NCBI RefSeq assembly: GCF_002863865.1
Contig: NZ_CP022684.1
Coordinates: 2,323,501-2,387,500 of the forward strand
Length of the DNA stretch: 64,000 nucleotides
Origin: Ketobacter alkanivorans
GTDB lineage: Bacteria; Pseudomonadota; Gammaproteobacteria; Pseudomonadales; Ketobacteraceae
Reading direction: 5' to 3'
In this document: one piece after another, positions 1 to 64,000 of the stretch
How positions within the stretch are numbered: the stretch's first letter is position 1
How the letters are laid out: each line of letters starts with the position of its first letter
The notes under the pieces: generated by a model
The model's input: the letters and a program-made list of their open reading frames with translations, nothing else
What the model was told of the DNA's origin: nothing
Databases searched by the model: none
Position numbers and translations under genes: made by a program

Positions 1-111
1 ACCCGGACTGATATCCAGAGCCGCTGCAATGTGGTTAGTGGACACATTGCGCTCCCCTCGCCGGTTAAACAGCTTCAGACTTTCAAGCAGAATACGGTCT
101 TTGGTCTTCAT
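1..111 (-). CDS. TetR-family transcriptional regulator, N-terminal part (cut by window edge)
   Basis: Only the first 37 codons lie in the window. The ATG is at 109-111 and the frame stays open to base 1. The peptide starts MKTKDRILLESLKLFNRRG and continues with VSTNHIAAALDISPG, the typical first helices and helix-turn-helix of a TetR repressor. The HTH is nearly complete; the ligand-binding part is outside. No target can be named. The following gene on the same strand (220-1833) is separated from it by a strong hairpin. Family assignment is fairly safe because the HTH pattern is recognisable. Confidence 0.75.
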   Translation of the reverse strand, partial: MKTKDRILLESLKLFNRRGERNVSTNHIAAALDISPG

Positions 112-160
112 CGGATAAATAGACTACTCAGTATCAAATATACATAAATCATATCAGATC

Positions 161-191
161 ATTGCCCCCGTTTTGCCAGAACGGGGGCAAT
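161..191 (-). terminator. Hairpin terminator after the RCC1-like lipoprotein gene
   Basis: A perfect 12-bp inverted repeat (ATTGCCCCCGTT at 161-172, AACGGGGGCAAT at 180-191) has a 7-base loop and lies 28 bases past the stop codon of the gene at 220-1833. No long T-run follows on either strand, so the strength of termination is inferred from the GC-rich stem. Confidence 0.6.
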
Positions 192-219
192 TAAATATAA
201 ATCCAATGATTTCAACAGG

Positions 220-1833
220 TTATTGGTTTTCCAGTTTTTCCCCCCAGCACACAACACCGCTATCATCCAATGCACAGGCGTGATAATAGCCCACCTGCAC
301 TTGGCGCGGATTGCTCAACGGTGGCACCTCGGTTACACCAAACTCACTCTGGCCCCAGCAAGAAAGCTGACCATCGTGGATCACACAACGCACCTCATCC
401 GTAGAATCCATCGCGGTGATGTTCTGTAAGCCTTGCGGCTGTGACGCAATCAGCAGCTTATCGTCGGATCGCCCCTGACAGGAAAGGCCAGCCGTTCCCG
501 CCACACACCAGCTGTGCCTGTCGACGTACATAAGGCTGGGATTGGCTATGCTCAGCTCCCACCCCTCAACTTCAGAAGCAGGCCAAAAATCGCCACTGCG
601 CCGCCAACATTGCAGTTGATTGCCACTGGCAGTACAGCCTCCATTATCATCATTGGAATAGTCCCAAGCGGTAGGATTCAATAAAGCCTCATAACGAACA
701 GGCTCACTTGCTATGCCCAATAACGTGCAGTCTACGCCACTGCTGTCCTGCCCACAGAGGCGACCGTTTTCGGAAAGCTCAAAGCTACTGGAATCCGCCA
801 GGGCCACGGGTAATTCAACCAAGCCACCGGCAGCGTTAAAACAGCGCAGGCCCGCATCATCCAGCAGACAATAATGGGGTTCATCAAAGGCGGGCGCGCT
901 AGTGCCAAACTGTCGCGGGTTCTGGGCAATCAGCGGAATGCTTACGCTTAGACCCGATCGATCCCAGCATTGAATGCCATCACCATCCAGCGCGCAGCTG
1001 CGTGAACCGGTCACATCGATCAAGCTGGGCTGGTTCAACGGTGGTACCCGGGTTTGACCGTCAAATCCTACCCCCCAACACTGATCACCCGTATCGTCGC
1101 GTGCGCAGACTCTGGCATCGTCGCCCCAGATTGCAACTGGATTGCTCAGATCTGGCAAAGAACCATCCATACTCCAACAAGCCACCTCGCCACCGCCCAA
1201 TGCGCAGGCGAAATAACGGGTCACCACGAAATCGTCGACACTGGTTAACTGTGCTGGTGCTTCGTCAGCCAAAGCGCCCCAGCAGGTGAAACTATTACCC
1301 GTGCGCACGCAGCCAGCGCTTTCGCTGCCTATTTTGACTTCATCCGCATCGAATACGCTGGGGGCGTTGGCCATATTCCAGCAACTCAGGAAACCCGTGT
1401 CATTTACCCAGCACATGGTCTGCAAGCCATACCAATCCTGCGACACGATGGTACCTTTTGGTTGGAATACGGCATGGGCTGATCCGCTTGAACCTTCATA
1501 CTCTGAGCACAGCGCAGGGCCCCACTCCACACAGCGAGTCGGTAGCGGCACCGTACATTGAGGATCAGGGCCACACCGATCTCCCGTTGCAGAAGACCAG
1601 CCAAGAAAATCCCAATCCGATGTATTGTGCGCTTTAAGAGTAGTAGCAAAGGGAACCCATTGGGCTTGGGTATAGGTTCCGCTACAGGTATCACCACAGT
1701 GAATTGTACTGCCTCCGGTCACCAGACCTTCTCCCGATTTTGTGACTGTGATCTGATATTCCAGCGGATCACTGCACGCCATTAAAGACATAGCCACCAT
1801 CAGCAACATAAAACCTTGCATTAAATACCGCAT
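220..1833 (-). CDS. Exported lipoprotein with RCC1-like, Cys/Trp-rich repeats
   Basis: A 537-residue protein with a lipoprotein signal peptide ending in SLMAC (lipidated Cys near residue 20), so it should sit in the cell envelope. Residues about 27-80 resemble an InlB B-repeat/bacterial Ig-like module (GEGLVTGG, a CxxxC pair, WDFLGW). From about residue 130 on, short units repeat with the pattern CWG or C-x-W plus a preceding C-A-L-D or C-x-R, as in RCC1/BLIP-II-type beta-propellers. The start has AAGGA about nine bases upstream. The function is unknown; a propeller of this type usually binds another protein. It may be cotranscribed with the hydrolase-like lipoprotein 35 bases upstream. Confidence 0.7.
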   Translation of the reverse strand: MRYLMQGFMLLMVAMSLMACSDPLEYQITVTKSGEGLVTGGSTIHCGDTCSGTYTQAQWVPFATTLKAHNTSDWDFLGWSSATGDRCGPDPQCTVPLPTRCVEWGPALCSEYEGSSGSAHAVFQPKGTIVSQDWYGLQTMCWVNDTGFLSCWNMANAPSVFDADEVKIGSESAGCVRTGNSFTCWGALADEAPAQLTSVDDFVVTRYFACALGGGEVACWSMDGSLPDLSNPVAIWGDDARVCARDDTGDQCWGVGFDGQTRVPPLNQPSLIDVTGSRSCALDGDGIQCWDRSGLSVSIPLIAQNPRQFGTSAPAFDEPHYCLLDDAGLRCFNAAGGLVELPVALADSSSFELSENGRLCGQDSSGVDCTLLGIASEPVRYEALLNPTAWDYSNDDNGGCTASGNQLQCWRRSGDFWPASEVEGWELSIANPSLMYVDRHSWCVAGTAGLSCQGRSDDKLLIASQPQGLQNITAMDSTDEVRCVIHDGQLSCWGQSEFGVTEVPPLSNPRQVQVGYYHACALDDSGVVCWGEKLENQ

Positions 1834-1868
1834 AAGAACCCATCCTTTTTAATCCCAATTAAAATGCC

Positions 1869-3974
1869 TTACTGTGAACCCAAACAACTTCCACCCAAAG
1901 ATTCCCCTCGGATGATGGTAGGCGTTACGCCAGCCGCCAAATCCTGCAGAAAACAACCATACTGGTGTTGAGGCTGAGGATATTGAAAGGTTACATGGTG
2001 GCCAGTCATAATGCCGTCTTCTGGGTAACGCACAACCGCTACTGTACGACCAGCCTGATTACCCGCAACAGGGGAGAACATTTGATCATAACCCGCGTTT
2101 TGCAAATATGGTAACAGCTGACTTTCGACCGGCAGATCCAACTCCTCATTAACAAAGTTCGCTCCCAGGCTGATCAAATAAGGGCGCTGCATAGGCAGAG
2201 TGACTTGCTCATCATAGTGACCTTCCACCACAAGAACCTGCGGTGGCGTTGTTGCCTGTTCTGGCGTCTGTAACCACTTTGCAACCTGCACCGAGGTGTT
2301 AGCAGGTGCCAAAGCCAACTCAGCCATCGCCCACACTGGATGGAACAAGTCGCTAGAGACCGTACCGGGTTCTACATTGAGATATATGTTTTCAATGGCA
2401 CCGCCTATGTCGGTTTCACCAATGGAGTAAAACAACGCCAAGCCCAAACCAAAATCACCGGCCCCTGTGGCAACCAAACCCTGGTAGCCCTCATCATTTG
2501 CAGCAACCGAAGAGGCAGTCATGGAGCCCAGCGATTGCCCCATTACAGCTTGCATATCGGTGTCGAACTGGAACGATCCTGAAGCAGAATATGCCTCGGC
2601 ACACAAACTGGCGTCCACCGACATATTCATCACCAAATTTCGATATAACGTACGCTCTGCCACCATTTGGGCAAAGTTATCTCGCATGGCTTGAGGATTG
2701 AGGAAATTATAGGTGGCGTGATTCAGCGTAAACCCGGGAATCAGATCCAGCAAAATATCCAGAAGGCGCAATTGTTCCTGGTGATCTGCACCCAGATGAC
2801 CCGCCATGGCAGCCGTTGCCCAGCCTCGCTGTGCGGCTACCTGAGCCGGACTGCCCATGTACAATTGCGAACCATCCGCCTGCGTCAGGCCCCGCTCGAA
2901 CACTTGCGTCGCTAATCCGCCAGTGCCATGATGATAGTGCAATATTGGAAAGCCGTTGGCAGGCATCTCCTGCTTGGGAATAGTCAGAATAATCGGCGCT
3001 GTGCGAGTGCCGCGTACAATCGGATTACCATCGGCATCATACTCGATCGTTCCGCTGGTAAAAAAGGGAACCACACCTTTCTGCAACACCGGCGACTGCC
3101 AGGTGGATTCCAGCACACAGTAATCGTCTGTCTCTTCACGCAGATGCCACTCAGCATCAGGCTGCGCTGGCTCCCATTGAGAAACCTTTTCCACAACATT
3201 TTTCATATAGCGGCTGGGGTTGCCTGTGGTCCAAACTGTGGCACCGATAATGTCATCCACTGGGATGTCATTAGCGCTGATATACTGGGCCAATGGCGCG
3301 TATACATCCCTGGCGTGGCGCGCCTCTCCAGGCAGCAGCAGAGGATTCACAAACCAGGGATTGTTACCTTTTAATAAAGCGGTCAACTCTGAATTGGGTT
3401 CGACGGATGCTGAGTTACTGGCAAATTCGCGACTGACAATCATCGCGTAAGTCGTGTTTTCACGTAACGGTTTACCTATTGGGCGCACCTGCAACAGATT
3501 TGAGGGTCGGTACTGATCTGCTTCAGTTGTTACGGCAACGCTCAGTGGATATCGGGTGCCATAATCGGGTGAATCAGGGTCGATATCCACCACCTGCACC
3601 GGTGCAGCGGCGCTATCAAAATCCGAGGCCGCCATGGCAGCAATGTGAGGTGCGACACTTAAGCCAGACTCAAACTGCATATATAACGGCATCGCCGGGG
3701 AGAACCCAAAATCTGTGTGGCCAATCAAGTATTTATAGGTGATAGAGAATAGCTGTAACGGTCGCGGAAAATCACGAACATCGATTTCATTGTCATCATT
3801 ACGCAAATCAGTGGGAAACCCCTGACTGAAAAATCCATCACGCCAGGATATTTTTAGTACCATCTCCTCATCATTGAGCCACCCAGCCTGACACCCCATC
3901 GCCAGAGTCAGCACCGGCACCGTAAGCGCGCCCTTTATTATTTTTTGGAACGAATCCCTTTGTGGTAAAAGCAC
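1869..3974 (-). CDS. Lipoprotein with alpha/beta-hydrolase fold (extracellular lipase-like)
   Basis: A 701-residue protein starting at a GTG with AAGGAGAA eight bases upstream. The signal peptide ends TLAMGC, a lipobox, so the mature protein is a lipoprotein. The C-terminal half looks like an alpha/beta hydrolase: FPILHYHHGTGG resembles an oxyanion-hole region and VMGQSLGS near residue 479 has the nucleophile elbow G-x-S-x-G with Ser as nucleophile. The N-terminal half contains a stretch like PLRENTTYAMIVS, as seen before the catalytic part in large secreted lipases of the Pla-1/VolA type. Substrate is not known; a lipid ester is an inference. Only 35 bases separate it from the next lipoprotein gene downstream. 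Confidence 0.7.
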   Translation of the reverse strand: MLLPQRDSFQKIIKGALTVPVLTLAMGCQAGWLNDEEMVLKISWRDGFFSQGFPTDLRNDDNEIDVRDFPRPLQLFSITYKYLIGHTDFGFSPAMPLYMQFESGLSVAPHIAAMAASDFDSAAAPVQVVDIDPDSPDYGTRYPLSVAVTTEADQYRPSNLLQVRPIGKPLRENTTYAMIVSREFASNSASVEPNSELTALLKGNNPWFVNPLLLPGEARHARDVYAPLAQYISANDIPVDDIIGATVWTTGNPSRYMKNVVEKVSQWEPAQPDAEWHLREETDDYCVLESTWQSPVLQKGVVPFFTSGTIEYDADGNPIVRGTRTAPIILTIPKQEMPANGFPILHYHHGTGGLATQVFERGLTQADGSQLYMGSPAQVAAQRGWATAAMAGHLGADHQEQLRLLDILLDLIPGFTLNHATYNFLNPQAMRDNFAQMVAERTLYRNLVMNMSVDASLCAEAYSASGSFQFDTDMQAVMGQSLGSMTASSVAANDEGYQGLVATGAGDFGLGLALFYSIGETDIGGAIENIYLNVEPGTVSSDLFHPVWAMAELALAPANTSVQVAKWLQTPEQATTPPQVLVVEGHYDEQVTLPMQRPYLISLGANFVNEELDLPVESQLLPYLQNAGYDQMFSPVAGNQAGRTVAVVRYPEDGIMTGHHVTFQYPQPQHQYGCFLQDLAAGVTPTIIRGESLGGSCLGSQ

Positions 3975-4050
3975 AGTTCTTCTCCTTAAACTTTCGCTTA
4001 TATTTATTATTCATAGGAAGCTAAAGCTTAAGGAAATACCCATCACAAAC

Positions 4051-4070
4051 AATCACCCGTTCGGGTGGTT
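4051..4070 (-). terminator. Short hairpin after the LuxR-family gene
   Basis: AATCACCCG at 4051-4059 pairs with CGGGTGGTT at 4062-4070 (one G-T pair), ten bases past the stop of the regulator gene at 4081. On the minus strand a T-rich stretch (GATTGTTTGT) overlaps its exit, consistent with a weak intrinsic terminator. Confidence 0.45.
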
Positions 4071-4080
4071 CGTTAATAAC

Positions 4081-6765
4081 CTAATCAAACTCCTCCAAGA
4101 TCCCCAAAAGGTGCGCCTTACGTAATGCCTGGGTACGATTGCTTACTTCGATTTTGCCGTATATTTTCTTCAGGTGGGTCTTCACAGTATTGATTGAGAT
4201 GTAGAGCCGATCAGCAATATCTCCGTTACTTAAGCCTTGCGCTGCGGCCCGCAGCACCTCTCGCTCTCTGAGACTAAGAGGCTCCATGACAGATTTTACA
4301 TCTGTATCCACTGCGACCAGATCGGTATGCGGTGGAGCAGTGACTCGCGAAGAAGCCAATTCAGAAATAGAGCATAAGACTGGGAATGCTTGCATCAGCT
4401 CATCAATATAGCGATGAAACTGGGTCTGCTGTATCAATCGCACAATACGATCAACTTTTTCATCCACAACAACATCACCCTGCAGGGCAAGATAACTTGC
4501 CAATGAAATGCAGGAGGCCATCAATGCATGCCCATTACGCTGATGACTCACGCACAGGCCAAATAGCTCTTCCGCCAAGTGGTAAGCCTTCTCATACACA
4601 CCCAGATAATAATACGCGCGGGCAAGCAATAGACGGTCAGGAACCTGATCATAGCTGATCATTGGAGACTCACTATGTTCGAGGCTGCGCGCCCACTGAT
4701 TAACGGCCACGCGGTCACCGGTGTGCATAGCAAGTTCAGCCGTCAGTGCCGACAAGGATGGCGCTCCCATCCTGATTCTAAATCGCGCGCTACGATCCAG
4801 CTCAATCAGTTTTTGTAACGATTCGGCAGCAGCAGGGTAATCTGCATCTTTCATGCACAACTTAGTATAAAAATCCAACGACAACCATTTCATATGGTGA
4901 TTAGCATGGGCTCCTGTTAACAATGAAAGTTGTCGTTGTAAGCGTTCACGATCAATCGGCAGGCCAAGCTCATAACGCAATCCTGCCAGGCAGAAATCAA
5001 CCACCATCGCGCTGACAAACTCATGCTGATGCTCATGAGTCACACCAAGCCACTGCTGCATCAGCTCCAGTTTAGCCATTGCCGATTGCAGTTGACCCGT
5101 TTGCAATGCAGTAAGATAAAAGAAACTTACTGCCACCATCAGCGCGTAAGGCTCCTTATCGTTCACCGCGCAATCCATTGACCTTTCAAACAGTATGGCA
5201 GCTCGATCCAGCTCACCGAGTAAGAAAGCATCCATTCCTTGCTCCAGGTTTACTTTAGACAACCTTGGATAATCTATCTGCCGAGCAAACCCCCACAAAG
5301 CCTGGCTGTATTCACTGCCGAGATAACCCGATAAACGCTGCGCCAGCGCTACCGTCGTCATGAACTCCACAACCAACTCTTTATCTTCCAAAGACCACTG
5401 ATCGAGGGGCAACCTTGCATGCATGCTTTCTACAATCAGAGAGCCTTTATCTAAAAACAGGTGCATCAATTGAAAATGCCCTAGGTTTGCCAAACTCCAG
5501 CAGTAATGAATAAGAATGCTCAAACTGGATTCAATATAATCGTTAGGTAAGCGCTCAACACACTCCGATACCCGGAGAAAATCCCCTTGGCGACGATAAC
5601 TCAACAACATGGACTGTAAACAATCACAAGCCTCAGACCATTGCTGAATTTCGATCGCGTAGTAAAAAGCGGCTTCCAAACCATCATATTGCTGCAAGTA
5701 CTGAATGGCTCGATGTTGAACCTGCACGATGGCCTCGGCAGGCAGGCGTTGCTGAGCCAGCTCCAGTAGAACGTTGCGGAACAGATCGTGAAACCGCAGC
5801 TCGGTATGTCGATCTTCGGTTGCCGTCAACAGCGCCTTACTTTCCAGGCGCTGCAACAAAGAGCCGTAATCGACTGTTCCGCCTAAAACATTCTGGCACA
5901 AATCGATGGACAGCTTTGGCAACAACCCCAAGCTCAACAGGCTGCTCTGCTCCCAGGGCTCAAGGTCATTAATAACCTCGCGGATAAAGTAACCCACAAC
6001 CTGTTCAGGCAATCGGGCAGGACTATTAGCAATGCTGTTGATGTGCGACTGCAAATGTTCAACAGAACTTAACTGCATGCATAGCAACTGAACCCCAACC
6101 ACCCAACCGTCTGTCAAATTAAAAACGGCTTCGGCAACATGCTCACCAACTGCCTCTGCAAAACGTTTACATAGCATCAATTGGATCTGCGTGGCGGTAA
6201 GCTTAAGATCAGAAAAAGCATAAACCCGAACCGGCCTCTCCCCATACCGTTGCCGAGAAACATTAATCTCTGTACGACTGACAATTAAAATATGAAATGA
6301 TTCGGGTAAATATCGCACACAATGCTGAACACCAAGCACAATGTCGGGATCGGTAATCAGATGAAAATCGTCCAACACCAGCACACCAGGCCTGCTTCCT
6401 GAGCGCTCAATAAGGTCGTTCACCAATGAACTTACAATGTCGTCAATACTACTGAACTGCCCCTCTCGGAGCTTTTGCTGCGCAAATTCACCCACACCAG
6501 GTGCAAGTTTTTGAAACGCCGCGATAAAATAGCGCCAAAATCGAGCCGGATGATTATCGTGTACATCCAGCGTCAACCACACATAATCCAACTCACTCTG
6601 TTGTAATTGCTGGGCGACCAAAGTGGTTTTTCCATATCCAGCTGGTGCATGGAGAACTGTGAGATTAGCATCTCGAATACTGCATTCATCGAGCAACGAA
6701 AGGTGATCGCGAGAAATCCATTCCGCTTTGGTTTTGGGAGTAAAGAATTTTGATTTAATTAACAT
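4081..6765 (-). CDS. MalT-like LuxR-family transcriptional activator (LAL type)
   Basis: About 894 residues from the preferred ATG at 6765, which has CAGGA close upstream; an in-frame ATG at 6813 adds 16 residues but shows no ribosome site. Early residues carry a Walker A motif (APAGYGKTT) and a Walker B (VLVLDDFHL), so it is a STAND-type ATPase. A long helical repeat region follows, and the C-terminus has a LuxR HTH (LSLREREVLRAAAQG, then NTVKTHLKKIYGK). This is the layout of MalT and AlkS: ATP and an inducer cause oligomerisation and activation of transcription. AlkS-type members often control hydrocarbon use, but the inducer here cannot be read from sequence. The JmjC-cupin gene lies just upstream on the same strand. 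Confidence 0.92.
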   Translation of the reverse strand: MLIKSKFFTPKTKAEWISRDHLSLLDECSIRDANLTVLHAPAGYGKTTLVAQQLQQSELDYVWLTLDVHDNHPARFWRYFIAAFQKLAPGVGEFAQQKLREGQFSSIDDIVSSLVNDLIERSGSRPGVLVLDDFHLITDPDIVLGVQHCVRYLPESFHILIVSRTEINVSRQRYGERPVRVYAFSDLKLTATQIQLMLCKRFAEAVGEHVAEAVFNLTDGWVVGVQLLCMQLSSVEHLQSHINSIANSPARLPEQVVGYFIREVINDLEPWEQSSLLSLGLLPKLSIDLCQNVLGGTVDYGSLLQRLESKALLTATEDRHTELRFHDLFRNVLLELAQQRLPAEAIVQVQHRAIQYLQQYDGLEAAFYYAIEIQQWSEACDCLQSMLLSYRRQGDFLRVSECVERLPNDYIESSLSILIHYCWSLANLGHFQLMHLFLDKGSLIVESMHARLPLDQWSLEDKELVVEFMTTVALAQRLSGYLGSEYSQALWGFARQIDYPRLSKVNLEQGMDAFLLGELDRAAILFERSMDCAVNDKEPYALMVAVSFFYLTALQTGQLQSAMAKLELMQQWLGVTHEHQHEFVSAMVVDFCLAGLRYELGLPIDRERLQRQLSLLTGAHANHHMKWLSLDFYTKLCMKDADYPAAAESLQKLIELDRSARFRIRMGAPSLSALTAELAMHTGDRVAVNQWARSLEHSESPMISYDQVPDRLLLARAYYYLGVYEKAYHLAEELFGLCVSHQRNGHALMASCISLASYLALQGDVVVDEKVDRIVRLIQQTQFHRYIDELMQAFPVLCSISELASSRVTAPPHTDLVAVDTDVKSVMEPLSLREREVLRAAAQGLSNGDIADRLYISINTVKTHLKKIYGKIEVSNRTQALRKAHLLGILEEFD

Positions 6766-6903
6766 GATCCTGCATTTCCCTTTTACAGGGCGGGTGCCTG
6801 CCACAATCGGCATGGCATACTATTGGCAGAATCTATTCTGGAATATCGAATCAGCAGGCGCAACTGGCCCAGGACGACAAATTATTTTAATAGATGTATA
6901 AAC

Positions 6904-7746
6904 TCAACGCTTGCGAGCGGCAAGCAGATGCTTAACTCCATGGGCGATCATTGGTGGGATCATTTTCAATTGGTGAGTATTTCGACTCCACAGGCGTAAA
7001 TACCACTGATTGATAGAGATGTTATTGTCATAGGTTGAAGCTACATAATGCCACCAGCCGGCCGGGATAAATACCGAATCACCAGGGCCGACCACAAACT
7101 GCAAGGGCCGAGTATTTTTAAAGTCCGGGAATTTCTCGGCATCGGGGGATGCCACATCAACCAGACTGATAGCAGGAATCTTGGGATTGGGATAAAGCCT
7201 GGCGGAGTCTTCAGGTGAAAACAAAGTGATGTGTTTATGACCGCAGATCTGATGATAAAAATTATGAGCAAAGTCGTAATGGCATGGCGTGGCCAAACCG
7301 GGGGTTCCAATCCAGACGTTGGTTTGCAGTAGATAATCTGCGCGCCTCAGGTATTTAAAGCGTGGTGCGTATATCTCAGGGTTAGAAAGCAAACCGGCCA
7401 GATTGGTCTGCGCAAGATACATCGGAGTCTCATTCTTGCCGCTACGCAGCAAATGCAGATACTGGTGCAACGGAATATCCACGGCCTCATGAGCCATACT
7501 ATTCGCATCGAACAATACACCATCAGGCTTATTGCGCACGCTGACCGATTGATCAGGGATGTACTGGCTAACATTATCCAGAGTCCAGCTTGATGCTTTC
7601 CAGTCTGCAGTAGCGCCTTCTATAATCAAAGGCTTGCTACGCATGAAAAAATCCTGGATAAATCGACGCCGGGTAAATTCCGAAGCATGAACCCGCTCTA
7701 TGAGCTCACCCTGCAAAAGCTCCTCCAGTACAACTGTTTTACCCAT
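6904..7746 (-). CDS. JmjC/cupin_8-type Fe(II)/2-oxoglutarate dioxygenase-like protein
   Basis: About 280 residues from the ATG at 7746; the frame also allows ATG 7797 and TTG 7806, so the start is uncertain. The core has a His-x-Asp iron site (TPCHYDFAHNFYHQI) and a second His in GDSVFIPAGWWHYV, with the Lys of GHKHITLFSP placed as the usual 2-oxoglutarate ligand. This fits factor-inhibiting-HIF-like cupin_8 proteins, which hydroxylate proteins or small molecules. The N-terminus RRRFIQDFFMRSKPLII resembles the start of this family. No substrate is evident. It is a single gene between a LuxR-type regulator and a chemoreceptor. Confidence 0.82.
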   Translation of the reverse strand: MGKTVVLEELLQGELIERVHASEFTRRRFIQDFFMRSKPLIIEGATADWKASSWTLDNVSQYIPDQSVSVRNKPDGVLFDANSMAHEAVDIPLHQYLHLLRSGKNETPMYLAQTNLAGLLSNPEIYAPRFKYLRRADYLLQTNVWIGTPGLATPCHYDFAHNFYHQICGHKHITLFSPEDSARLYPNPKIPAISLVDVASPDAEKFPDFKNTRPLQFVVGPGDSVFIPAGWWHYVASTYDNNISINQWYLRLWSRNTHQLKMIPPMIAHGVKHLLAARKR

Positions 7747-7944
7747 GACAACGCCAATCTCCGCAACCCAAATCTCAAGAAGAGCAGGGGCAACCATACG
7801 AAACAAACACTACTCTACTCGTTAAAGCATAGACCAATAATCGTACAGGATATAGCGATAGGATCACAGAAATATTCGTTAATTACTTACCAATATACAG
7901 CCTGTTTAAACAATCAGGGCTCTACTCGCCGATGTCTATAGCGT

Positions 7945-9699
7945 CTAAACCTTGAACTGTTGTACCAATGCCCGCATTTCCTTCAGCTCACAATTCATAT
8001 TTTCTATCTCGGATTTATTAAGCTCAGCCCCGTCTAAGTTAGATCGGGAACTGTTTGATATCTTTTGAGTGCTTAGCGCTATCTCGTGGGTTACCTGGGA
8101 TTGCTCGTCAACCGCGCTGGCAATCTGATTGCTCATTTGATTTATTCTTGATGCGTAATCCACCACTTTCAGCAAGGTATCATTTGCTTCTTTGGCGGTA
8201 CTTATACACTCCTTAGAGCTTTCCAATCCGTTGCCCACGGCGTTTACGACCTTGACCGTACCTGACTGCAGGTTTTCGATAATCTTCTGTATCTCTGTTG
8301 TCGATGTTTGAGTACGCTGAGCGAGAGATCTGACCTCATCGGCCACCACCGCAAAGCCACGGCCCTGCTCCCCCGCCCTGGCTGCCTCGATCGCAGCATT
8401 CAAAGCCAGCAGATTGGTTTGCTCCGCAATGCCACGTATCACCTCCAATACCGACGCCACTTGGTTGCTGCACCCTTCCATTTCATGAACTTCGCTTTGT
8501 GTCTGTGCCAGCGTTTGGGAAAGACTGTTAATCGCTGCAATATTTTTTGACATGGATTCGTTGGCGGAGTTGGTCGCAGCTTCGGTCTGACTGGCAGCCT
8601 CAGACGATTCCTGAGCTCTTTCTGCAACGCTTTTTACCGAATAAGAAAGCTCGTTCGCCGAACTGGCCAACATTTCGGTTTCTTTCAGTTGCTCTTCTGA
8701 CCGCTCAACCGTGCTGGCGACCATCTCAGTCATTATCTCGGAGTGCTGCACCACCGACTGGTTGGTTGAAGATACTTTTCTAACGGTTTCAGCAATTTTG
8801 TCTACAAACCGATTATAGGCTCCAGAAAATTGAGCAAGCTCATTCTTTCCCCGAACCTCCAGATGGTTAGTTAAATCACCGCTACCAAGAGAAATATCCT
8901 TCATGCGAGTTACGATACTCTGCAATGGCCTGGTAATAGAATTTGAAATGGCGTAGGAAGCCGCAAAAATCACCAGGATGATAGCGCCGGTAAATGCCAG
9001 CATACTTGATAGCCAACTATAGAATGCCTCTGCTTCATCCTCTCGATAAACACCGGTCAGCACAATCCAATCCCAAGGTTCAAAATAGGCAGCGTAGGCT
9101 GTCTTTAACTCAGCGGTTTCAGGAATAAAGTTTTCTGAGGTTTTTCTTATTAGTGGAAACTTGGTTTCCGGCTCTATGTAGTAGTAATAATCAAAAAAAC
9201 CAGTGTAGGTTTCGGGGTACAGCTCGCCCAGAATTTCTAATGAGCTGTATATCGGCGAATCCCACCCCAAGCGCGCCTCTAGACTCTTTCTGATTTTCTT
9301 ATCCAGTGCCGATGATTTTTCAATCTCTTCTGGCGTGTCATCGGAATAGAGAATTGTCGCGTAGGGATGAGAAATAATCAGATCGTGTTTCAGGTTATAC
9401 ATGTAGAAATAATTTCTCGGCCCTAACGCCATATTATTAATGGCTTTTTTGGCTTCTTTTCGGGCCTCTACCACACCCATTGAACCTTCTTCAGCGGCTT
9501 TGTAGTAAAAGTTAAGAACGTTAATCGCTGAATTCGTTAACTTGATGTACTCCGATTGCTTTAGCTGTACAAATTGCTGCTGGGCCTTGTTTATCGCCAA
9601 CCCAGCCAAGAGCATTAACCCAATCAGGCAGAACCCTACCAATAGCCATATGCGTTGCCGAATTAAAAGAAACTGTAAAGCTTGACTCATATGACGCAT
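7945..9699 (-). CDS. Methyl-accepting chemotaxis protein with periplasmic Cache domain
   Basis: A 584-residue chemoreceptor. A first membrane helix lies at about residues 15-36 and a second at about 230-255. Between them is a single-Cache-type sensor region ([20 protein letters not shown] and [15 protein letters not shown] are typical). A HAMP segment follows, then the coiled-coil signalling domain with the conserved hairpin tip [18 protein letters not shown] near residue 425. It ends [10 protein letters not shown] with no CheR/CheB pentapeptide. Its ligand is unknown; such Cache receptors often bind small organic acids. It is an orphan with no che genes nearby. The annotated start is the first of two close ATGs; the second is three codons in. 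Confidence 0.95.
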
Positions 9700-9835
9700 C
9701 TCGCGGTTAATTTTTGCACTCCATCCATAAGACTAGACCATTGATGTTATTTATCAGCAAAAACTAATGCTGGGAAAATGCCTTCGATGACGGGAGGCTA
9801 AACGGCGAGAAGATCTAAGCTAACTAGGTTATTGA

Positions 9836-9870
9836 CCAATAATGGCCCCCATACTGGCGGCCATTATTGG
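9836..9870 (-). terminator. Inverted repeat after the large lipoprotein gene
   Basis: CCAATAATGGCC at 9836-9847 and GGCCATTATTGG at 9859-9870 form a perfect 12-bp stem with an 11-base loop. It lies 43 bases past the stop of the gene at 9914 and before the chemoreceptor gene, so it likely separates two transcripts. No T-run is present. Apart from this hairpin nothing else was recognised in the gap 9700-9913. Confidence 0.5.
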
Positions 9871-9913
9871 TTTATAGTGATTTGAATTGGATTGGCAGAA
9901 ACCGACTACCCAG

Positions 9914-12223
9914 TCAATTTATTGAGATGCCATGAGTGTCGCATCGTTCAATCATATCGCTAATGTCACGCTGACAAATCTGCAGTTGATGATCACCATT
10001 AAAGACCCGATACACATTGAATCCATCCCGCATACGCCACACCGACCACTCACCATCATCTACACGATAACGGGTCTGGTTTTCCGCAACTTCCGGGTTT
10101 AGCAGGTCAATGGGTAGCATATCGATGTAATCATGGTGGCTGCGGGTGGCCTCCCCTACATATATATCAATTGCCTCGGGGTATGGCTCTGTGAAGGCGG
10201 CTTGCACTCTACTATTCGGCACCACTAAATTACCCGCTATTACTACTTGATCCAGACCCGGCGTGATCAACCAACGTTCCACCAGCGCAATCGAATAACC
10301 AGAAAATGTAGGAAGCGGCACCGATGCCAGACTATCCCCAATAGTGGGGATGATACGAGGCACCAATACATCCACCAAGGTCTCGATTAACGATCCAGGA
10401 ATATTTAAACCGTTAAATACTTGCGTCGAATAGACTGTGACCTCTGGAATACCATCCAGAGCTACATCCACAGCATCATTGCCGACACCAACATCCAGCG
10501 GAGCACTTAATGACAGCTGCGCCGAAAACAACGGAACAAAAGCCGCAGCGTCTGGTTTTCTTACTTGCACCAGCGCAGTAAATCGCTCCATACCCAACTG
10601 CAACAACGCGCCATTAATATCATTCAAGTTCACATAGGCTGGGCTGGTGGGCTCTATACTAAACTGAATTTCGTCATCTGGGCCAACAAACTGATCCAAA
10701 CCACTGATTGCGCTTAGCTCACCAATGGGTACAGCCTCAGCAATGTGAGTGAGACCACTGTAATATGCGGCCAGCAACGCCTGATTTAATGCACTGGAAG
10801 GTAAAGCAACCCCAGCATGATATGACGATCCAGACAGGGTGGTGTTTCCCAACCTTGGCAAAGATGTTTCTGAATAGATCGAACCCAAAGCACGGGGTAC
10901 ATTGACCGGCTCCATTGCCATTATTTGGGTATCTAGATTCATGCTGATATTCAGGCCTGCTGGCGACGCCAATGCTGTTGGATTCGTATCGACATTGAAC
11001 GTTTTACCCAGAATAGGGATATCCGCTCCAGTTGGCAGATTCGCCCACAGCGGTTCAACAATTCCAGGCAGTCGTGCTGTCAGTTGATCCCGAATCAGAT
11101 CAGAGATAAAACCACGCACTAGCGGTTCCACCAAATCAAAAATTGGCTCAAAAACGGATGTGATACCACTGAAATCTACTGAATAATTACTTACAGAAAG
11201 CGATGCGTTACTGGGGGACACATTGAACCGGTTATTGGCTATTGATAGAGCTGCAGTAACACTGAAATTGGGATTATCAGCAATACCTGTACCTGATGCG
11301 GTGATAGACACGCTGGGAATGTCAGGAATCGGCCAAGGCAGATCCACAGGATGGGTAGCCGCTCTAGCACGCAGCGAGACAGTAAAACGAGACATCCTCA
11401 CATTGGTGGCTAAACGCGCATTCGATGTAGATGCCAAGGGGTCTGCAACAATTGCAGGCGGGGTGAAGCTCAAACCAGTCAACGTTACATTCGCGTAACC
11501 GACGCTGCCATCAGTACTGGCGATGACCGTTCCCACCAGCCCACCGGTTAGATCAGAACTGGTCAAATAAGGCTCAGCTACCCGATCAATCAGGAACTGA
11601 ATACCATTATCCGTTATGGAGGCTTGCAACGTGTTCGGCAACATTGCCGATTGACTGGTGCCTCGCGGGTGGGCAAATACCGTGCGAGATAATTGCCCAT
11701 AAGCATCTTCTGCATCAAAGGCAACCCATGATAAAGAGTCGTTTACAATATCTTCGACTATCGACTCATCAAATGCACCTTGATCGACGGCAGCAAAACT
11801 GCCATTAATAGACAGCGAACTGGCGCCAATATCATCCTGCAGGTAACCGGCCACCCGCAATCCATCACTGGTATCAACATCGAGTATTTGTACGACAGGC
11901 CCGACCCGGTCAATGATAAATCGAGCAGGAGCAACCGAGCCCGGATCTGTCACTTCAAAAACATTGGTGCCACTGCGGGTGAAACTGGCCAGAGAGCTGC
12001 CACTGGCAGCAACCACACCATCCCCAACCATAAACAAGCCGGTAACATCAGCTCCGTTCAACAATATAGTTAAGTCCGGCGCTTGTTCTGCGGTAAAGCT
12101 AATAACAAACTCCGCAGGAACATCAGGATGAACGCTGTTTTTCTTTGGTTCCTCAATGTTTACCGGTGAACATCCTGCAATAAACACTATGCAGAACATT
12201 ACGATAATCCCTGTATTTCGCAT
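9914..12223 (-). CDS. Large envelope lipoprotein, possible TULIP/BPI-like lipid-binding protein
   Basis: A 769-residue protein with a lipoprotein signal ending FIAGC and a good ribosome site (AAGGAG). No enzyme motif is visible. The first 190 residues look like beta-rich Ig-type modules. Two later stretches resemble the halves of a tubular lipid-binding (TULIP/BPI) protein: an amphipathic helix-like segment near residues 360-395 (FDLVEPLVRGFISDLI, then DQLTARLPGIVEPLW), and a C-terminal one near 615-660 (LVDVLVPRIIPTIG followed by VPLPTFSGYSIALVERW). That resemblance is pattern-based and unproven. It lies 201 bases downstream of an RND exporter gene on the same strand, which suggests a role in moving hydrophobic molecules across the periplasm. 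Confidence 0.6.
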   Translation of the reverse strand: MRNTGIIVMFCIVFIAGCSPVNIEEPKKNSVHPDVPAEFVISFTAEQAPDLTILLNGADVTGLFMVGDGVVAASGSSLASFTRSGTNVFEVTDPGSVAPARFIIDRVGPVVQILDVDTSDGLRVAGYLQDDIGASSLSINGSFAAVDQGAFDESIVEDIVNDSLSWVAFDAEDAYGQLSRTVFAHPRGTSQSAMLPNTLQASITDNGIQFLIDRVAEPYLTSSDLTGGLVGTVIASTDGSVGYANVTLTGLSFTPPAIVADPLASTSNARLATNVRMSRFTVSLRARAATHPVDLPWPIPDIPSVSITASGTGIADNPNFSVTAALSIANNRFNVSPSNASLSVSNYSVDFSGITSVFEPIFDLVEPLVRGFISDLIRDQLTARLPGIVEPLWANLPTGADIPILGKTFNVDTNPTALASPAGLNISMNLDTQIMAMEPVNVPRALGSIYSETSLPRLGNTTLSGSSYHAGVALPSSALNQALLAAYYSGLTHIAEAVPIGELSAISGLDQFVGPDDEIQFSIEPTSPAYVNLNDINGALLQLGMERFTALVQVRKPDAAAFVPLFSAQLSLSAPLDVGVGNDAVDVALDGIPEVTVYSTQVFNGLNIPGSLIETLVDVLVPRIIPTIGDSLASVPLPTFSGYSIALVERWLITPGLDQVVIAGNLVVPNSRVQAAFTEPYPEAIDIYVGEATRSHHDYIDMLPIDLLNPEVAENQTRYRVDDGEWSVWRMRDGFNVYRVFNGDHQLQICQRDISDMIERCDTHGISIN

Positions 12224-12424
12224 TATTCTTCTCCTTGAACATCGTTAATTATTCATATTTCACGATGAATGCGCTGCTATCGTGGCACAACCCTATCACG
12301 TCAACTCACAATGATATACCGCTCACATTGCTAATCAGAACAAGAAGGAGAATAATGAGAGTCAAGTTAAAGTTCATCCGTCTTTTGTTTATATTATTGG
12401 CTCCGCCTCTGTGCCCAACAACGA

Positions 12425-14863
12425 TTATTGAACAGGAGCCGCATCCGGTTTCATCTCTGCAACTGACTTATGTGGATGCTGTTGATGGTACTGCTTATTC
12501 GCCAGCACCATCAGCGCTGGCGCCAACAGATAGGTTGCCAACAAGGCCAGCACTATACAGCCAGCGGTAATCAATCCAAATATAATCATGTTGGACATCA
12601 ACGACTGAGTATAAATCGAGAAACCAATGCTCAACACAATAGAGGTAATAAGCATTGCACGGCCGGTGGACAGCAGTGTTTTTTCAACTGCGTATGCTGG
12701 ATCACCTGTTTTTAAATAGAGTTTTCGGAAACCATGCATAAAGTGAATATTGTCATCCACCGTCAGACCGATCGCAATGGAGCCAACCAACATAGTCAAC
12801 ATGTCCAGCCGAACATCCAGAAGTTGCAATATAGCCAGAACAATCAGAATGGGTAATAGTGATGGAATCATACTGAGCAGGCCAAGCTTAAGATTGCCGA
12901 TTAACATGACCATCATCAATGTAATAATGATGGCAGCAAAACCATAACTTTCCGCGGTAGAAATCAGCATTTTTCCGAACGTCACCCCCATAATGGGTGC
13001 CACACCGGTGAAACTAACATCAACACCATAGGGCTGGAGATTCGCATTCAGATGATCCCTCAGCCGATCCACCAACTCTTTCGTATGGATTGCATCGAAC
13101 CAGGGCGTGGTAACTGTCAGGCGGGCCGTTTGGTATGTTTTATCAACTAAATTCAGGATGTCATCTGGCTCATCCAGCTCAACCAAAAAAAGCTCCTGGC
13201 TGATTAACGCCGGATCGTCGGGCACTGCAAACTGAGCTTCGTCATTATCATGCAAGGCACGATTAGATTCCTTAATGACATTCACTACACTAATGGCCTT
13301 AACAATACGCCAATCCGGCGATTCCCACGTTACGACATCCTGCTGAATTTTATCCAACGCCTGCAGTAACGGCGCATTAATTACGCCCCGATCCTTGCCT
13401 GTATCCAAAAGAATTTCGAAACTGATGGTCGACCCCATGCGTTGCTCATAATTCTTTATTCCTTGCAGGGTTTCGTTATCTTCTGGCAGCCAGGCCAACG
13501 GGTAGTGCGAGAATTTGATCTGACTGGCAACGGCAGTTGCGGCCACAAATAGCACAACACCCGATACCACAATAATTTTTGGATACTGGGTTGAAACGCG
13601 GGCAAACCACGCCAGCATCGGTTGCAATCCTTTATTCTCATCCTGCTGCAATGGCCTGCGCTTTACTGGCAGAATTGCAATGAGACAGGGCAGAATAAAG
13701 ATAGTAAGCAAGAACGCGATCAACGAACCCAGCGCACCATAGATGCCCAACGCCGAAACCGGGGTAAGATCCGAGGTAGCAAAGGAGGCAAGACCTGCAG
13801 CGGTGGTAACGCTGGTGAACAGCATAGCCAAGCCAGTGTGTCCCATGGCACTGGCCATAGCATGGTGTTTCTCATCACCTGCATCGTAGTTTCGGTAAAA
13901 TATCGTGAGCAAATGGATGCTGTCACCCACACATACCGCCAATAGGAATGCAGGCAAAATGGAGGTGCTAACCTGGATCGGCGAACCCAGTATCGCCATC
14001 AAACTCATTGTGACAACTACACCAAGGGTCATAATCAAAAGCGGCATGAACACGCCAGATAATCGCCGAAAAATCATAAACAGAACCATACCAATAAGTA
14101 GATTGGCCAGCCCTGAAAACACACTGAAGTCCCGCTCCAGTATTTGCGATAACATGATCGCAATGGGCATACTACCTGTCAGTCGGATGTCGTCCGAGAT
14201 AACCCCTCGATAGGGCTCGAGGATTTCCCTGATTTTGGCATCGGCCTCACGCGTTTCGTCTTCGCCCATGTAACCACGATGCCAGTTACCATTTTTATCC
14301 TTGGTAAAGTTAAAGGAATTCAGTCGCACTAACATTGCGACCATATGGCCATCTGCAGAGATTAGAAAATTTTTGTAGTTATCGCTGTTATACGTATACC
14401 GCTTGAGTTTTTCCAACTCAACAGGATCGCCGGGCAACGTTTCCGGCAACAACTCCTCAATATAAAGGGTGTCATCAGCCCCGTGGGTATAACGTGCATT
14501 TACCAGCGAATCCACTTTGTTGACGTGGGGAACTTCATCCTCCAGTTGGCGGTGAAGAGCGTGTAACTGAGTAGCAAATGTCTGCGTGAATATATCCTCC
14601 ACTTCCATGGTGATGATAAACACTTCATCGCGCCCAAACGTTTCTTTGAAGGCGTCATAACGCTGTATTTCAACCGAGCCCTTTTCTAGAAACCCTTCAA
14701 TACTGGTGTCCTTTTCAAGACGGCCAAGCTGCGACGCCATTACCCCGACCACAGCCAGGCAACTCAGCAACCACAACCATGGGCGTCTGCCCATAACCAA
14801 GCCCAGGGATTCAAAGCCGGTTTCGACTTTGGCTTTCCAGTTTGCTTTGTTCTTTTTATTCAT
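12425..14863 (-). CDS. RND-superfamily exporter, MMPL type
   Basis: An 812-residue inner-membrane protein of the COG1033/MMPL class. It has the layout of twelve membrane helices in two similar halves: TM1 near residues 30-47, a periplasmic loop, TM2-6 (SGLANLLIGMVLFMIFRRL, AVCVGDSIHLLTIFYR), then a second loop and TM7-12 with VGSIAIGLTVDDNIHFMHGF. The Asp-rich motifs in TM4 (GDSIH) and TM10 (TVDDNIH) are the usual proton-relay positions. Such exporters move lipids or other hydrophobic molecules with proton-motive force. Its neighbours are a DUF1302 outer-membrane protein and a second RND exporter upstream, and a large lipoprotein downstream. Confidence 0.9.
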   Translation of the reverse strand: MNKKNKANWKAKVETGFESLGLVMGRRPWLWLLSCLAVVGVMASQLGRLEKDTSIEGFLEKGSVEIQRYDAFKETFGRDEVFIITMEVEDIFTQTFATQLHALHRQLEDEVPHVNKVDSLVNARYTHGADDTLYIEELLPETLPGDPVELEKLKRYTYNSDNYKNFLISADGHMVAMLVRLNSFNFTKDKNGNWHRGYMGEDETREADAKIREILEPYRGVISDDIRLTGSMPIAIMLSQILERDFSVFSGLANLLIGMVLFMIFRRLSGVFMPLLIMTLGVVVTMSLMAILGSPIQVSTSILPAFLLAVCVGDSIHLLTIFYRNYDAGDEKHHAMASAMGHTGLAMLFTSVTTAAGLASFATSDLTPVSALGIYGALGSLIAFLLTIFILPCLIAILPVKRRPLQQDENKGLQPMLAWFARVSTQYPKIIVVSGVVLFVAATAVASQIKFSHYPLAWLPEDNETLQGIKNYEQRMGSTISFEILLDTGKDRGVINAPLLQALDKIQQDVVTWESPDWRIVKAISVVNVIKESNRALHDNDEAQFAVPDDPALISQELFLVELDEPDDILNLVDKTYQTARLTVTTPWFDAIHTKELVDRLRDHLNANLQPYGVDVSFTGVAPIMGVTFGKMLISTAESYGFAAIIITLMMVMLIGNLKLGLLSMIPSLLPILIVLAILQLLDVRLDMLTMLVGSIAIGLTVDDNIHFMHGFRKLYLKTGDPAYAVEKTLLSTGRAMLITSIVLSIGFSIYTQSLMSNMIIFGLITAGCIVLALLATYLLAPALMVLANKQYHQQHPHKSVAEMKPDAAPVQ

Positions 14864-14894
14864 GTGTTGCAGTTCGGCCTCGGGAATAATTGAG

Positions 14895-14946
14895 GACCAA
14901 TCATGAAATTAGACGACCCATTGGTCAATAGGCCATTTGGTCTATA
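14895..14946 (-). promoter_or_regulatory. Repeated TTGGTC motifs upstream of the RND gene
   Basis: GACCAAT at 14895-14901 is inverted relative to ATTGGTC at 14920-14926, and CCATTGGTCAATA (14918-14930) is nearly repeated as CCATTTGGTCTATA (14933-14946), 15 bases on. The cluster lies 32-83 bases before the exporter's start codon, a plausible operator position. No binding protein is known, and no clear -35/-10 pair was found. Confidence 0.3.
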
Positions 14947-15049
14947 TGGCAGTTAGATGGGCGCACCTGACATTGATAAGAACAACACAACAACACCTTA
15001 TATAACAACAACTTAATATCGCCTTGTGGGCGCATAGGCTTGTTTACCA

Positions 15050-16375
15050 CTAAAAGCCGAATTCCACTCCGAGCACCAAACGGTCGGTGTCGTCAAACTG
15101 GCCAAACAGCCCATCCAAGTCGCCATAGAAGATGTCCACACCACCCCATACACGCATCGTATCTGTCGCCTGATACACTAATTGCGATCGCACCTGGCCA
15201 TCCTGGTCTTCATCGCTGTACAGCATAAACAACTCAATCTCTAAAGTTTCATTCATTAACGAACGGCGTATCAATAGCGTATGCTGCATACGTTGCTGTT
15301 GACGCACGATGTCATCTTCGTATTCCAGCAACGTGCTTTGAAACCATTGATAGCTAAGAAACCAGTCAGTAAATCCCCGATAATCCAACCCCAATACAGA
15401 ACTGATTTCAGGTGTGTTGGCAATGCCATCCTCCTGCAAGCTGTTACGCACATGGTAGGTCTCAGTGCTGTAACCTGCCTCCATTCGCACAACCCAGTCG
15501 CCAAATGCGTTGCTGGCAGTGGCTCCATACAGCTGGCTGGGCTCATACACAGGTACCACATCTATCTGACCCGAACCCAATCTGAGATAGTTGACGGGTA
15601 TATCCTGACGGTGATTTAAGTAGTTCAACGTTAGATCCCAGCCTGAGTAGAACAACCTGTAGCGTGCTCCGAATTCGACTTCATTAACGGGGCGCTCGAC
15701 CTCGTGGATCATAACAGGCAAGGGTGCAGCACTCAGGGCTGGGCGGTATTTAGAGCTGGTGATGTAGTATGGCGTCCCCACATCAGCCAGCTTGCTGTAG
15801 GTTGCGTCGGGTATTATCAACAATTGCAGTGTGGAATCTTCACTGGTGTTGAACTCCACGTTCATCATCCACAAGGCGATGCGAGAATCCTCAAATTCAT
15901 CAAGATTAAATTCACGGTAATCCTGGGGGTTTACAACATCCAATACTTTCAGCCCATCGGCTTGCCCCCACACAACCTGCTGCTTCCCCAGGCGCCAATA
16001 TCCATCCCAGGCTGCAAAATCCAGGTAAGCTTCCGCCAACTCCAGTAGGCCATGATGATTGGACGCCAGCGGCCCATTGAAAGATGAGTAGTTACTCTCA
16101 TCAGGATCATCCACATACAGCTTACTGTCTGCGGCTGCAACCAATTTCGGAATCAGGGTATAACGTATCGAAGGTGCAAGGTCACCACTGATTTCCGGTT
16201 TAATGGTGGTATTGGCATTCTGCAGTTCTGAGTCAGTAAGCCCTATGTCAAACTCGACTTCGATTTCAGTGTTAATTTCAATATCGGAAAAGGCAAATGC
16301 AGCACCAGACCAAACCACCGCATATATCCCAACTAGTAATAACACCAAAGCGGAAATGACTGTTTTATGGGTCAT
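15050..16375 (-). CDS. DUF1302-family outer-membrane beta-barrel protein
   Basis: About 441 residues from the ATG at 16375, directly after the stop of the RND-LolA gene (TAATATG), so the two are almost certainly cotranscribed. A signal peptide is visible (ISALVLLLVGIYAV, then a cleavage region at GAAFAF). The mature part has alternating strands, the motif YWRLGKQQVVWGQADGLKVLD typical of DUF1302, and ends LVLGVEFGF with a C-terminal Phe, the outer-membrane barrel signature. DUF1302 proteins are usually found with LolA-like/DUF1329 proteins and MMPL exporters in clusters for hydrophobic compounds. An upstream in-frame start at 16417 would overlap the previous gene and is less likely. Confidence 0.85.
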   Translation of the reverse strand: MTHKTVISALVLLLVGIYAVVWSGAAFAFSDIEINTEIEVEFDIGLTDSELQNANTTIKPEISGDLAPSIRYTLIPKLVAAADSKLYVDDPDESNYSSFNGPLASNHHGLLELAEAYLDFAAWDGYWRLGKQQVVWGQADGLKVLDVVNPQDYREFNLDEFEDSRIALWMMNVEFNTSEDSTLQLLIIPDATYSKLADVGTPYYITSSKYRPALSAAPLPVMIHEVERPVNEVEFGARYRLFYSGWDLTLNYLNHRQDIPVNYLRLGSGQIDVVPVYEPSQLYGATASNAFGDWVVRMEAGYSTETYHVRNSLQEDGIANTPEISSVLGLDYRGFTDWFLSYQWFQSTLLEYEDDIVRQQQRMQHTLLIRRSLMNETLEIELFMLYSDEDQDGQVRSQLVYQATDTMRVWGGVDIFYGDLDGLFGQFDDTDRLVLGVEFGF

Positions 16376-16376
16376 A

Positions 16377-19300
16377 TTACAACCCCCGCTCCAAGGTTCG
16401 ACGCGTAAACACGTCATCCTTTACTGGCGTCTGGTAATCTACGTCAGAGAATTCAAAGCGGCTATGATGACCGGTCTTATGGTTTTGCACTTCCAGCTGG
16501 TGCTTGGTCCAGATGCCGTTGACCTTGGATACTCTGGATGCAGTATAGGTTTTCAGATAACGTTCTTTCTGATCCCAGTAATCGCTTTTCACGATGACCC
16601 AGTTGTGCGGATTAACCCAGAACAGGCTGCGCACGTAGCCCAGCTCATCTGCGATTTTTGGGGTTTTGGCGATGGCAGCCACCTTATAGGTTGTTATTGA
16701 TTCACCAGCCACTTCAATGATTTCTTCGCCCAAGGTCTCAAAATCGAAATCCTGCTTTTCGAGCTTGCCTGCCTTTTTTATGTCCTCGTAGGTGAAATCC
16801 GTCCCCAAAAAATAGTCGCCACGATCCGAGGCAGATATACGGCGCACCTTGCGTAGAGCCGGCAAGTAGAGCCATTGATCATCCTCTGCTTCACTATCGG
16901 CGTAATCATAGGTAAGGAAACCGGTATCTTTCACATTGGTGGGGCGCTGGTAGAACAACAATGTGCGCTTTTCTTCACCAAAATATTTGCGATAGCTGAC
17001 AGCCTCCCGAGTACGGACTTTTCCTGATTTATCCGTCAACGTCATATGCAGGTTACTGACGGCATGCTCGCCTTCCTCCACTTGGTTAATACGGTCTACA
17101 ATGGTGGCAGCATCCGGCAACTCACTGGCCGGAGCCGGTTGGGAGTTAAGAGCAAGCATAAGACCCACAAAACCAACGATACTTATGTTCTTTACCCACA
17201 CTGCGCTACTTTCCACGTCTGCATTATTGTGTTTTCCGTACAAAAATGCGGGTTTCAGCACTAGCACCAACGCAGGCAGCAACACCAGGGAAGCAATAAA
17301 ACTCATGGTGACAGACAACACTACGATGGTGCCAAAGATATTCAGCGGTACCACCTTGGATATAATCAATACACCAAAGCCACAAGCCACGGCCAGATAG
17401 TTAAACAACAGTGCACGCCCAGTGGTGGCATAAAGATTCATCACCAAATCGCCCGTTGAGGGAACGCCCTTTTGGTACAGCGACTTGAGTCGATCAAGAG
17501 TATGAATCGCGAAATCGATACCTAAACCGATGGCCACCGATGCGAACATAGAGGTACCGATGCCCAGATCAATTTTGAGTAGCGCCATGGTGGCGTATAC
17601 CATGAGGATTGAGCTGACTACTGGTAGCACTGCCATCACACCGGCAACGACCGACCGGAACAACACAATAGATACAAGCAGCACAAAGCCCAGCGATATA
17701 CCCACACTCAAAAAGTGACTGCGACCGATATCTTTTAGCCAATGGTAATTAAGATTGACTCGACCTGTAAGGGTGGCACTTACGTGGGCATCGCTGAAGT
17801 GCTCGCTCAAATAAGATTCCATTGCTTGTACTAATGGTGCGGTCTCGACAAACGCGGCCGTATCCAGATAAAAGCGCACATTGGCGAGCCGGTATTCATA
17901 ATCCACTACGTTATCAAAATCAGTCGGATCGCTGCTGGCCGAGTACAGCAACAAATACTGCGCAGCCAGCTCCTTACTGTCTGGCAGCTTGTAGAATGCA
18001 TTCTGATCCTCATTCAGCGACTTATTCATCTGCTTCAAGAAATCCACTAACGACATGGATCCGTTAATATGTGCCAGGGATTCGCCATAAGCCTGTAGCG
18101 CTTCAATTTTTGCTAATACAACTGGATCGAACAAACCCTCAGACTCATTCGTTTCAATCACTACGTCCAAAGTATTGGTGCCTTGCATGTGTTGATTAAT
18201 GGCCTTATCGGCCTGATAGAGGGGCTCGTCTGGGTGGAATGTTTCAATACGGTCGTCATTCACTCGCAGCTGCACGCTCAGCACCAACCCCACCACTGCC
18301 AACGCAGCAAACACGACCACTGTGATATTGGCATTACGAGTAGCCGCACCGCCCAGTGCCAACATGCCCCGCGCAAACACATCCTTGCTGCTGGCTTGTT
18401 CCAGTTTGATCCAGCGCTTACTTACTTTAGGTTTAGTGATAGCTATCACTGCAGGCAAGACAAACAGTGAATAGAACCAAGCCACCAGTACACCGAAGGC
18501 GGTAAACAAGCCGAAATATTCAAACGGTGGCATGTAAGCAGACACATACAGCCCGATAAAGCCCGCCATAGTGGTGATGGTGGTGAGCGTGACAGGCCAC
18601 GCCATCGTAGTGGTCGCTTCCTCAATGGCCTGACGACTGGAGTAGTGCGGATGTTTTGCCAACAACTCGTAATAGCAGCTAAATATATGAATGGAATCTG
18701 CTACCGCCATTCCAATTAGAATTACGGGCATCGCATTGGTTATCACATAGAAAGGCACGCCACTGTATCCCATAAGGCCTACCGTCATTAGCACAGCGGC
18801 GGCAATCACCATGTTACCCAATAGTGCTGGAGCAAAGCGTCGGAACGCCACTATCAACATAATAGTAATGATCAACCCGGCCAAAGGATTAAGGCGACTT
18901 GCATCCCGATCAATGTAATGGCCCAGGTAACCCAGCACCGCACCCTCACCCGCTGTATATATTTTTGTCGAGCCCGGCAACCTTTGATTAGCAACCAACT
19001 GCGTCAACGCCTGATAAGTAGCTTCCGCCTTGGCGTCGTCATACAGCTCGGCAATGATCAGTGTCATGGCACCATCCTCTGCCACCAACAAGCCGTTATA
19101 AAGAGGGAAATTCTGCACCGCTTGCCTTACCGCATCTGGCCCACTGTCCGCCAACAGCTCCATAAATGGAAACACCTCCATACCGCTGCTGGTTCCCATA
19201 ATATTGTTCTCTGTGGCCAAGCTCATGGTGCGATCTTCATTGATATTTGGAAGCGCATTTACTGCATCAGTTAAGGTGCCCACCAGCGCCAGAACTTCTG

Positions 19301-19538
19301 GATCATAAATACCTTCAGGGCCTTGGCTTTCAACCGCAATCACCAATGGATCACTGATTTCAAATAGTGATCGGGCTTTATTTTTGTATATCAGTGCTGG
19401 ATTCTGTGGCGACAAAAAGGCATCAGCGCGGGTGTCTTTAAAGATCTTGGTAAGGCCGGATGCCAGCAACCCCAGACACAACAACCCAATCAGCAGGGTG
19501 GATTTGGGATAGCGTACCCCAATCAATATGAATTTCAT
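16377..19538 (-). CDS. MMPL-type RND exporter fused to a LolA-like outer-membrane lipoprotein-sorting domain
   Basis: A 1053-residue ORF. Residues 1-775 form a complete COG1033 RND exporter with two six-helix bundles (GMAVADSIHIFSCYYE in TM4; ASVAIGLGIDFAIHTLDRL in TM10). Residues about 812-1053 are a LolA-like domain (COG2834): DDQWLYLPALRKVRRI, SDRGDYFLGTDFTYEDI, SLFWVNPHNWVIVKSDYW. Between them, residues 782-808 read exactly like a signal peptide (VKNISIVGFVGLMLAL ending PAPAS). An in-frame GTG at 17199-17201 (Val780), with GGAAAG seven bases ahead, could start the carrier separately. RND exporters and LolA-like carriers are usually separate neighbouring genes. The start at 19538 has GGAG nine bases upstream. 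Confidence 0.9.
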   Translation of the reverse strand: MKFILIGVRYPKSTLLIGLLCLGLLASGLTKIFKDTRADAFLSPQNPALIYKNKARSLFEISDPLVIAVESQGPEGIYDPEVLALVGTLTDAVNALPNINEDRTMSLATENNIMGTSSGMEVFPFMELLADSGPDAVRQAVQNFPLYNGLLVAEDGAMTLIIAELYDDAKAEATYQALTQLVANQRLPGSTKIYTAGEGAVLGYLGHYIDRDASRLNPLAGLIITIMLIVAFRRFAPALLGNMVIAAAVLMTVGLMGYSGVPFYVITNAMPVILIGMAVADSIHIFSCYYELLAKHPHYSSRQAIEEATTTMAWPVTLTTITTMAGFIGLYVSAYMPPFEYFGLFTAFGVLVAWFYSLFVLPAVIAITKPKVSKRWIKLEQASSKDVFARGMLALGGAATRNANITVVVFAALAVVGLVLSVQLRVNDDRIETFHPDEPLYQADKAINQHMQGTNTLDVVIETNESEGLFDPVVLAKIEALQAYGESLAHINGSMSLVDFLKQMNKSLNEDQNAFYKLPDSKELAAQYLLLYSASSDPTDFDNVVDYEYRLANVRFYLDTAAFVETAPLVQAMESYLSEHFSDAHVSATLTGRVNLNYHWLKDIGRSHFLSVGISLGFVLLVSIVLFRSVVAGVMAVLPVVSSILMVYATMALLKIDLGIGTSMFASVAIGLGIDFAIHTLDRLKSLYQKGVPSTGDLVMNLYATTGRALLFNYLAVACGFGVLIISKVVPLNIFGTIVVLSVTMSFIASLVLLPALVLVLKPAFLYGKHNNADVESSAVWVKNISIVGFVGLMLALNSQPAPASELPDAATIVDRINQVEEGEHAVSNLHMTLTDKSGKVRTREAVSYRKYFGEEKRTLLFYQRPTNVKDTGFLTYDYADSEAEDDQWLYLPALRKVRRISASDRGDYFLGTDFTYEDIKKAGKLEKQDFDFETLGEEIIEVAGESITTYKVAAIAKTPKIADELGYVRSLFWVNPHNWVIVKSDYWDQKERYLKTYTASRVSKVNGIWTKHQLEVQNHKTGHHSRFEFSDVDYQTPVKDDVFTRRTLERGL

Positions 19539-19553
19539 CGTGTTCGCTCCATT

Positions 19554-19570
19554 ATATGTATATGCATGTA
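19554..19570 (-). promoter_or_regulatory. Putative MarR operator in front of the RND-LolA gene
   Basis: ATGTATATGCATG at 19556-19568 matches ATGCATATGCATG at 20086-20098, in the promoter of the adjacent marR-like gene, at 12 of 13 bases. It lies 16-32 bases upstream of the ATG and abuts a TATAAT on the minus strand. Binding there would block initiation. Confidence 0.6.
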
Positions 19571-19628
19571 TTTATTTAAAATTAAACGCAGGCCAAATGC
19601 TGCGTTGGTAAACTTCAGGATGTAAGTT

Positions 19629-20048
19629 TCAGGTTTTCATTTCTACCAGGGATTCGGATACGTTCAGCAGTTGCTGAATAACGTCAGCACCCAGTTTTTT
19701 CTCAACGCTTTTCTGTGCTTGTTGCCATTGCTTTTGCGCTTGCTTGTATAAGGCCTTACCATCATCAGACAACGAGCACAGCATCACCCGTCGATCTTCA
19801 GAATCCGGGGTTCGGGTTATATAACCTTCACGAATCAAAGGCTTAAGACTGCGGGTTAGAGTAGCTTGATCCACCAACAAGGCCTTCTCCAGTTCTTGCT
19901 GCGAGCAGCACTTCATATACCACAACACACGCAACACGCTGAACTGGGTGACTTTGATGCCACTTTCACTCAGAAAAGCGTTGTAATGGCTGGTCAGCAC
20001 TCGATCGGCCTGACGCAGCTTGAGATTGAAGCAAGGATCAATAGTCAT
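19629..20048 (-). CDS. MarR-family transcriptional regulator
   Basis: A 139-residue winged-helix regulator. The DNA-binding part shows CSQQELEKALLVDQATLTRS followed by LIREGYITRTPDSEDRRVML, the MarR recognition helix and beta-wing with the conserved D-x-R-R. It lies 90 bases upstream of the RND-LolA gene on the same strand. A palindrome in its own promoter recurs before that gene, pointing to autoregulation and control of the exporter. MarR proteins typically release DNA on binding a lipophilic or phenolic ligand; the ligand here is unknown. Confidence 0.93.
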   Translation of the reverse strand: MTIDPCFNLKLRQADRVLTSHYNAFLSESGIKVTQFSVLRVLWYMKCCSQQELEKALLVDQATLTRSLKPLIREGYITRTPDSEDRRVMLCSLSDDGKALYKQAQKQWQQAQKSVEKKLGADVIQQLLNVSESLVEMKT

Positions 20049-20078
20049 AGCGACTACTCCATGGTGACATGGATATCA

Positions 20079-20107
20079 TATATACATGCATATGCATGCT
20101 TTGTCAA
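20079..20107 (-). promoter_or_regulatory. sigma70-type promoter of the marR-like gene with a palindromic operator in the spacer
   Basis: On the minus strand TTGACA (20102-20107) and TATATA (20079-20084) are separated by exactly 17 bases. The spacer contains the perfect 14-bp palindrome CATGCATATGCATG (20085-20098). This is a strong promoter match with an operator between -35 and -10, 30 bases before the start codon. The rest of the gap 20049-20238 shows nothing recognisable. Confidence 0.75.
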
Positions 20108-20238
20108 ATTCGGGAAGAAAGCAAATCTGGTAATCTTGGCAGCGTAATAGGCTACGCCTCTACTCCTGAGGCTGAAATCACCCCCGCATACACTTAGTCT
20201 GTTTCCTCCTGCAGCCTATGAATCCAAGGCACACAGCC

Positions 20239-21120
20239 TCACTGAATATTATTTCGTTGCAAAAAGGCTAACAACAAGCCTAAAAATTCATCAGGTAACT
20301 CTGCGAAGGCCATATGTCCACAATCCAGCGCCACCAATTCTGCATGTTCCATCGCCGCTTTGGCGACTTGCCCGTCTTTTTTGAATTGAATCACCGGATC
20401 GCGCTTGCCGAACACTAACAGGCTGGGCTGGGTAATAGTGCGCGCCGACTGAGAAAGGTCGTGGCTTGGATCAAGAAAGCTGCCCCACATTTCACGAGTT
20501 ACTTTTAGTACATCTGTGGTGGAATGCAGGCTCGCCGCACGATTGAATATGCTCGCAGTATGTGCGTTTCGCTGACCGATATACAGTTTGGCGAAAAATT
20601 CTGGAGCAAGCGACCAGCGGCTGCTCTGCCAACGCATAAAAAAGCGTGTCAACCACGTGTCTGGAGTAAACCCGCCCGGTGACACCAACACCAAACCCGA
20701 TACCCGATCTGGAAATTCTATAGCGTAACGGGCAGCTATTTGCCCTCCCACAGAGTTCCCGATGATGACTGCTTCGGGGATCTCCAGCGTATCCATCGCT
20801 TCTACCAGTACGGCATACAATGCGGTTTCGGTCGTTGTAGTTAATGGGCCGAGCCCCGAAGACACTCCATAACCAGGCCAGTCAATGGCAATAACGCGAT
20901 AGCTTTCACTGAGCGTGGGTATGATCGCATCGAAATCGCGGAGGTTGCCGGGGTTTGCATGCAGCAATACCAAAGTGGGGCCTTCACCGTGATCGAGCAG
21001 GTTGACGGGGCCAGTGCTCAACCAAATCGTTCGCTCTGATGCCATGGCGCTACTCATCCAAAAAAGGACCATTGGGATAACGGTCAAAAAACTAAACTGA
21101 AACAAGCGGGAATGACTCAT
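20239..21120 (-). CDS. Exported alpha/beta hydrolase
   Basis: A 293-residue protein with a hydrophobic N-terminus ending SSAMASE, a probable signal peptide. The hydrolase core has an oxyanion-hole stretch (LVLLHANPGNLRDFD), the nucleophile elbow IGNSVGG with Ser near residue 123, an acidic residue in LLVFGKRDPVIQF and a late His in ALDCGHMAFAE, giving a full catalytic triad. The fold covers esterases, lipases and dehalogenases; the substrate cannot be told. It follows the Crp/Fnr-type gene by 70 bases on the same strand, and an FNR-like box lies 66 bases before its ATG. Confidence 0.88.
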   Translation of the reverse strand: MSHSRLFQFSFLTVIPMVLFWMSSAMASERTIWLSTGPVNLLDHGEGPTLVLLHANPGNLRDFDAIIPTLSESYRVIAIDWPGYGVSSGLGPLTTTTETALYAVLVEAMDTLEIPEAVIIGNSVGGQIAARYAIEFPDRVSGLVLVSPGGFTPDTWLTRFFMRWQSSRWSLAPEFFAKLYIGQRNAHTASIFNRAASLHSTTDVLKVTREMWGSFLDPSHDLSQSARTITQPSLLVFGKRDPVIQFKKDGQVAKAAMEHAELVALDCGHMAFAELPDEFLGLLLAFLQRNNIQ

Positions 21121-21185
21121 AATTCATGCCTAGGATGTTATATGCAGGACAGAATTACGGTAACAACCTGTGTGCTTGGGGCTCC

Positions 21186-21199
21186 TTGATTTAGATCAA
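21186..21199 (-). promoter_or_regulatory. Perfect FNR/ANR-type box
   Basis: TTGAT-TTAG-ATCAA matches the FNR/ANR consensus TTGAT-N4-ATCAA exactly and extends to an 18-bp palindrome including flanking CC/GG. It overlaps the stop codon of the Crp/Fnr-family gene. Its centre is about 62 bases upstream of the start point implied by a TATAAC at 21137-21142, a position usual for class I activation of the hydrolase gene. Confidence 0.6.
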
Positions 21200-21787
21200 G
21201 GACAATTTTTTACGTACGCGGCTGAGCGCCTCTGGCGTCATGCCCAGGTAAGATGCAATATGATATAAAGGCACCTGAAGATCGACGCCTGGATATTGGC
21301 GAAGAAACTGTTGGTAGCGCTGGGTTGCATTCAGTGTAAGCAGCTCATATTCACGCCGCGCTTTCTTCATAAACAGCGCTTCCGCCATCTGCAAATGCCA
21401 CACATTCCAACAGGGGAACTGGGATCTCAATGTTGTGAATTTCCGAAAATCCATCAGAAAGCCGTCGCTACTTTCAAGGAATTCGATACTCACCGTCGAG
21501 GGTTCACCGCTATTCAAATCATACAGGGAGCCTGCGATATCACCCGCAAACACAAATGATTTGTTGTGCTGGGTGCCTTCAAGAGTGATGAAGTATTCAC
21601 GGCAAACACCGCTCATAAGCCAAAAGCTGTAGATTGCCGGCTCGCCCCCTCGTAGCAGGAACTCCCCGGCATTAAAGGAACGATATTGCATTAAGGGTTC
21701 GATGGCCGCCCATGCCTCGTCGGTAATATTTCGGAATATTGGGGCATGGCGCATGCGCTGGAGATAAATTGCTGTCACGGTGTTCAC
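21191..21787 (-). CDS. Crp/Fnr-family transcriptional regulator
   Basis: A 198-residue protein with a GTG start. Residues 10-125 are a cyclic-nucleotide-binding beta-roll (FNAGEFLLRGGEPA, FWLMSGVCREYFI). The C-terminus has a short HTH (LYHIASYLGMTPEALSRVRK). It lacks the N-terminal cysteine cluster of true FNR, and the phosphate-binding residues of CRP are not evident, so its signal is unknown. Family members of this shape are common orphan regulators. It lies just upstream of the alpha/beta hydrolase gene, probably in one transcript. Confidence 0.9.
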   Translation of the reverse strand: MNTVTAIYLQRMRHAPIFRNITDEAWAAIEPLMQYRSFNAGEFLLRGGEPAIYSFWLMSGVCREYFITLEGTQHNKSFVFAGDIAGSLYDLNSGEPSTVSIEFLESSDGFLMDFRKFTTLRSQFPCWNVWHLQMAEALFMKKARREYELLTLNATQRYQQFLRQYPGVDLQVPLYHIASYLGMTPEALSRVRKKLSLI

Positions 21788-21928
21788 GTCAACGAATGCT
21801 TTGAAGACAAGCAGTATAACCCCGCAGCTTCAGGCTGGCATATCATTTCTGTGTTGATATAACGCTGATTTGAATCCAGTTCGTTCGTGAAATAAACGTA
21901 TGGAGAGACGAACAGAAAGGGGATATAC

Positions 21929-21966
21929 GTTATAAGCCCCAGGCTTTGCTCGCTGGGGCTTATAAC
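21929..21966 (-). terminator. Long hairpin after the dipeptidase gene
   Basis: GTTATAAGCCCCAG (21929-21942) and CTGGGGCTTATAAC (21953-21966) form a perfect 14-bp stem with a 10-base loop, 14 bases beyond the stop codon of the gene at 21980. It is the clearest intrinsic-terminator candidate of the left part, though it lacks a T-run. Confidence 0.65.
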
Positions 21967-21979
21967 AATACACACTGTT

Positions 21980-23572
21980 TTATTGTGGCAAGATTTTCCG
22001 CATAACCGCCAGTGAATTTCCACCTAATATTTTGTAAGCTTCTTCTACCGTGAATGGATTATCTAAACAGTTCGTTTTCCACCAGGTTTTTTCGCAGATT
22101 AATGCCTCTGTGTATTGGTTCAAACTGTCTATATCCGTATAGGTTTCAACGCCACCATCGTAATCTGTCCCCAGGGCGACATGATCCACTCCGTTGACTA
22201 ACGTGGTACAGTTATCTGCGCCCGATTCAGCGCAACCCGCGTCGGTAACCGTCAACCCTGCATCCGTAATCACATCAACGGCATGACGTACTGCTTTTGC
22301 CCATGCAATGGGTTTGGTATCACAAATAAATGCTTCCGCAAATCCAATACCAATAACACCACCAGTAGCTGCCACATTTATGATTTCCTGGTCATACAGA
22401 TTACGAGAGTTTCTGCAGGTTTCATCCGTGCCAGGTATTTCTGCTAATCCTGTATGGGACACAACCACGGGCACGTTGCGCTCAAGCGCATAGTCCACCA
22501 AGTTCACAAAGGTCGCTCTCGATGCGTGTGCTAGATCCAATATGGTATTGTTATCAACAACTTCTTTTGCAAAGTGCAGGCCTTCTGCCTTGATTTCTCT
22601 TCCCAGCCCTAGCTCATCATGCGCTCTAGCCATTCCAGTGGACGATCCACCGTAGTCGTTATCGATAAAGTGGGTCAACGCGAACATACGAAACCCGGCA
22701 TCATAAAGTTCATGGTAAGCACTGGTCAGGGCCGCCTCACCTTCAGGGGTGGATACATCACTGCGAAAATAGATGCCCTCGGTTGATAGCATGGCTCCCA
22801 CTAAAGCCTCACCATTCTGGCGCCTTGCAATCAAGTCATCCAGATCACTTTGCGCTTTGATCAGCTTTATCCTGGAATCCAGATTAGCTGCGCGATGTAG
22901 TTTTTTAGCTGTTTCAAGCAATCGCACGATGTACATTCTTTCGGGGTCGAACTCTGTACACTCCGAGGTTATCCCCCAGTCCAAAGACCACCCACCATCC
23001 TCATACCATGTGGTGCAAGGCATTCCTGAAACCCGGTAAAAATACGTCGCTAAATCCCTTTCCATCGACACCCATGCATAATGCTCAGCATACGGTGAAT
23101 TTTCGTCATCGTATTCCCATACATTTGGATCCCTGACGTAGTTATAGCGTGAGTGCTTAACCCCATCGTCATCGGTGTAATACCCTGTAATCCAGGGAAT
23201 GGTATCGCCGGCGATGTCCAAGGATCCTTTACTGGCAGCTGCAAATACTTCCATGGCAACATTGCCCTCAATCATTCGATTGATATCGACATGCCCTTCA
23301 CGCTCCTCATTAACCAACAATCGATAGCCATCATCCCCACCTGCGTCAGGGTGTAATAACGTATCGGCGTGCAGATCGACAATAAACGGAGCCGCGTTGT
23401 GTATAGCCTGAATCTGACTGCTGGGAGGAATTGGGTTTTTGTATTGGGTACGAGCACCAAACCATTCCAGAGCCTCATGATAAACACCATCGGGGTTTCC
23501 ACAACCGGTTAATGCCGTTGTTACCGCCAACCCCACAACCAGCTGTTTAGTATTTTTATAATTCAATCGCAT
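21980..23572 (-). CDS. Lipoprotein of the membrane dipeptidase family (peptidase M19)
   Basis: About 530 residues from the ATG at 23572. The N-terminus KQLVVGLAVTTALTGCG is a lipoprotein signal, which favours this start over one 50 codons upstream. The zinc site motif of M19 enzymes is present (FIVDLHADTL near residues 64-70), with later metal or substrate residues in TILDLAHASRATF, PVVVSHTGLA and DHVALGTDYDGG. Renal-dipeptidase-like enzymes hydrolyse dipeptides, often with D-residues. The C-terminus keeps ILGGNSLAVMRKIL, typical of the family. The envelope location suggests peptide or peptidoglycan-fragment turnover. It is transcribed away from the aldehyde dehydrogenase gene. Confidence 0.93.
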   Translation of the reverse strand: MRLNYKNTKQLVVGLAVTTALTGCGNPDGVYHEALEWFGARTQYKNPIPPSSQIQAIHNAAPFIVDLHADTLLHPDAGGDDGYRLLVNEEREGHVDINRMIEGNVAMEVFAAASKGSLDIAGDTIPWITGYYTDDDGVKHSRYNYVRDPNVWEYDDENSPYAEHYAWVSMERDLATYFYRVSGMPCTTWYEDGGWSLDWGITSECTEFDPERMYIVRLLETAKKLHRAANLDSRIKLIKAQSDLDDLIARRQNGEALVGAMLSTEGIYFRSDVSTPEGEAALTSAYHELYDAGFRMFALTHFIDNDYGGSSTGMARAHDELGLGREIKAEGLHFAKEVVDNNTILDLAHASRATFVNLVDYALERNVPVVVSHTGLAEIPGTDETCRNSRNLYDQEIINVAATGGVIGIGFAEAFICDTKPIAWAKAVRHAVDVITDAGLTVTDAGCAESGADNCTTLVNGVDHVALGTDYDGGVETYTDIDSLNQYTEALICEKTWWKTNCLDNPFTVEEAYKILGGNSLAVMRKILPQ

Positions 23573-23880
23573 AGGTAAATTCCAAGACAAAGGTAAGACT
23601 CTTACTAAAGAGACTCGCATTATAAAGACCAGCGAAATCAATAGATTTGACAGACGGAGACAGAATAGTGACACCAAGTGGCCAAGCTTTAATAAGTGAC
23701 GAGCGCAGGCGGCCCCACGCACAGTAATGATTCACCCTGCCATTGACACTTTAGAGTAAAAGCTCTAAAACTGGATAGGATGTTTACTAGGACACCAAAT
23801 ACGCAGTATCGGCCTGATTTTTGTGGTTACAGACGCGTCCTAATGACTTTTTGACACAATAACACAGAGGGAAATTCATC
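23573..23880. other. Intergenic stretch between divergent dipeptidase and aldehyde dehydrogenase genes
   Basis: 308 bases without a supported gene. It holds the putative promoter and palindrome listed at 23743-23771. The dipeptidase side shows a weak ribosome site (TTGGAA). Nothing else was recognised. Confidence 0.6.
23743..23771 (+). promoter_or_regulatory. Putative promoter of the aldehyde dehydrogenase gene with an internal palindrome
   Basis: TTGACA (23743-23748) is followed after 17 bases by TAAAAC (23766-23771, 4 of 6 matches to the -10 consensus). The spacer holds TTTAGAG-N6-CTCTAAA (23750-23769), a perfect 7+7 inverted repeat placed where a repressor would block polymerase. It lies about 110 bases before the start codon. 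In Pseudomonas a TetR-type gene adjoins this dehydrogenase (from memory); none does here. Confidence 0.5.
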
Positions 23881-25329
23881 ATGGTCGCCAAGGTTGCCAA
23901 TTTTGCTGATCACAACCCGGCTATTGCCGATATGGAGCGGATACTGAAGGCGCAAAAAGCCTCTTATAATCAGCACCGCATGCCCAGCGCTGAAGAGCGC
24001 ATCAGCCTGATCAAACGCCTGAAACCGGCGTTGATTCGTCACCAGGATGCTCTGGTGGATGCCGTAAACAAAGATTTCGGCAACCGCTGCGCCACCGAGA
24101 CTCGCTTTGTCGAGATAGCGTCCCTGGTGGAGACTATCAAATACAACACCAAGAATCTGACCAAATGGATGCGCCCTGAGCGCCGCAGCCTGCCGGTCAA
24201 TCTGCGCCCGGCAAAAGCGAAAGTGGTGTACCAGCCTCTGGGTGTGGTGGGCATTATCGTGCCCTGGAATTACCCCTATTTCCTTGCGCTAGACCCGATG
24301 ATTGCGGCCATGGCAGCCGGCAACCGGGTGATGATCAAGATGTCCGAGTTCACCCCCAATGCCGCCGAGGCCATGAAAGCCATGCTGGCGGAGGTGTATT
24401 CCGAAGATCAGGTTGCCGTGATCACCGGCGAAGCCGACGTGGGCATCGCGTTCTCTAAACTGCCCTTCGATCACCTGCTGTTTACCGGCTCTACCGCGGT
24501 GGGCAAACACGTTATGGCCGCCGCCGCCGAGAACCTGACACCTGTAACGCTTGAGTTGGGGGGCAAGTCGCCAGCACTGATCCACGAATCGTTCCCATTG
24601 AAAGATGCGGCGGAGCGGATGTCCTGGGGCAAGTGCATCAATGCGGGTCAAACCTGTGTGGCACCGGACTACACTCTGGTGCACCGATCCAAACTGGATG
24701 AGTTCACCGCTGCCTTCAATGAGGTGGTATCCACCTGGTATCCCAGCAAGCGCAACAATGATGATTACACCGCGGTAATCAATGAGCGTCAGCTCAATCG
24801 CCTGAAAGGCTATCTGAAAGACGCTGAAGAGAAAGGTGCTCGCATTGTGCCACTCAACCCAGCCAATGAGGATTTTGAAGGCAGCGGTAAGCTCCCAATC
24901 ACCTTAGTGTTTGATACTACTGAAGATATGCTGATTGAGCAGAATGAGATCTTTGGTCCGCTGCTGATTGTAAAGCCTTATGACAATCTGGAGGAGGCAA
25001 TGCAATATATCAACGATCGCCCCCGTCCGCTGGCTTTGTACTACTTCGACTACGATAAAGATCGCGCCGACTATGTGTTGAACCACACCCACTCCGGCGG
25101 GGCCTGCGTCAATGACACCCTGTCCCATGTTGCTGCAGAAGATATACCGTTTGGCGGCGTTGGCCCCTCCGGTATGGGCCACTACCACGGCAAAGAGGGC
25201 TTCCTTACCTTCACCAAGGCAAAAGGGGTATTCTACAAAGGCAAGGTAAATGCGACCAAGCTGTTGTTCCCCCCGTGGAACCGTCGCATTCACAAAATGG
25301 TGCTGAAATTGGCATTGAAACCAGATTAA
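23881..25329 (+). CDS. Aldehyde dehydrogenase, coniferyl-aldehyde dehydrogenase-like
   Basis: A 482-residue NAD(P)-dependent aldehyde dehydrogenase that oxidises an aldehyde to the acid. Catalytic residues are visible: Cys259 in NAGQTCVAP and Glu225 in LELGGKSP; the cofactor turn is FTGSTAVGK and the C-terminal motif is PFGGVGPSGMGHYHGKEGF. The length and the tail FTKAKGVFYKGK fit the class-3/coniferyl aldehyde dehydrogenase group (CalB-like). AGAGGGAAA precedes the ATG. The downstream Tat protein and GMC oxidoreductase suggest a pathway alcohol to aldehyde to acid. Medium-chain or aromatic aldehydes are plausible substrates but not provable from sequence. Confidence 0.95.
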   Translation: MVAKVANFADHNPAIADMERILKAQKASYNQHRMPSAEERISLIKRLKPALIRHQDALVDAVNKDFGNRCATETRFVEIASLVETIKYNTKNLTKWMRPERRSLPVNLRPAKAKVVYQPLGVVGIIVPWNYPYFLALDPMIAAMAAGNRVMIKMSEFTPNAAEAMKAMLAEVYSEDQVAVITGEADVGIAFSKLPFDHLLFTGSTAVGKHVMAAAAENLTPVTLELGGKSPALIHESFPLKDAAERMSWGKCINAGQTCVAPDYTLVHRSKLDEFTAAFNEVVSTWYPSKRNNDDYTAVINERQLNRLKGYLKDAEEKGARIVPLNPANEDFEGSGKLPITLVFDTTEDMLIEQNEIFGPLLIVKPYDNLEEAMQYINDRPRPLALYYFDYDKDRADYVLNHTHSGGACVNDTLSHVAAEDIPFGGVGPSGMGHYHGKEGFLTFTKAKGVFYKGKVNATKLLFPPWNRRIHKMVLKLALKPD

Positions 25330-25348
25330 GCTTAGTGCTTTAATATTT

Positions 25349-25417
25349 GATCGGATCCCAATTTATATCCGATCACCGCAAACCCGCAACAGGCGCACCC
25401 CAATCAGTGCGCCTGTT
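25349..25417 (+). terminator. Two hairpins after the aldehyde dehydrogenase gene
   Basis: A first inverted repeat pairs GATCGGAT (25349-25356) with ATCCGATC (25367-25374). A second, stronger one pairs AACAGGCGCAC (25388-25398) with GTGCGCCTGTT (25407-25417), loop 8, followed by TAATAAA. The second is a good intrinsic terminator and implies that the next two genes have their own promoter or depend on readthrough. Confidence 0.65.
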
Positions 25418-25456
25418 TAATAAACACAATAACGACAATAAAGTACGGGAAACCCC

Positions 25457-26032
25457 ATGCACCCAACGAACGAACCTGCGCTAGATCGCCGGTCGTTTTT
25501 GAAACTGGGTGTGGTTGGAAGCAGTGTGCTGGCAAGTGCCGGTATCATTGGTTCACTGCAGGGCTGCAGCAGCCACACGGTTGAAAACGACACGCACACC
25601 GGCACCATAACACTGTCATTCCTTAGGGAAAAAGACGCCATCATACTCAGCGCGGTCGCACCCGCGGTTCTGAAAGGTAATTTTCCCACCGACCCCGCAG
25701 CGCGTCAGACCGCACTGGATCAGCTGTTGGTGGATATCGACGATTTCATTCTGCACACTACGGCACAAACCCAAAAACAGGTGCACGAGCTGTTCGACCT
25801 GCTCTATCTGGCTCCGTTTCGGGTGATGGTGGCCGGTTTATGGCCCAGCTGGCAGGAAGCCAACGACAAAGACGTCACGGAGTTCCTGGAAGGCTGGCAA
25901 ACCAGCCGCTTCAACATGCTGCGCCAGGGCTATGTCCTGCTCACACAGCTGCCCTCTCTGATGTACTACGATCAGCCCGCCAATTGGACTGACGACATCT
26001 ACCCGGGCCCACCACAACACATACCAAGCTGA
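25457..26032 (+). CDS. Tat-exported small protein partnering the GMC oxidoreductase
   Basis: A 191-residue protein with a twin-arginine signal (DRRSFLKLG) followed by a hydrophobic stretch ending SLQGC, so it is probably a Tat-exported lipoprotein. The body is helical (KDAIILSAVAPAVLKGNF, ELFDLLYLAPFRVMV) and resembles the small subunit of gluconate 2-dehydrogenase-type enzymes, which escort or complete a flavoprotein. The GMC flavoprotein starts 11 bases downstream and has no signal of its own, consistent with export as a complex (inference). A Pseudomonas counterpart lies between the same two enzymes (from memory). Confidence 0.75.
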   Translation: MHPTNEPALDRRSFLKLGVVGSSVLASAGIIGSLQGCSSHTVENDTHTGTITLSFLREKDAIILSAVAPAVLKGNFPTDPAARQTALDQLLVDIDDFILHTTAQTQKQVHELFDLLYLAPFRVMVAGLWPSWQEANDKDVTEFLEGWQTSRFNMLRQGYVLLTQLPSLMYYDQPANWTDDIYPGPPQHIPS

Positions 26033-26043
26033 GTGAGACTGAC

Positions 26044-27654
26044 ATGAGCAATAAAACCGTCGTAAAGGATATTCCTGATATCTTTCGTCTGGGCATGGCC
26101 GGTGGCTGGGTTACCCACAACGGTGCCGCCCTGGAACAACCGCTGAACCTTGAATGTGATGTGCTAGTGATTGGCACCGGCGCTGGAGGCGGCACAGCTG
26201 CCGAGATTTTTGCCCAACAGGGCTTGAAAGTCATCATGCTGGAAGAAGGCCCTCTGCGCACCTCGAACGATTTCGACATGCAGGAAAAGAAAGCCTACAG
26301 CAGCCTGTATCAAGAAGGTCTTACCCGAGGCTCTGCTGATGGTGGATTTACCATTATGCAGGGCCGCGCGGTGGGTGGATCTACCACGGTGAACTGGACC
26401 GCCAGTTTCCGCACCCCCGATGAAACCCTGGATCATTGGACTCAAGTTCATGGCCTGAAAGGCTTCAGCAAAGAGGAGATGGCTCCCTGGTTCGAGCAGA
26501 TGGAGCAGCGCCTGAACATCAGTAAGTGGAAGATGGTGCCCAATGCCAACAATAACGTCATTGCCCAGGGTTGCGACAAATTGGGTTACGACTGGCAGAT
26601 CATCCCCCGCAATGTAGAGGGTTGCTGGAATCTGGGCTACTGTGGCACTGGCTGCCCCACCAACGCCAAGCAGAGCATGCTGGTCACCACCATTCCCGGC
26701 GCATTAAAAAATAATGCAGAACTGGTGTATCGCGCCCGCGCCGACAAACTGATCATCGAAGGCGATCAGGTGAAAGGTGTAAGCGGTTATGGTTTAGAGG
26801 AAAACGGCATTACGCCAACCCAAAGCTTCACCGTCAAAGCCAAACACACGGTAATGGCCTGTGGCGGCATCAATGGCCCTGGCCTGCTGATGCGTTCCAA
26901 CGCCCCCGATCCACATAATCGCATTGGCAAGCGCACTTTCCTGCATCCGGTGCCTGCCACATTGGCGGATTTCCCGGAGCGTCTGGACGGTTTCTACGGC
27001 GCTCCGCAATCGGTCTACTCAGATCATTTCCAATGGAAGGACGGCGTGACCGGGCCGGTGGGCTTCAAGCTGGAAGTGCCACCCATGCAGCCAGGGTTTG
27101 TGGCGTCCATCGGTATGCTGCACGGCCAGGCCCATTCCGATCAGATGAATCGCCTGCCGCACCTCAACATGATGATTGCACTGCTGCGGGACGGCTTTGT
27201 AAAAGAAAGTCAGGGTGGAGAAGTATTCCTGCGGGATGACGGCATTCCTGGCATCAACTACGAAATCAATGACTACCTGCGGGAAGGCATTGTGCGCGCC
27301 TGGCGAACCATGGCAGAGATACAGTTCGCCGCCGGTGCCCAGTCCGTAAGGCCGGTACACAGTCAAGGACGCTATGAGAAATCCCTGCAAGCTACGTTGA
27401 AGCAGATCGATGGCCTCAGCCTGGACATTAATAAAATGCGGGTAGGCAGCGCCCACGTAATGGGTGGCTGCGGCATGGGCGAAGATCCGAGCTCTTCTGT
27501 CGTGGACAGCATGGGCAAGTTCCACCATTTGGAGAGCCTGCATATCATGGATGGCTCGACATTCCCCACCAGTATCGGTGCCAACCCTCAGCTTTCTATC
27601 TATGGCATGGTAGCCAAGCAGGCAACTGCATTGGCTGCAAAGCTGAAAGGCTAG
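26044..27654 (+). CDS. GMC-family FAD-dependent oxidoreductase
   Basis: A 536-residue flavoenzyme. Near residue 40 it has the Rossmann motif VLVIGTGAGGGTAAE with the acidic end LEEGP; later the GMC signature GRAVGGSTTVNWTASFRTP; and at the end the GMC C-terminal domain with active-site His in GSAHVMGGCGMG and MDGSTFPTSIGANPQL. Cysteines in GCWNLGYCGTGCPTNAK suggest a bound cluster or disulfides, as in long-chain alcohol oxidase-like members. The reaction is probably alcohol to aldehyde with electrons passed to the membrane. It forms an operon with the preceding Tat protein (11-base gap) and acts with the aldehyde dehydrogenase upstream. Confidence 0.93.
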   Translation: MSNKTVVKDIPDIFRLGMAGGWVTHNGAALEQPLNLECDVLVIGTGAGGGTAAEIFAQQGLKVIMLEEGPLRTSNDFDMQEKKAYSSLYQEGLTRGSADGGFTIMQGRAVGGSTTVNWTASFRTPDETLDHWTQVHGLKGFSKEEMAPWFEQMEQRLNISKWKMVPNANNNVIAQGCDKLGYDWQIIPRNVEGCWNLGYCGTGCPTNAKQSMLVTTIPGALKNNAELVYRARADKLIIEGDQVKGVSGYGLEENGITPTQSFTVKAKHTVMACGGINGPGLLMRSNAPDPHNRIGKRTFLHPVPATLADFPERLDGFYGAPQSVYSDHFQWKDGVTGPVGFKLEVPPMQPGFVASIGMLHGQAHSDQMNRLPHLNMMIALLRDGFVKESQGGEVFLRDDGIPGINYEINDYLREGIVRAWRTMAEIQFAAGAQSVRPVHSQGRYEKSLQATLKQIDGLSLDINKMRVGSAHVMGGCGMGEDPSSSVVDSMGKFHHLESLHIMDGSTFPTSIGANPQLSIYGMVAKQATALAAKLKG

Positions 27655-27666
27655 CCAACCCACCAA

Positions 27667-27707
27667 GCTGATTGAGATTGGCAGGCCGTAGCCCGGTCTC
27701 AATCAGC
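27667..27707 (+). terminator. Hairpin after the GMC gene
   Basis: GCTGATTGAGA (27667-27677) pairs with TCTCAATCAGC (27697-27707), a perfect 11-bp stem with a 19-base loop, 13 bases after the stop codon. GCTTTC follows. A likely terminator of the Tat protein-GMC transcript. Confidence 0.55.
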
Positions 27708-27798
27708 GCTTTCGGATGTGTGCCAACACCTTATCCTCTTGCGGCCCTGTGCTATCATTGCGTCTCACTTTACAAGCAGAGCCGGACACCACGCAGCA

Positions 27799-28701
27799 AT
27801 GAGCGCCTACAAAATTGAATCTCGCCACTATCACCCCCGTTTCTGGCCTGTGTGGCTGTTACTTGGGCTGGGTTGGTGCGTGGCACAACTGCCGTTCAAG
27901 CTGCAACTGAGCCTGGGGCGGGGCTTGGGCCGCCTGATCAAGAACATCAGCCGTTCCCGTCGTCACGTTACCCGCCGCAATCTGGAAGTGTGCTTCCCTG
28001 AGCTTTCGGCAGCAGAGCATAAACGCCTGCTGGATGAAGCCTTTGATGAACTGGGAACAGGCTTTATCGAAATCGGTCTGGCCTATTGGGGCAAGGCCTC
28101 GAAAGTGGATCCGTTATGCCATTTGAGCGGCATGGAACATATCGAGCAAGCCGCCGCTGATGGTAAAGGCGTATTGCTGATTGCAGCGCACATGACCTCG
28201 TTGGAGCTGTGTCTGCGTATGTTCTCCGAGCGCCACCCTACTGCTGCCATGTACAAGCCGGCCCACAACGATCTGTTCGAACAGTACAGCGCTCTGAAGC
28301 GATCCCGCTACACCATCCCCGTGCCTAACCGCAATATCCGCCCTTTTCTCAGTCATATGCGCAAAGGTGGAGTGGCGTTCTATCTACCGGACCAGCACTA
28401 CGGTGACCGCTTCAGCGTGTTCGCACCGTTCTTCGGTGTCCAAACCTCAACCATTGCCAAAACCCCAGAACTGGTCAAAATCAGTGGCGCGGCAGTAATC
28501 CCAGTGCTGTTCGGCCGCCAGCAAGACGGCTACCACATCGAAGTGCAGCCACCACTGACGTACCCAACAGGTGATGCAGTCACCGATGCCACACTGCTGA
28601 ACCAGTGTGTTGAAAACAACATTCGTCGCTACCCGGCCCAATACCTGTGGCAGCATCGACGTTTCAAGAGCCGCCCCGAAGGCGAGCCCTCCATTTACTA
28701 A
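27799..28701 (+). CDS. Lipid A biosynthesis acyltransferase (LpxL/HtrB family)
   Basis: About 300 residues from the ATG at 27799; an upstream in-frame ATG at 27718 adds an atypical leader. One N-terminal membrane anchor (FWPVWLLLGLGWCVAQLP) is followed by the acyltransferase core with the catalytic His-x4-Glu (AAHMTSLE, His131 and Glu136) and a second block (GGVAFYLPDQHYG). The enzyme adds a secondary acyl chain to Kdo2-lipid A at the inner face of the cytoplasmic membrane. Length matches LpxL. The NUDIX gene starts six bases after its stop, so the two are coupled. Confidence 0.92.
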   Translation: MSAYKIESRHYHPRFWPVWLLLGLGWCVAQLPFKLQLSLGRGLGRLIKNISRSRRHVTRRNLEVCFPELSAAEHKRLLDEAFDELGTGFIEIGLAYWGKASKVDPLCHLSGMEHIEQAAADGKGVLLIAAHMTSLELCLRMFSERHPTAAMYKPAHNDLFEQYSALKRSRYTIPVPNRNIRPFLSHMRKGGVAFYLPDQHYGDRFSVFAPFFGVQTSTIAKTPELVKISGAAVIPVLFGRQQDGYHIEVQPPLTYPTGDAVTDATLLNQCVENNIRRYPAQYLWQHRRFKSRPEGEPSIY

Positions 28702-28707
28702 GGTCCA

Positions 28708-29253
28708 ATGATGATGCTGGGAGGGTGGGTCGACCAGGCAGCGGTGGCTGTAATCTATCGTCACACTGACAATGGCTGTGAGCTTTTTTTTATTCAAAGA
28801 GCCAAAAAGCGCGGCGATCCGTGGTCTGGTGATATGGCGTTTCCCGGCGGCCGCAAGCAGATCGAAGACGCCACCCTAATAGACACCGCTGTACGAGAAA
28901 CCTGGGAAGAAACCGGCCTGGACCTGTTTCATCACGGTGTTTTTCAACACAAGCTAACCCATCAGCTCACCCGCAGCCATCGCAAGCATGCGCCCATGAT
29001 CGTGACGCCGCATCTGTTTTACTGGCAGGGTGATGACGCGATCAATCTGAATCACGAATGCGACGACGCCCTGTGGATTCCGCTGGATTTTTTCAATGAT
29101 CAGCGCCAACGCAGCTCGCTAACCTGGAAGCAAGGCCACTTTGCTCTGCAACTGCCCTGCTACCGTTATGGTGAGAAAACCGTATGGGGACTGACCCTGC
29201 GCATGCTGGATCAGATCAGGCAACGCTCAGAGCTGTTCGGGTTGAACCCATAA
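28708..29253 (+). CDS. NUDIX hydrolase, CoA pyrophosphatase (NudL)-like
   Basis: A 181-residue protein with a NUDIX box spread over residues 46-70: MAFPGGRKQIED, then RETWEETGLDL. Two extra residues lie between the first Glu and the R-E-x-x-E-E core, as in the NudL/CoA-diphosphatase subgroup. Such enzymes cleave CoA or other X-diphosphates with Mg2+. ATG is repeated three times at the start; the first has AAGG eight bases ahead. It ends 13 bases from a convergent gene. Confidence 0.88.
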   Translation: MMMLGGWVDQAAVAVIYRHTDNGCELFFIQRAKKRGDPWSGDMAFPGGRKQIEDATLIDTAVRETWEETGLDLFHHGVFQHKLTHQLTRSHRKHAPMIVTPHLFYWQGDDAINLNHECDDALWIPLDFFNDQRQRSSLTWKQGHFALQLPCYRYGEKTVWGLTLRMLDQIRQRSELFGLNP

Positions 29254-29266
29254 ACCTGAGCAGAGG

Positions 29267-32074
29267 TTATTTCAGTTCAACGTCCGGCTTGGAATGCTTA
29301 ATGAACGCCGTGACTTTTTCTGCAGTAAGAGGACGGCTCAGAAGAAACCCCTGCATAGCATCACAACGCATGGCCCGCAGGTGATCCAATTGCGCCTTGG
29401 TTTCAACCCCCTCGGCAATCACCTGCTTGCCGAAGGATCTGGCCAGATCGATGACGCTGCGGGTAATGGCTTCGCTGGCCTCATTTTCGCCAATGCCACT
29501 GACAAACTGCTGATCAATTTTCACCAAATCAAACGGCAAGCGATGCAAATAGCTCAACGAGGAATAACCGGTTCCAAAATCGTCGATCGCAATAGTGACA
29601 CCCAATTCACTGAGCTGGGCCAACTTGCGGGCCGCGCTTTCCGCATCCACAATCAGAATTGACTCCGTCACCTCCAATTCCAGATCGGTAAAATCCAGTT
29701 TGGCATCGTTGACCGCCGACTGCACCACCGATACAAAGTCCATCCGCTCCAGTTGACGCCCTGACACATTTACCGATACGCGCTTAATGCCAATCTGATT
29801 GAGACGCCAGCGGGCCATCTGCGCACAGGCTTCTCGCAAAACCCACTCGCCAATATCCAGAATCAAACCGGTATCTTCTGCCACATCAATAAACTCTGCC
29901 GGCAGCAACAGGCCTGCTTCACTGTCACGGATGCGTACCAGCGCTTCTACGCTGAATTCATTGCTCTGTACAAACCACTGAGGTTGATAACGCAACTCAA
30001 CCTGATCGGTTTCCAAAGCATGACGAATTCGATGCTCCGCCGTAACCCGCCGCTGGGAAGCCCGATTCATTTCCTCTTCAAAGTAACGATATTGACCACC
30101 GCCGTCGGACTTGGCTCGATGCATGGCGGTATCAGCCTTGCGCAGCAGGGATTCCACATCCAACCCATCGCTGGGAAACACAGCGATGCCAATGCTGCTG
30201 TTTAAAAAGAATTTTTTGCCTTCGATGGTAAAAGGCGATCCCAACATGGTGATGATTTTGTCCGCCACTCGGGTGGCCCGCATAGGGGAATCGATATTAT
30301 TGAGTACCACCACAAACTCGTCACCACCCTGACGCGCCACCGTATCCTCTAACGTAACGCAAACCTGCAGACGCTCTGCCGTACGCACCAGAATCTGATC
30401 CCCAAGGGAATGGCCATCGGTATCGTTCACCTGCTGGAACTTATCCAGATCCACAAACAACACCGCACCGGCGCTGTTGTTCTTGGTGGCGTGCTTCACC
30501 GCCTGATCAAGACGATCTTTCAGCAGCTGACGATTGGGCAGCTGAGTCAAACCATCAAAGTGTGCTTGGCGATAGAGTTGCTTTTCACGCCGCACTGCCG
30601 TGATGGCCACGGCCAGACGGTCGGCAAAATCTCGCAACAAACCACGATCCTGCTCTGACAGCTTGTAGGATTTCTCCCAGCCCAGCGCTAACACCCCTCG
30701 GTTTTTGCCTGCCGCTGTAATGGGAAACAGGTAGGAGTTTCCACCAAGCAGCTCCCGCCGCTCCGGCCACAACCAGTTTAAATATTTAGCATCACTGAGG
30801 GATGCCCGATGGCTTGATGCCAACACCCCCAGCCAATGATTTTCATCATCGCTTAAGCGCTGTTGCAGTAATTGATACTGACCTGTCAGGCGTGAATAAC
30901 TGAACAGCCACATTTCATCAATATCGTCAGGGTTACGCAATGCCACCGCCGCTGCATCACTGGTCACCAGCCCCTGCAATGTCGACAACGTGGATTGCGC
31001 CACCTGCTCCAGATCAGGCACACTCAGTATCAGTTGATCAATGATAGACAACCCGGTAAGCATCTGGAATTGTTTACCTATTTGGTGGGCCATCTGATTA
31101 AAGGCGTCCGCCAGCTCACCCAGTTCATCCTGGGAGGGCACCGACAGATTGATTTCGAAATTACGATTGGCAACCGCGTGGGTCGCGTCCATCAACTGCC
31201 GTAACGGGCTCAGAATTCGACGTATCTGTAAGGCACTCACCAACGCAGCCAGCAACACTGTCACCGCCACCAGCAGCGATAACGCCCGCTGCAATACATT
31301 GAGTGCCTGAAACACATTGGAGTGCGGATGACTCACCCACAGCTTCCAGGCTTGATGGGTGCCAAACTGCTTTTCCAGGAATACGCTGCGCACACTCACC
31401 TGCTGCAAGGCACTGCCGTCGTACCAATCCACTTGAAAATTGGATCGATTGCCCTGCTGCCGAGCCAGCTCTGTAAATTGACTGGCGCTGATCAACTGTG
31501 AACGGGAACAGTAAAGCGACTCACCTTCGCTACCAAACACACAATAATTCAAATCCGGGTTACGACCCTCACCGTCGCTCAGCAAATACCCAACGTCCAG
31601 TTCCGCCATATACAGGGGCAGCACAGCAGCAGCGCCCGGTTGCTGCTGTAACAACAGGGCTCGCCCATCGTCGGTACTCAACAGCAAACGCAGCCCCTGC
31701 TCTAAACGCTCACGGGCTGCCACCTGCTGGCGAGAGGAAAGATGCGCACTGAAACGTTCAAAATCAGGCCAATCCACTCGCGACACGCGCTTGAACGGGC
31801 CGGGCAACGGGGGATCACCTACCGTAGCGGCCTCTTTCTGTATGACAGCGGCTTCCAGCTGACTGCTGGCCAACAGCAAACGCTCATACAGGATGGTGCT
31901 GTAGAACCGGGCCTCCTTCTTCAGGGTTTCTCTGCTCTCCTGCAGCAGCGCATTGCCCACGTAATTGTATGAAAAAGAGGCAAATAGCAGCATCGGCAGC
32001 AGCGCCGCCAGAAACACCAGCAGAAAAAATTTGCGGCCAAGCCCGCTGCGTAACTCTTTTATCTGGATAAACAT
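29267..32074 (-). CDS. Membrane GGDEF-EAL protein with HAMP and GAF domains
   Basis: A 935-residue c-di-GMP enzyme. TM1 is at about residues 16-36, a periplasmic sensor region follows to about 255, then TM2 and a HAMP linker (DATHAVANRNFEI, DELGELADAFNQMAHQ). A GAF-like domain lies at 340-490. The GGDEF domain has an intact active site (ARQGGDEFVVVL near residue 583). The EAL domain begins VEALVRIRD (near 708) and keeps DDFGTGYSSLSYL and VIAEGVETKAQL, so both synthase and phosphodiesterase activities look possible. It is transcribed alone, converging on the NUDIX gene. Confidence 0.95.
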   Translation of the reverse strand: MFIQIKELRSGLGRKFFLLVFLAALLPMLLFASFSYNYVGNALLQESRETLKKEARFYSTILYERLLLASSQLEAAVIQKEAATVGDPPLPGPFKRVSRVDWPDFERFSAHLSSRQQVAARERLEQGLRLLLSTDDGRALLLQQQPGAAAVLPLYMAELDVGYLLSDGEGRNPDLNYCVFGSEGESLYCSRSQLISASQFTELARQQGNRSNFQVDWYDGSALQQVSVRSVFLEKQFGTHQAWKLWVSHPHSNVFQALNVLQRALSLLVAVTVLLAALVSALQIRRILSPLRQLMDATHAVANRNFEINLSVPSQDELGELADAFNQMAHQIGKQFQMLTGLSIIDQLILSVPDLEQVAQSTLSTLQGLVTSDAAAVALRNPDDIDEMWLFSYSRLTGQYQLLQQRLSDDENHWLGVLASSHRASLSDAKYLNWLWPERRELLGGNSYLFPITAAGKNRGVLALGWEKSYKLSEQDRGLLRDFADRLAVAITAVRREKQLYRQAHFDGLTQLPNRQLLKDRLDQAVKHATKNNSAGAVLFVDLDKFQQVNDTDGHSLGDQILVRTAERLQVCVTLEDTVARQGGDEFVVVLNNIDSPMRATRVADKIITMLGSPFTIEGKKFFLNSSIGIAVFPSDGLDVESLLRKADTAMHRAKSDGGGQYRYFEEEMNRASQRRVTAEHRIRHALETDQVELRYQPQWFVQSNEFSVEALVRIRDSEAGLLLPAEFIDVAEDTGLILDIGEWVLREACAQMARWRLNQIGIKRVSVNVSGRQLERMDFVSVVQSAVNDAKLDFTDLELEVTESILIVDAESAARKLAQLSELGVTIAIDDFGTGYSSLSYLHRLPFDLVKIDQQFVSGIGENEASEAITRSVIDLARSFGKQVIAEGVETKAQLDHLRAMRCDAMQGFLLSRPLTAEKVTAFIKHSKPDVELK

Positions 32075-32397
32075 AGCGCCGGGTATCGGGGGCTCAATTT
32101 GGTGAAAGAGGTTTTTTTAGAGCATAGCATAGCAACCCACCTCACCACTGTGCCTGTGTCGAATTCCTTAGCAAATACAAACACTCTCGCAGCAGGGAGG
32201 CTGCCCTATGCACCCGAGCCCCGGCGTTAGCGAAGACTCACTGAGCATCTAGCCGCTGTCGAATTTTTTAACATATACAGATTTCACCTATACCAATAAT
32301 ATTTTTATGTCATTGTTTTTATTATCAAAAATAGTATTGGCTTTGATCTTGCTTGCGTGAACGGGCCCACACCCAAGGAAGTCCACGGAGAAGATTC
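32075..32397. other. Intergenic stretch with two direct repeats exactly 100 bases apart
   Basis: 323 bases between the divergent GGDEF-EAL gene and a 51-codon gene. TGTCGAATTCCTTAGCAAATACA (split here as TGTCGAATT + CCTTAGCAAATACA, 32157-32179) recurs at 32257-32279 with 19 of 23 bases identical. The stretch around 32280-32345 is very AT-rich, as expected for a promoter, but no convincing -35/-10 pair was settled on. Confidence 0.5.
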
Positions 32398-32553
32398 ATG
32401 AAATCGCTCATGCTCGCAGTATTCGCAGTGCTCAGTGCACCCGCCGTTGCTGAGCCCCTCACCGCCACCCATTATGGCGACCAGCTCGGCCTCATCGCTG
32501 TTCTGATCATCGGTGCCGTATCCCTTATCCTGGCCCGCCGCAAATCAGCGTAA
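32398..32553 (+). CDS. Small exported or membrane protein, 51 residues
   Basis: Starts at ATG 32398 with GGAG nine bases upstream. The N-terminus (SLMLAVFAVLSAPAVAEP) is a standard signal peptide with an A-V-A cleavage site. The short mature part has one membrane helix (LGLIAVLIIGAVSLILA) and a basic end RRKSA. This arrangement recalls sorting tails of the CTERM kind but lacks a recognisable motif. Function unknown. It precedes coaD by 64 bases and may be cotranscribed. Confidence 0.65.
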   Translation: MKSLMLAVFAVLSAPAVAEPLTATHYGDQLGLIAVLIIGAVSLILARRKSA

Positions 32554-32570
32554 AAGTTGAGGTTCATACA

Positions 32571-33103
<533 letters not shown>

Positions 33104-33165
33104 ATACCCTTACAGTCTGTCCGTAGAAGTAGCGGCAGTGGCGGATTACACTGCGCAATGGTTAA

Positions 33166-33438
<273 letters not shown>

Positions 33439-33473
33439 CGGTTCAAAGCTGGACTTATTGGGACGGAACCACT

Positions 33474-33498
33474 AAAAAGGCCACACGGCCTTTTTTTT
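33474..33498 (+). terminator. Intrinsic terminator after the ferredoxin gene
   Basis: AAAAAGGCC (33474-33482), four-base loop, GGCC then eight T residues (33487-33498). A textbook rho-independent terminator 35 bases beyond the stop codon. Confidence 0.9.
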
Positions 33499-33519
33499 GT
33501 ATCTCTTCAAGGAAGGAAC

Positions 33520-35214
33520 ATGTTGATTCGATTCTGCTTTTTACTCTGCCTACTGGTTAGCCCTGCGCTTCTGGCCAGTGTCGCGCCCAAACAGCCTGCG
33601 GTGGCCAGCGCCCACCCTCTGGCCACCGAAGCGGGCATCAAAATACTGGAATCAGGGGGCAATGCCTTTGATGCCGCAATAGCCGTGGCCGCCGTACTGG
33701 GTGTCGTGGAGCCCTACAGCGCCGGCATCGGCGGTGGTGGCTTCTGGCTGCTGCACAGCGCCAAAGACGGCAAAACCACCATGGTGGATGCCCGTGAAAC
33801 AGCACCGGCGGCCGCCCACAAGGATCTGTATCTGGACAAGCACGGCGACGTAGATCGGGACAAAGCCACCAATACCGCGCTGGCGGCAGGCATTCCCGGG
33901 CAGGCTGCAGCCATGGTTCATCTGTCGCAACACTATGGCACGCTGCCCCTAAGCGACACCCTGTCCCCTGCTATTCGGCTTGCCTCCGGCGGCTTCCCAG
34001 TGAATAAAGTCTATCAACAACTGGCGGATATGCGTGCCTCCACCCTGCGCCGCTATCCCGCCAGTAAACGCATCTTTCTAAAAGATGGAAAAGCACCGGA
34101 TAGCGGCTTGATCGTACAACAGGGGCTGGCCCATACCCTCAGGCTGCTGGCAGAGAAAGGTTTTGATGGTTTTTACAAAGGCGAGATAGCCCAGCGGCTG
34201 GTTGAAGGCGTCGCAGCCCACGGCGGCATCTGGAGCCTGGAGGATCTGGCCAACTACAAAATCATCGAGCGCGACCCTATCAAGTTTAACTACGGCGACG
34301 CCGTGATCTGGTCTGCACCGCCGCCGTCCTCTGGCGGGGTGGCCCTGGCTCAAATGTTCGGCATGCTGTCTCTGTTTGACCTGAACAGCAAATCCGACGT
34401 TGAGCGCACCCACCTGCTGGTGGAAGTGATGCGCCGCGCTTACCGCGATCGGGCTGAGTATCTGGGCGACCCGGACTTTGTAAAAATCCCTATCGAGCGA
34501 CTGACCAGCGCCAGTTATCTGGATGACCTGTCCAGCAACATCTCCATGAGCCACGCCACCCCCAGCAGCGAACTCGGCCTGCCCAAGCAAACGGGCTCCG
34601 GTACCCACACGACCCACTTCTCTATTATCGACAAACAGGGCAACCGGGTGGCGGCCACCCTGTCTATTAATACGCCATTTGGTTGCGGCGTAACCGTGGC
34701 AGGTACCGGCGTACTGCTCAACAACGAAATGGACGACTTCTCTGCCAAACCCGGCAGCCCCAACGCCTACGGTTTGATTGGCTCGCAGGCCAACGCCATC
34801 GAACCCGGCAAACGTCCTCTGTCCAGCATGACCCCCACCTTTATGGAATACGGCCCCGCCGACAATCGCCAGGTTGCCATCATCGGCACCCCTGGGGGCA
34901 GTCGCATCATCACCATGGTGATGCTGGGTCTGCTGGAAGCGCTGGATGGCAAAGGCACACAAGCCTGGGTGGATCGCCCCCGCTTTCATCATCAATTTGT
35001 CCCAGACGTTATTCAATATGAACCCGATGCCTTCGATGACGCGACCCTGGCCGAGCTGAAAAAAAGAGGCCATGAGCTGAAAGATACCGGACGCGCTTAC
35101 GGCGATATGCACGCCGTGCGCTGGTATATGAAAAACGGCAACGTGGAAGCGGGCGCAGACCAGCGCCGCCTGGGCAAAGCACTGCTGGGTAACACCGCAG
35201 CCCCAATCCACTGA
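33520..35214 (+). CDS. ggt: Gamma-glutamyltransferase (gamma-glutamyltranspeptidase)
   Basis: A 564-residue precursor with a signal peptide (FCFLLCLLVSPALLAS), so periplasmic. The nucleophile and autoprocessing site is the first Thr of TTHFSIIDKQGN (Thr364), which splits the chain into large and small subunits. Other family blocks are ESGGNAFDAAIA, YSAGIGGGGFW and the GTPGGSRIITMV glycine-rich loop. It cleaves the gamma-glutamyl bond of glutathione and related peptides. GGAAGGAA precedes the ATG at good spacing. A long antisense frame over its 3' half is a codon-bias shadow. Confidence 0.97.
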   Translation: MLIRFCFLLCLLVSPALLASVAPKQPAVASAHPLATEAGIKILESGGNAFDAAIAVAAVLGVVEPYSAGIGGGGFWLLHSAKDGKTTMVDARETAPAAAHKDLYLDKHGDVDRDKATNTALAAGIPGQAAAMVHLSQHYGTLPLSDTLSPAIRLASGGFPVNKVYQQLADMRASTLRRYPASKRIFLKDGKAPDSGLIVQQGLAHTLRLLAEKGFDGFYKGEIAQRLVEGVAAHGGIWSLEDLANYKIIERDPIKFNYGDAVIWSAPPPSSGGVALAQMFGMLSLFDLNSKSDVERTHLLVEVMRRAYRDRAEYLGDPDFVKIPIERLTSASYLDDLSSNISMSHATPSSELGLPKQTGSGTHTTHFSIIDKQGNRVAATLSINTPFGCGVTVAGTGVLLNNEMDDFSAKPGSPNAYGLIGSQANAIEPGKRPLSSMTPTFMEYGPADNRQVAIIGTPGGSRIITMVMLGLLEALDGKGTQAWVDRPRFHHQFVPDVIQYEPDAFDDATLAELKKRGHELKDTGRAYGDMHAVRWYMKNGNVEAGADQRRLGKALLGNTAAPIH

Positions 35215-35289
35215 TTTACTACAAGCACTGATAGCCGGTTGGTGGCACACTACCCGGCGTTCAAATCAAAACGATAATCGGAGATCTTT

Positions 35290-36468
35290 ATGCGCCCACT
35301 TTCTGCGCTGGCTGGAACCCTACTACTCACCCTCGGCCTGGCTGCTTGCGATAAGCCCGAAGAGAAAAAACAGGAAGCCCCCGAAGTATTCGTGAGCATT
35401 GCCAGCGAGCAGCCCTATCGCCCGCAGCAGGGTTTTAATGCCCGTATCGAATCCAAAAGTGATGTGAACATTACCGCTCAGGTATCCGGCAAATTGTTGG
35501 CCATCCATTTCAAAGAAGGCGATCAAATCAGCGCGGGTGATCCGTTGTTCGATATTGATCCAGCCCCTTATAAAGCCGCGCTGTCCCGTGCCAAGGCAGA
35601 ACTGGCCAAAGCCGAAGCCAACAAACAAAGCGCCGAGAAAAACTTCGAACGAGGCGAAAAGCTGGTCAAAGATGGCTACATTTCCGGCTCCGAATACGAC
35701 ACGCTGGAGGCGCGCATGCTGGAAACCGCAGCCGCTGTGGAAAGCGCCAAAGCCGCTGTAGAAAGCGCCCAGGTTGACCTGGAATACACCTCAATCAAAG
35801 CATCCCAGGATGGCCGGGTGGGTCGCGCCCGCGTCGCCGTGGGTGATGTGGTCAGCCCTCAGTCCGGCACGCTCACCACGCTGGTAGGCCAGGATGGTAT
35901 GGAAGTTGTGTTCCAACTGCCGGAAAAATTGCTGATGGCCGTTACCAAGCGCGACTCCAAAATCACCGTTAAGGACATCGTGGTGGCGGTGACCCTGTCC
36001 GACGGCAGCGAATACGCTCACACCGGCACCATTGATTATTTCTCCAACCGGGTAGACGCCACTACCGGCACCCTGGAAGCCCGCGCCAGCCTGCCCAACC
36101 CGGAAGATCAGCTGCGCCCCGGACTCTACGTGCGCGCCATTCTGCGTTTGAAAGCGCCTCTGCAAGGCTTGATGATTCCACAAGCAGCGGTACAGGTTGA
36201 CCAACGCGGCACCTACGTTTTAGCCGTGGATGACAACGACCGCGTTACCCGCATCAACCTGATCACCGGCGAACGCATTGGCGAGAACGTGCTGGTGAAT
36301 TCTGGGCTGGACGCCGGTGCCCGCGTAATCGTACGTGGCGTGCAGAAAGTTCGCCCCGGCACCAAGGTCACCGTGTCAGAAATGAAACCGGCCACCCCGG
36401 AAAGCGGCACAGATTCAATGCCAGGCACGACAGACACCGGCCAGACCAATGGGAGCACTGAACAGTGA
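35290..36468 (+). CDS. RND efflux periplasmic adaptor (MexA/AcrA family)
   Basis: A 392-residue membrane-fusion protein. The signal peptide ends LGLAAC, a lipobox, so it is anchored to the inner membrane as a lipoprotein like MexA. The lipoyl half-motifs ([16 protein letters not shown] and [19 protein letters not shown]) flank a coiled-coil hairpin (residues about 95-160), followed by beta-barrel and membrane-proximal domains. It links the pump to an outer-membrane channel. Its last codon overlaps the GTG start of the pump gene. No outer-membrane factor and no repressor gene adjoin, so the channel must be encoded elsewhere. Confidence 0.95.
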
Positions 36469-39400
36469 TCAGTCGCACTTTTATCGAACGGCCCAAGTTT
36501 GCAATGGTCATTGCGCTGGTCATCACCATCGCTGGCCTGATATCGCTGAATCTACTGCCGATCTCTGAATACCCGGAAGTCGCGCCGCCCCAGGTCAAGG
36601 TGCAGGCCAAATGGCCAGGTGCCTCTGCCGCCGTCATGGAGGAAAGTGTCGGCCAGGTCATCGAAGATGTGGTCAATGGCGTTGAGGGCATGGAATACAT
36701 GTCCTCGAACTCGGCCAACGACGGCAGCTACAACCTCACCATTACCTTTGCCGTGGGCGATGACCCCGACATGGCGCTGGTACGGGTACAGAACCGGGTC
36801 AAGCTCGCCGAACCCTCACTACCGGCAGAAGTACGCGCCCAGGGCCTCACCATTGACAAGATCTCGCCCGACATTCTCTTCACCGTCAACCTGTACTCCC
36901 CTGATGGCAGCCTTGATGAGCTGTTCATCGCCAACTACAGCCTGATCAACATTCAGAGCAATGTTAAGCGCATCAACGGAGTGTCGGATGCGGTGCTGTT
37001 CAGTACCGCTGATTACTCCATGCGCCTGTGGCTGAACCCTGCACAAATGACCGCCCTCGGCATCACCCACACCGACATCGCCAACGCCCTCAATGAACAG
37101 AATATTCAGGCACCAGCCGGTAAAATCGGCGCGCCCCCCTATGACGGCAGCCTCAGCACGGAATATTCACTGCAACTGAAAGGCCGCCTGAAAAGCACTG
37201 AGGAATTCGAAAACATCGTGCTGCGGGTGTCCAAAGAAGGTGCCCTGGTGCGGCTGAAGGACGTCGCCCGTGTGGAGCTGGGGCAACTGGACTACAAAGT
37301 GTCCGGCAACTTCAAAAACCGCCCAGCCACCGTCATGGCTATTTACCTGCTGCCGGGGGCCAACTCGCTCATCACAGGTGAAGCGGTAAAAGCCCAACTG
37401 GCGGAAATGTACAAAACCTTTCCCGACGGCCTGGAATACGAAGTGGGCTACGACACCACCCGCTACGTAGAAGTCTCCATCAGTCAGGTGAGCGTGTCCT
37501 TGCTGCAGGCGGTAGGCCTGGTCATTTTAATCACCTTTATCTTTCTCGGTGACTGGCGCCCCACCCTGGTACCCTCGGTTGCCATTCCGGTTTCGCTGAT
37601 CGGCACCTTTGCCGTCATGCTATTGATGGGCATGACCATCAACACCGTCACCCTGTTCGGCCTGATACTGGCCATCGGTATCGTAGTGGACGACGCCATT
37701 CTGGTGGTGGAAAACACCGACCGCCACCTGCGCACCGATCCCAACATCAGCACCAAAGATGCGGTCATCAAAACCATGGAAGAAGTGAGCGGCCCCATCG
37801 TCGCCACCACCCTGGTACTGCTGGCGGTGTTTGTACCGATCGCCATGCTGCCGGGGATTACCGGCATCATGTACAACCAGTTCGCCGTCACCATCTGCGT
37901 TGCGGTGGTGTTGTCCTCCATCTGCGCCCTCAGCCTGAGCCCTGCCGTAGCCAGCCTGGTATTGCGCCGCACCGAAAAAGAACCCGGCTGGTTCCGCCGC
38001 TTTAATCAGATGTTCGGCGGCATTACCAACAAATTCACAGGTGCAGTGGGCATGCTGCTGGCCCGACGCTCCATCGCGGGCATCTTTTTCATAGTGGTCA
38101 TCGCCGGTCTGTTGTGGGGCACCCGCGTTATCCCCACCGCATTTGTACCGATTGAGGATAAAGGCATCTTGCTGCTCAACGTACAATTACCCGATGCAGC
38201 CTCCATCACCCGCACCCAAAAAGTCATGGAAAAACTGCAAACCATTATTGAAAACGATCCGGCGGTAGAATCTGCCACCTTCCTGTCCGGCTACTCCATT
38301 CTGGCGGGTGCGGCCCAAAGCAATGGCGGCACCGGCTTTATCGTACTGAAGCACTGGGACGATCGGCCTGACTTCAAGGATATTGCCTTTGCGGTAGCGG
38401 CACGCATCAATAAAACCGCCTACAAAGAAATACCGGAAGCTCTGATCCAGGCCTTCCCGCCTCCCTCGATACCGGGTATGGGTGCCGTCGGCGGTCTGGA
38501 ACTGGTGGTAGAAGATACGCAGGGCCGCAGTCACGAAGAGCTGGCCGGTGCCATTCAAATCCTGGCCGCCGCCGCCAATCAGTCACCGCTGATTCGCGAC
38601 GCCTTCACCACGTTCCGCGCCAACGTGCCACAGTATTTCGTCGACGTGGATCGCAACAAGGCCAAAACCCTGCAGGTACCGCTCACCAACATATTCTCCA
38701 CCCTGCAAACCCAGCTGGGGTCGTCCTACATCAACGATTTCTCCCTGTTTGGGCAGACCTTCCGGGTCATGATGCAAGCCTCACCAGAGTTCCGCTCCAG
38801 CCTGCGTGACATCGATCAGCTCTACGTGCGCTCCACCCTGGGCAATATGGTGCCTCTATCCACCCTGGTAAAAGTGACACCCACCCTGGGGGCCGATGTC
38901 GGAACCCGCTACAACCTGTATCGATCGGCCATTTTGCGGGCCAACCCGGCAAACGGCGTAGCCACCGGTGAAGCCATGCAGGAACTGGAACAACTGGCGG
39001 CAGACAACCTGCCTGCAGGATACAAGGTGGAATGGACCGGGATGAGCTACCAAGAGGCCAAAGCGGGCAGTCAGGCAGGTATCGCCTTCCTCATGGCCAT
39101 GGTGTTCATCTATTTATTCCTGGTGGCCCAATACGAAAGCTGGTCGATTCCGGCCGCGATTATTCTGGTTGTCCCTATCGCGGTAGCCGGAGCCATCGGC
39201 GGCTTGCTGGCGGTTGGCCAAATCGGCATCCCGCAATTGGGGGCACTGGATCTGTTCGCCCAGGTGGGCCTGGTGTTATTAATCGGGCTGGCAGCTAAAA
39301 ACGCCATACTGATTGTTGAGTTTGCACGGGAGCTGCGCGAACAAAGCGGCAAGAGTATTGAGGAAGCCGCCGCCAGTGCCGCCAAACTGCGTTTCAGGGC

Positions 39401-39608
39401 CGTCTGCATGACCGCCTTGTCCTTCGTACTGGGGATTCTGCCACTGGTGACCGCTTCCGGAGCGGGCATGTTCAGCCAGCTCTCACTGGGTCATACCGTC
39501 ATGTGGGGCATGGTCACCGCGCTGGTGGTAGGCACGCCCATGATCCCGGTGTTCTATGCCATTGTGCAGTCCACCCGAGAGAACCTGAAAGCCAAACTGC
39601 GGGCCTGA
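36465..39608 (+). CDS. RND multidrug efflux pump, AcrB/MexB (HAE1) family
   Basis: A 1047-residue proton-driven exporter with a GTG start that overlaps the adaptor's stop codon. It begins [19 protein letters not shown], the usual first helix. The proton-relay Asp pair sits in [17 protein letters not shown] (TM4), and the TM11 region [19 protein letters not shown] carries the conserved Lys/Asn. Two large periplasmic loops and twelve helices fit the family. Together with the adaptor it forms an inner-membrane-periplasm pump for drugs, solvents or bile-like compounds. A short GC-rich inverted repeat (39599-39619) spans the stop codon. Confidence 0.97.
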
Positions 39609-39661
39609 CCAAGGCCCGCACCACCGTTGAATTAATAAGTAATTGCTCACATAGGGATCGC

Positions 39662-40741
39662 ATGACCGAACCACGCTACAACATTGTGCTAACGGGCCAC
39701 ATACAACCCGGCCAAGATGCCACGGCAGTGGCAGCCAAACTGGCGGCGCTGATGAAGCTGCCCCCCGAGAAGGCCCAGGCTTTACTACAGGGCAACGCCA
39801 GCAAAGTGAAAACCGAACTGGATGAAGCCACAGCACGCCGCTACCTGGCCGCACTGGAAAACACCGGAGCCCAAGTGAGGATGGATGAGCTGGTGGCCGC
39901 AGTGCAGCCACTGACACTGGAACCGGCTGCGCCCACCCCACCGCCAGCACACCAGCCAACGGCTGCGGAAGAACCAAGCACGCCCACTCCCTACGCAACC
40001 CCGGCAGACGATCACCTGCACCCGGATGAAATGCGCTTTTGCAGCCACTGTGGGGGCGAGGCACCTCGACTGGCGCGCAGCTGTCCGCACTGCAAACGTA
40101 AACTGCCAACCCTCGGGCGCAGCCGGGAGGTCGCCGCCTTGCTGGCCTTTCTACCCACCGGTGCATGGGGCGTCCACCGCTTCTATCTGGGACAATGGTG
40201 GGGCATTTTCTACCTGCTACTGTGCTGGACCGGCATTCCCAGCGTCATCTCTCTGGTGGAGTTTGTTGTCTTCCTCTGCACCGGCAGAGAAAGCTGGGAT
40301 GCCAAGCACGGCCATAAAAACGCCGTCAGTGGCTGGATCTGGGTTATTCCCAGCCTCTTCATCTTGATCATGATACTGGGGGTTGTGGCTGCGGTAGCCA
40401 TCCCTGCCTATCAGGATTACCTCACCCGCTCCCAGGTGAATCAGACCCTGTATGAAGTGGAAACACTGGAGCAGGAAATCACCGACTTTATCGAGCGCAC
40501 CAACTTCGTACCCAATAGCGGGATCGACATGGGCAAAAGCGACGTGGGCGAGCTGACTTATGCCACTTGGAGCATCAGTGAAAACGCCGTCATCACGCTT
40601 ACCTTCGATAGCAGCACGGACATCATTGCGGGGGAAAGCATCACCCTGATTCCATACTTGGAGGAGGATGCTTTCATCTGGGATTGCACGGGTGGAACAT
40701 TGGACCCCAAATACCGGCCCATTGGATGCCAGCCGGAATAA
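39662..40741 (+). CDS. Chimeric protein: N-terminal helical domain, zinc ribbon, TM2 domain and type IV pilin-like segment
   Basis: 359 residues from the ATG at 39662 with AGGGA before it. Residues 1-85 form a small domain of unknown function, then a Pro-rich linker. C127, C130, C141 and C144 form a CxxC-CxxC zinc ribbon. Residues 155-206 are a TM2 domain (GVHRFYLGQWWGIFYLLL). Residues 228-275 look like a type IV pilin helix (IMILGVVAAVAIPAYQDYLT), followed by a pilin-like globular tail to GTLDPKYRPIGC. The prepilin-peptidase site (Gly before Phe-Thr-Leu-Ile-Glu) is missing, so it should not be cleaved as a pilin. The function is unknown. It has its own terminator. Confidence 0.75.
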   Translation: MTEPRYNIVLTGHIQPGQDATAVAAKLAALMKLPPEKAQALLQGNASKVKTELDEATARRYLAALENTGAQVRMDELVAAVQPLTLEPAAPTPPPAHQPTAAEEPSTPTPYATPADDHLHPDEMRFCSHCGGEAPRLARSCPHCKRKLPTLGRSREVAALLAFLPTGAWGVHRFYLGQWWGIFYLLLCWTGIPSVISLVEFVVFLCTGRESWDAKHGHKNAVSGWIWVIPSLFILIMILGVVAAVAIPAYQDYLTRSQVNQTLYEVETLEQEITDFIERTNFVPNSGIDMGKSDVGELTYATWSISENAVITLTFDSSTDIIAGESITLIPYLEEDAFIWDCTGGTLDPKYRPIGCQPE

Positions 40742-40758
40742 ACCAAAATCCAGGCACA

Positions 40759-40797
40759 AAAAAGCCCTGCCACTGAACCTTCAGGGCAGGGCTTTTT
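40759..40797. terminator. Bidirectional terminator between convergent genes
   Basis: AAAAAGCCCTGCC (40759-40771) pairs with GGCAGGGCTTTTT (40785-40797), a 13-bp stem with A- and T-rich ends on both sides. It serves the plus-strand gene ending at 40741 and the minus-strand gene ending at 40807. Confidence 0.9.
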
Positions 40798-40806
40798 GTA
40801 TATCTG

Positions 40807-41142
40807 TTACTGCTCAGCTGATTGCGCTGTACTCAAATGCTTGTCTGAACAACCCAGACAACGCATAAAAGTGGCTTTAAAGGGCGTTGCTACCAAGGTA
40901 TTACCGGCCTCACCAACGTTGCCACCCAGCGCCGAAAAGGGCAGAGACACCACGAACAGGCCCGCACCAATGACCGTCGCCACCAGGGTCAAGGGTCGAA
41001 CCAGTAAAACATCACCGGTCATTTCCAGTCCGGATGGGCGATCCGTCACCGTTTGCGCCTGGGATACCGCCGGTGCCGCCGCAAACAAAGCCATGGACAA
41101 GGCGACCATAACGGATCTAAAAGTGCTCTTCAGGCTGCGCAT
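40807..41142 (-). CDS. Small exported protein of unknown function
   Basis: A 111-residue protein with a clear signal peptide (VMVALSMALFAAAPAVSQAQ). The mature part has one hydrophobic segment (PLTLVATVIGAGLFVVSLPF) and a C-terminal CLGC pair. The layout matches short hypothetical proteins common in pseudomonads, where a signal peptide is followed by a glycine-rich membrane helix. No function can be assigned. It lies upstream of the bidirectional terminator, apparently as a single gene. Confidence 0.7.
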   Translation of the reverse strand: MRSLKSTFRSVMVALSMALFAAAPAVSQAQTVTDRPSGLEMTGDVLLVRPLTLVATVIGAGLFVVSLPFSALGGNVGEAGNTLVATPFKATFMRCLGCSDKHLSTAQSAEQ

Positions 41143-41311
41143 AATGTTTCCTCTTTATAATATTCTCGAAGGTAGCCACCTAAGTGCTTTATTCTAGTGT
41201 ATTCCCTAATTAAGAAACGATCCACTTTTGACAACCCGGAAGGCCGTATTTTTCGGGCGGATTTTGTACTGGATCGCACTTTTTACGGCCGCAAGGGTGC
41301 CGCAGGGTCAT

Positions 41312-42124
41312 TTAAGTCTGGCACAGTTTACAAAAAACGGTAGAGCGCTGCCCCAAGCGGATCTCGGTCAGGGGCGCTTTACAGGTCAAACAGGGCTGTC
41401 CGGCCCGCCCATAGACCCGCAACGTCTGCTTGAAATAACCGGGCTTGCCATCCCCTCCGACAAAGTCCCGCAGGGTTGTGCCCCCCATCTCGATGGAAGC
41501 CGCCAATACGGTTTTGATGGCCTGCACCAGCTTCTCATAACGCGCTTCGCTGACCCGGCCAGCCGCGCGCTTGGGGTGAATACCGGCCATAAACAGGGCC
41601 TCATTGGCGTAGATATTGCCCACCCCCACCACTACATGACTGTCCATGATAAAGGTCTTCACCGCACTTTTGCGGCCTTTGGCCTTCTCCAGCAGATAAT
41701 CCACATTAAAGGCATCCGTCAGGGGCTCTGGCCCCAACTTCTCGATCAAGGCATGCTGCAGAGGGTCATCCGTGGTCCACAACCAGGCCCCAAAGCGGCG
41801 CGGATCACAGTAACGCAAGGTGGTGCCATCGCTGCATTCCATATCCACATGATCGTGGAACATGGGTGGTTCACCTTTGGCGATAATACGCATACTGCCG
41901 GACATCCCCAGGTGCGCAATGATGGTGCCGCTGCTGAAGCGAAATAACAGGTACTTGCCGCGCCGCTCCACCGCTTGCAGCTTTTTGCCTTCGGCCTGAT
42001 GAATAGCGTCGGGCACCGGCCAGCGCAGTTTTGGCTGGCGTACATGCAACGCCTTGATACGTTTACCGACAATATGCGGTTCAATTCCGCGGCGAGTGGT
42101 TTCCACTTCCGGTAATTCTGGCAT
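41312..42124 (-). CDS. mutM: Formamidopyrimidine-DNA glycosylase
   Basis: A 270-residue base-excision repair enzyme that removes 8-oxoguanine and Fapy lesions. The N-terminus [14 protein letters not shown] gives the catalytic Pro after Met removal and the essential Glu. [12 protein letters not shown] carries the conserved Lys, and [10 protein letters not shown] and [13 protein letters not shown] are core motifs. A zinc finger closes the protein (CLTCKAPL, then CKLC). Length and motifs are all standard. Confidence 0.98.
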
Positions 42125-42144
42125 GGGTTCTCTTCAACTGATCG

Positions 42145-42258
42145 TTAGAAATACCAGCGCAGGCTGGCGTAAAAGCTGACCGGGTAAGTACCAAACTCCG
42201 ATCCAAACTGCAATTTTTCTCCCCCGTTACGGTACAATTGTGCGGCGCCCTCAACCAT
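42145..42258 (-). pseudogene. Orphan 37-codon outer-membrane beta-barrel tail, probable gene remnant
   Basis: From ATG 42256-42258 to TAA 42145-42147 the peptide ends FGTYPVSFYASLRWYF, with alternating hydrophobic residues and a terminal Phe, as in the last strand of an outer-membrane barrel. An in-frame stop closes the frame 18 bases upstream, and hyuA starts 21 bases away on the other strand. GGAG stands three bases before the ATG. It is either the C-terminal remnant of a deleted barrel gene or a tiny real gene; the first is preferred. Confidence 0.4.
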
Positions 42259-42278
42259 AGTCTCCGTTTTCGATTTTT

Positions 42279-44300
42279 ATGGCAAATTCAAAACTCAACG
42301 CGTCAGCCCGCGCCCGATCCATACTCGGTATCGACACCGGCGGCACCTTCACCGACTTTGTGCTGTTGCAAAACGGTTCGCTGCGCATTCACAAGGTCTT
42401 GTCTACGCCAGACGCCCCAGAGCGGGCCATATTGCAGGGTATAAACGAACTGGGGCTGGAGCAGGCCGTGAAAACCGGGCACGTCAGCATCGTGCATGGC
42501 TCCACCGTCGCCACTAATGCCGCTCTGGAAGGCAAAGGCGTGAAAACTGCGCTGATCGGCAATATCGGTTTTCGCGATCTGCTCAGCATCGGCCGCCAGA
42601 CCCGCCGGGAACTGTATAACCTGCAACCATTGCCCTGCGCTCCGCCAGTACCGGATGCCTTATGTTTTGAAATGGCGGGCCGCGCGGACAGTCACGGCCA
42701 GCAACTGGAGGACATCACAGCGGCCAGCCTTGAACAACTGTGTCAAGCACTGCAGAAAAGCGGTGTGGAAGCAGTGGCCATCAACCTGTTGTTCTCGTTT
42801 TTAAACCCTGAGCCCGAACAAGTCATCCAAATGGCCATCCAAAATGCACTGGGGCCACAATGCTTTGTCACGGCATCCCATGAGGTGCTGGCCGAAGCCG
42901 GGGAATACGAGCGTGGTATCGCCACCTGGCTCAATGCCAGCTTGGGCCCCAAGGTGCAGCATTACTTGCGTCGCCTGCAGGAGGGGGTTCAACCCTCGCC
43001 ATTGGCGATAATGCAGTCGACAGGGGGCACCCTCGATGCCAGCGACGCAGGGCGTGCCGCCGTCAACATGCTGCTGTCCGGCCCCGCCGGTGGTCTCGCC
43101 GCCGCTCGCTTTATTGGCGAGCAGACCGGACTCAAACGCTTGCTCACCTTCGATATGGGCGGCACCTCCACCGACGTTGCCATAATTGATGGCGACATCC
43201 GTCTTACCAATGAGGGCAGTATTGGGCCCTGGCCAGTGGCCGTGCCCCAGGTGGACATGCACACCATCGGTGCCGGAGGTGGCTCCATCGCCTACATCGA
43301 CGCCGCAGGCATGCTGCAGGTAGGCCCTCAGTCTGCCGGTGCCAATCCGGGGCCCGCCTGCTATGGCCGCAAAGGTGAACAACCAACGGTAACGGACGCC
43401 AACGCCATACTGGGCCACCTGCAGCCAGACTATTTTCTGGGCGGTGCCATGCCACTGGATCTGAACGCGGCACACACTGCCGTGGATCGACTGGCCCACC
43501 CCTTGAAACTGACAACCGCAGAGACCGCTCAAGGTATTATCGCCATCGCCAACGAACACATGGTGCGCGCACTGCGAGTGATGTCCATCGAGCGGGGCTA
43601 TCATCTGGAGGATTTTCATCTGTGCTGCTTTGGCGGTGCCGGTGGCTTACACGTATGCGCTTTGGCGGAGGCACTGGAGATGAATCATGCGCTGGTGCCC
43701 CTCATGGGAGGCGTGCTGTCGGCGCTGGGCATGGTCGTGGCTCATCCGTCGCGCTCTTACTCTCAGGGGATTCAATCACCGCTGCGCCAGTTGCAGGTGG
43801 CCGAGCTCACCGAGCAGTTCCGTTTACTGCATCAACAAGGCGAAGCGGCCTTCGCTGCCAATGGCAACAACACCCCATCATTGCACTATACCGATTCGGT
43901 GGATCTGCGTTATCAGGGTCAACGCTTCTATCTGAATTTACCCTGGCAACCCAACCTGCAGGCGCTGGAATCGGCGTTCCACCAACAACACCAGCAACGC
44001 TTCGGCCACCGCTTACCGCTGCCGCTGGAATTGGTTAACGTACGCAGCACCATCACCCCCCCCGGTGCAGTACAACAACTACCGCAGTGGTCATGCAACC
44101 CCGAACAAACCAAGCCGCATCACGTGAGAATTTACGGTGAAACCAGCCCGGTTCCCGTCTATCAGCGCGACACACTCGCGGCCGGTCAACAGCTACCGGG
44201 GCCAGCGTTGATTGTCGAAAACATTTCCACCACATTGGTTGCCCGCCATTGGCAGGCTCAGGTCGACGCATGGGGTAATTTGGTATTAAGCAGGCAGTGA
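42279..44300 (+). CDS. Hydantoinase A / 5-oxoprolinase family protein
   Basis: A 673-residue protein. It opens with the ATP-phosphate loop of the hydantoinase/oxoprolinase fold (ILGIDTGGTFTDFVLL) and continues with VHGSTVATNAALEGKG, GPAGGLAAARF and DMGGTSTDVAIIDGD, an actin-like ATPase core. These enzymes open hydantoin or 5-oxoproline rings with ATP, normally with a HyuB partner. No hyuB gene lies on either side. The C-terminal domain is full length. The ribosome site is weak. Substrate unknown; annotation as N-methylhydantoinase A would be by analogy only. Confidence 0.9.
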   Translation: MANSKLNASARARSILGIDTGGTFTDFVLLQNGSLRIHKVLSTPDAPERAILQGINELGLEQAVKTGHVSIVHGSTVATNAALEGKGVKTALIGNIGFRDLLSIGRQTRRELYNLQPLPCAPPVPDALCFEMAGRADSHGQQLEDITAASLEQLCQALQKSGVEAVAINLLFSFLNPEPEQVIQMAIQNALGPQCFVTASHEVLAEAGEYERGIATWLNASLGPKVQHYLRRLQEGVQPSPLAIMQSTGGTLDASDAGRAAVNMLLSGPAGGLAAARFIGEQTGLKRLLTFDMGGTSTDVAIIDGDIRLTNEGSIGPWPVAVPQVDMHTIGAGGGSIAYIDAAGMLQVGPQSAGANPGPACYGRKGEQPTVTDANAILGHLQPDYFLGGAMPLDLNAAHTAVDRLAHPLKLTTAETAQGIIAIANEHMVRALRVMSIERGYHLEDFHLCCFGGAGGLHVCALAEALEMNHALVPLMGGVLSALGMVVAHPSRSYSQGIQSPLRQLQVAELTEQFRLLHQQGEAAFAANGNNTPSLHYTDSVDLRYQGQRFYLNLPWQPNLQALESAFHQQHQQRFGHRLPLPLELVNVRSTITPPGAVQQLPQWSCNPEQTKPHHVRIYGETSPVPVYQRDTLAAGQQLPGPALIVENISTTLVARHWQAQVDAWGNLVLSRQ

Positions 44301-44408
44301 ATGCACTGACTTAGATCATTCCGTGCTAAGCGCAAACACACCCCTGCTTTTCAGCTCAGGTTTGCTAAAGTTAGTTGAAGATTAGCAATATAGAAGTGTT
44401 CAACTGCT

Positions 44409-45242
44409 ATGGAAAGGCACATCCTCATCGTAGACGATGAGATCAACATCTTGAACGCGCTGGAACGAGTGCTGGAAGAACAGGACGATTACGTCGTCTA
44501 TCGGGCCTGCTGCGGTGAAGAAGGGCTCGACACCATTGACGCTCACCCTGAGATTGGTGTGGTGCTTTCAGATCAACGCATGCCCAATATGACCGGCACT
44601 GAGTTTCTCAAGCAGGTAAAAAGCAAACACAACTCGGTTGTGCGCATGATACTGAGTGGGTACTCCGAACTGGCTACAATCACTCAAGCCATCAACGAAG
44701 GTTCTATCTTTAAATTCCTCACCAAGCCATGGGATGAGCAACTGCTGCTGAATGCCATCGAAGAGGCATTCGAATACTATGAGCTGGCCGACCAAAATCG
44801 CCGCTTAACCCAGCAACTGCAGGCAACCAATCAGCAACTGGCAGAATTCAACGCCAGCCTGGAGGCCATCGTTGCCGAAAAAACCCGCCGCCTGCAGCTG
44901 CACATTGCCTCCCTGAAAGTGTATCAGGATGCCATGGAACATTTTCCATTTGCCGTCATCGGTTTAGATGACGCAGGCTCGGTGGTTCTGGAAAACAACG
45001 CAGCACGACAACTGTTTTCCAAACAGCAAAACAGCCTACTGGGGCTGCCCGCCAGCATTGCCTTTCAAGGTAACTGGTCAACCCTCAGCCCTCAACTGGA
45101 AGCCTTCGGCCAACAGGATCACATTCAAACCCAGATACCGTTTAACGACAACATCATAACCATTGTACGGCTAGGCAGTGGTGCCGAATTCATTGGCCAA
45201 CTGCTTATCAGTATGCCGCTCACCCAGAGGACTACCGCATGA
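44409..45242 (+). CDS. Response regulator: receiver domain, coiled coil and PAS-like domain
   Basis: A 277-residue regulator, first gene of a five-gene signalling operon. The receiver has the acidic pair Asp9-Asp10 (ILIVDDE), phospho-acceptor Asp55 (VVLSDQRMPN) and the Lys of FLTKPWDE. A coiled coil (residues about 130-170) leads to a PAS-like domain (AVIGLDDAGSVVLENNAAR). There is no DNA-binding or enzyme output domain, so it probably acts by protein contact. Its stop overlaps the next start (ATGA). It belongs to the receiver group usually attached to HD-GYP domains, which this one lacks. Confidence 0.9.
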   Translation: MERHILIVDDEINILNALERVLEEQDDYVVYRACCGEEGLDTIDAHPEIGVVLSDQRMPNMTGTEFLKQVKSKHNSVVRMILSGYSELATITQAINEGSIFKFLTKPWDEQLLLNAIEEAFEYYELADQNRRLTQQLQATNQQLAEFNASLEAIVAEKTRRLQLHIASLKVYQDAMEHFPFAVIGLDDAGSVVLENNAARQLFSKQQNSLLGLPASIAFQGNWSTLSPQLEAFGQQDHIQTQIPFNDNIITIVRLGSGAEFIGQLLISMPLTQRTTA

Positions 45243-46078
45243 CGGGGACACACACAGCGCTCATCGAGAAAATCAATCGCATACAGCCGCTCAACCCCAT
45301 CATGATGGAGCTGCTTGCGGCAATTCAAAACCAAGATAGCCAAGCCACCGACCTTGAACACATTATTCGCTCCGATGCCAATACCTCTGCCACCATCCTG
45401 AAGATTGCGAACTCCCCTTTTTATGGCATGTCCGGTCGCATTAAAAACGTGCGCGATGCTTGCGTGTTGTTGGGTTTTGATCAGCTCCGCAACATCATCT
45501 ACGCCACAGCACTGGAGCACGCCAGCAACGGAGGGCCACACAAAATATGGTGCCAAAAACTGCGCCGCCACACCCTTGCAACGGCTATTATCGCATCGGA
45601 GCTGTCCCTGCACATGACTGTGAGGATTGAAAAAGGGCAAGCCTATTCGCTTGGGCTATTGCACGAACTGGGCAAGCAAATCCTGGTGTCCGAACTGCCG
45701 GATCTGTTTCATGAATACATGAACACCCAAGGCCAACCAGAACAAGAATCCATCGTCGGCACGCTCATTGAGGCAGGCACCATCATTGCGCAAAAGTGGC
45801 GGCTGCCTGAAGTATTTCAGACCTGCATCCGCTTTGCACTGGTTCCCAGCGATCCACCCGAAGCATTTCAGAACGAGGTCATACTGATTCGCTGCGCACA
45901 TCAACTGGCGCAGGAATTGGGATTTGATTCACCTGGAGACCAGTACACACCGAGCGAGCCTGGCGCCCTGCTTCACTATTACCCCACCCTGCCAGCAGAT
46001 GTGATCACCGAAACAATACAAGATTGCATCAACAGTTGCCCTGATCTGGATCGCAGCACAGAGGAGGCTCAATCATGA
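45239..46078 (+). CDS. HDOD-domain signalling protein
   Basis: A 279-residue protein made mostly of an HDOD domain (residues about 20-215): SATILKIANSPFYGMSGRI and VRDACVLLGFDQLRNI are diagnostic. HDOD is related to HD phosphohydrolases but is generally non-catalytic and mediates signalling contacts. LLHELGKQILVSEL shows where the HD pair would be; here it reads His-Glu. It overlaps its neighbours on both sides by four bases, so the three genes are translationally coupled. Confidence 0.92.
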   Translation: MTGTHTALIEKINRIQPLNPIMMELLAAIQNQDSQATDLEHIIRSDANTSATILKIANSPFYGMSGRIKNVRDACVLLGFDQLRNIIYATALEHASNGGPHKIWCQKLRRHTLATAIIASELSLHMTVRIEKGQAYSLGLLHELGKQILVSELPDLFHEYMNTQGQPEQESIVGTLIEAGTIIAQKWRLPEVFQTCIRFALVPSDPPEAFQNEVILIRCAHQLAQELGFDSPGDQYTPSEPGALLHYYPTLPADVITETIQDCINSCPDLDRSTEEAQS

Positions 46079-47148
46079 CCACCAGCAATATTCTTTTAGT
46101 GGATGACGAGACCAACAATCGCAACTCGATCAGACGTCTGTTCGAAGACTACGACATAAATTTTATTGAAGCCGAAAATGGTGAAGAAGCTCTCAATCAG
46201 CTATCCGCCCATGATATTGATCTGATTTTGCTGGACATCAGAATGCCCATACTTGATGGTTTTGGCTTTCTGGAACGCTTTAGTGATTTACGGCTTAAGC
46301 CAAAGCCGCCCGTGTGTGTAATGACCGCTTTCAACGACTCCGACACCCGACGCAAGGCAATCTACCTGGGGGCCGACGACTTTATCAATAAACCACTGGA
46401 CCCTGTTGAACTGGAAACACGGATTGCCTCTTTGCTTCGCATCAGCAGCTTTCAACGGGATCTCAACACTTTCAATCAAACCCTCGAGAACCTGGTTAGT
46501 CAACGCACCCTTCAATTACAGAAAACCAATGAGCGTTTAAAAGCCACCGAAAAGGCCAACGCCCAGGCTTACCGGGAAATGATAGGGCGACTGGCACGGC
46601 TTACTCAATTCAACCAATCGGTAAGCCATTTGGCACCACACAAACTGGCACTGTGCACCACCGCGCTGGGATGGCTGTATGGCTTGCCTGAAGAAGATAC
46701 CGAGAACTTGTCCATGTCTTCCCAGTTGTACAATATCGGCATGCTGGCATTACCCGAGAAACTCAGGGATACGCCTGTTGAATGCCTGAATCGGGATGAA
46801 ATTGCCATTCTTACCTCCCATACAAAAATGGGCAGCCGACTGTTTGCGGACTCGCCCATTCCACTGCTGAAGCAAACCTACAATATTTGCCTGCACTGTG
46901 AGGAACATTACGACGGCAGCGGCCTTCCCAACAGAATCAAGGGCGACGACATTGCCATCGAAGCACGCTTGTTTGCTGTCGCCAAATTGATTCTGCAATC
47001 CCTGCCCTTGGCAGCACATGATGCTCCAGCAGAGCACATCAAACGTATTTTGGAAGAACACGCCGGCACACTGCTTGACCCTGGCATCGTCGGCCTAATC
47101 ACCAGCAACGATGACACGCTTGAGAATTTGATCAGGGAGCTGAGGTAA
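46075..47148 (+). CDS. Response regulator with degenerate HD-GYP domain
   Basis: A 357-residue protein. The receiver is intact: acidic pair Asp10-Asp11, Asp54 in LILLDIRMP and Lys in FINKPLDP. A coiled coil (130-175) leads to an HD-GYP fold whose metal site is lost: where active enzymes have LLHDIGK it has SQLYNIGML (216-224), and the His-His pair before the glycine motif reads Cys-Glu (HCEEHYDGSGLP). SHTKMG and the DGSGLP loop remain. It is therefore probably not a c-di-GMP phosphodiesterase but may bind c-di-GMP or the active paralogue encoded two genes on. Starts in the overlap with the HDOD gene. Confidence 0.88.
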   Translation: MTTSNILLVDDETNNRNSIRRLFEDYDINFIEAENGEEALNQLSAHDIDLILLDIRMPILDGFGFLERFSDLRLKPKPPVCVMTAFNDSDTRRKAIYLGADDFINKPLDPVELETRIASLLRISSFQRDLNTFNQTLENLVSQRTLQLQKTNERLKATEKANAQAYREMIGRLARLTQFNQSVSHLAPHKLALCTTALGWLYGLPEEDTENLSMSSQLYNIGMLALPEKLRDTPVECLNRDEIAILTSHTKMGSRLFADSPIPLLKQTYNICLHCEEHYDGSGLPNRIKGDDIAIEARLFAVAKLILQSLPLAAHDAPAEHIKRILEEHAGTLLDPGIVGLITSNDDTLENLIRELR

Positions 47149-47152
47149 CACC

Positions 47153-48997
47153 ATGAGTAAAAACTCCACCGACCAAATGGTGCTCATGGCCCAGATGATG
47201 GCCGACAGCGACGACCACCGTCTGAAAATGCGCCTGGACAGTTACCTGCCACTGCTCTTTATTGTCGTGGTGGGCATTATTGTTACCATTATCGCTCTAT
47301 ATTCTGCGATTCAGTGGGAAAACCATGTCGAAATCACCATCGCTGAAACCAATGAGCGTGCTTACTACAATGAAGCAAATCGTAATCTGACTACTCAAAA
47401 GCAAAACACCAATGCAATCAGGGGTTTTATCGAATCATCCTCATTTGTAGATGCAGACGAATTCAAGAGTTTCTCACTTCGATTACTCGGCGCGCACTCT
47501 AACATCGAGTTTGTCGCCACTTTGAACTACAAGAACTTGAACTATATCGAACCAGCATCAGAATCGCGGCAAACCCATCTGCAGTATCTGGTCAATCATA
47601 TTACGCCCTTGGTGCGCAATCACGCCAACGAGAACGCATTCATTAATTTACAATTCCCAGGCGACAGTATTAAATACGTTGCCCACATTCTGATCCTGCC
47701 TTCTGAAAAACCAGAAGCCCCAATGATTATCATTTCTGCAGCGCCACTGCCATCATTAATCAGCGGCATGACAAGCACACAACACGCACACTTAACGCTG
47801 ACCGATTCATTCGGGCTGTCCACCTCCGTCGACATTAATAGTCACATAAAGGATGTCGATCTCTACGTGAGCCAATACGATTTCGACGATACACACCTGA
47901 CTCTTGCCACCCAAAACACATTGGAAACCCTGCAAAGCGCCAGCTTTCTAAAATGGATTCTGGTGGCATTCAGCCTGGTGTTCACTATTTCACTTTGCAT
48001 CCAGTTTATTGTCGCCCGCCGCTCCATAAAGAACCTGGCAAACCTTGCAGTACAACGCGCTAACGATCTCACAGCCATCAACAGTGATTTAACCGATGAG
48101 ATTTTCAGTCGCATAGAGTTTCAAGCAGAACTGCTTTCCAAAAATCAAAAAATTCAAAACATGAATAAGCAGCTCGAGGAGGCTCAAAACCAGCTCATCC
48201 AGCAGGAAAAGTTAGCATCACTGGGTCAGCTTGCCGCAGGCGTAGCCCATGAGATCAACAACCCCGTCGGCTTTATTAATTCCAACCTAACCATGTTGAA
48301 AAAGTATGCTGACCGCGCACTGGAATTGATCACAACACTGGACGCCAGCCTGTCTGGAATAGCAGATGAAGACTTGATGACAACCATCAATCAAAAGAAG
48401 AAAGCCTTAAAAATTGATTCCATCAAGCGCAACATGTTGGCTGTTATTGATGAATCCATGGAGGGCGTCACTCGCGTCAAACAAATTGTTCAGGATCTGA
48501 AGGATTTCTCCCGTATTGATGAAGCTGAATGGCAATGGACAGACCTTCACGCTGGCATCGACAGCACCCTCAATATCGCCTGGAATGAAATCAAGTACAA
48601 GGCGGTTGTGCACAAGGAATACGGCGAACTACCCAATGTTGAGTGTGTGCCCTCTCAAATCAACCAAGTGATCATGAATCTGCTGGTGAACTCCGCTCAC
48701 GCCATGGAAAACTCCGGCAACATCTACTTGCGCACGTCCGCCCAAAAGGACACGATCACCATCGAAGTTGAAGATGACGGTTGTGGCATCCCAGAAAAAA
48801 TCATCGGCAAGATATTCGATCCTTTCTTTACCACCAAGGAAGTCGGCAAGGGCACAGGGTTAGGATTATCGTTATCCTATGGCATCATCAAAAAACACAA
48901 CGGGGAACTTTCGGTTAAATCCCGCCCCGGAGAGGGCACAACATTTACCATTACTTTGCCCATTTCCCGCAAACTATCTGATGACAAGGCAGCCTGA
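47153..48997 (+). CDS. Membrane sensor histidine kinase with CHASE-like periplasmic domain
   Basis: A 614-residue kinase. TM1 spans residues 31-52 and TM2 266-288. The periplasmic part between them has a CHASE-type pattern (FIESSSFVDADEFKSFSLRL). A coiled coil leads to the phospho-acceptor His366 in LAAGVAHEINNPVGF. The ATPase domain shows the N box (QVIMNLLVNSAHAME), G1 (VEDDGCGIP), F box (FDPFFTTK) and G2 (GKGTGLGLSL). It is the only kinase of the operon and the natural phosphate source for its three receivers. It starts four bases after the preceding stop. Confidence 0.95.
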   Translation: MSKNSTDQMVLMAQMMADSDDHRLKMRLDSYLPLLFIVVVGIIVTIIALYSAIQWENHVEITIAETNERAYYNEANRNLTTQKQNTNAIRGFIESSSFVDADEFKSFSLRLLGAHSNIEFVATLNYKNLNYIEPASESRQTHLQYLVNHITPLVRNHANENAFINLQFPGDSIKYVAHILILPSEKPEAPMIIISAAPLPSLISGMTSTQHAHLTLTDSFGLSTSVDINSHIKDVDLYVSQYDFDDTHLTLATQNTLETLQSASFLKWILVAFSLVFTISLCIQFIVARRSIKNLANLAVQRANDLTAINSDLTDEIFSRIEFQAELLSKNQKIQNMNKQLEEAQNQLIQQEKLASLGQLAAGVAHEINNPVGFINSNLTMLKKYADRALELITTLDASLSGIADEDLMTTINQKKKALKIDSIKRNMLAVIDESMEGVTRVKQIVQDLKDFSRIDEAEWQWTDLHAGIDSTLNIAWNEIKYKAVVHKEYGELPNVECVPSQINQVIMNLLVNSAHAMENSGNIYLRTSAQKDTITIEVEDDGCGIPEKIIGKIFDPFFTTKEVGKGTGLGLSLSYGIIKKHNGELSVKSRPGEGTTFTITLPISRKLSDDKAA

Positions 48998-48998
48998 T

Positions 48999-50330
48999 AT
49001 GAGCGTTGCAGATCACGCACCTGTTAGCTCAACGACTCTTCTGATCGTAGATGACGAAGCCCATATTCGCTCCAGCCTGGCACGACTGTTTGAGGATGAA
49101 GACGACTACATCGTTATTACTCAAGCCAGCGCAGCCGAGGCGCTGTCTGTGCTTGAGGAAACAACGGTAGATGTCATTCTGTCAGATATGAGAATGCCCG
49201 GCATGGACGGCGCGACGTTTCTGGCCCAGGCTGCGGAACGCTGGCCCGACAGCGCCCGTATACTACTGACCGGTTATTCCGATATTGAATCCACCATACG
49301 CGCTATCAATGAAGGTCGTATTTCGCAATACGTTTCCAAACCCTGGGATGACGATCAACTTATCCAGGTGGTGCACAACGCGCTGGAACTCAAACGCCTG
49401 CGAGAACATAACCAGGCATTACTGATAATCAAAGAACAACAACGGGCGCAACTGCAGGCCCTTACCGAAAATCAGGAAACCATTATCCGTAGCCGCACGG
49501 CAGAACTGGAACAGACCGCTCAACAGTTGGATCTGGCCTACCAGGAACTGCAAGAAAGCTACTATCAGTCGGTTCCCCTGCTCAGCCATTTGGTTGAACT
49601 GAATGAACGCACCAAGAAGAATCACTCGTCGCGGGTCGCAAACATTGCCAAGTTGATAGGCGAAGCCATGGGTTTGGATGATCGTGATTTGCGCCAGCTA
49701 TTTTTCGGTGCGTTGCTGCATGACATCGGAAAGCTTGGCTTGGAACAATCCATTCGCGCCAAATCCCCGGACAGCTTTTCGCCATTGGAAACCAAGCGTT
49801 ATCAACAGCACGCTCTGCTGGGAGAAAGCGCGCTGTTATCATTTGACCCGCTGCGTGAAGCGGCCGCCATCGTGCGCAGCCATCATGAACGCTATGACGG
49901 CAAAGGCTTCCCTGGCAAACTTTCCGGCGATGCAATTCCGCTCGGCGCGCGCATCGTGGCGGTGGCGAACGATTACGATAACTTGCTGCTTCCGAATAAC
50001 TTTATGGGCAGAGCATTGCACGATTTGCAGGCGCATGAATTCATTATCCAGGAATCAGGTAAACGCTACGACCCTGTGGTGGTATCGGCGTTTGATAAGG
50101 TCGTCGACAAGGTCCGTCTGCTGCTGGCAAACGATAAAGAGGTGGTCTTACCCCTCGACAAGATCGAGCCAGGCATGGTGCTTAGTCAGGATCTGATTAA
50201 CCAGCATGGCATGGTGATGCTGGTGGCGGGCCGCACCCTGAGCGATGCGCATATTAAAAAGCTGAAGCAATTCGAAACAGCGTTTGAAACCAAGTTATTA
50301 ATATCAGTGAAACAAACCAACACTGACTGA
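48999..50330 (+). CDS. Response regulator with active-looking HD-GYP c-di-GMP phosphodiesterase
   Basis: 443 residues from the ATG at 48999, which follows the kinase stop directly (TGATATG). The receiver has Asp63 (VILSDMRMPG) and SKPWDDD. After a coiled coil the HD-GYP domain is complete: NHSSRVANIA, LLHDIGKLG (His241-Asp242), RSHHERYDG (His295-His296) and the GYP variant GKGFPG. RpfG-type proteins like this hydrolyse c-di-GMP. A small C-terminal domain (PLDKIEPGMVLSQDL) is typical of this subgroup. It closes the operon. Confidence 0.94.
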   Translation: MSVADHAPVSSTTLLIVDDEAHIRSSLARLFEDEDDYIVITQASAAEALSVLEETTVDVILSDMRMPGMDGATFLAQAAERWPDSARILLTGYSDIESTIRAINEGRISQYVSKPWDDDQLIQVVHNALELKRLREHNQALLIIKEQQRAQLQALTENQETIIRSRTAELEQTAQQLDLAYQELQESYYQSVPLLSHLVELNERTKKNHSSRVANIAKLIGEAMGLDDRDLRQLFFGALLHDIGKLGLEQSIRAKSPDSFSPLETKRYQQHALLGESALLSFDPLREAAAIVRSHHERYDGKGFPGKLSGDAIPLGARIVAVANDYDNLLLPNNFMGRALHDLQAHEFIIQESGKRYDPVVVSAFDKVVDKVRLLLANDKEVVLPLDKIEPGMVLSQDLINQHGMVMLVAGRTLSDAHIKKLKQFETAFETKLLISVKQTNTD

Positions 50331-50348
50331 GGCCACTGCCATAACCGA

Positions 50349-51563
50349 CTATTCCCCCAACATGCTGTGCCGCGCGACATCGGCCCATTCCAGGGCTTCC
50401 ATATAGACCTCCCACATATCCGTGGCCTCCAGCCCCATGGTGGGAATGTCATCGAAGCGCCCATCTTCATAGGCTTTTACCGAAAGCAATACGCAACCAA
50501 TGTCACCACTACCGGTGAGCAACGCCAATTCCAACTCCGCCGACAGGGGCATCTGGGAGAATATTTGCTCTAAGGGGCGATCCAGCAATGCATCCAACAT
50601 GCTTAGCAAGCCTGCCGTAAAATAGCTGCCAGGGTGCTGACGCTGTAGTCGCTTTGCCACCAATTCACACATTTTGGCACGGATGATTGCGGTCACCATC
50701 AGCTCGCTGGCCTTGTTGTCCACCGCCGAGAACGCCAGCATGGCTGCCCAGCGCTTCAGCTCATAGGCCCCCAGCAATACGATGGTATCGTCAATGGATT
50801 TAACGGTGCGCGACAAACCAAATGAGGCCGAATTCACCACCCGCATCAATTTGTAGGATAGGCGCGGATCCTGAGCAAGGATGTGAGCCACCCGATCAAC
50901 ATCGTAATCATGCTTACTGACCTCTCCCAGCAGTGACGTGATCACAAGGCTGGAAGCGGGCACCGACTGGCCCACCATGACATGGGGTTTGCTGAGAAAA
51001 TAGCCCTGAAAAAAATCGAAGCCCAGCGCCTTGTATAGCTCGTACTCTTCGTGGGTTTCAACTTTCTCCGCCAGCAGCTTGCCCTGCACGTTGCCACAGG
51101 CTTTAAGACGTGCCAGCTGTTCTCTGACCCCGGCTGTTCCAAGGGCCATCACATCCAGCTTGATGTAATGAGCCAGGCCAATAAGTGGCCGCCAGGCATC
51201 GGAATACACAAAATCATCCAGCGCCACCTTGTAACCCAGTGCCACCAGGTTCTTTACTTCCTGAATGACATTGCCATCCACCACCACATCTTCCAGCACT
51301 TCTGGAATCAGCAGCTTCTGCAGGCCTTTGGGCAGGTCTCCGCGCACTAGAATATCGTGGGTAATGTTGACCAGGGCCGGTTTGCCATTGGTGATTTTTT
51401 CCAATCCGATTTCAGAGAAGGCATTCACCATGACTTGCATGGTGGCTTTGGTGGGATCATCAATAATCGCAGTGCCCACGTTGCCACTGCGAAACAATAG
51501 TTCGTACGCGACTGCGTTGAGGTTACGATCAAACACTGGCTGGCGCGCCAGGAATATTTCCAT
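50349..51563 (-). CDS. EAL-HDOD protein (YuxH/CdgJ-like), EAL motif degenerate
   Basis: A 404-residue protein. The N-terminal EAL-like half (residues 1-205) begins FLARQPVFDRNLNAVAYELL; the signature reads YELLF instead of E-A-L-x-R, and DDFVYSD replaces DDFGTGYS, so it is probably not a phosphodiesterase. The C-terminal half (205-390) is an HDOD domain (RVVNSASFGLSRTVKSI). Related proteins regulate motility and attachment without c-di-GMP catalysis. It converges on the signalling operon with an 18-base gap, suggesting a shared network. Confidence 0.9.
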   Translation of the reverse strand: MEIFLARQPVFDRNLNAVAYELLFRSGNVGTAIIDDPTKATMQVMVNAFSEIGLEKITNGKPALVNITHDILVRGDLPKGLQKLLIPEVLEDVVVDGNVIQEVKNLVALGYKVALDDFVYSDAWRPLIGLAHYIKLDVMALGTAGVREQLARLKACGNVQGKLLAEKVETHEEYELYKALGFDFFQGYFLSKPHVMVGQSVPASSLVITSLLGEVSKHDYDVDRVAHILAQDPRLSYKLMRVVNSASFGLSRTVKSIDDTIVLLGAYELKRWAAMLAFSAVDNKASELMVTAIIRAKMCELVAKRLQRQHPGSYFTAGLLSMLDALLDRPLEQIFSQMPLSAELELALLTGSGDIGCVLLSVKAYEDGRFDDIPTMGLEATDMWEVYMEALEWADVARHSMLGE

Positions 51564-51661
51564 TCGGTTACTTCCACTTAATCGGACAAAGCCTCGATTA
51601 AGTGTGGCATAAATCCATCGAAGGTAAACGTGTGGGGGCGCTTATATATGCCTTAAACGCA

Positions 51662-51695
51662 AAAAGCCGGGCTGGAAGGCTCCAACCCGGCTTTT
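51662..51695 (-). terminator. Terminator of the rpmB-rpmG operon
   Basis: AAAAGCCGGG (51662-51671) pairs with CCCGGCTTTT (51686-51695), with an inner TGGA/TCCA pairing. On the minus strand the stem is followed by TTTTTG. It lies 23 bases past the rpmG stop. Confidence 0.85.
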
Positions 51696-51717
51696 CTCAA
51701 TTCAGCTTTAAAATCAA

Positions 51718-51873
51718 TTACTTGATTTTAGCTTCCTTGAACATTACGTGCTTGCGAATTTTGGGATCAAACTTTTTGATCTCCATTTTCTCAGGCATGG
51801 TGCGCTTGTTCTTGGTAGTGGTGTAGAAATACCCAGTACCGGCGCTAGAAACCAATCGAATTTTATCACGCAT
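51718..51873 (-). CDS. rpmG: 50S ribosomal protein L33
   Basis: A 51-residue protein starting [20 protein letters not shown] and ending FKEAKIK, a full-length L33 of the zinc-free type (no CxxC pairs), which binds 23S rRNA near the E site. It follows rpmB by 12 bases, with AAGGAG as ribosome site. Confidence 0.98.
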
Positions 51874-51885
51874 GATACTGACTCC

Positions 51886-52122
51886 TTACACTTTTTCGCC
51901 GCGGGCACGGATTTCAGACAAAATGATGTCGATGCCCTTTTTGTCGATGATACGCATACCTTTAGAAGATACACGCAGTCTTACAAAGCGCTTCTCGCTC
52001 TCAACCCAAAAGCGGTGGTGGTGCAGGTTGGGCTCAAAACGGCGCTTGGTTTTGTTGTTTGCGTGTGAAACATTATTACCAGTGATCGGACGCTTACCGG
52101 TCACCTGACAAACCTTAGCCAT
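51886..52122 (-). CDS. rpmB: 50S ribosomal protein L28
   Basis: 78 residues from ATG 52122: [18 protein letters not shown], then [21 protein letters not shown] normal-length L28 with no zinc-type cysteine pairs. An in-frame ATG 39 bases upstream adds an atypical leader and is not used. First gene of the rpmB-rpmG operon with its own promoter. Confidence 0.98.
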
Positions 52123-52201
52123 TACTCGTCTCCAAATCGGCCATATCGCTGCTCGACACAACCTATCAAAATAAAATCGTTACCCTGATCTGGGGGGCTG
52201 C

Positions 52202-52230
52202 TTTATACCAAACCCACTTGTCAAAATCAA
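52202..52230 (-). promoter_or_regulatory. Promoter of rpmB-rpmG
   Basis: On the minus strand TTGATT (52225-52230) and TATAAA (52202-52207) are 17 bases apart, with TGG before the -10 (extended -10 type). This predicts a leader of about 73 bases before rpmB. Nothing else was recognised in 52123-52385. Confidence 0.65.
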
Positions 52231-52385
52231 CCAATCCGTCCGAAAAGCATGTAAATGGCGGGCCAAAGCCGGTTAGGGCCAGCCCAATTGTCGCTTCCGG
52301 CCAGTGTCCGCTGGAAGGCTTTCGTTCTAAACTGAAACGCTTAAGGGAAACAGTTTCACCCAAAACGATAACAAGGAGAAAGGGC

Positions 52386-54035
52386 ATGAGCGACTGGTTT
52401 GACTATCTGGTGGTGGGGGGCGGTTCCGCTGGCTGTGTACTGGCCGGCAGGCTGACCGAAGACCCGGCGGTAAGCCTGTGCCTGCTGGAGGCCGGGGGCA
52501 GTGGTGACAGCGCGGTGATCAATATTCCCGCCGGGGTGGTGATGATGGGGTCGACCTCCCTCAATAACTGGGCTCTGCAAACCGTTCCGCAGCCAGGCCT
52601 GGGGGGGCGCAGGGGTTTTCAGCCCAGGGGCAAAACCCTGGGGGGGTCTTCTGCCATCAATGCCATGGTTTATATTCGCGGCCATCGCTCTGATTACGAT
52701 CAGTGGGCACAGTTGGGCAATGAGGGCTGGTCTTACCAGGATGTGCTGCCCTATTTTTGCCTCAGCGAGCACAATGAGCGCATTGATAACGAGTATCACG
52801 GTCGCAATGGGCCGCTCTGGGTCAGTGACATTCGCACTGGCAGCCCTTTTCACGATTACTTTCTGAATGCCGCCAGGGAATGTGATATCCCGGTACTGGA
52901 TGATTTCAATGGCGCCGAACAAGAGGGTGCCGGGGTGTTTCAAGTAACCCAGAAACACGGTGAACGCTGGAGCAGCGCCCGCGCCTACCTGCTGCCTCAC
53001 ATCAACCGCCGCCCTAATTTATCGGTGGAAACCCAGGCTCAGGTCCAGCGCATTCTGTTTGAGGGCAAGCGCGCGGTGGGGGTGGAGGTCAAGCAGGGTA
53101 AGCGGGTTCGTAGTCTGTACGCGCGCAAGGAGGTCATTCTGGCCGCCGGGGCATTCCAATCGCCACAGCTGTTGATGCTGTCCGGGGTGGGGGATCAGGC
53201 TGAACTGGCCACCCACAAGGTGCCCTTGGTGCATCACCTGCCGGGAGTGGGCAAGAATCTGCAGGATCACCCTGATTTTATCTTTGGCTATACCACCAGC
53301 AGCATGGATACCTTTGGCCTGACCCCGGGAGGCATCCTGAGACTGCTGAAAGGAATCAAACCCTATCGCAAAGAGCGCAAGGGTATCTGGACATCCAACT
53401 TTGCCGAGGCCGGTGCTTTTCTGAAAACCCGCAAGGATCTTAAGGCCCCGGACATTCAGCTGCATCTGGTCACCGGGCTGGTGGACGATCACGGTCGCAA
53501 AAAGCACTATAAACAGGGCTTCTCCTGTCATGTGTGCCTATTGCGCCCGCGCAGCCACGGCAGTGTTACGCTGGCCAGCGCCGACCCTGCTCAGCCCCCC
53601 CTGATCGACCCGGCGTTTTTGAAAGATCCTCAGGATCTGGAGGATCTGGTAGCCGGTTACAAGATCACTCGCCGCCTGATGAATTCTCCCGCCATCGCTA
53701 AATGGATTGAGGAAGATACCTTCACCTCCGACGTTCACAGTGATGACGAAATACGCCAGATCCTGCGGGATCGGGTCGATACCGTGTACCATCCGGTGGG
53801 CAGCTGCAAAATGGGGATAGACGACATGGCAGTGGTGGACCCCGAGCTGAGGGTGCGAGGCCTGGAAGGGCTGCGGGTGGTGGACGCCTCCATCATGCCT
53901 ACTCTCATCGGTGGCAACACCAATGCTCCCGCCATGATGATCGCCGAAAAAGCGGTGGATATGATCCGCGGCGTCAGCCGGATCAGTGCAGCAACTCAGG
54001 AGGCAGCATCCCGACAGGAGCCCGCCAATGCTTGA
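52386..54035 (+). CDS. GMC-family oxidoreductase (choline/alcohol dehydrogenase-like)
   Basis: 549 residues from ATG 52386, which has AAGGAG 11 bases upstream; the frame extends 56 codons further upstream without family homology. FAD motif YLVVGGGSAGCVLAGRL (7-23) with LLEAGGS; GMC signatures GKTLGGSSAINAMVYIRG and AAGAFQSPQLLMLSG; active-site His in VYHPVGSCKMG; closing GGNTNAPAMMIAEKA. It oxidises an alcohol to an aldehyde or ketone, electron acceptor unknown. Its stop codon overlaps the start of the next gene (ATGCTTGA), so the two enzymes are made together. Confidence 0.94.
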   Translation: MSDWFDYLVVGGGSAGCVLAGRLTEDPAVSLCLLEAGGSGDSAVINIPAGVVMMGSTSLNNWALQTVPQPGLGGRRGFQPRGKTLGGSSAINAMVYIRGHRSDYDQWAQLGNEGWSYQDVLPYFCLSEHNERIDNEYHGRNGPLWVSDIRTGSPFHDYFLNAARECDIPVLDDFNGAEQEGAGVFQVTQKHGERWSSARAYLLPHINRRPNLSVETQAQVQRILFEGKRAVGVEVKQGKRVRSLYARKEVILAAGAFQSPQLLMLSGVGDQAELATHKVPLVHHLPGVGKNLQDHPDFIFGYTTSSMDTFGLTPGGILRLLKGIKPYRKERKGIWTSNFAEAGAFLKTRKDLKAPDIQLHLVTGLVDDHGRKKHYKQGFSCHVCLLRPRSHGSVTLASADPAQPPLIDPAFLKDPQDLEDLVAGYKITRRLMNSPAIAKWIEEDTFTSDVHSDDEIRQILRDRVDTVYHPVGSCKMGIDDMAVVDPELRVRGLEGLRVVDASIMPTLIGGNTNAPAMMIAEKAVDMIRGVSRISAATQEAASRQEPANA

Positions 54036-56472
54036 TTCAGACCAGTCTGTCATTATCATCGGCACCGGCTTTGCTGGCTTGGGTATGGCCATCGAGCTGC
54101 AAAAAAACGGGTTCGACGACATCACGCTGCTGGAAAAGCGCGATGATGTGGGGGGCGTGTGGCGCGACAACGGCTACCCCGGTGCCGCCTGTGATGTGCC
54201 CTCCCACTTGTATTCGTTCTCTTTCGAGCCCAACCCCCGCTGGAGCCATGTGTTTGCTCCCCAGCCAGAGATTCTGGACTACCTCAATCACTGCGCCGAC
54301 AAATACGATGTGCGTCGCCGGGTGCGGTTTGGTGCTGAAGTGCAAAGCGCCGGTTACGACAGGGCGACCAATTGCTGGCAAGTACAGCTCACCAGCGGTG
54401 AATTACTGAACTGCCGCTACCTGATCACCGCCACCGGCCAGCTCAGTCGCCCCCTGCTGCCAGACATTCCCGGTATTGACCAATTCGATGGGCCCCGCTT
54501 TCACTCCGCCCAGTGGGATAACCAGGTGGAGCTGACCGGGAAAACCGTTGCCGTCATTGGCAGCGGCGCCTCGGCGGTGCAGTTTGTACCTGAGATCGCC
54601 AAGCGCACCAAGCAACTCCATGTGTTCCAGCGCACCCCTAATTATTTCCTGCCTCGCAAGGATAGAAGTTATACACAACTGGAACTGAAGCTGCTGCAGC
54701 GCTTTCCTGTTCTCACCAAACTCTATCGGCTGAAGATTTACCTGAACTTCGAATCACGCTCCATAGGCTTCAGTCGCTGGAGCTGGCTGATGACGCCCAT
54801 GGTAAAATGGCCGTTTTTGCGCATGCTGAAACAACAGGTGAAAGACCCGACCCTGCAGCAAAAGCTGACACCGGACTTTCCGATCGGCTGCAAACGCATC
54901 CTGCTGAGCAATGAATATCTGGAAACCATGGCCAGACCCAACGTGGATTTGGTCACCGACAGCATCGCTTGCATCAGCAAGGATGCCGTTGAAACCCAGT
55001 CCGGCCAACGCTACCCGGTGGATGTCATCATCTATGGCACCGGGTTCGCCGCCACCGAGTTTCTTGCCCCCATGACCATCACCGGACGCAGCGGCAAAAG
55101 CCTGAACAGCGTCTGGCAACAGGGCGCAGAAGCCTATCTTGGCATTACCGTGCCGGACTTCCCCAACTTTTTCATGCTCTATGGCCCCAACACCAACCTG
55201 GGACACAACTCCATTATCTACATGCTGGAAAGCCAGATCGCCCACGTCAGGCGCTGCCTGAGGTTTATGCGCACCCAGCAGGTACAACATATGGATCTGG
55301 ACGTGGATCATTTCCGCCAATTCAATCGCCGAGTGCAAAAGATGCTGCAACTGAGCGTGTGGAATGGCTGCAAAAGCTGGTACGTGGACGCCAACGGCCA
55401 CAACAGCGTGAACTGGGCGGGCAACACGTTACGCTATCGCTGGCTCACCAAGTTCATGCCTCTGGCAGGCTATCGTTTTGAACGCCAGGCGCCATCGACC
55501 GACACCTCTGTGCTGGTGGAGCCGGGCAGGCTGGAGTGGATCAGCGCAGCCATTTTACGGAACATGATGCGGCTGGCCTTCAAACCTTTTATCGGGCCGC
55601 CTTTCAGTGTCGGCAGCCAGCGCGGGCTGAGCAAAATACTGGCCCTGACCATGCCTGCCAGCTCCCGCGCTTTGCGCTACCGCTTTGAAGAAGGCAGCAT
55701 CCAGGGTGAGGTATTAGCACCAAAAGGCAATGGCGCCGGTGGTGTTGTCCTCTATTTGCACGGCGGCGCATTCTGCCTGGGCAGCCCCTTCACTCACCGC
55801 AGCCTCACCAGCCATTTGGCCGCCACCGCCACCATGGATGTGTGGGTGCCAGACTACCGGCTGGCACCGGAGCACCCGTATCCCGCAGCCCTGGACGATG
55901 CCCTGGCCAGCTTTGATCTGCTGCTCAAGAAAGGCTATCGCCCGGCGGATATCGTTATCGCCGGAGATTCTGCCGGCGGCGGGCTGACGCTGGCTCTGGC
56001 ACTTAAATTAAAACAAGCGGGCCGGCCACAACCGGCAGGGCTGATGCTGCTGTCCCCCTTTGTGGATAACAGCCTGGGCGGCGACACCCTGCACAGCAAC
56101 GCCCAGCGTGACCCGATGTTAAGGCAGGGCTGGCTGCGACAAGCCACCCAGTGGTACGAAGGGCCACAGCCCGGCCGCCCCCTGCTTGAACACGACCTGA
56201 GCGGCCTGGCCCCGATGCTGATTCAAGTGGGGGAAGATGAAATTCTGCTGGCTGACTCCACCCGCCTGGCAGACAAAGCCCGTTCCGATGGTGTTGAAGC
56301 ATCATTGGAAATATACAGCGCACGGTGGCACGTGTTTCAACTGGCAGCGCCACAGCTGCGCTCCGCCCGCAAGGCTATCAAGGCATTGGCAGATTTTGCG
56401 AACCGAGCCACCGGCTACAGCATCCCCCGCTCTGCCATAGACACCACCTCACCATCCCCCACCACAAAATGA
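54028..56472 (+). CDS. Fused Baeyer-Villiger-type flavin monooxygenase and alpha/beta hydrolase (HSL family)
   Basis: 814 residues from ATG 54028, preceded by AGGAG. Residues 1-490 are a flavin monooxygenase: FAD motif [14 protein letters not shown], second nucleotide motif [13 protein letters not shown] and the Baeyer-Villiger fingerprint F-x-G-x3-H-x3-W ([11 protein letters not shown]). Residues about 560-800 are an HSL-type esterase: [10 protein letters not shown] at 578-587, nucleophile Ser648 in GDSAGGG, later Asp in GEDEILLAD and His in ARWHVFQL. One chain could thus turn a ketone into an ester and hydrolyse it. Both active sites look intact. It overlaps radC tail-to-tail by 58 bases. 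Confidence 0.9.
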
Positions 56473-57089
56473 TCCAACACCCGCACATCCACCAAATCCA
56501 GCGCCGCTTGCAGGCGCTGGGTGATGTGGCAATCCGCCTGACTGGGCTCCGCCACACCACTGGGGTGGTTGTGGGCAAAGATCACCGCCGCTGCATTCAA
56601 CGCCAGCACCCGCTTCACCACCTCTCGCGGATACACCGAGGCACCATCAATCGTCCCTGTGAACATCTCTTCAAAGCGAATCAGGCGATTCTGATTATCC
56701 AGAAATAAACAAGCGAACACCTCGTGGTGATAGGCCCGCAGCCGCGCCTGCAAAAAACGCCGGGTGAGGACCGGGCTGGTAAAGGCCTCGCCACGATCCA
56801 GAGTGGACTCCAGATAACGTCGCCCCAGCTCAAGGCAGGCCTGCAACTGCGCCCACTTTGCTGTCCCCATTCCATGGATCTCACTGAACTGATCCGGCGA
56901 CGCCTCCATGGCACCGCGCAGGCCACCAAAGCGCGACAGGATCTCCCGCGCCAGCTCCACTGCACTTTTTCCCTGCACCCCGGTACGCAGAAAGATCGCC
57001 AGCAGCTCGCTGTCGGTCAGTGCGTCACCCCCTCGCGCCAGCATTTTTTCCCGTGGTCGCTCATCCACCGGCCAATCCGTGATTGCCAT
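56415..57089 (-). CDS. radC: RadC-family JAB-domain protein
   Basis: A 224-residue protein. N-terminal helix-hairpin-helix part ([20 protein letters not shown]) and C-terminal JAB1/MPN-like domain with the metal motif [14 protein letters not shown]. Despite its name a direct repair role is doubted; it may be a metalloprotease or nuclease-like factor. Its last 58 bases overlap the convergent monooxygenase-hydrolase gene. Standing next to coaBC, divergently, is the common gammaproteobacterial order. Confidence 0.95.
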
Positions 57090-57107
57090 CGACTGTTTTC
57101 CTTATTC

Positions 57108-57132
57108 CACTTTCCAATTTTCACTTTCCAAT
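57108..57132 (-). repeat. Tandem 14-base repeat in the radC upstream region
   Basis: CACTTTCCAAT occurs at 57108-57118 and again at 57122-57132, i.e. ATTGGAAAGTG twice on the minus strand with a 14-base period, 19-43 bases before the radC start codon. It may be an operator or simple slippage. Confidence 0.5.
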
Positions 57133-57268
57133 GCCCCTGGCACATAGACAGCCAACACGAAAAAGCCGGGGTGATTTCCCCACTTACACGTTGAACACTT
57201 GTGAAGCGGCGTCCAGCCTTTTAACATGCACTACACTGTCTACGATAAGTCACTGGAATCAATACACT

Positions 57269-58480
57269 ATGCTGGAACTGGCGAACCGCCGCATTGTGCT
57301 CGGCGTGACCGGCGGCATTGCTGCCTACAAGAGCGCTGAACTGATTCGCCGTCTCAAAGAGCTGGGGGCGGATGTACGTGCAGTAATGACCGCCGCTGCT
57401 CAGGAATTCATTACCCCCCTCACATTACAGGCGCTGTCAGGCAACCCGGTACACACCACCCTGCTGGATACCGAGGCCGAAGCGGCCATGGGCCATATCG
57501 AGCTGGCACGCTGGGGGGATCTGATTCTGGTGGCCCCCGCCAGTGCCGATTTTCTGGCCCGCATGGCCCACGGCCATGGCAACGACCTTCTCACTACCCT
57601 GTGCTTAGCCGCTCGCTGCCCCCTGGCAGTGGCCCCTGCCATGAATCAGGCCATGTGGGCGGCCCGCTCCAACCAGGACAACGTGGCGCTATTGCAGCAG
57701 CGCGGCGTCCACCTCTTTGGCCCTGCCGAGGGTGAACAGGCCTGCGGCGACGTGGGCCCCGGCCGTATGCTGGAACCGACCCAACTGGCCCAACTCACTG
57801 CCGACCTGTTCCCACGTCAGATCCTTACCGGCACCCGCGTTACCATTACGGCAGGCCCCACCCGCGAAGCCATCGACCCGGTGCGCTACATCAGCAACCA
57901 CAGTTCCGGTAAGATGGGTTACGCCATTGCCGAAGCGGCCCGCGATGCCGGTGCCGAGGTCACCCTGATCAGCGGCCCGGTGAACCTGCCCACCCCTGAA
58001 CGCGTTAAACGCATCGACGTGGTGAGCGCCCAGGACATGTATGCTGCCAGCATGAATGCCCTGATTCAGACCGATATATTTATCGCAACAGCCGCAGTGG
58101 CAGATTTTCGTGTGGAAAATTCACACAATCAGAAAATAAAAAAGCAGCATAATAGCAGCGGTGCCATGACACTCACCCTGGTGGAAAACCCCGACATCGT
58201 CGCCGCCGTAGCCAAACACAGCCCCAAGCCCTTTACCGTTGGATTCGCTGCGGAAACCCAGGATGTGGAAAACTACGCTCGCCAGAAAATCCAGCGCAAA
58301 GGCCTGGATATGATCGTTGCCAATGACGTAAGCCGCACGGATATCGGCTTTAACAGCGACCAGAACGCCGTCACAGTGATCTGGCCAGAGGGGCAACAGC
58401 CCCTGGAATTGGCCAGCAAGGCACAGATCGCCCGTGACCTTGTGACCCTCATCAGCGCACATTACAAAAAAGCTCGATAG
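57269..58480 (+). CDS. coaBC: Bifunctional phosphopantothenoylcysteine decarboxylase/synthetase
   Basis: 403 residues from ATG 57269. CoaC half: flavin-binding [20 protein letters not shown], catalytic His in [11 protein letters not shown] and the PxMNxxMW motif (PAMNQAMW). CoaB half from about residue 185: [37 protein letters not shown] and the Lys-rich loop KIKKQHN. It makes 4'-phosphopantetheine from phosphopantothenate and cysteine. The upstream extension of the frame is non-coding in character. dut does not follow it here, unlike in Pseudomonas. Confidence 0.97.
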
Positions 58481-58566
58481 CCTAAGCAGTGTTGGCCAGA
58501 ACTGCTACGCTAATAATGACTTGGATAACAAAAATGGCCATGACCAAACTCTGAGCAGGACACTCC

Positions 58567-61206
58567 ATGGTTAAGAAAGCAAAAAAGTCGCCCGCCGCCG
58601 CAGAGCCAACATCTGACGCGGAAACGACCAACCCGGACACCAGCAAGAAAGCCAAAAGCTCCATCAAATCCGGTCTTCTCGCCATCATGCTGCCCGCCAT
58701 CGCGGGATCCGCCCTGGCAGTAGCCATCTGCGGCGCACTGCTGTTGTTCCTGGTGATACAGCCAAGTGCCAATCAGCAAATGTCCCTCTTCGGGGAAGCA
58801 CAAGCCAAACAATACCTGAATGAACTGGTTCAGCTTGGCCGCAGCTATCAGGCTTCTGTACAGCAGGTAGCCAATAGTGCCCTGGTAAAAGACGCCATAC
58901 TGGCCGACAACAGCGCCATAGAGCGCCGCCAGCAGCAACTAATGGAACTGTTCCCCGCAGCCAGTAACATTCACCTGTTCAAAAAGGGCAAGGCCGCAAA
59001 AGACCCAGACAGCGTCCCTCCCATCAGTTTTCCCCAATTGGACATGGTGGCCAAAGCCGAGAAAAAGAATAACGCTGCACCGGAAATCCATCAGCACGAC
59101 AAGAAATCCTATCTGACCATAGTCAAAGCAATCCGCGAGCAGGACAAAACCCTGGGCACCCTGCTGGTGAGTTTTGAGCTCAGCGCTTTGCGCAAAAACA
59201 TGTCCGGGCTGGATCCCAGCCTGGGTTATGTTGAAGTTATCCAGACCTTCTCCAACCAGCCTGTGGTGATGTACAGCAGCGGCAATGCACAGCACAAAAC
59301 GGGGAACGGCTACGAAGCCAAGGGTGACATCCCACACTGGAGCGCCCGCTTCTATCCCGCCGCCGACACCAACGTTATCGCCAACAACAGCGCCATGGTG
59401 TGGGTGCTCGTGGGGCTGTCCGTGATTCTGGTATTGGGATTTTCCAGCGCCAGTTATTTCATGCTCAATCGCGCACTGCAAACCAACGCCATGGCGATGG
59501 CCGCTTTCTTCCAATCCCAACTCATGCGCGAAAAAACCAGCAAGCCCTTCACCCTGGGGATTTTCGCATCGCTGGCCCAAACCCTGTCCCGCCTGTTCGA
59601 CGAATACGAAGTCAAACAGGCCAAGGTGCTGGCCAAAGCCAAGGCTGGAACCAAGTCGGCCGACGACAAGCCCATGCCTGACTTTGACCCCACCTACCGC
59701 AACAACGATGTGCTGGATCTGGATCTGGACAATGACGACGATGACCTGCTGAGTGCCGCAGCGGATATTGACGACAACCCGCTGGAACTGGATCAGATGG
59801 AAATAGCAGAGCCCGAACTGGCCAGCATAGACATCAAGGTATCTCCGCTGATTTTCAGAGCCTACGACATCCGCGGCATCGTCGGCGACACCATCGACCG
59901 TGACGTTGCCTATGCACTGGGTGCTGCCATCGGCAGCGAGGCCAAAGAGTGCGGGCAAGATGCCGTCATCGTGGCCCGTGATGGCCGTCACTCCAGCAGC
60001 GAGTTAGCCGAATCCCTGGCGGAAGGCCTCCAATCCACCGGCTGCGATGTCATCGATATCGGCATGGTGCCCACTCCCATCCTGTATTACGCCACCAAAA
60101 CCCAGCGCACCCAGAGCGGCGTCATGGTCACTGGCAGCCACAACCCGGCGGACTACAACGGATTCAAAATCGTCATAAACGATGAAACTCTCTCCAAAGA
60201 GCGCATTCAAGGCCTGCGTAAACGGCTGGACGACGGCAAACTGGTCAAAGGACAGGGGCGTTACGAAGCGATCGACATCGCCCCAGAATACCTCGAGCGC
60301 ATCTGCAGCGACGTCGTATTAGCCAAGCCCATGCGCATTGTGGTGGATACGGGCAATGGCGTGGCCGGCCCCCTCACCTGCCAATTGCTGGAATCACTGG
60401 GTTGCATGGTGACGCCACTTTACACCGACGTGGATGGGGATTTCCCTAACCACCACCCGGACCCCAGCGTCCCGGAGAACCTGGAAGACCTGATCCGCAC
60501 CGTTCAGGCCGAAGGCGCTGAACTGGGACTTGCCCTGGACGGCGACGGCGATCGCCTGGGCCTGGTGACCGCCAGTGGCAAAATCATCTGGCCTGACCGC
60601 ATGCTGATGCTGTACGCCCGCGACCTGTTGGCCCGCAACCCGGGGGCCGACGTGCTCTACGACGTAAAATGTACCCGTGATGTCGCCGAACTGGTGAGCA
60701 ACCTCGGCGGCCGCGCCATCATGTGCGCCACCGGCCACTCCCTCATGAAAGCCAAGATGAAAGAAACCGGAGCCGTGGTGGGAGGTGAACTCTCAGGCCA
60801 TATCTTCTTTAACGACCGCTGGTATGGCTTTGACGATGCCCTCTACAGCGCCGCCCGGTTACTGGAAATCCTCTCCATGGAGCCGTTCGAAGCGGAACAA
60901 GTATTCGAGGAATTCCCGGAAAAAGTCAGCACGCCCGAGCTTCACATCAAGGTTTCCGAGTCCACCAAGTTCAAAATAATGGAAAAACTGGAATCTCAGG
61001 GCAATTTTGCGGGCGGGAATCTGGTCAAAGTCGATGGAGTCAGGGTAGACTTCCCTGATAGCTGGGGGCTAATCCGCGCATCCAACACCACTCCGGTACT
61101 GGTTGCCCGCTTTGAGGGCGATACCGAAGCCGCGCTGGAAAACGTAAAATCCGTGTTTCGCGAGCAATTATTGGCCGTTGAACCCAGCCTGAACATCTCT
61201 TTCTAG
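58567..61206 (+). CDS. algC: Phosphomannomutase/phosphoglucomutase with membrane-anchored N-terminal sensor-like extension
   Basis: An 879-residue protein. Residues 1-425 are an extension: TM helix at about 38-62, a region outside the membrane (63-275), a second TM helix at 276-300 and an acidic linker (LDLDNDDDDLLS). The enzyme starts near residue 427 (IFRAYDIRGIVG). Catalytic Ser524 is in TGSHNPADYNGFK, the Mg loop is LDGDGDRLGLV (Asp658) and the sugar loop GGELSGHIFF. It interconverts mannose or glucose 6- and 1-phosphates for LPS and exopolysaccharide. Pseudomonas AlgC is about 460 residues, so nearly half of this protein is extra. Confidence 0.93.
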   Translation: MVKKAKKSPAAAEPTSDAETTNPDTSKKAKSSIKSGLLAIMLPAIAGSALAVAICGALLLFLVIQPSANQQMSLFGEAQAKQYLNELVQLGRSYQASVQQVANSALVKDAILADNSAIERRQQQLMELFPAASNIHLFKKGKAAKDPDSVPPISFPQLDMVAKAEKKNNAAPEIHQHDKKSYLTIVKAIREQDKTLGTLLVSFELSALRKNMSGLDPSLGYVEVIQTFSNQPVVMYSSGNAQHKTGNGYEAKGDIPHWSARFYPAADTNVIANNSAMVWVLVGLSVILVLGFSSASYFMLNRALQTNAMAMAAFFQSQLMREKTSKPFTLGIFASLAQTLSRLFDEYEVKQAKVLAKAKAGTKSADDKPMPDFDPTYRNNDVLDLDLDNDDDDLLSAAADIDDNPLELDQMEIAEPELASIDIKVSPLIFRAYDIRGIVGDTIDRDVAYALGAAIGSEAKECGQDAVIVARDGRHSSSELAESLAEGLQSTGCDVIDIGMVPTPILYYATKTQRTQSGVMVTGSHNPADYNGFKIVINDETLSKERIQGLRKRLDDGKLVKGQGRYEAIDIAPEYLERICSDVVLAKPMRIVVDTGNGVAGPLTCQLLESLGCMVTPLYTDVDGDFPNHHPDPSVPENLEDLIRTVQAEGAELGLALDGDGDRLGLVTASGKIIWPDRMLMLYARDLLARNPGADVLYDVKCTRDVAELVSNLGGRAIMCATGHSLMKAKMKETGAVVGGELSGHIFFNDRWYGFDDALYSAARLLEILSMEPFEAEQVFEEFPEKVSTPELHIKVSESTKFKIMEKLESQGNFAGGNLVKVDGVRVDFPDSWGLIRASNTTPVLVARFEGDTEAALENVKSVFREQLLAVEPSLNISF

Positions 61207-62168
<962 letters not shown>

Positions 62169-62169
<1 letters not shown>

Positions 62170-62765
62170 TGGCCATCAGCGAACGTAAAGCGTCCCGTAA
62201 AGAACAGATCCTGCAGGCTCTGGCCCACATGCTGGAAGCCAGCCCCGGTGGCCGCATCACCACAGCGGCCCTGGCCAAAGAAGTCGGGGTTTCGGAAGCT
62301 GCCCTGTATCGCCACTTTCCCAGCAAAGCCAAGATGTTTGAAGGGCTGATCGAATTCATCGAAACCTCCCTGTTTTCCCGCATCACCCTGATTCTGAAAG
62401 AAGAGCCCGACAGCACCCAGCAGTGTGGACAGATTCTGCATCTGCTGCTGGCGTTCTCCGAAAAAAACCCCGGCATCACCCGCATCCTCACCGGCGATGC
62501 CATCACCGGTGAGACCGATCGCCTGCGCCAACGCGTCGTGCAATTATTCGATCGCATCGAAACCCAGTTAAAACAGATCCTGCGAGAAGCGGAGCTCAAA
62601 GAAGGCAAGCGCACCCAGTTAACAGCGGTGCAAAGCGCCAACCTGATGCTGTCGGCTGCGGAAGGTCGTATCTGTCAGTATGTGCGCTCCGGGTTTACCC
62701 GATCGCCGATTGAGAGTTGGGATGATCAATGGAAGCTGCTGTCGCTGAGTCTGTTCCGCGCCTGA
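62169..62765 (+). CDS. slmA: Nucleoid occlusion factor SlmA (TetR-type)
   Basis: A 198-residue TetR-fold DNA-binding protein. It starts RKASRKEQILQALAHML, with the HTH TTAALAKEVGVSEAALYRHF and the SlmA-specific FPSKAKMFEGLIEFIETSLF. It binds chromosomal sites and FtsZ to block septa over the nucleoid. Overlap with argB (ATGA-like junction TGATGG) means coexpression. Confidence 0.95.
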
Positions 62766-62769
62766 AAAC

Positions 62770-63399
62770 CTAGCGCCCTTCAAGGGCCTTTTGTTTCTGA
62801 TCCTGCAAGTACTTAAGACGATCAATGTCCTCTTGATACGCCTTACGGATTACCAGTTTTTCCTGTTCTTTTTCTTCTATGGACTCTTCGGCCTGTTGGA
62901 TCTGACGCGCAAAGCTATCCATTTTTTCCACCAGAAAATCCGGCACAGCCTGCCCTGCGCGCTCTTTTTCAGCAGCCTGCGACTGCGCCTGATTGTATTC
63001 GCCTTTTAGCTTCAGAATATTCCCCTTGGTGACACTGATGTACACCTCAAGGGCTTCGAGCTTGCGATCCCGCGCCCGCTCGGCGTCTTTTGGGCTGCTG
63101 AAGATGGAAAGCAGCTTTTTGTCACGTCGTGCCTGCTCGGCCTGCTGATGTTGACTGCGCTGCTCCACCTCCAATGCATCCAATTCCTCCGCTGTTAATG
63201 CCCGGGGCACCACCTTCACCACCAACCCGCGCTCGTTCAATACCTCATAACCCTTGTGCACTACATTGGGGGGTAAAGTCTGGGTGATCACCTTGTGACC
63301 TTCATCATTTTCATAACGATAGAAACTGATCGCCGCAACACTGTGACTGAACAGCACAGCAATCAGCAAAAGAATCAGGTTTTGCGGTTTTGACAACAC
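62770..63399 (-). CDS. DUF4124-type exported protein with coiled coil
   Basis: About 209 residues from a GTG at 63399, which gives a clean signal peptide (LILLLIAVLFSHSVAA); a TTG at 63417 would add six residues and has no ribosome site, whereas GGAG stands before the GTG. Residues 24-65 resemble DUF4124 (FYRYENDEGHKVITQTLPP). The rest is charged, mostly helical and likely coiled coil (QIQQAEESIEEKEQEKLVI). The role is unknown, in the envelope. It converges on slmA with a 4-base gap. Confidence 0.78.
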   Translation of the reverse strand: MLSKPQNLILLLIAVLFSHSVAAISFYRYENDEGHKVITQTLPPNVVHKGYEVLNERGLVVKVVPRALTAEELDALEVEQRSQHQQAEQARRDKKLLSIFSSPKDAERARDRKLEALEVYISVTKGNILKLKGEYNQAQSQAAEKERAGQAVPDFLVEKMDSFARQIQQAEESIEEKEQEKLVIRKAYQEDIDRLKYLQDQKQKALEGR

Positions 63400-63417
63400 G
63401 TTCTCGTCTATCTCCAA

Positions 63418-63892
63418 CGTTTACTGGCTATATGAATACTGACTATAAGATTACTAAACTAAGTGTACATTTAGCGGCGCTGAATCCCGCAAACCGCCGT
63501 ATTCCACTCACTGTGACCACTCAGATCCCGTTTTATTACACTGTAAACCAAATCAAACGCATTACAACGCTCTCACAACCCCACATCGCCCCGAATCAAA
63601 GACTTACCCTATTCATTCTAGACGCTGGTTTGCGCTCCATGACAATTCAAGCGCAATTATGGTTGTCATCCTAGCACCTGCTCACTGAACCGCAGCTTAA
63701 CCCGTGCTTAACGGCAGGCAGTGCATGGCCTGGCCCAGCGTGTGGATTACCATTGTAGCTGTCACCGAAACCTAATTATCTTATAGTTGTATTGTAGATG
63801 CCTGTGGCCTGTATTTTTTGTGAACAGTGTCTATATTCAATGATGGCAGGATTCTAATTACAACGCCGCTGGCAACATTAGAGGTATTCCCT
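63418..63892. other. Long intergenic stretch before a response regulator
   Basis: 475 bases with no supported gene. A plus-strand frame of 94 codons (63390-63674) lacks a ribosome site and a family pattern. The last 120 bases are AT-rich and likely hold the promoter of the regulator at 63893; a weak TTGTAT/TGTATT pair with 17-base spacing lies near 63787-63815. No convincing RNA gene was found. Confidence 0.5.
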
Positions 63893-64000
63893 ATGCAGCA
63901 CCCATTCAATATTCTGTGTGTAGACGATGATCTAGGATTTCGGCGCTATTTAAGCAAGTCGCTGGACAGTAGCTTCGACGTAAAATTCTACGCTCTGGGT
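63893..64000 (+). CDS. Response regulator receiver domain, N-terminal part (cut by window edge)
   Basis: The first 36 codons of a regulator: MQHPFNILCVDDDLGFRRYL, with the acidic pair Asp11-Asp12 that binds Mg in receiver domains. GAGG precedes the ATG. The phospho-acceptor and output domain are outside the window. Confidence 0.8.
   Translation, partial: MQHPFNILCVDDDLGFRRYLSKSLDSSFDVKFYALG

Follow-up and report, generated by a model that had tools for sequence, protein, structure and literature searches.

How does a cell handle a reading frame that encodes both an inner-membrane exporter and a soluble periplasmic carrier? The question is raised by a gene in the window, the 64,000-nucleotide stretch of DNA analysed here. 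A sequence-only reading had noticed in it an MMPL exporter running directly into a LolA-type domain, through a junction that resembles a signal peptide, and had left three options: pump and carrier form one tethered chain, the carrier is released by signal peptidase, or the carrier is made from an internal start. It had also named two ways of being mistaken: a sequencing error removing a stop codon near 17.2 kb, or a stop at the junction, and hence two genes, in all close relatives. To our knowledge, LolA3-type (PF17131) proteins, the group to which the carrier belongs, are widespread and have no known function. We find that release by signal peptidase I is the likely answer, and we set out below the gene itself, its relatives and neighbours, the joint, and the mechanism that we propose.

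The fused gene and its two halves

The proposed MMPL-LolA_like precursor gene (16377..19538, minus strand) encodes a protein of 1053 amino acids. In the window sequence its frame is intact, with GGAG preceding the ATG, and the annotation is based on this open frame, on Pfam domains in both halves and on fused frames in relatives. The continuous frame described earlier was thereby borne out.

The first half, residues 1-763 (17250..19538, minus strand), is an MMPL/HAE3-type RND exporter with 12 transmembrane (TM) helices and two porter domains. Pfam MMPL (PF03176) matches two stretches of the fusion (E 4.6e-27; 95.3 bits for a cut-off of 20.5), the count of 12 helices comes from both hydropathy and the AF2 model, and the two porter domains belong to an RND fold. 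Foldseek matched this half to MmpL4/5 with a TM of about 0.8 over the target, and NPC1-type proteins were also among the fold matches. The best NCBIfam model is TIGR00921 (HAE3), whose 221 bits fall under the curated cut-off of 351.9; the pump is therefore HAE3-like, and not a formal member by that model. Two aspartates, D281 in TM4 and D675 in TM10, are invariant across 40 fusions and are candidate proton-relay residues, a role that we infer from the family. Simple repeats were sought within the fusion gene, and only chance-like pairs were found.

The second half, the predicted mature carrier (residues 805-1053; 16380..17126, minus strand), is assigned by Pfam LolA_like (PF17131), which covers residues 856-1051 with 172.5 bits (cut-off 30), and by its fold. 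Its closest solved structure in Foldseek is LolA3 of Porphyromonas gingivalis, 9tp6 (TM 0.88 over the target, 31% identity). The Pfam scan gave no match to the canonical LolA family PF03548 in the fusion, the host genome has a separate canonical LolA gene, lying across the contig ends, and the P. gingivalis LolA3 interacts only weakly with LolB (PMC13103446). For these reasons the carrier is predicted to be a LolA3-like protein and not a canonical lipoprotein chaperone. The 'LolA-type carrier' of the sequence-only reading thus keeps its place in the LolA superfamily but needs narrowing to the LolA3/PF17131 group, to whose members in P. gingivalis (PMC13103446) and Flavobacterium johnsoniae (PMC11885536) the authors assigned no function.

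Fused and split arrangements and their neighbours

The fusion is present as one open frame in 8 of 57 related genomes searched, at 40-80% identity: two congeners (about 80%), four members of another genus of the family (about 53%), and two members of other families (54% and 40%). A scan of one genome per species yielded 80 best loci, a sample that is weighted towards close relatives of the window's carrier and shares a few genomes with the 57-genome set, such as the two congeners (L038 and L039). In this sample, 37 loci are fused in frame and 43 have a separate carrier gene. Fused hosts include Marinobacter, Thalassolituus, Marinomonas, Pseudomaricurvus, Microbulbifer and Pelagibius, and the MMPL-LolA_like fusion is found in many marine bacteria. 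One candidate (L112) was dropped from the fused class because its pump and its carrier lie in different frames. In a myxococcotal genome (L074), a close LolA_like gene had no MMPL or DUF1302 neighbour in the 14.8 kb covered.

An artefact or a decaying gene, created by a sequencing error or by a recent and functionless stop loss, might be considered, since the gaps or overlaps of separate-gene relatives are often very short (e.g. -4 or +1 nt) and a small change can thus fuse the genes. Yet the fused frame recurs in many independent assemblies, staying open across the joint in the 8 related genomes and in 37 of the 80 loci, and both flanking domains are strongly conserved. Its probability is negligible: conserved fused homologues rule out a sequencing error or lost stop. 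The relatives, moreover, are mixed, some fused and some split, and so do not all carry two genes with a stop at the junction.

On a tree of pump and mature carrier, from which the junction columns were left out, the fused or split label changes at least six times, at least four of these changes being forced by well-supported branches. The two arrangements therefore interconvert. The window's own well-supported group is fused in 26 of 27 members, L061 being the only split one. This interconversion, together with separate-gene carriers that have their own signal peptide within the same gene order, fits a functional equivalence of the two states. Taken together, the comparisons indicate that the fusion is real, widespread and constrained. 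It is nonetheless a minority form at class scale, since in 369 genomes drawn evenly from the class the only frames longer than 1000 amino acids among the matches listed were those of the window and of one genome, G392. The G392 protein is a distant fusion (28% identity along its length) whose joint is of a like kind and ends in GGFAHA|DSS. Its gene (1237-4383 of locus L124) has a thioesterase gene on one side (59-742) and a phosphopantetheinyl transferase gene on the other (5599-6285), flanks hinting at a natural-product cargo there, non-ribosomal or polyketide. In the literature we found no described MMPL-LolA fusion and no bacterial polyprotein with an internal signal peptide, an absence that is no proof.

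The host genome holds four further LolA_like genes, all separate and each with an ordinary-looking N-terminal signal peptide. At one of these paralogous loci (L121, 2230-6920) the LolA_like gene shares 4 nt (ATGA) with its MMPL gene; from this arrangement, a single small change would fuse the two. The locus has domains like those of the window's fusion, followed by a 445-aa protein, but its genes are separate and its carrier has its own N-terminal signal peptide. Elsewhere in the genome, a paralogous LolA_like/DUF1302-like/MMPL set adjoins a thioesterase gene (PF00975; L122, 624-1385 and 1387-5795).

Gene order is usually the same in fused and split loci: pump, carrier and DUF1302 barrel, in many cases preceded by a MarR gene. 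In the window, the ATG of the barrel gene lies one base past the fusion stop (TAAtATG). This gene (15050..16375, minus strand) encodes a DUF1302-family outer-membrane beta-barrel with its own signal peptide (PF06980, E 8e-15), modelled by AF2 with a porin/AlgE-like fold at a pLDDT of 88.9. A barrel match lies downstream in all 37 fused loci, and across 68 loci, fused as well as split, the median gap to the barrel is 2 nt. Upstream of the fusion is a MarR-family regulator (19629..20048, minus strand; PF01047), and 26 of the 37 fused loci have a same-strand MarR gene within 2.5 kb upstream. Just upstream of the fusion start codon, a near-palindromic box, ATGCATATACAT (19556..19567), is a probable MarR operator. 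A pattern of the same type occurs upstream in 18 of 36 fused loci, and boxes like GTGTATATACAC in several others. The window's box is related to the GTGTATATACAC of Marinobacter, and many such loci have a MarR gene. Past the barrel gene lie a second MMPL pump of 812 aa (12425-14863, minus strand) and a 769-aa protein (9914-12223, minus strand) that has no Pfam match and no match in the other 80 loci.

The joint and the fate of the carrier

Pump and carrier are connected by a variable linker and an internal signal-peptide-like segment (residues 764-804; 17127..17249, minus strand). In the AF2 model, residues 770-806 have a pLDDT below 50 and the LolA fold follows. The joint reads V780-W-V-K-N-ISIVGFVGLMLALN-S-Q-P-A-P-A804|S805-E, with an n-region around K783, an h-region at 785-797 and a c-region SQPAPA; the resemblance to a signal peptide ending in PAPAS was accurately described from the sequence. 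The features of a signal peptidase I substrate are all present, namely a basic n-region, an apolar h-region and small residues at -3 and -1, and the predicted site is A804|S805 (PAPA|S; 17124..17129, minus strand). Twelve TM helices would place the N-terminal side of the joint in the cytoplasm, and an N-in signal fits this topology.

Homologues with a like junction were found. From F765 to the carrier core the fusion sequences are not reliably alignable, and what their joints have in common is an apolar stretch, preceded by a flank of basic or polar character and running into an end rich in alanine. The -1 position, A804, is alanine in 36 of the 40 rows of the fusion alignment, serine taking its place in fusion L051. 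The -3 residue (802) is small in about 36 of 39 fusions, while over the 40 rows -2 (803) is variable and +1 (805) is mostly S, E, A, Q or T. Among 44 linker columns, A804 evolves most slowly: its maximum-likelihood site rate is 0.27, against a linker median of 3.83 and a whole-protein median of 0.68.

Joints were also scored with a cleavage matrix trained only on the signal peptides of separate-gene relatives. Their median of 4.9 compares with -1.6 to 4.0 for the 12 true TM helices (AUC 0.81, p 1e-11). Separate-gene signal peptides have a higher median, 9.6, a gap due in part to the matrix having been trained on them, and only 56% of joints reach their 10th percentile. The cut preferred by the matrix is not at A804 in a number of rows, including the window's. 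Simpler rules discriminate less: a strict A-x-A motif in a wide window occurs in 58% of joints and in 0-45% of other helices, a modest separation, and a loose small-x-small rule does not separate joints from true TM helices. We consider that the pattern at the joint probably reflects selection for cutting by signal peptidase I, the cutting itself being deduced from this pattern.

A TM-like stretch at the joint would likewise be needed by a membrane-anchored carrier, though a -1 alanine would not. In such a tethered machine the joint would remain uncut, adding a 13th TM helix to the pump and making the LolA-like domain an anchored loading or unloading domain, much as in NPC1. Apolar runs of up to 31 residues make membrane spanning possible in some homologues, a disordered linker of about 37 residues gives reach, and NPC1-type proteins do match the pump fold. 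We nevertheless think this arrangement unlikely: the most constrained site of the linker is the -1 alanine, for which a mere anchor has no use; the apolar core in the window is only 13 residues long; and separate-gene relatives, with which fused ones repeatedly switch states, make a carrier that is soluble and has a normal signal peptide. Cleavage might also be partial or regulated, so that a carrier still tethered to the pump would take on cargo at the inner membrane while a released form ferried it to the barrel; we consider this coexistence of two forms rather unlikely.

In a further alternative, the carrier would also be translated from an in-frame GTG or equivalent codon, yielding both fusion and free carrier. 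The GTG proposed earlier as a start (codon 780; 17199..17201, minus strand) is indeed in frame with GGAAAG 7 nt upstream, and in two other fusions (L046 and L044) the linker contains an ATG whose Shine-Dalgarno match is fair. As a start, however, it is not conserved. Before the apolar stretch, 14 of 43 fusions have no in-frame ATG, GTG or TTG; an ATG or GTG with a Shine-Dalgarno-like match of at least 4 nt occurs in only 3 of 43; and the motif is absent at the place of the GTG in the window's nearest relatives. Internal initiation thus seems very improbable. Of the three original options, release by signal peptidase is favoured by a near-invariant A804 in an otherwise free linker, by joints scoring above the 12 TM helices and by the 43 of 80 loci in which a separate gene encodes the carrier with an ordinary N-terminal signal peptide; the other two are disfavoured.

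A proposed polyprotein and the systems it resembles

Our best reading, which we hold to be likely on comparative grounds, is that the gene encodes a polyprotein from which signal peptidase I frees the carrier, giving pump and carrier in a 1:1 ratio. The ribosome would first make the 12-TM MMPL/HAE3-type RND pump, leaving its C-terminus in the cytoplasm. The Sec machinery would then read the segment after the pump as a signal sequence and deliver the LolA3-like domain to the periplasm, where signal peptidase I would cleave the chain behind A804 (PAPA|S). In this way the cell would obtain equal numbers of pump and soluble carrier, produced side by side. Powered by protons, the pump would extract a hydrophobic cargo from the inner membrane and the freed carrier would move it through the periplasm to the outer membrane, where it would be received by the DUF1302 barrel, the product of the next gene downstream; the whole cassette would be controlled by the upstream MarR regulator. 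The direction of transport and the carrier role of the pump/LolA_like system are what we infer from these genes, and most likely the system moves a hydrophobic compound or a lipid outward through the envelope.

If this is true, the conserved internal cutting site represents a way in which bacteria use a polyprotein to produce pump and carrier 1:1, and it offers a simple way of asking whether the carrier must be free to work. The repeated fusion of PF17131 domains to MMPL/HAE3-type pumps and their constant pairing with DUF1302 also name the likely partners of LolA3-type proteins, and suggest that these proteins carry the cargo of pumps rather than lipoproteins.

A comparable organization exists in the FbcH cytochrome b/c1 preprotein of Bradyrhizobium japonicum, in which an internal signal sequence connects a polytopic membrane protein to a periplasmic protein and signal peptidase cuts the chain. 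There, the products are respiratory-chain subunits that both stay in one complex, and the sequences are unrelated to the window's fusion. Mycobacterial MmpL pumps and eukaryotic NPC1 have the RND fold in common with the pump half, and NPC1 has a tethered lipid-binding (sterol-binding) domain of its own; we know of no LolA-like domain and no cleavable C-terminal joint in either. The LolA3 proteins of P. gingivalis (PDB 9tp6; PMC13103446) and F. johnsoniae (PMC11885536) are free periplasmic proteins with their own signal peptide, whereas the window's carrier is a domain of a fusion. The iron-regulated operons of P. gingivalis (PG1175-81) and Prevotella intermedia combine, like the window, a regulator, an MMPL transporter and an 'outer membrane lipoprotein-sorting protein', but as separate genes, with a TetR regulator and ABC ATPase genes (PMC10434189).

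A close parallel in make-up is AmeABCD of Castellaniella defragrans, whose deletion lowers tolerance to hydrophobic monoterpenes (PMC6394551). This cassette brings together an HAE3-family RND pump (AmeD), a LolA-superfamily periplasmic protein (AmeB) and a DUF1302 protein of the outer membrane (AmeA) (PMC6394551). All its genes are separate, AmeB is of the DUF1329 type while the window's carrier is PF17131, and it has an extra periplasmic protein, AmeC (COG4447), a family for which the Pfam scan gave no match in the seven genes around the fusion. The combination of an RND pump, a LolA-superfamily protein and a DUF1302 barrel encoded together is found in the window as well, which thus appears to hold an export cassette of a known kind, here in fused form.
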